Shown in pieces: positions 1 through 20,072 of a DNA stretch of 20,072 nucleotides. This DNA is from a virus. The notes under the pieces are model-generated. The model was not told the origin of the DNA. It searched no databases and saw nothing but the letters and a program-made list of their open reading frames with translations. Positions within the stretch are counted from its first letter, which is position 1, and the number at the start of each line of letters is the position of its first letter. The position numbers and the translations under genes are program-made. The stretch lies in the IMG/VR virus record IMGVR_UViG_3300005664_000141, positions 1 to 20,072 of that record; one strand, 5' to 3'.

Positions 1-272
1 GCGCCGCCAACGGCCACGGCGGCAGCATGCGTAACGCCAGGGCCGATGCTGAAGAATGAGGGTGGAACAGCGCCGAATTTTACAATCATGCTGGTATCAG
101 CAACGGCAGAAACAGCAGAATTGCCGAATTGAATGAACAGGTCTTTATCGGTCGCGTTCACAACGCGAACCACATAACCGCCAACACCGGAACCGACGCC
201 AAGCGCAATGCTGGCGCTGGCATTGACGTTAGTAAGCTGTACGCCTGCTGCTGTGGGTGTAAAGATGGTCAT
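1..272 (-). CDS. Small tail-associated structural protein, 3' end outside window
   Basis: An open frame starts at ATG 272 and stays open to base 1, giving at least 90 residues; the C-terminus is missing. The start is supported by an AGGGGG ribosome-binding site at 278-283, five bases upstream. The protein begins MTIFTPTAAGVQLTNV and is rich in Val, Ala, Gly and Ser, with alternating hydrophobic residues that suggest a small beta-sandwich. It has no signal peptide or membrane segment. Small proteins of this style (a VRVVN-type strand, then a Phe-Gly and a Pro-Gly-Val-Thr-His stretch) are common beside tail-fiber genes in podoviruses, usually unannotated. It begins 9 bases after the fiber stop and is probably cotranscribed with it. 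A role in the tail tip or as a fiber accessory is inference from position only. Confidence 0.8.
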   Translation of the reverse strand, partial: MTIFTPTAAGVQLTNVNASASIALGVGSGVGGYVVRVVNATDKDLFIQFGNSAVSAVADTSMIVKFGAVPPSFFSIGPGVTHAAAVAVGG

Positions 273-281
273 CGTATCCCC

Positions 282-1481
282 CTAAACTCGATAGATAAGA
301 ACAAAGCGCAAAGCAGCGCCGCTAAGGTCTGCGTTCGTGACGTTGCCGCGATTAATCGTGCAAGGCTTAACTGTCGTGCTACTGAGAACCGGATAAATGT
401 GCGTTGCCAGTATCCCCGCCGAAGTGTTTGTCATAAAGCCTTGCTCGTAAACCGTCGCCGCATTGACGGTGAATGGCAATCCACCCAAAAGCGCCACACT
501 GGCATTTGCTGTAACTGGATATGCAATGCGGCCTTGGGCTAAGACCCAAGACCCAATACGAACGTATGAACCTTCTGCCGTGGCTAACGATAAGGCCGCA
601 CCGCTGGCATCTGTTGGCGTCCATGTGCCTTCGTCGTAGGTGTCGAGCGTATTACTGCCAAAGTTCAAACCAGCAGCAAGGGTCAATTGCGAAGCGGCGA
701 CAATGACGCCGGTTCCCTTGCCTGCAAGGGTTAGGCCGATATTGGTATCACTGCCCTCGGCCACGATTGAAACGGAGTTACCCGTCGCGCTGCCTCTGAA
801 TGCAGGGTAATTGACCGTGCTTGCAACGGGTTGGAAAATGGCTGAAGTGGCACCACCAAGCGTGACTGCAAATGTGTCAGTCGTCGGCCAATAAGCACCA
901 GTGTTTGAATCTGTCGCATTGAATATGCTTGGTGTTGCGGCTGCGCCAGGGCCAAACGATTGCAGGTTTACCAGGATAAACTGCGTTCCATCATAAATGA
1001 TTTGCTGCACAGTATTGGCCGTAATATCGCCTGATACGAGAGCCATTGCGCCGTTGTTATTACGAACATTCTTCACGCCAAGGCCGGAAACATTGACTGT
1101 TACAGCGCCAGTGTTGGCCGACGCAGATAAGAACCTAAACACCTGACCCGCAGTGTAAGATGCAATCGCAGGCGATGGCGATAGCGTGATTGCGTTGCCA
1201 GTTCCGCCAACCGTGCCGACCCAGTGGAAGGCGGCGGATTGCACCTGACCAAGTGTCACACTATCACTTGCAACAGCGCCATTGCCGAGGCCGGTTAGCT
1301 TAAATCCACCCATAGGCAAATTAGCTGTCGGCGCTGATTGGCCGTCGCGGGCAATAGAGTTTGTAATCTCAGCTACAATAGTTGAGAAATTGGCGTCAAT
1401 TTGTGACGAGTTGATTGTCGTTAATGGCGTAAAGTCATCATATGGGATGCTCATTGTGCCGGAGCCGTTACGCGCCATCAT
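282..1481 (-). CDS. Tail fiber / receptor-binding protein
   Basis: A 399-residue fiber candidate. The N-terminal part (about residues 20-85) contains INSSQIDANFSTI, then LPMGGFKLTGLGNG and a SDSVTLGQVQ stretch, a pattern typical of phage tail fibers where the attachment region leads into a shaft. The middle (about 90-275) is Gly/Ser/Thr/Val-rich with short beta-like repeats. The C-terminus has LDTYDEGTWTPT (279-290) followed by a GSYVRIG...GGLPF stretch (304-337), a C-terminal module seen on many phage tail proteins that probably contributes to trimer formation or receptor contact. There is no S74 self-cleaving domain here. Two adjacent ATGs (1481 and 1478) follow an AGGGGG site; the first overlaps the upstream stop as ATGA, the second has the better spacing. 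It should sit on the outside of the tail. Receptor unknown. Confidence 0.9.
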   Translation of the reverse strand: MMARNGSGTMSIPYDDFTPLTTINSSQIDANFSTIVAEITNSIARDGQSAPTANLPMGGFKLTGLGNGAVASDSVTLGQVQSAAFHWVGTVGGTGNAITLSPSPAIASYTAGQVFRFLSASANTGAVTVNVSGLGVKNVRNNNGAMALVSGDITANTVQQIIYDGTQFILVNLQSFGPGAAATPSIFNATDSNTGAYWPTTDTFAVTLGGATSAIFQPVASTVNYPAFRGSATGNSVSIVAEGSDTNIGLTLAGKGTGVIVAASQLTLAAGLNFGSNTLDTYDEGTWTPTDASGAALSLATAEGSYVRIGSWVLAQGRIAYPVTANASVALLGGLPFTVNAATVYEQGFMTNTSAGILATHIYPVLSSTTVKPCTINRGNVTNADLSGAALRFVLIYRV

Positions 1482-3463
1482 TCACCCCCTAAATTATACA
1501 GAGCCGCGCCAGATTGTGCGCTGATCGCTGGGGTTGATTGTGTCAGAAGGCCGGCCATTGCGCGGCGCTCGGCTTCCGTAAACACTTTCATTCCACCAAA
1601 GCCCTTTGGTGCTTGCGTTTTTGTAAGCATTGCGGCAAGCGCGGCCTTTTCTGCTGGGCTTGTCGCATAAAGCATGGAAGCCACGCGCTTGTCGTTTCCG
1701 CTGCTCAATATGTTCAATAGAGCATTGCCGCCCTTTTTTGCTGCCTCAGTGGCAGATAATGGAATGTCGCCAACGTTGTTGATTGCCTGCAAAACAGTTT
1801 CAGCCGTGGCCGAGTTGTGTAGGCCGCGATTAGCAAACTCCATGCGAAGTTTCTCAGCCATCAAATTTTTGTAAAAATCATCGGCCTTGCCAGCGCCGAC
1901 AAGTTCCGCAGTCCGGCTTAGAACTTTTGGTGTTGCCAGACGCGATGCAGGATTGCCGCCGTATGGCACGGCTGAAATAACATCGCGCAAGCCTTCTGCA
2001 TAACCAGCCCTGGCATAAGGCAAATCCGTTGCGCTGGCCGTTAAAGCCTGCATAACGTCATCGCTTTGCGCACCAGTCGCCATGCGCGCCAGCTTGCGGC
2101 CTAAATCAAGCGCCTCTTGCGATGATCTCATTGCCGCGCTGTTAGTTTGAGCAACATTGAAATCAGGCGATGCTTGGCGCAAGGCGTTTATCATGCCCTT
2201 GCGCAATGATTCAACTGGCGCAGCTTTAGCAGGCTCAACAATGTTGCCGGCTATGTCGCGCTTCACTTGGTCGCCTAGCGATTTAGCTACTTCATGCCAA
2301 GCGCCGACCGGCAATTCTGGCAAGATTGTTCCGGCTGCGGTTGGTGTCTCAAGACCCTTGGAGATGTTTTGCAGGGCAGCAATTTGGTTTGGCGCAACGG
2401 TGCGATTTGCCAAATTAACCGCAGCGTCTTTCAGAGCGGTTTGACCGGCAGGCGTTGAGATAATGCGCTCAAACGGTGCCGATGGTACAATCTCCTTGGC
2501 GCGGTCATAGAATATACCCTCAAATGCCCCCTTACCCTCAATCTGGGCAAGACGCTGCGCCAAATCATCTGGAGATGCCACGGCGCTATCAATCAGGCTG
2601 TTGACGCGCTGCGGCGCTTGCTCAATACGTTGCCGCATGGCAGTCCTGGCAGCGTCCATAGCGACGCCAGGGATTTTTCCTTTTGACTGCGCCAACATGC
2701 GCAGGTTTTCGCCGCCAACTTCACCCGCAAAATCATCAGCCGAAGATGCGGCAAGGCGCTGCGCAAAATCATCCGCGCTTACGCCGCCGAGTGCTAAATT
2801 GGCCTTAATTTCACGTAAGGCGCGTCCGCTGGCGTCAAAGGGGACAGGCACATTACCTTGCGGCGTCTGTACCACTTGACCCTTGTTAACGCCGGCTAGA
2901 CTATCTCCTAAAGCCTTGCCAGCATACGCAAGGCCAGCACCAAGGCCAGCGCCAATAGCGGAATTGCGAAGGCGGTTACCAACGCCACCTTCAGCCCCGG
3001 TGAACCCCTGCAATCCTCCAAGGGCTGCGCCGGTAGCGACTGGTCTTGCGGCGCTTGCTGCGGCAATCCCGGGGGCTGCCAACGTTCCGGCAACCGCTCC
3101 ACTGACTCGCAATGTTGGGTCGAGGTATGGATGTTCTTCGCCAAAGGCTTTTTCTGTGCCGCGAATGTTGGCAAGTCTTTTGTCATATATTTCCCCGAAA
3201 CCGCCATTTTGAACGGTTGGCGATAAAATTCCAGCTTTTTCTAAAGCCGCGCCTGCCGCCGCGCCCGCCTCATCAAATATCGGCATAGCTCCTTGGCCGA
3301 AAGCCAGAACACCAGCGCCTAATTGCGAAAGTGTATCTTGCTTCATCGCTGGCTGCTGCGGCGCTGCTTGGCTTATGCGCGTATAAATCTCGCGCACCTG
3401 TGCAGCGTTTGCGCCCTGTTTTACAGCATCATCTAGGATTTGCTGGATTTGCTCGGGGTTCAT
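1478..3463 (-). CDS. Internal virion / DNA ejection protein (large)
   Basis: A 661-residue protein, last of three consecutive ejection-protein candidates. The N-terminus (1-40) is a short helical region, MNPEQIQQILDDAVKQG onward. Two Gly/Ala-rich hydrophobic stretches follow, at about 45-80 and 118-190 (repeated GAGLGAGLAYAG-like patterns), suited to inserting in or crossing membrane. The rest (about 200-661) is predicted mostly helical and polar. Podovirus ejection proteins (P22 gp7/gp16/gp20, T7 gp14/gp15/gp16 in role) are packaged in the head and pass into the cell envelope during DNA entry. I see no lytic transglycosylase or peptidase motif. It starts in an ATGA overlap with the upstream gene and has only a weak ribosome-binding site, suggesting translational coupling. 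Assignment rests on position, size and composition. Confidence 0.8.
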   Translation of the reverse strand: MNPEQIQQILDDAVKQGANAAQVREIYTRISQAAPQQPAMKQDTLSQLGAGVLAFGQGAMPIFDEAGAAAGAALEKAGILSPTVQNGGFGEIYDKRLANIRGTEKAFGEEHPYLDPTLRVSGAVAGTLAAPGIAAASAARPVATGAALGGLQGFTGAEGGVGNRLRNSAIGAGLGAGLAYAGKALGDSLAGVNKGQVVQTPQGNVPVPFDASGRALREIKANLALGGVSADDFAQRLAASSADDFAGEVGGENLRMLAQSKGKIPGVAMDAARTAMRQRIEQAPQRVNSLIDSAVASPDDLAQRLAQIEGKGAFEGIFYDRAKEIVPSAPFERIISTPAGQTALKDAAVNLANRTVAPNQIAALQNISKGLETPTAAGTILPELPVGAWHEVAKSLGDQVKRDIAGNIVEPAKAAPVESLRKGMINALRQASPDFNVAQTNSAAMRSSQEALDLGRKLARMATGAQSDDVMQALTASATDLPYARAGYAEGLRDVISAVPYGGNPASRLATPKVLSRTAELVGAGKADDFYKNLMAEKLRMEFANRGLHNSATAETVLQAINNVGDIPLSATEAAKKGGNALLNILSSGNDKRVASMLYATSPAEKAALAAMLTKTQAPKGFGGMKVFTEAERRAMAGLLTQSTPAISAQSGAALYNLGGE

Positions 3464-4734
3464 TGCAAGCCACGCTGTTTCAGGTAGCTGTCAATATCAA
3501 AACCGCCCTGCTGGGGTTGCGGCGCTTGCTGCATCGGCTGCTGCGGGATGTTGTAACGCGCACCACCAGAGGCACCCAAGATGCCCTGCATGGCAATCTC
3601 TCTGTTTTTGGCCTTTTGCGCTAAGACCGCCGCGCCGTCTCCGTATTGCGGGAAATATTGTTTTTGCGCATTTTCAAATTCTGACGGTGCAATCACTGCG
3701 CCAGATTCGCGCCGTAGCAGAGCGTTAATGAAATCGCGCTGCGCTTGTTCGCCGGCTTGGAAGTTTTCAGACACAAGGCTATTGCCAACAAGCGGCACTG
3801 CCGATTTGGCTTGCTGCTTCCAATCCATGACCGCCGATGTTACATTCGGATTACCCATAACCTGATTAGAATTTTGCATCCGCTGGTAATATCCAGCAGC
3901 TTTTGCCTGCTCATCCGTAATTTTCGGATTTGGCGCAGGAATCAGCCCACCGCGCCCCCACATCATGCCTTCTGGTGGATTGCCCATCTGCTTAGACAAT
4001 GCAGCGTTAAACATGGCGTCTTGCATTGTGGGAGCGTTATTCTGTTGCGCTGGTTGCTCAAAGGCTTGCTGCCGCGTCATATCAAGCTGTATGCCTTGAG
4101 GCGCTTGACCTGGACTTGGAGGATTCGGAATAGCGCCTTGAGGCTGTGTCGGCGCACCCTGACCAGATTGCCCTAAATATTGCTGGACAAGCTGTTTCAT
4201 GGGGTCGTTTTCAAGCTTGTAACGTTCAAAGGCCATCTGCCGCTCAAGCATGGCATTCTGCATGGCCTGCTGTTGCTGGAATTGCCGCTCTTGCTGCTGT
4301 TGCGCAAATGCCTGCTGCTGCGCCATTTGCTGCTGATTGAATTGCTGGCCTATAAGGCTGTTTGCTAAGTCTTGATTGTCCGGCGCGCTGAGTTGACGCG
4401 CCGCAGCCATCAGATTTGGCTGCTGCGGCTGCCAATTGATTGTCTGGCCGCTGATCTGCTGTGTCTCTGCTGGCCTGCCTGACGCCATCAGCATGGCCGC
4501 TTGGCGCTCGTTGGATACATCTTGCGCTTGCTTGCCGTATTTCTCTTGCAAAGCCCCTTGCTGATAAGCGCCAATGCCTGACTTGAGCATACGCGCCAAT
4601 CCTTGCGTCCAATGCCCAACCGGAGACGTGTCGGAGCCTTCTTGCTGCATCTGCATAGCGGCCTGCAATTGTGGGTCGCGCAAGTATTGTGCAAGCAGTT
4701 TTGGCGGCATTGATGCTAGGGTTTTGGCGTCCAT
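3460..4734 (-). CDS. Internal virion / DNA ejection protein with Gln-rich linker
   Basis: A 424-residue protein, second of the three ejection candidates. Residues 1-85 look helical. Residues 128-166 are a Gln-rich run (QQQ and QQQQ blocks) probably forming a coiled coil or flexible linker, and 190-235 are Pro/Gln-rich. The C-terminal part (about 272-388) is the most ordered and includes ITDEQAKAAGYYQRM and FINALLRRESGAVIAPSEF followed by a YFPQYGDG stretch, a pattern I associate with podovirus proteins placed between the tail genes and the large ejection protein. No catalytic motif is visible. It starts in a TAATG overlap with the gene before it and ends in an ATGA overlap with the gene after it, so the three are probably translated as a coupled set. 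The precise job in the virion is inferred. Confidence 0.8.
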   Translation of the reverse strand: MDAKTLASMPPKLLAQYLRDPQLQAAMQMQQEGSDTSPVGHWTQGLARMLKSGIGAYQQGALQEKYGKQAQDVSNERQAAMLMASGRPAETQQISGQTINWQPQQPNLMAAARQLSAPDNQDLANSLIGQQFNQQQMAQQQAFAQQQQERQFQQQQAMQNAMLERQMAFERYKLENDPMKQLVQQYLGQSGQGAPTQPQGAIPNPPSPGQAPQGIQLDMTRQQAFEQPAQQNNAPTMQDAMFNAALSKQMGNPPEGMMWGRGGLIPAPNPKITDEQAKAAGYYQRMQNSNQVMGNPNVTSAVMDWKQQAKSAVPLVGNSLVSENFQAGEQAQRDFINALLRRESGAVIAPSEFENAQKQYFPQYGDGAAVLAQKAKNREIAMQGILGASGGARYNIPQQPMQQAPQPQQGGFDIDSYLKQRGLQ

Positions 4735-6035
4735 TATAGCACCGAATAATTGACGGCCTTAAACCCGCCAATCTCCACAACGGCATCAGGGCGGGTTTGC
4801 TCAACCTCTTGCGCCATGACGCCTTCATAGACCGCATCGCTCCACAAGTAGCGGAATAAGTACTTATTAAAGCCGCGCCATTTGCCGGTCTTGATAATGT
4901 CGCGCTTCAAGCGAATATCGGAGAACATGAACGGAACGGCAGCGCCAATCCCTGCGCTACCAAGCCCGAATAGACCGCCCATCATGGCCTGATTTTGCTG
5001 GTTAGCCGCGTTGTATTGCGCCAACTGACCTTGATATTGCAGATTGGCCGCGCCTTGATAGTCGGCAGGCTGAATGCCGACTTGCGGCACTTGGCTGAAC
5101 TGCGGATTCTGTACCTGCGAGCCAGACATAAGCGCGGTTATTTCATTTAATGGCTGCGTCCTAAGAGCCGTCCGTTCCTGAATGCCCTGCTGCCGCGCCT
5201 GATTCTGCAAGGCGGCTTGAGCCATAGCCTGCTGAAATAACCGCGATTGTTCACTGCCGGCATTGAGGATAGCCCCATAACGGGCATCATTCGCCTGCTT
5301 ACCGAATTGGCCTTGCGCGGAATTGTATGCCTGGGAACCCATATTAATCCCTTGACTGGCAAGGCGCTGTTCCATAGCTGCCTGATCGCGCTCAAGCTGC
5401 GGATTAAGTCGCTGGAATAGCGCATCCTCAACCTTGTTACGATCGGAGGCGTAATCGCCAATCTGATAAATCTGTTCCGGCAGGCCGTCATAATTGATAG
5501 GCTTGGAAAGAGACTTTTGCAGCATATCAAGCTGCTGATTTGCCGTGTTCCCCAAACGCTCTTGAGCGCCAAACTGCAAGTCATAAAGCCGCTGCTGTTC
5601 AGGACTAAGAGTTACGGTTTGTTCGTACTGCGGCACTTCGTCGTCAACATAGCTTATATAATCTTCGCGCCTTGGCATGGCATAGCCAGCACTGCTGTAT
5701 AGCTGTGGGCTTTGGAAATCTGGAGCGCCGCCACCATTATTCCAAGGCTGATTTTGCTGGTTCTTGTAATTATTAGTGTTGACACTAGGGCTGCTTGGCT
5801 GCGGGTATTGACGCTGCCTTGCAGCCTCAACAGCCTTATTATATCCGGCTTGGTCGAATACCTCACGCTTATTGCCCGGCCTTTGTGTATAAACAACACT
5901 GCCGTATGGCGTATATTGATTAATGCGGTTTAATGCCGCTTGCGTGATTGCGGTTTCCTTGTTTACAGCGCCTTGCGCTGCCGCAGTTTTGGCGGGGTCT
6001 GGTGCAGCGGGTGCGGATGGTGCGGACTTGCCCAT
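4734..6035 (-). CDS. Ejection/tail protein with C-terminal S74-type chaperone domain
   Basis: A 433-residue protein. Residues 1-30 are Ala/Pro-rich (MGKSAPSAPAAPDPAKTAAA), 80-125 are Asn/Gln/Ser/Pro-rich and probably disordered, and 140-345 are Gln-rich and helical. A Gly-rich hydrophobic segment at about 350-371 leads straight into a 62-residue C-terminal unit beginning SDIRLKRDI (372-380), with FRYLW, EGVMAQEVE and RPDAVV following. This is the signature of the intramolecular chaperone / peptidase S74 family, in which the Ser of the SDxRLK motif is the self-cleavage residue and the domain helps homotrimers fold. The domain is short compared with the usual 100 or more residues. The start at ATG 6035 has an AAGGAA site about 6 bases upstream. 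An internal or tail-channel role is inferred from position; self-cleavage is not shown by sequence alone. Confidence 0.85.
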   Translation of the reverse strand: MGKSAPSAPAAPDPAKTAAAQGAVNKETAITQAALNRINQYTPYGSVVYTQRPGNKREVFDQAGYNKAVEAARQRQYPQPSSPSVNTNNYKNQQNQPWNNGGGAPDFQSPQLYSSAGYAMPRREDYISYVDDEVPQYEQTVTLSPEQQRLYDLQFGAQERLGNTANQQLDMLQKSLSKPINYDGLPEQIYQIGDYASDRNKVEDALFQRLNPQLERDQAAMEQRLASQGINMGSQAYNSAQGQFGKQANDARYGAILNAGSEQSRLFQQAMAQAALQNQARQQGIQERTALRTQPLNEITALMSGSQVQNPQFSQVPQVGIQPADYQGAANLQYQGQLAQYNAANQQNQAMMGGLFGLGSAGIGAAVPFMFSDIRLKRDIIKTGKWRGFNKYLFRYLWSDAVYEGVMAQEVEQTRPDAVVEIGGFKAVNYSVL

Positions 6036-6098
6036 AAATATTCCTTTTAAGATGGAATGTTTATGGGCGGCACAAATTAGACGCCTGCTAACACTAGG

Positions 6099-6521
6099 CT
6101 AACAGTATAGTTTCCTATATTCCTTGTCAAGTATTGAAGTCATAACCGCGTGGTTGCCGCGTCCGAATTGGTGGCGAAGCACGGCCTCTTGCTTAAAACC
6201 AATCCCAAGGTTAAAGCGTATCGCCCGCTTGTTTGATTGTGCCATAACTGACCATAGCTTTTGCACGCCATATTGTTCAAATGGCACTGACAGTAAGGCC
6301 CTAATTATACCGCGTTGCGCCCACTTAGGCGAGTCCGCTGCAACGCTGATCTGGCAAGTTCCATGCTTTTGATGGTAATCATGATAAATAACGGCGGCGA
6401 TTAACACGTCATCCATAACGCCTATTGCCCTGGCCGTTGCCTCAAAGCCCGCAGGCATGTCTTTTATGCGCTGTGCAGCCCAAGCGCAAAGCACTTCGTC
6501 ATGGCCGAAAACAAGCTGCAT
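6099..6521 (-). CDS. GNAT-family N-acetyltransferase-like protein
   Basis: A 140-residue protein with the GNAT core. The central strand-loop-helix is at about 55-85, where WAQRGIIRALL (68-77) occupies the acetyl-CoA pyrophosphate-binding loop in a degenerate form of the Q/R-x-x-G-x-G/A motif. It is followed by FEQYGVQKLW, then NKRAIRFNLGIGF (97-109), the typical N-x-R-A-x-x...G-F segment, and a final strand around AVMTSIL. The family transfers acetyl groups from acetyl-CoA to amines; the substrate here is unknown. Comparable small acetyltransferases are frequent between tail and ejection genes in podoviruses. The start overlaps the stop of the nozzle gene as TGATG and the ribosome-binding site is weak, so expression probably depends on coupling. 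It is followed by a 63-base gap. Confidence 0.8.
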   Translation of the reverse strand: MQLVFGHDEVLCAWAAQRIKDMPAGFEATARAIGVMDDVLIAAVIYHDYHQKHGTCQISVAADSPKWAQRGIIRALLSVPFEQYGVQKLWSVMAQSNKRAIRFNLGIGFKQEAVLRHQFGRGNHAVMTSILDKEYRKLYC

Positions 6522-8065
6522 CAGCGCAATATTCCGCCTGTCTGATAGGTTAACTTAATGTCGTTAACATAAACCAGAGAGTCATTAGGTCTTATGCCAA
6601 AAGCCAGCGAAAAGGCAGTGCCTATGCCATTCACGCCGCGCCAATATTCGCGGCTGCCGCGGCCACCCCACAGGGAAGCATCCCAAAGGGCGGAGTCCCA
6701 TAGTGAGCCGGCAACAGATGATGCGCCGGTAACGATAATCATATCTGGCAAAGCGTAGTTCTTTAGCAGCTTGAACGAAAAAGACACATCGTCGCCAGAT
6801 TCAAAGATGATCTTGGCAAGACCAGCCTGCTTAACCATGCCGCCGTCAGTCAATTCCGAAAAGGCCGGGATAACTGTGCATTCAATTGTTGAGCCTGAAT
6901 CCTTAGTTCCAGAGTCAGCCTGATAAACCTTGCCATTTTTGCCGCCGAAATAAATCCCATCGTTAAACAAAGTCCAGCAATTGGCATCCCATCCGGTAAA
7001 CCGGCAAGCTGCCTTGGTTAAAGTATTAAATACATACTGATGCGACGTGTCGCCATCAATCGGCACGTTGAAAATAATCATCTTGCCGCGTGGGTAGATA
7101 ATTGGTTCCCAACCGAAATTACCCGATGCCGTCAAAGCCACTTCATTCACGAAAGGGTTAATCTGCGCCGAAATCGCAGCCTTCTCGGCCTGCGCCCGGT
7201 CAAGCGCAAGCACGGATGCCAGCGACACAAAACCATCCTCTGTTATTAGCACGCAATCGCCGCCTGCTTTGATAAAGAATCTGCGCCCTATCGGCTTGCC
7301 AATGCGAAATACACCAATCAGCGCCCAAGTTGAAACGTCGCTAGGGTCAATCCCGCTGTAAACGATAGCTTGCCCTTCGCTTGTGACAAATACAGCCACA
7401 TCGTCTTGACCGTCGCCGGCATCACGTGTCCACGTCGCCATGCCCATCAGATAGCCGCCTAGGTCTGCGATGCCGTACATCGGAAACTCAGTAAATCCGC
7501 CAGTAATGGCGTTTGTGCCGCCATACCAAGCAGACAAGCTGCCACTTTCACCCGTCCACAAGCGGCGCTGATGCAAGTTGCACCATACCAAAGCATCTTT
7601 ATTCGGGCCGGTAAGGGTAGAATCCGCCCATGTGGCACCGTCATAGATTTGCGCTGTGTCTTGGCCGTTAACGGCGAAAAGGAATCTGCCGCCACTGGTG
7701 CCAATATTGACGGATTGCCAGCGGTCATTACCAAACCCGGAAGCTACAGCGGCACCAACAGCGCCGCCTGCCGTGATGTCGTAGATATTGCCATCGTTCG
7801 CGGCAAACATCTCTTGCGCGCCGCTGTCTGGGCGGAACACCATCAATGACTCAACGTTATCTGTCATCCCTGTTGCAAATTCCGCACTTCCGCCACGAGT
7901 CACAAGCCGGCGCGCATCAGGAAAAACATTATCCATCAGGGCGGCATACTCTGGCTCCATGTCAGCAAGCGAATCTTTGGCGTTCCAACCCTTGAGCGGC
8001 AAGGGTAAGGTCTTGACCTTTGACTTGCGCGCTGTAGCCGAAATTGGTGGATTGCCAATAAACAT
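6521..8065 (-). CDS. Tail nozzle / tail tubular protein B-like
   Basis: A 514-residue protein directly after the adaptor gene, where T7 gp12 (tubular B) and P22 gp10 lie in related layouts. The N-terminus has LPLPLKGWNAKDSLADM (21-37), a typical opening of this group. Much of the chain is short beta-strands with Gly turns (for example NDGIYFGGKNGKVYQ), consistent with a beta-propeller. Near the C-terminus a Trp-rich stretch, SLWDSALWDASLWGG, precedes a strand region ending in YVNDIKLTYQTGG. These features fit the short-tail nozzle that extends the DNA channel below the adaptor ring. It starts in a TAATG overlap with the adaptor gene, and AGG lies 12 bases upstream, too far to be ideal. Family assignment is confident at the role level; the exact homolog is not. 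Confidence 0.85.
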   Translation of the reverse strand: MFIGNPPISATARKSKVKTLPLPLKGWNAKDSLADMEPEYAALMDNVFPDARRLVTRGGSAEFATGMTDNVESLMVFRPDSGAQEMFAANDGNIYDITAGGAVGAAVASGFGNDRWQSVNIGTSGGRFLFAVNGQDTAQIYDGATWADSTLTGPNKDALVWCNLHQRRLWTGESGSLSAWYGGTNAITGGFTEFPMYGIADLGGYLMGMATWTRDAGDGQDDVAVFVTSEGQAIVYSGIDPSDVSTWALIGVFRIGKPIGRRFFIKAGGDCVLITEDGFVSLASVLALDRAQAEKAAISAQINPFVNEVALTASGNFGWEPIIYPRGKMIIFNVPIDGDTSHQYVFNTLTKAACRFTGWDANCWTLFNDGIYFGGKNGKVYQADSGTKDSGSTIECTVIPAFSELTDGGMVKQAGLAKIIFESGDDVSFSFKLLKNYALPDMIIVTGASSVAGSLWDSALWDASLWGGRGSREYWRGVNGIGTAFSLAFGIRPNDSLVYVNDIKLTYQTGGILR

Positions 8066-8760
8066 TATGAGCCGTAACCTGTTTCTGGGATAACTAAGCC
8101 AAAGCCAACCGTATTCCCCTCGGCAAAATTCAGCGTTCTTTCCGGCTTATCCATGCCCAAAGCTATGATGATCTGCGTTTCATAGTGCGCTAAATCTGCC
8201 GTGGCATCTAAGCCCTTTTGCAGCTTGTAGCGGGCCACAACGCCTAGCTTCATGATGCTTTCCGACAAAATGCCGGTATCTGTATCAGCCAGCCATTCAC
8301 TTTGATTGGTTCCAGTGCTGGACTGGCAGAAATTCTTGGTCACATACTCAGCCGCAATAACTTCACCCCCAGGCGAGGCTGGATGAATTAGAACGTCATT
8401 GCCGCGCATATAGAGCGTGTCGTAAACCGTGCCAACATTACTTGACTTGATGCGCTGCCAAGTCTCAGGCGTTACCATGCCTTCAATCTTGCGATGCTTG
8501 GTGCGGTTCCAAATCGTGCCTTGAACCATATGGTCATAGTCTGACGGCAAAATTCCAGTCTGTGTTTCGCCAACAATTGTGGTAAACAGCAATTCCCGCC
8601 GTAGCTTGCGCCAATCGCCGCGCCGCGTTAATTCCAGTCCTTCCTCGTTGGCAAGTTCCAACAATTCCATGACCTCAACATTGCTGTTGCCAATTACTGT
8701 GTTTGGACGGTCAACGCCAATCTTGAGCGCGGCACCTTGGATTAGCGTTAGTAGGCTCAT
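8065..8760 (-). CDS. Head-tail adaptor (tail tubular protein A-like)
   Basis: A 231-residue protein of the size and position of T7 gp11 / P22 gp4-type adaptors, which form a ring under the portal and link it to the tail. It begins MSLLTLIQGAALKIGVDRPN, the common opening of the family (a short helix bundle), and contains LANEEGLELTRRGDWRKL (36-53), whose Gly-Asp-Trp followed by basic residues is characteristic. A beta region follows with ILPSDYDHM and LYMRGNDVLIHPA. The C-terminal part ends in a helix and an NTVGFGLVIP strand. The start overlaps the upstream stop as ATGA and has a GAGGA site about 9 bases upstream. Downstream the nozzle gene overlaps by one base, fitting coordinated production of partners. 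Confidence 0.88.
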   Translation of the reverse strand: MSLLTLIQGAALKIGVDRPNTVIGNSNVEVMELLELANEEGLELTRRGDWRKLRRELLFTTIVGETQTGILPSDYDHMVQGTIWNRTKHRKIEGMVTPETWQRIKSSNVGTVYDTLYMRGNDVLIHPASPGGEVIAAEYVTKNFCQSSTGTNQSEWLADTDTGILSESIMKLGVVARYKLQKGLDATADLAHYETQIIIALGMDKPERTLNFAEGNTVGFGLVIPETGYGS

Positions 8761-9338
8761 GCTGCGGTTTCCTCAGCTTCGTCTGCCGGTTCTTGGTTTT
8801 TTGGTGGCCGGCCACGTCTTGGTGCATCAACAACCTTCTTTTCGGCTTCCAATTCGGCAAGCCTTGCCTGCATAGCCTCAATAACAGCATCACGCTGCGC
8901 CAACTCTTGGGCAATTCTGCCGTCACCGTTCTTGTGCTGCACAAAATGCCGCGCCTTGGTTCTAAGTTCACGTCCGCCCATGATAATGTTTTGAACTTCC
9001 GTATCGCCCAACTTGGCAAGCTGTTCAACAGAGGTAATGTGGTATGTCTTAAGCAACTCAATCTGTTGCTTGTTGAAAAGCGCAGAAGCCGCAAGCGACG
9101 TTTCGCCGTCCGGCACGCTTTGGCCTAGCTTCCATTGTTTGTAGGCTGGCTCTAAATGCACCCATAGATTTGGATTGGTTTTGCGGATACGCTCAACCTT
9201 ATCAGTGGTTGAGGCGGCATTCATGCTGTAGCCACTGCCGCGCTTTGCCCAAGTCACCCACTCAATAGCCTTCCCTTGATCGTTAAAGCCATCTTCGTAA
9301 ATGTCTAAGACAACAATGCTTACAACGTCCTCGGCCAT
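8757..9338 (-). CDS. Head-associated protein of unknown function with AT-hook-like tail
   Basis: A 193-residue protein that I do not recognise by name. Residues 1-80 form an alpha/beta region (VVLDIYEDGFNDQGKAIEWV and a Trp-rich WVHLEPAYKQW). Residues 90-118 (NKQQIELLKTYHITSVEQLA onward) resemble a helix-hairpin-helix-like unit. Residues 143-168 form a likely short coiled coil, and 174-180 read RRGRPPK, an AT-hook-like basic patch, followed by an acidic end. Proteins of this general kind lie between capsid and adaptor genes in several podoviruses, usually without a function. The start ATG 9338 has a GAGGGGG site about 4 bases upstream. DNA contact inside the head is an inference from the basic patch. 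It ends in an ATGA overlap with the adaptor gene. Confidence 0.75.
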   Translation of the reverse strand: MAEDVVSIVVLDIYEDGFNDQGKAIEWVTWAKRGSGYSMNAASTTDKVERIRKTNPNLWVHLEPAYKQWKLGQSVPDGETSLAASALFNKQQIELLKTYHITSVEQLAKLGDTEVQNIIMGGRELRTKARHFVQHKNGDGRIAQELAQRDAVIEAMQARLAELEAEKKVVDAPRRGRPPKNQEPADEAEETAA

Positions 9339-9357
9339 AAATCCCCCTCAAAGTATT

Positions 9358-9384
9358 GGGGTGGCAGCACAATGCCGCCACCCC
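9358..9384 (-). terminator. Hairpin after the capsid genes, possible weak terminator
   Basis: GGGGTGGC (9358-9365) pairs with GCCACCCC (9377-9384), 8 base pairs. After one mismatch, GCA (9367-9369) pairs with TGC (9373-9375) around a CAA loop. It lies in the 54-base gap just after the capsid/decoration pair, the place where T7 has its gene-10 terminator. In the direction of transcription the hairpin is followed by AATACTTTG, not a run of T, so it is a poor intrinsic terminator and may be leaky, or act as an RNA-stability or processing element. Confidence 0.5.
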
Positions 9385-9392
9385 TTTAGTGT

Positions 9393-9881
9393 TTAGAACG
9401 GAAAATCACACATGATGATTTTCGCGCTTGCGTCAACCGCATACGCAACCACGGCGTCAGTTACCAAGGCCGAAACGTCAAGCGTTCCGTCCGTGGCACC
9501 AACCGCCGTTAATGCGTTGCCATCAGCGCCAGCCGTCAAAGCTGGCGTAATGGTTGCCGGGCCTTTAATCTGAATCCAGCAATATTCTCCGTCCGCAGGC
9601 GTTGATTGCAGGATACCAGCGCCAAGGCCTGCACTGTCTGACAAGTCAGACGTTACAACCGAGGTTGCACCAGCAGAAGCGCCACCTGGAGCATAGTAAT
9701 AGGCGACATTGCCAACCACTGATGCAACCGGGCCAGCGCCCGTATCGTATTGAACAAACTTATAGACCTTACCATCCGCAGATTCGAAATGGTCGCCAAT
9801 GCCAAAACCCTTGCCACTGGTATGCAAGGTTTCAGCCGTAAACGTCGCTGTGATATCGACGCCGATTGTTGCCATAGACAT
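9393..9881 (-). CDS. Putative head decoration / capsid-associated protein
   Basis: A 162-residue protein immediately after the major capsid gene. It is beta-rich and low in charge: residues 1-20 (MSMATIGVDITATFTAETLH), a KVYKFVQYD strand, a Gly/Ala/Ser-rich centre, then GEYCWIQIKGPATI (about 98-111), a stretch I associate with small head proteins of tailed phages, and a Thr/Val/Ala-rich end closing in CDFPF. Position one gene after the capsid protein, small size and beta composition fit a decoration or cement protein, as gp10 is in epsilon15, but I cannot establish homology from sequence alone. The start ATG 9881 has a strong AAGGAG site (9889-9894) with 7-base spacing, consistent with high expression. 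A second ATG lies two codons in. Confidence 0.75.
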   Translation of the reverse strand: MSMATIGVDITATFTAETLHTSGKGFGIGDHFESADGKVYKFVQYDTGAGPVASVVGNVAYYYAPGGASAGATSVVTSDLSDSAGLGAGILQSTPADGEYCWIQIKGPATITPALTAGADGNALTAVGATDGTLDVSALVTDAVVAYAVDASAKIIMCDFPF

Positions 9882-9905
9882 TTTAGTTCTCCTTAGCGAT
9901 AGCGA

Positions 9906-10883
9906 TTAAGCGGCGTCAATCAAAGCACCTTGCAGGCTGCGATTGGAGCAAGTCATCTGGCCCATCCAGAACAGCGGAATAACCACTGCATCCTGATCGA
10001 CAGACTTACGCTCCTCATCAACCTGCCATTGCGCGCCGGCCATTTCCGTCAAACCAAGATAATCGGTGTTCAGGAAATACATTTTCTCGGCAGTCGTGCC
10101 AAAGTTGGTATTGCTGTCAAAAATGACGGCAGTATCAACATTGAACAGCAGGCTTTCAAAGCCAGCAACGCCCTTATTGCCATCAACAGGCTTGTAACGC
10201 TGCAAGTCAGCCAGCGATTCCCAGAACATGGAGTAAAAGTCCTGGCTAGAAACAATCAGGTCGGGCTTGTCATTGCCGCGCACCAACTGCATCCATAGCT
10301 TCATCATTTCGCCCTTGATGGTCGTCTTGCTGATGGTGTTCGTGCCGGCAGCTTCGACAAACTTGTTTTGCCAGAAGCTAAACGTAGCAGAGTTAATGCC
10401 GCCAACCGTACCCGTACCAGCATTTTGCACCAAGTGAGCCAAGCCGCCGATCTGGTTAGACAAGGCACCATCGCTGTAAATGTCCAGAGACATTTTGTTA
10501 GTGGCAGTGCGCTTGGCATTGGTAATGCGAGCCTTAACCAAGTCCATCATCTGCTCTTTGCCGCTGTTCATGCGCAATTCAGCGCCCGACGCAGTGATGG
10601 CAATAACAGACTGGCACCAGTTATACTTGGCGCTGGTCAGCACGTCAGAAGCCGCAACGCTAAAAGTGTCATAGCCACTGAAACGCTGAAAAGTACCATT
10701 TTCGGCATAGTCCAGCGGCACCTGAATTTCGTAACCGCCAGTTTGCTTTTTGATCTTACCCTTAGAGCGCAAACGCGAATAAAGGGCATTGTTTTGTGAC
10801 ACGTTGTCTGCCGGCGTCATGTCTGGGACAGAACGCAGGGTCGTAGTCACCATTTCGGTAAATACTGCTGAAGGCGAAGGCAT
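9906..10883 (-). CDS. Major capsid protein
   Basis: A 325-residue protein directly after the scaffold gene, with the size of an HK97-fold shell protein without a built-in scaffold domain. The N-terminal arm (about 1-35) begins MPSPSAVFTEMVTTTL. Next comes GGYEIQVPLDY and an extended loop-like part with YDTFSVAASDVLTSAKYNW, then a long helix-like segment with repeated basic residues (MDLVKARITNAKRTATNKMS). The C-terminal domain has PDLIVSSQDFYSMFWESL, GFESLLFNVDTAVIFD, and YFLNTDYLGLTEM, the strand pattern seen in this capsid group. It forms the icosahedral head. The start ATG 10883 is preceded by GGAG (10892-10895) at 8 bases, held in a small hairpin loop. No cleavage site is evident. Confidence 0.93.
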   Translation of the reverse strand: MPSPSAVFTEMVTTTLRSVPDMTPADNVSQNNALYSRLRSKGKIKKQTGGYEIQVPLDYAENGTFQRFSGYDTFSVAASDVLTSAKYNWCQSVIAITASGAELRMNSGKEQMMDLVKARITNAKRTATNKMSLDIYSDGALSNQIGGLAHLVQNAGTGTVGGINSATFSFWQNKFVEAAGTNTISKTTIKGEMMKLWMQLVRGNDKPDLIVSSQDFYSMFWESLADLQRYKPVDGNKGVAGFESLLFNVDTAVIFDSNTNFGTTAEKMYFLNTDYLGLTEMAGAQWQVDEERKSVDQDAVVIPLFWMGQMTCSNRSLQGALIDAA

Positions 10884-10886
10884 GGT

Positions 10887-10900
10887 CTATACTCCTATAG
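10887..10900 (-). promoter_or_regulatory. Ribosome-binding site of capsid gene in a hairpin loop
   Basis: On the coding strand CTATA and TATAG form a 5-base-pair stem whose four-base loop is GGAG, the Shine-Dalgarno sequence of the major capsid gene, 8 bases from its ATG. Presenting the site as an open loop would keep it accessible in a long polycistronic message. The stem is short and A/T-rich, so the effect may be small. Confidence 0.45.
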
Positions 10901-10901
10901 G

Positions 10902-11999
10902 TTAAGCCGCCCCCATTGCCCGGTCGTATGCATCAGACATAACGTCATCAAGATTCTTTTTGTCACGCGGGGAACCTATAGCGCCGCCCTTGGTAGCCAC
11001 GGCAACGGCTGCTGCATTGCTGGCCTTCTTGGCCTGCGCTGCAACGTCAGCCTTACGTTTAGCTTCCTGTTCGGCATGCTGTTCAGCCAGTACCGCCGCC
11101 CGCACTTGCGGATTGCGCCACTTGGCTTGCTCATAGGCATCGCTAAAATCCTTCGCCAAGCCGTTTTCAAGCAGCAGCGCCATATCTTCGCGCAGTGCTT
11201 CAAAATGCTTGTTGGCAGGGTTATTAGCAAACTCCTCGTATTTCTGCTTTACAGTTTTTTCCTGTTCGGCAGCGCGTAACTGTTCCTCTTGTTGGCGATG
11301 CTGCTTAAGCGATACAACCTCTTGCATCAGGGTTGCTAGTTGTGGGTTGAAAGCTGCGGGCTGTGCTTGCGGCACTTGCCCACCAGCTAAAACATTAATC
11401 ACCTGTTGCGGGTCAAGGCCGCGTTGCTGCACAAAGTAACGCATATAATCGTATGGGCTTTGTTGAGCAAAATTAGAGATATCAAACAGGGTCTTTAACC
11501 CGGTCGGGACATCGCCATACCATTGCTCAATTTGCTTACGATGCGGTTCAATTTGTGCGCTTATAGCCTCGTGTTGCTTCAGGGTTGCGGAAGTCTGCTG
11601 CACATAGCGGGCAATGTCGTTTTCCCGTTTCAACAGGTCTTGTTGAATGGCGGGTGGCGTCTTGCTCCACTCTGCTTTTGCAGCCGCAGATAATGACACT
11701 GGGGGCTGAATGGCCGCCTCCGTAACAGCAACCATTACAGGTTGTGTTACTTCTGGCGGTTTCTGCCCTGCGCCATCTTCCTTATCCGCGTCTTTGATAG
11801 CGTCAGCCGGCGCGTTTTCCGCTGCCTGATCTTTCGCCTTAAATCGTCCACCTTCATCACGTTCGCGGGTGTCTGTTGCTGGCGTTTCATCAACCGCAAT
11901 TGCAGGCGTTTCCTCGACCTCTGCCGGCTTATCGGCAGCCATCGCCATATCAAAAGCCTTGCTTAACTGTTCGTCCAGGCTTTCCCGCGTATCAGTCAT
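10902..11999 (-). CDS. Scaffolding protein
   Basis: A 365-residue, highly charged, mainly helical protein rich in Ala, Gln, Glu and Lys, located directly before the major capsid gene, where podovirus scaffolds sit. The N-terminal 95 residues are acidic and probably disordered (repeats around ETPAIAVDETPATDTRERDE, with a GGRFKAKDQ patch). A middle region (about 100-200) includes PPAIQQDLLKREND, matching the helical core of such scaffolds. The region around 225-320 is a probable coiled coil (SLKQHRQQEEQLRAAEQEK). The C-terminus is basic, then ends DVMSDAYDRAMGAA; basic C-terminal helices usually bind the shell in this family. Start ATG 11999 has a GAGGGG site 5 bases away and overlaps the previous stop as TGATG. 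An in-frame TTG just upstream is less likely. Confidence 0.85.
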   Translation of the reverse strand: MTDTRESLDEQLSKAFDMAMAADKPAEVEETPAIAVDETPATDTRERDEGGRFKAKDQAAENAPADAIKDADKEDGAGQKPPEVTQPVMVAVTEAAIQPPVSLSAAAKAEWSKTPPAIQQDLLKRENDIARYVQQTSATLKQHEAISAQIEPHRKQIEQWYGDVPTGLKTLFDISNFAQQSPYDYMRYFVQQRGLDPQQVINVLAGGQVPQAQPAAFNPQLATLMQEVVSLKQHRQQEEQLRAAEQEKTVKQKYEEFANNPANKHFEALREDMALLLENGLAKDFSDAYEQAKWRNPQVRAAVLAEQHAEQEAKRKADVAAQAKKASNAAAVAVATKGGAIGSPRDKKNLDDVMSDAYDRAMGAA

Positions 12000-12301
12000 C
12001 AATTCCCCTCGAAAGGTATGCCGTTCTTGCGGCAGAAACGCTCGTTTTTATAAACCGGCTTGTACTCTGACGGGTCAACCTCTCGGCAGCCTGCGCGCTC
12101 CAAATCATCCCGCCTTGCCGTTCGGCCATCAACAACCTTGCGGCTAAATGGCGAAACATACGGCTTAATATCGCTTTGCAGATACAGACCGGATTGCTGC
12201 TTAGGTTGCGGCGGCGTGTGGTACTTGCCCGGCTGGCCTTGCACCTCGCCCGTCTCCACGTCGTACCAATAATCGCCGTCGCGGAACCAACGCTGGGTCA
12301 C
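11999..12301 (-). CDS. Conserved-looking small protein of unknown function, between portal and scaffold
   Basis: A 100-residue protein whose function I do not know. It begins MTQRWFRDGDYWYDVETGEV, rich in aromatic and acidic residues. A middle part is Gln/Pro-rich, then LQSDIKPYVSPFSRKVVDGR and RRDDLERAGCREVDPSEYKP, a pattern that resembles zinc-ribbon-like phage proteins, although only two Cys (in GCREV and in RFCRKNG) are present and no full metal site is formed. It starts with GTG in a GTGA overlap with the portal stop and ends in a TGATG overlap with the scaffold gene. Genes of this size are often found between portal and scaffold in podoviruses. No membrane segment or signal peptide. Head assembly is the only role suggested, and only by position. 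Confidence 0.75.
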   Translation of the reverse strand: MTQRWFRDGDYWYDVETGEVQGQPGKYHTPPQPKQQSGLYLQSDIKPYVSPFSRKVVDGRTARRDDLERAGCREVDPSEYKPVYKNERFCRKNGIPFEGN

Positions 12302-14094
12302 ATTGCACCGCCCATCTGTGGCGGCATCATCGGCACCACATTGCCTTGCTGCGGCATCATCTGTTGCATGGGCTGCGCCGCTTGCTGTCCCAGCCTGTCC
12401 AGCATGTCCTCGACCTCACGGCCTAGCTTGAAGATGCGCGAGAATGACTTAATCATGGCGATTGGTAATTCAGGCGGAATAGCACCCTGCTGAACAAGCG
12501 GGACGATGGCCGGCAGGAATTGCGCCAAACCGCCGACAAACTGCGTCATATTCTGCTGGTCGCGCACCACGTCAGCCTTGATTGTGCTGTCCGTTTCAAT
12601 ATCAATGCGATAGTTGCGGTTCACATCATCGCGCAATAAAGCCATCACGTCCGGCGTTATCTCAAACCCAGCAATGCCGGCCAACACGTCAGGCTGGTAA
12701 TTCTCAGACATTACTTCAGCCATCATGCGCATAAGGTCGCGGATATAACGCTGTACTTCACGCTGCGCCGCTTGCAAGCGCATAGCACCCCATTGCGCTT
12801 TAATCTGTTGTGCGCCCAACGTCTCGCCAGCATTCGTGCTGCCGCGCATAATGTCGGCAATGCCAGTTACCTCATAAATGGTTTGCTTGACCTTCTCGCG
12901 CTGATCGCTCAACTCACGGATAACCACAATCAGCTTGTCAATTGGCATCATCCAGATAGCCTTATCAAGGCCGCCTGTCGTACCCATCAGATTGTTAGCA
13001 TTGTCCGTCGGCTTAAATTCACCGTCATCGGCGTTTTGAATATCGCTTAAAGCCGTGCCAAGCCCTGTTAGATAAACGCCACGGAATTTCAGTACCTTAA
13101 GCAATGACCGCAAACGCCCCGTCATGCGGTTTAGTTCTTCCGCCTGCTTGCGGTAATAGTCGTAAGGCACCTTTGGCATAAGGTCGCCAGTTGCTACCGC
13201 ATAAAGCGGGTTTGGGCTTGGGAAATAGCCGCGCACATTAAACGGCGCTTCCCGCACTGATAGCGGTTCGTCTTTGTAGCTTGGTGCAATAAAGATAACC
13301 TTCTTGGTGTCCTTGTCCCAGATTTCCCAGACGAAAGCCCGCTTATAGATGCTGCTAGATTCTTCGTCCTTGGCTTTTTCTTTGCCGTCCACCGTGCAAT
13401 CCATCTGCACCTTATCGGCAATCTCCGGCGCAATGGCTCGAAGCTGGTCTTTAGTCATTCGGTGGCGATACGCAACCCACGGCACATCATCCCAACACTT
13501 GGCGGAACCATGCACAAAATCGCGCCAGTCAACATGCTGCACACGCATAACCTGCGCCGTGATAACCGGCTCAGTCATTGGCTGGCCATCCATGCCAATC
13601 ATCGGCTGCCCTAGCATGTCTTGAACCGGCACTTGAGTAATCGTCGGCTCGTATTGCAGACGCGAAACGCCGCGACCAACAAGATTCATATCCAGAACGT
13701 CAGATTTTATTGACTGATCGAAGTAATTATCATCCAGACTAAAGCTTATGCCGCGCTCAATGACTTGCGCTGCCGTCTTGGCGGTAGGATTATCCCCGTC
13801 ATTGTAACGCCTGCGAACATCTGGCACAGGCAGCGAGTTATAAACGCTTGGGCATACCGTGCTGATATTGGAATAAAGAATATTAAACTCGTTCTCGCGC
13901 TGATTGCCGTTCAGCTTATAAATATCCGAAGCCTCTTGCGCGTGTTTCCGCCAATCTTTTTGGTCGGCTTGGGCAAGTTCAATAGATTTAAGCCATGACT
14001 TAACAAAATCAGCAGGCGAACGCAAAGTCTCTGCCTGCGTTTCAACCGTGGCATTATCAACCACATTAGAGCCAGTATATTCAGAATCGGTCAA
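12298..14094 (-). CDS. Portal protein
   Basis: A 598-residue portal, the dodecameric ring through which DNA is packaged and ejected. It follows the large terminase and precedes the scaffold and capsid genes. An N-terminal helical domain holds SPADFVKSWLKSIELAQAD and, further on, NILYSNISTVCPSVYNS, the typical early motif of podovirus portals. A beta region includes HVDWRDFVHGSAKCWDDVPW, which is very characteristic of the group. A long helical stem follows (YDYYRKQAEELNRMTGRL), then TIYEVTGIADIMRGSTNAGE and TLGAQQIKAQWG. The C-terminus is Met/Gln/Pro-rich. No ATG lies near the 5' end. I chose TTG 14094, which has GAAGG (14102-14106) 7 bases upstream; TTG 14100 in the same frame is possible but too close to it. 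The start overlaps no stop; TerL ends 10 bases before. Confidence 0.93.
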   Translation of the reverse strand: MTDSEYTGSNVVDNATVETQAETLRSPADFVKSWLKSIELAQADQKDWRKHAQEASDIYKLNGNQRENEFNILYSNISTVCPSVYNSLPVPDVRRRYNDGDNPTAKTAAQVIERGISFSLDDNYFDQSIKSDVLDMNLVGRGVSRLQYEPTITQVPVQDMLGQPMIGMDGQPMTEPVITAQVMRVQHVDWRDFVHGSAKCWDDVPWVAYRHRMTKDQLRAIAPEIADKVQMDCTVDGKEKAKDEESSSIYKRAFVWEIWDKDTKKVIFIAPSYKDEPLSVREAPFNVRGYFPSPNPLYAVATGDLMPKVPYDYYRKQAEELNRMTGRLRSLLKVLKFRGVYLTGLGTALSDIQNADDGEFKPTDNANNLMGTTGGLDKAIWMMPIDKLIVVIRELSDQREKVKQTIYEVTGIADIMRGSTNAGETLGAQQIKAQWGAMRLQAAQREVQRYIRDLMRMMAEVMSENYQPDVLAGIAGFEITPDVMALLRDDVNRNYRIDIETDSTIKADVVRDQQNMTQFVGGLAQFLPAIVPLVQQGAIPPELPIAMIKSFSRIFKLGREVEDMLDRLGQQAAQPMQQMMPQQGNVVPMMPPQMGGAM

Positions 14095-14104
14095 TGCCAA
14101 GCCT

Positions 14105-15508
14105 TCAATATCGCTCTTGGGTTTCGCGGCGTTTCTTCGCCTCTAATATATCCATAACACTAAAATTAACTTTAATCAAGCCGTTAGGGTCGGCACGTGT
14201 TTCTAGCACTTTTGGACGGCTTTGTGAAGGTAATTTCGCTTTAACCTCTTGCCAAGCTAAAGCCATATATCTGGCTGCGTCGGCATAATCAGAAGTCCAA
14301 TCATGCTCCGGCTTGTCGCTGAATATCTTTTTCTCATCATCCCATTCAGCGTGATACTGCTTCAATGCTTCGATTGCGTCGGCGCATTGCTTATCCCAAA
14401 GGCTATTGCCCTCAATCGTGACCCTGAGAGCGTTGATGCCATCCTCGACGGCATGACGTTCAACCAGCCTGACATTGCGCCCAAGACCTTCAAGCGTTTC
14501 GAGCCGTGTGCGGCCAGTGCCTAAGTCTCTGACGCGGGCATCATGAGGCACATAGTCAGTGCCGTAATTGTAGGTCTTGCCGTTTAACTCATTCACATAT
14601 TGTGCTAAATTCTTGCCTGTGCCGTGGATGCAGTCAATAACGCGCAATTGGTCAAAAGCCACCTGAAAGCACCAAATAACGGTTTGATCGGCCATGCCTA
14701 AATCCCAGGCCGTATGAACAAGCAACTCAGGGTCATGCAGGCCAGACTTGAGGCGATTGTCGGCTTCCATGCGTTCAAGAGACTTGCCGTAATAGCTGCC
14801 AAGAGTGGCGGCAGAGAATGAGCAAAAATATTCTTGCTCAATCAATGAGTCGCCAACATCCTGGCCGTAGAGCGCATGATATTCCTTGCGCTGTTCTTCA
14901 ACACGATCTAGCGGAAAGCCGGTTTCGTTAACTGTTAAGACCTCGGCGTGCCAAGCAGGGTTATCGCGTGCCATGTTTAGCATGGCGTAGGCGTGATTCT
15001 TGCCGCGTGGCGTTGTTATAAAATCAGCCCATCCGTCATTTTCAGCCAATGCGGGCGCAAGGTAAGCCCACGCGCTTGGATTGCTCAACGCCCACTCAGA
15101 AAAGACTATTCCGATTGGTGGAGCGCCAACCAAGCTATCCGGGTTATCGCTGCCAACAATGCGCCAAATGCTGCCTGAGTGCATTTCGATAACCATCGCC
15201 GTGTTGTCTGTTCTGGCGCGGATTGCCAGCGGGAAAACCTCATCAATGCGCCGTTTACCTGTGTGTGGGTTAATGGCTTCCCAAATCGCTTTACGGGCTT
15301 GCTCATATTTAGGCAGGCAATGCCAATAGTTGCCTATACGTCTATGGGCAGCAACGGCTGTTTTGTGTAGCGCAATCTCATCCTTGCCGGCACGTCTATG
15401 CCAAATCAGTAATTGGCGCTTAATACCGCTTCGCCCAGCATTCCAGCTTTGGCGCTGATATGGCCGGCAAGTCCAATTGTTCGGAAGTATTATGCGGTTT
15501 TCAAGCAC
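14105..15508 (-). CDS. terL: Terminase large subunit (ATPase and nuclease)
   Basis: A 467-residue packaging motor. The N-terminal ATPase has an adenine-side YQRQSW motif, Walker A WHRRAGKDEIA (36-46), Walker B IGIVFSEWAL with Asp replaced by Ser and Glu138 as the likely catalytic base, and the coupling motif FITTPRG (163-169). The RNase H-like nuclease has Asp269 in AWDLGMADQ, Asp323 in VPHDARV, and an Asp-rich HDWTSDYADAARYM stretch around 402-415. It cuts concatemeric DNA and drives it through the portal. The start is GTG 15508, with no visible Shine-Dalgarno site, in frame with the small-subunit candidate and separated from its TAG stop by a single CCA codon. Translation is therefore probably coupled to the upstream gene. 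Confidence 0.95.
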   Translation of the reverse strand: MLENRIILPNNWTCRPYQRQSWNAGRSGIKRQLLIWHRRAGKDEIALHKTAVAAHRRIGNYWHCLPKYEQARKAIWEAINPHTGKRRIDEVFPLAIRARTDNTAMVIEMHSGSIWRIVGSDNPDSLVGAPPIGIVFSEWALSNPSAWAYLAPALAENDGWADFITTPRGKNHAYAMLNMARDNPAWHAEVLTVNETGFPLDRVEEQRKEYHALYGQDVGDSLIEQEYFCSFSAATLGSYYGKSLERMEADNRLKSGLHDPELLVHTAWDLGMADQTVIWCFQVAFDQLRVIDCIHGTGKNLAQYVNELNGKTYNYGTDYVPHDARVRDLGTGRTRLETLEGLGRNVRLVERHAVEDGINALRVTIEGNSLWDKQCADAIEALKQYHAEWDDEKKIFSDKPEHDWTSDYADAARYMALAWQEVKAKLPSQSRPKVLETRADPNGLIKVNFSVMDILEAKKRRETQERY

Positions 15509-15511
15509 TGG

Positions 15512-15763
15512 CTAATCAATATTAGCAGGATCGACAATTTCGATAACAGTCTTAACCTGACCCGTCAACTCTGTTGGAATGAGTTTGCTGGCCAGCTTGT
15601 AAAAGTCCGTCGGATTATCTTGCGCCCAGGCAGCAAGCGCAGTTGCGCCGCCAAGCTTGTCAAAGGCTTCGACGAACGCGCCCTTGATGCTTGCGGTGTT
15701 CTTATTAACACTTCCCGGCTGCCTACCGGAACCGGGCGGTTTCTTGCAGCCCTTCAAAGCCAT
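15512..15763 (-). CDS. Putative terminase small subunit
   Basis: An 83-residue basic protein directly before the large terminase. The N-terminus reads MALKGCKKPPGSGRQPGSVN, matching the basic G-R-x-x-G-S-V-N-K opening seen in many proteins at this locus. Next comes a helical stretch with FDKLGGATALAAWAQDNPTD and FYKLASKLIP, also typical. It is short for a complete small terminase (usually 130-180 residues) and I see no clear helix-turn-helix, so it may be a reduced DNA-recognition subunit or an accessory protein. Start ATG 15763; the ribosome-binding site is weak (AGAAAC). A candidate promoter overlaps its start region. Its TAG stop lies in frame with the large-subunit start. Confidence 0.75.
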   Translation of the reverse strand: MALKGCKKPPGSGRQPGSVNKNTASIKGAFVEAFDKLGGATALAAWAQDNPTDFYKLASKLIPTELTGQVKTVIEIVDPANID

Positions 15764-15770
15764 AGTTTCT

Positions 15771-15799
15771 AAAATATTCTTTTTTACAATTTACCGCAA
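15771..15799 (-). promoter_or_regulatory. Candidate sigma-70-like promoter before terminase genes
   Basis: On the minus strand TTGCGG (15794-15799) and TATTTT (15771-15776) are separated by 17 bases, the ideal spacing, with 3 of 6 and 4 of 6 consensus matches. Transcription would start at or very near the ATG at 15763, giving a leaderless or almost leaderless message, which would fit that gene's weak ribosome-binding site. The match is weak and the region is A/T-rich, so chance is a real alternative. Confidence 0.25.
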
Positions 15800-15852
15800 C
15801 CATTTTCTTTGCCGTCGCCAAAGCCCTGGGTTGGCGCTGTAGCGCGTTTCAT
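15784..15852 (-). CDS. Possible 22-residue mini-ORF in intergenic gap
   Basis: The 119-base gap between the 183-residue gene and the small terminase candidate contains a 22-codon frame starting at ATG 15852, beginning MKRATAPTQGFGDGKEN. A GGGG block lies only a few bases before the ATG, closer than ideal. The peptide has no recognisable domain. It could be a coupling peptide or simply chance; the rest of the gap contains only the candidate promoter. Confidence 0.2.
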   Translation of the reverse strand: MKRATAPTQGFGDGKENGCGKL

Positions 15853-15882
15853 TCACCCCAGGCCATCACCCTACCAGCCAGC

Positions 15883-16434
15883 CTAAAATGGTATCTCATC
15901 CCTTCCTATCGGCTTTAGCTTTGGCGCATCATCCGTGATGCCTCGGATTGCCTCGTTGCTTTGATTGTAAAGCACGCTCATGCGCTCTAAAGCTGCCGCT
16001 GCCTGCCCCAGGCTAAACGTGATCGGCGCATCAACTGGATTGCTGGCAACATGCTGGGCTGATTCCAAATCCGTTGCACAAAAGACATAATAAACCCCGC
16101 CTGGGCTTCTGACCTTCCGGCATTTTGCGCTATCTGGCACATACCCATTTTTGGTAGCTGACGCATCCATAGCACGCCAGCCCTTAATGCAGTTGTCCAC
16201 GTTCGTTGCTGTGGCGTCGTAGTCGTCGGCCTTAATGGCTTCGTCTAGCTTATCAAGCGCCCGCATAAACTTGCCGGCAAGTGTGGCATCAGCCAGTTGC
16301 CAAATTACATCAGTCCCCCATTTGGCCTCAATCTCATACGCCACCGCGTCCAGCCTGTAGACCAAAGCATCCAAAGGCGACAACGGCTTAGAAACAGTCC
16401 GTGAAACAATCTTACGCTTGTTGCCCTTTTGCAT
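15883..16434 (-). CDS. Unknown protein ending in an SSB-like C-terminal tip
   Basis: A 183-residue protein that I do not recognise. The N-terminus is basic (MQKGNKRKIVSRTVSK). The next part is helical (LDALVYRLDAVAYEIEAKWG, then LAGKFMRALDKLDEAIKADD). A compact region follows at about 95-120 with KCRKVRSPGGVYYVFCATDL. The last residues, GRDEIPF, closely match the D-D-I-P-F tip by which bacterial SSB recruits repair and replication partners. I chose ATG 16434 because GGAGGG (16442-16447) sits 7 bases upstream; a TTG 15 bases earlier overlaps that site. It follows the PrimPol-helicase after a structured 166-base segment. A role in DNA replication, by docking on SSB-binding proteins, is inference from the tip and the neighbours. 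Confidence 0.75.
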   Translation of the reverse strand: MQKGNKRKIVSRTVSKPLSPLDALVYRLDAVAYEIEAKWGTDVIWQLADATLAGKFMRALDKLDEAIKADDYDATATNVDNCIKGWRAMDASATKNGYVPDSAKCRKVRSPGGVYYVFCATDLESAQHVASNPVDAPITFSLGQAAAALERMSVLYNQSNEAIRGITDDAPKLKPIGRDEIPF

Positions 16435-16464
16435 GATTTTACCCTCCAAAAATAATCCGCCAAA

Positions 16465-16534
16465 CTACCCCTTGACAATTCCCCAATTCATGGGGTAGCG
16501 TCCGAGACGCTCCCCCTGATGAATTGGGATGAAT
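16465..16534. repeat. Nested inverted repeats in the gap after the PrimPol-helicase
   Basis: CCCAATTCAT (16482-16491) pairs perfectly with ATGAATTGGG (16519-16528). Inside, GGGG plus AGCGTC (16492-16502, one bulged T) pairs with GACGCT plus CCCC (16506-16515) around a CGA loop, leaving only CTG unpaired on one side. This makes a 47-base hairpin with about 20 base pairs. CTACCCC (16465-16471) can instead pair with GGGGTAG (16492-16498), so two folds compete. GATGAATT is also repeated partially at 16528-16535. No T-run follows on either strand, so it is not an ordinary terminator. It lies 35 bases before the ribosome-binding site of the 183-residue gene. Possible roles are a replication origin, an RNA leader, or an acquired REP/MITE-like palindrome. 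Confidence 0.75.
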
Positions 16535-16604
16535 TTATTGCGGAACGAGACGAAAAAAGCAGCGTCCTTCCAGCATCCCAAGCCAAGCATGAAACAAATT
16601 TCAC
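16488..16604 (-). CDS. Possible 38-residue ORF overlapping the PrimPol-helicase stop
   Basis: A 38-codon frame starts with GTG 16604 in a GTGA overlap with the PrimPol-helicase stop, with AAGGGG about 7 bases upstream, the same arrangement as real genes in this window. It begins MKFVSCLAWDAGRTLLFSS and ends inside the palindrome. The peptide has no known domain, and its 3' half is dictated by the hairpin sequence, so it may be accidental. Confidence 0.2.
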   Translation of the reverse strand: MKFVSCLAWDAGRTLLFSSRSAINSSQFIRGSVSDATP

Positions 16605-18634
16605 TCCCCAACCCCTTCAGGTTTAACAACAATCCAGACAACATCGCCTTCAATGGCGACATAGCCTTCATTGCGCAGCCGGCCTGCCACCTGTCCAAAG
16701 AGCGTGGCATTTTTGCCCGCATCGCCCAGACTTAGCCGCCGCTCAAAGCAAACATCTTTCCACAAATCCAGCTTCGTTGCTGGGCAGCCGTACCGTGTTA
16801 ATGGCTGTCTGGCGACTGCCTCATAGAGGCATTGCATGGCTTGGTAATCGCGGCCATTTAACCTTTTTTGGTTATTCGGCAAATTGTCCAGCCGTTTCAG
16901 TATCAGGCTATCCTCGCCAAAGCCGGTGTTAATTTTAACCATTTCAAACGCCATATCTTCGATTGGTTCAGCGTCCTTCTGTTCTTCCATTTTAACGATT
17001 AGATTGTTGTCCGTGCGCTTAACCAGGATGCAGGTATCCAGCCCGGCCAGCATGGCGCTACTGCCTCTCATGCCGCGTTCTTCGTCCTTGCCGGTATGGT
17101 GTACGCCAATGACTGCCGCGCCTGTGGCGTCCTTAATCAGGTCGCAACCAGCTATGAATTCACCAATGTCTGTGGCGCTGTTTTCATCCCCGCCCAGCAA
17201 TGCCCTGGCCACTGTGTCAATGATGATCAGGCTAAAATCTGACTTAATGGCGCTGATGGCCTTAAGTATCTCGGCCACATCCTCCGGCGCACGCATGTTA
17301 ACCCGCGTCACAAGCCCATAGAACGCTATTTCAGATTCCGGCTGGTTATGTGCCTTCCACGCCTTTAACCGCTTCCCAAGCCCGCCCAAGCCCTCCCCGA
17401 CGATATAAAGCACGTTGCCCCGCCTGACTTCGTGGCCATGCCACGGCAAGCCAGACGCAACGCAAAGCGCCATGTCCAGGGCGACGAAGCTTTTGCCCTT
17501 TTTCGGTGCGCCATAAATGATTCCGAATGACTTTTCAGGGAATACCCTATCAATGACCCAATTGGGCGGCTTTCGGCTGATGATGTTGTCAAAATCAACA
17601 AGGCTATACTTACTCGGCTTTTCTGGCGCTGGCTGCGCTGCCTCAATAATCTCGCCCGTTTCTGGGTCAAATGATTCGCCTGTTGCGGCAGCTTGTGGCG
17701 CTGTCCTGCCCTCTGCCGCCAGCTTGGCCGCCTTATAAGCTTCAATCTCTTGCTGGCTTGCCTCTCTGAAAGGCTCTGCCATGCCCTTAGCAAGCCCGCT
17801 GGCGATGGTTGCCATCGTCTCGCTACTCGGCAGCCCTGCCGCCAGTCCTGCCGCGTGTAGCGCGTTTATAGCGTCATTCTGGGCTAAGAAAACCGGAACA
17901 CAATGGCCAATCCTTAACGCGCTAATGTTAAGTTGATTATTTCGGCTGCCTTCGCCTGCGCCTCTGACGGCATCCAGGCATTCGGCTATCATCTTTTCTA
18001 CCCAGCGCCGTGAAACAATGCCGCCACTCGCGCTAAAGTTGTGCGCTATTGTTGGCATTTTGGCCAAGCTGTCCGGTTTTTCCGGTTTACTGGTCACAAA
18101 CTCAATCAGCCATTGCGGCGCTTGAGCCAGTGGCGTCTGGGACGGCCTGACCAGCCATTCATAGGGCAAGCCTGTGTCGGGGTGTAGGCTTGGCGCTAGG
18201 ACTACATAGCCGCCATTGCCGCGTGTTTCCAGCCCGCCTGCTTTGCCGCCTGGGGGTGCTGTGTGCTTAATCAGCTTGCCGGTGTTGCGTATTTCCACGC
18301 TGTCCGGCCAAGCCCAGAAATAATGCCTGCCATTGGCGGTTTTCTGCACTGGTGTTATTGGCAGTTCGCCATGTTTGGCAATGAGGGCTTCCAGGTCTTG
18401 CCGGCCATCTTCGCCGTCAACGTCCAGAATCCAACAGCCGGAATGCTGGCCAGCGGCTAAGCCAATATTGCAGTCCGGCTGGTTATCCCACCACTCGGAA
18501 ATCTTGATTAGTTCCTTGCTGGCGTCCTTGCAGCCATGTGCGGTCGCAGGAACCTTGCTGCGTGGCGCTAATGGGAAAACTGCCCAGCCAAGTACGGCGG
18601 CGTAATTAAGCGCAGTTTTCCCGTTGTTCGACAT
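16601..18634 (-). CDS. PrimPol-type primase fused to RepA/RecA-like helicase
   Basis: A 677-residue replication protein. Residues 1-165 are a bifunctional primase-polymerase (prim-pol) domain: ILDVDGEDG (69-77) supplies the metal-binding Asp pair, NGRHYFW (101-107) the conserved His, and GLETRGNGGYVVLAPS (134-149) the final motif. A linker of about 180 residues is partly Ala/Glu-rich. The C-terminal ATPase (about 345-585) has Walker A GAPKKGKS (375-382), Walker B SLIIIDTVA (468-476) and VIGVHHTGKDEERGMRGSSA (508-527), as in RepA/AAA_25 helicases. Residues 595-668 look like a winged helix. It should prime and unwind DNA at the phage fork. The start ATG 18634 has AGG 9 bases upstream. Confidence 0.92.
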   Translation of the reverse strand: MSNNGKTALNYAAVLGWAVFPLAPRSKVPATAHGCKDASKELIKISEWWDNQPDCNIGLAAGQHSGCWILDVDGEDGRQDLEALIAKHGELPITPVQKTANGRHYFWAWPDSVEIRNTGKLIKHTAPPGGKAGGLETRGNGGYVVLAPSLHPDTGLPYEWLVRPSQTPLAQAPQWLIEFVTSKPEKPDSLAKMPTIAHNFSASGGIVSRRWVEKMIAECLDAVRGAGEGSRNNQLNISALRIGHCVPVFLAQNDAINALHAAGLAAGLPSSETMATIASGLAKGMAEPFREASQQEIEAYKAAKLAAEGRTAPQAAATGESFDPETGEIIEAAQPAPEKPSKYSLVDFDNIISRKPPNWVIDRVFPEKSFGIIYGAPKKGKSFVALDMALCVASGLPWHGHEVRRGNVLYIVGEGLGGLGKRLKAWKAHNQPESEIAFYGLVTRVNMRAPEDVAEILKAISAIKSDFSLIIIDTVARALLGGDENSATDIGEFIAGCDLIKDATGAAVIGVHHTGKDEERGMRGSSAMLAGLDTCILVKRTDNNLIVKMEEQKDAEPIEDMAFEMVKINTGFGEDSLILKRLDNLPNNQKRLNGRDYQAMQCLYEAVARQPLTRYGCPATKLDLWKDVCFERRLSLGDAGKNATLFGQVAGRLRNEGYVAIEGDVVWIVVKPEGVGE

Positions 18635-18664
18635 GCGGTTTTGCCTGCTCGGTCTTGTTTGGGT

Positions 18665-18693
18665 AAAAAGGGGATAGCCTTTCAGCTATCCCC
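18665..18693 (-). terminator. Rho-independent terminator
   Basis: GGGGATAGC (18670-18678) and GCTATCCCC (18685-18693) form a perfect 9-base-pair stem with a six-base loop. In the direction of transcription it is followed by five T residues (18669-18665), the standard intrinsic-terminator layout. It starts 9 bases after the stop of the ssDNA-binding gene and lies 30 bases before the PrimPol-helicase start, so it should lower helicase expression relative to the upstream genes. Confidence 0.8.
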
Positions 18694-18701
18694 GCTCTTG
18701 G

Positions 18702-19307
18702 TTAGAACGCAATATCATCGTCCAATGCTGCGCTTGCCGTTTCTGCCGCTTTGGCAGCCTCGGCAATCTTCGCCTGCATTTCGTCAGGCCGGTCAACCCA
18801 AGCTGTGATTGACCACACCGGCACGCGGTAAGTCTTTGCGCCTTCTTTGGTCTGGCTTTCGATCTTCTTAACGCTCTTAATTTCTACCACCGGCAGCTTG
18901 CCAGCGTGCTTGGCCTTGTCGGCAAGGTAAGCATCATGCAGGGTATTCATTTCGGCAATAACGCATTTGGCGGTATGACTGAAAGCCGCTAGGCCAATTT
19001 GCTTGCCATAGACCTGCACCCGAAAGCCAAGCTTGTGTTCTGGCGATGGTTGCGCTGGCTTTGGCTGGCCGAGTTTCGCCATCTTGAAATCAACCCCGCC
19101 GGCAATGCGCACCCAGCCTTGCTCGGCGCTATCGAAGTCAAAGATAAGCTTTAACGGCAGTGCAACATCATCTTCCGACTTGTCCCAGCTTCCCTTATCG
19201 TTCTTCACGCTGCGCCTGATAGCCGCAACTCCGGCTGTTGCGCTCCACTTGAAAACCGGCAGAAAGTCACCGGCTGCGCTGCTGTCTGTATTGATGTCAA
19301 AAGCCAT
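18702..19307 (-). CDS. Putative ssDNA-binding protein with SSB-like tail
   Basis: A 201-residue protein likely to coat single-stranded DNA. The body (about 10-172) is beta-rich with several exposed aromatics (GDFLPVFKWSATAG, QGWVRIAGGVDFKM, YRVPVWSITAWVDRPDE), consistent with an OB-like fold. Residues 175-195 are an Ala/Glu/Lys helix or linker, and the chain ends LDDDIAF, close to the D-D-I-P-F tip of bacterial SSB. Neighbours agree: a RecE-like nuclease upstream and a PrimPol-helicase downstream. I chose ATG 19307 because AGGA lies about 6 bases upstream; an in-frame TTG at 19352 would add 15 residues without a good site. An alternative is a single-strand annealing protein. No RecT or Erf motif is visible. 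Confidence 0.7.
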   Translation of the reverse strand: MAFDINTDSSAAGDFLPVFKWSATAGVAAIRRSVKNDKGSWDKSEDDVALPLKLIFDFDSAEQGWVRIAGGVDFKMAKLGQPKPAQPSPEHKLGFRVQVYGKQIGLAAFSHTAKCVIAEMNTLHDAYLADKAKHAGKLPVVEIKSVKKIESQTKEGAKTYRVPVWSITAWVDRPDEMQAKIAEAAKAAETASAALDDDIAF

Positions 19308-19358
19308 TTTGTTTCCTACTCTCTCGATGATGGCTGCATTCAACGCCTGCAACCCTGG

Positions 19359-20072
19359 CTATTCTGGCATCACCAGAATGTCGTCCGGGCTTGTTGCCCT
19401 GAATCCGTAAGCCGGCAGCGCCAGCGGCGTTATGCCGCTTGGATAGCCGCGCCAGATGTTATCCCGCTTGCATTCTGCGTAGGTCTTAAGCGCCGCCCGA
19501 TACATGTTATAACCCTCAAGCTTTGCATTGGTATCCAGCGCATAAACCGCGCTTGCATATGGCGCTGATTTTTCAACTGCAATAAAGATAAAATCTTCAA
19601 AGTGGTAATCGTAATTAATGTACCCGTCCCGATACATCGCCTCTTGAATGTGATAGCCATAAGCCAGCACGGATTTAGCAAACATTCTTGCGCTGGCATC
19701 CAGCGTGGTCTTGAGGTCAACCATTAGATTTTTATCATGATTGATTAAGTCAGGCCGTGCCTTGCACTTAACGCCGGTTTCGCGGTCTTGCCAAAAGACG
19801 GATTCTTCGCGTGTAGTTTTTCCCTTTAGTAGTTCGGCAATGTCGTGGTTCTTTGCTATGGCGTCACGCGCTCTAAGCAATTCGTCATATTCGTCTGCCA
19901 CCATTAGCAATGCCTTGGCCGCTGCTGCCTCGGCTTGCGCATCTTTCCATTTATTACCGCGCCGATCATCAGGGCCGCGCACAACCGATGCTTCAAGCTT
20001 TTCTGGCTCAAGCACGGCAATATGAAATGCCGCGCCGAAGTCCATTGCCGGCGTTGCCGACTTGCTGCGATT
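19359..20072 (-). CDS. RecE-like PD-(D/E)XK exonuclease, 5' end outside window
   Basis: The frame is open to the right edge. An ATG at 20045 exists, but nine sense codons (NRSKSATPA) precede it, and together they read NRSKSATPAMDFGAAFH, the conserved early segment of this family, so the real start is beyond 20072. Counting from that Met, RPD (97-99), VDLKTT (109-114, the D-x-K of the nuclease core) and YHIQEAMYRDGY (131-142, with the Q-x-x-x-Y motif) are all intact. The family (exodeoxyribonuclease VIII / DUF3799-type) degrades one DNA strand to expose ssDNA for annealing. It lies next to a putative ssDNA-binding protein, 51 bases away. Likely part of phage recombination or concatemer processing. 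Confidence 0.88.
   Translation of the reverse strand, partial: NRSKSATPAMDFGAAFHIAVLEPEKLEASVVRGPDDRRGNKWKDAQAEAAAAKALLMVADEYDELLRARDAIAKNHDIAELLKGKTTREESVFWQDRETGVKCKARPDLINHDKNLMVDLKTTLDASARMFAKSVLAYGYHIQEAMYRDGYINYDYHFEDFIFIAVEKSAPYASAVYALDTNAKLEGYNMYRAALKTYAECKRDNIWRGYPSGITPLALPAYGFRATSPDDILVMPE

Follow-up and report, generated by a model that had tools for sequence, protein, structure and literature searches.

A conserved SSB-type C-terminal tip on an undescribed phage protein, placed nearly reciprocally with the tail of the phage single-stranded DNA-binding protein

Gene organisation of the locus

The window, meaning the whole stretch of viral DNA analysed here, comprises 20,072 nt of the IMG/VR record IMGVR_UViG_3300005664_000141 (positions 1 to 20,072). 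Its minus strand carries, in this order, genes for an exonuclease, a protein here called P1, a PrimPol-helicase, a second protein called P2, a small open reading frame (ORF) and the large subunit of terminase. The features on which the analysis turns are the following.

19359..20045, minus strand: exonuclease (DUF3799, PD-(D/E)XK; PHROG 412, exonuclease VIII), in the same module as P1 and P2
18702..19307, minus strand: P1, 201 aa, a probable phage single-stranded DNA-binding protein (SSB) with a predicted OB-like barrel and an acidic tail ending in Phe
18705..18725, minus strand: codons of the P1 tail LDDDIAF, in which the penultimate Pro is absent
16601..18634, minus strand: PrimPol-helicase, between the P1 and P2 genes (Pfam Prim-Pol 2.6e-42, AAA_25 1.7e-44)
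15883..16434, minus strand: P2, 183 aa, member of an undescribed phage family, predicted as a three-helix bundle with a small alpha/beta part and a disordered tail
15886..15903, minus strand: codons for RDEIPF, the SSB-Ct-type tip at the C-terminus of P2

A preliminary description of this DNA had drawn attention to the ends LDDDIAF and GRDEIPF on the two proteins that flank the PrimPol-helicase, and both read as it gave them, on the minus strand. Neither of these two proteins has a significant match in Pfam or PHROG (best E 0.012 and 0.046).

Sampling of the two protein families

With P1 as the query, the relatives retrieved were in three viral contigs and a single phage record, MW202711, and P2 alone retrieved nothing from phage records or viral contigs. 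The way into the P2 family led through genes that follow the helicase in the relatives of P1; in two of these loci (L003 and L005) such a gene encodes a protein with 30% and 24% identity to P2, ending in QDDIPF and SDPIPF, respectively. Profile scans yielded 31 viral loci, with certain contigs recurring, and 22 loci in genome contigs that are mostly alphaproteobacterial by title. One viral scan counted 434 P2 relatives, of which 80 were kept. Extra sets were seeded with tipless P2, with an SSB of the Enc34 type and with another P2 clade. Background ORFs of at least 100 aa were taken from the same loci by a greedy non-overlapping choice and do not represent annotated genes.

P1, a probable phage SSB

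The C-terminus of P1 reads ...AALDDDIAF. Across its family the tail is acidic with a near-invariant terminal Phe (F201 in P1) and the consensus ...DDxEF, in which there is no Pro; a tip with Pro occurs in one of 64 unique P1-type proteins, and P1 itself lacks the penultimate Pro of the motif. In E. coli, both the terminal Phe and the free carboxylate of the SSB C-terminal peptide (SSB-Ct) are bound and needed, and a Pro-to-Ser change in this peptide raises the KD for RecG from 3.1 to 23 uM (PMC10164576). Given this effect of losing the Pro, the tail of P1 should be a poor SSB-Ct.

The AlphaFold2 model of P1 (60 sequences, mean pLDDT 73) is a nearly all-beta, OB-like barrel with two helices and a disordered end. 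Its best structural match is 9teh_I (Z 7.8, rmsd 4.8, 146 residues aligned; Foldseek E 3e-3), a fusion of integrase with the phiC31 recombination directionality factor, which we take to be phiC31 gp3. This factor directs an integrase and is only 10% identical to P1, and the Z of 7.8 lies below the level that the tool regards as safe. The next matches are the mitochondrial SSB Rim1 (Z 4.1), OB folds (Z 2-4) and chains of DNA polymerase epsilon (Z 2.4-3.4), and the presence of the polymerase chains in this list means that the assignment of an OB fold is not firm. In view of the similarity to 9teh, one may ask whether the phiC31 directionality factor descends from an SSB-like protein of a phage.

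None of the 60 P1-type proteins in the alignment (A7) matches a Pfam family at E <= 0.01, including PF10991 and SBB_T7. PHROG 9528, labelled 'nucleotidyltransferase', matches seven of the same 60 proteins (best 5.8e-8); the label looks misleading and was not credited.

In roseophage CRP-821, the gene between the nuclease and the primase/helicase is annotated as encoding an ssDNA-binding protein, and its product has a match to PF10991 (Enc34_ssDNA-bd) with E 2e-6; the profile of these Enc34-type SSBs in turn matches 1je5, a 'helix-destabilizing protein', at 5e-8, presumably T7 gp2.5. Because the CRP-821 slot holds an Enc34-type SSB, P1 can be read as a phage SSB of another sequence family. It resembles Enc34 ORF6 and T7 gp2.5 (PF10991, SBB_T7) in occupying the same gene slot in related phages, in its acidic tail and, tentatively, in its OB-like model, but differs from them in lacking the Pfam match and in its tail, since the Pro tip is present on 61 of the 70 unique SSBs of the Enc34 type in this set. 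With an acidic C-terminal tail and a place between exonuclease and primase-helicase, P1 has the tail and gene slot of a phage SSB and is probably one.

P2, an undescribed family with a conserved SSB-Ct

P2 ends in ...PIGRDEIPF, that is, in acidic residues followed by Ile-Pro-Phe at the free C-terminus. This is the motif of the SSB-Ct, with acidic residues and a hydrophobic-Pro-aromatic triplet at the extreme end. The first sample contained 117 unique complete P2 proteins. Of these, 101 end in [IVLMC]P[FWY]; the last position is F or W in 105, the penultimate one P in 102 and the fifth from the end D in 94. The bodies of the relatives are 14-31% identical to that of the window protein. Among background ORFs from the same loci such an end was found in 0 of 1096, and in 1 of 2422 in a larger set, where none of the 2422 has such an end preceded directly by an acidic or amide residue. 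The tip of P2 is thus conserved far beyond chance, and its conservation across the family rules out a chance origin. Across 102 P2 genes with a tip, all four Pro codons (41/24/23/14) and all three Ile codons are in use, a synonymous spread showing that the peptide is conserved while the DNA drifts. In one P2 clade (L363-L367, L375 and L377) the linker preceding the tip has been replaced or lengthened and the tip persists, for example as ...DWERGDDIPF. Two further relatives (L064 and L378) have a shifted tip-like motif, GDAIPF in the case of L064, and beyond it a C-terminal extension.

The final set holds 241 unique complete P2 proteins, of which 157 are tipped, four have a shifted motif and 80 are without a tip, the last count being too high for the family at large, as tipless P2 and tipped SSBs served as seeds for some of the scans. 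The idea that both flanking proteins end in SSB-like tips thus holds strictly for P2 and only loosely for P1. The comparison of C-termini across homologues that had been proposed gives the same division, with the tip kept in the larger part of the P2 family and a P1 tail without Pro. The finding that was to count against the idea, homologues with the same body and no conserved tip, does not apply to the larger part of the P2 family; tipless P2 relatives do exist, mostly in company with a tipped SSB.

The body of P2 is not that of an SSB. Its AlphaFold2 model (94 sequences, mean pLDDT 77.8) has a confident three-helix bundle at residues 20-95 (block means 89-98); after it come a beta-hairpin/alpha/beta part of lower confidence and a tail without order. 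With three helices rather than an OB fold in the N-terminal half, judged by the secondary structure of the model, and no match to an SSB family among 94 members, P2 was rejected as an SSB; structure prediction, put forward earlier as a check for OB folds, thus yields a helical bundle for P2 and an OB-like model at pLDDT 73 for P1. Searches of the P2 fold against the PDB, in which the alpha/beta part was barely covered, gave no prominent match: the best Foldseek hit had an E of 0.19, and VIA reached Z 7.8 with helical bundles. In BFVD there are 13 P2-like folds at E <= 0.001, all uncharacterised or nameless except for one 'terminase small subunit'. A role as small terminase is unlikely: in CRP-821 another gene is annotated as the small terminase, and the steady distance between P2 and SSB genes also speaks against the label.

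Searches of 94 P2 members against Pfam, PHROG and NCBIfam gave no convincing match; the weak ones comprise three members that match phrog_7246, which has no function assigned (lowest E 6e-4), and isolated hits with E of 0.006-0.01. The possibility that P2 is a housekeeping gene of the host was also rejected. A draw of 385 genomes from a single class, with up to eight first-look candidates per genome scored, gave matches in three of the 384 genomes besides the centre, one of them by a short fragment only, and by this rarity within one class P2 looks phage-borne; a second draw, as far as it was listed, comprised the same genomes around a different centre. On these sequence comparisons it is an undescribed family of phages and prophages. 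In the literature covered, which included few subscription papers, no description of a phage protein other than an SSB with a tip of the SSB kind was recognised. The earlier suggestion that the 183-residue protein could be an undescribed replication accessory was right in substance.

Among known systems, P2 is like bacterial SSB (DDDIPF) in presenting acidic residues and Ile-Pro-Phe at a free C-terminus after a disordered stretch, but its tip sits on a predicted helical and alpha/beta protein instead of an OB-fold SSB. Deinococcus DdrB differs from P2 in binding ssDNA itself, and its motif is reported to be unnecessary for radioresistance; we know of no reciprocal partner for DdrB. The phage Orf/NinB proteins (lambda Orf and YbcN) are, like P2, phage accessory proteins working with SSB; YbcN requires the SSB tail for SSB binding, whereas P2 carries such a tail itself (PMC4118853).

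Linkage of P2 to the SSB and helicase genes

Where a unique P2 locus has 5 kb or more of sequence upstream, an SSB of the P1 or Enc34 type is encoded as well in 96 of 97 cases. The median distance from SSB to P2 is 2660 bases over 165 loci, approximately one helicase gene, and the order of the two is reversed in one locus (L109). Where a helicase was recognised, P2 starts within 530 bases downstream of it in 41 of 46 loci and at 0.9-1.6 kb in the other five. Conversely, among the loci from the scan with Enc34-type SSB, P2 is present in 30 of 32 with at least 3.5 kb downstream, and in the two without it (L296 and L297) the SSB ends in DDEIPF. With the requirement set at 2.5 kb or more, P2 is present in 33 of 40 loci; all seven lacking it have a tipped SSB, and short downstream sequence may explain some of these absences.

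Reciprocal placement of the tip

In 160 unique pairs of SSB and P2, a strict terminal tip is found on exactly one of the partners in 145, on both in one and on neither in 14, so that the canonical tip sits on either the SSB or P2 in 145 of 160 pairs. P1-type SSBs without a tip are accompanied by a tipped P2 in 96 pairs, by a P2 with a shifted motif in three and by a tipless P2 in six, and the single P1-type SSB with a tip (L051, a 120-aa fragment at a contig edge ending in DDDLPF) stands beside a tipless P2. Tipped Enc34-type SSBs are accompanied by a tipless P2 in 45 pairs and by a tipped one in one pair (L137). Enc34-type SSBs without a strict tip occur with a tipped P2 in three pairs (L039, which ends in NDAPF, L290 and L291), with a shifted tip and a tipless P2 in four, and with no tip and a tipless P2 in one (L285). 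The reciprocity is visible within both SSB families, through L039, L290 and L291 in the Enc34 type and L051 in the P1 type. The 14 pairs scored as neither include four SSB tips followed by trailing residues (e.g. DDEIPWIMEWR), three shifted P2 motifs and two near misses (DDEIPDFF and DDPIGF), and in the remaining five (L034, L055, L353, L385 and L285) there is no tip on SSB or P2.

Beside tipped Enc34-type SSBs the altered P2 tails commonly read ...DDFDFLSDGVIE, in which the Pro is gone and the Phe is no longer terminal; ends such as ...EDDFDFLSDGVIE and ...DDIDFGVIE have the same acidic position, a changed Pro and an extended end. The commonest altered tails thus hit both key residues of the SSB-Ct, the Pro and the terminal Phe. 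Further ends beside tipped Enc34-type SSBs are EGLFQHD (CRP-821) and DDLPL (L279).

Three individual loci deserve mention. L137, where alone the SSB (DYDEIPF) and its P2 (YEDDIPF) each have a complete tip, may be an intermediate state. The Enc34-type SSB ORF at L039:3423-4427, which ends in NDAPF and is paired with a tipped P2, has an extra N-terminal stretch of ~120 residues, perhaps because the ORF is over-long. In MW202711 the primase/helicase (L005:3987-6287) ends in ...GETFDDIPFD, with the motif one residue before the terminus, and its P2 ends in DPIPF.

The preliminary description had also considered that one of the flanking proteins mimics the tail of the other. The two tails are unlike, and the pairing of tipless P2 mostly with tipped SSB looks instead like complementation or exchange of a single tail between two proteins. 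This suggests that phages can move a docking tail from one protein to another.

Strength of the reciprocity

Fisher's test over the 160 pairs gives 2e-26, but the pairs share ancestry and this value mostly counts one clade many times; within the Enc34 type the value is 0.008 and within the P1 type 0.09. A careful tree of 74 representatives of the 160 pairs, in which the window P2 forms a long branch, contains three changes of SSB tip, two of SSB family and 11 of P2 tip. In three independent pairs differing in the SSB tip, P2 differs in the opposite direction in 2.2 on average, in the same direction in 0.0 and not at all in 0.8, which is not significant. In eight independent pairs differing in the P2 tip on this tree, the SSB differs in the opposite direction in 2.1 and shows no difference in 5.9, meaning that the tip of P2 has often been lost without a change in the SSB. 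An earlier quick tree, in which shifted SSB tips were counted as absent, gave for three pairs 0.5 opposite, 0.1 same and 2.4 without difference. With approximately three SSB tip switches, the evolutionary test is underpowered on both trees. Gain of a tip by the SSB tends to accompany its loss from P2, a tendency that rests on few events.

Proposed role of P2 and alternative explanations

A conserved SSB-type tip beside replication genes makes recruitment of host SSB partners the leading reading. This had been proposed before on the strength of two similar tips; what argues for it is the conserved tip of P2 in its genomic setting, not a likeness of two tails. P2 would then be an accessory of a replication/recombination module consisting of exonuclease, SSB, PrimPol-helicase and P2 itself. 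Its folded body would stay at phage forks or at other replication or recombination intermediates, and its disordered C-terminus, by its motif, would offer a canonical SSB-Ct peptide to host SSB-docking proteins. Such docking proteins include the polymerase III chi subunit, PriA, DnaG and RecO. P1 lacks a Pro-Phe tip and keeps a gp2.5-like acidic tail ending in Phe, and the host docking role of an SSB tail would be supplied in trans by P2; in relatives with a Pro-tipped SSB, the tip of P2 is altered or lost in all pairs but one. P2 stands beside two unlike SSB families, and a direct contact between P2 and the SSB is thus not obvious. Two related complete phages, MW202711 and CRP-821, have no annotated DNA polymerase, and subgroups of CRP-822-type phages without a DNA polymerase likely depend on host replication, according to one study (PMC12629253). 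For such phages, recruiting parts of host polymerase III would be useful. We rate it as slightly more likely than not that P2 provides, in trans, the tip that the phage SSB lacks and thereby recruits host SSB-binding proteins.

The same tip could instead bind a phage partner, either the PrimPol-helicase or the DNA-binding face of the phage SSB, much as the gp2.5 tail acts in T7, where it is implicated in contacts with the T7 polymerase and primase-helicase according to a paper on the Enc34 SSB (PMC5686142). The closeness of P2 to the helicase gene, no more than 530 bases in most loci where a helicase was recognised, would suit such a contact. Ile-Pro-Phe, however, is the docking signature of the host SSB-Ct (PMC10164576), and a tail of the gp2.5 type is already present on P1; we regard a phage partner as unlikely. 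Free P2 might also be a decoy whose SSB-Ct competes with that of host SSB and thereby blocks nucleases or recombination mediators harmful to phage DNA. A tip on a small protein without an informative family match would be expected to compete for the same pockets, and the several losses of the P2 tip without any change in the SSB are what an optional function might show. Yet a decoy need not disappear when the SSB bears the tip, and the close linkage to SSB and helicase genes together with the near-exclusive placement of the tip fit complementation better, which leaves the decoy quite improbable.

A further explanation accepts the tip of P2 as real and functional and takes its reciprocity with the SSB as a lineage effect of few events without functional meaning. 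The tree speaks for it to the extent that there are only three independent SSB switches, without significance, and that most losses of the P2 tip have no matching SSB difference; four loci (L034, L055, L353 and L385) with no tip on either protein point the same way. Against this, on the careful tree the direction was opposite whenever both proteins differed (same way 0.0), and the pattern is seen within both SSB families. We consider a mere lineage effect rather unlikely, and supply of the missing tip in trans by P2 remains the preferred reading.

A more general form of that reading is that the SSB-Ct is a movable part, of which the replisomes of this phage group need one, carried either on the SSB or in trans on the unrelated adaptor P2. 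This we put forward tentatively, as a serious possibility that falls short of even likelihood.

Implications

The tails of SSBs are regarded as a built-in part of the SSB. If the proposed role is correct, P2 turns a tipless phage SSB into a hub for host enzymes, and the coating of ssDNA and the docking of host enzymes would be separable and swappable functions in a widespread phage family. Speculatively, splitting ssDNA binding from docking may time the recruitment of host enzymes, or may let the SSB escape defences triggered by phage SSBs; a phage SSB reportedly activates AbpAB, going by the title of one paper. For an unnamed family with 434 relatives in a single viral scan, a hypothesis of function would have been gained.
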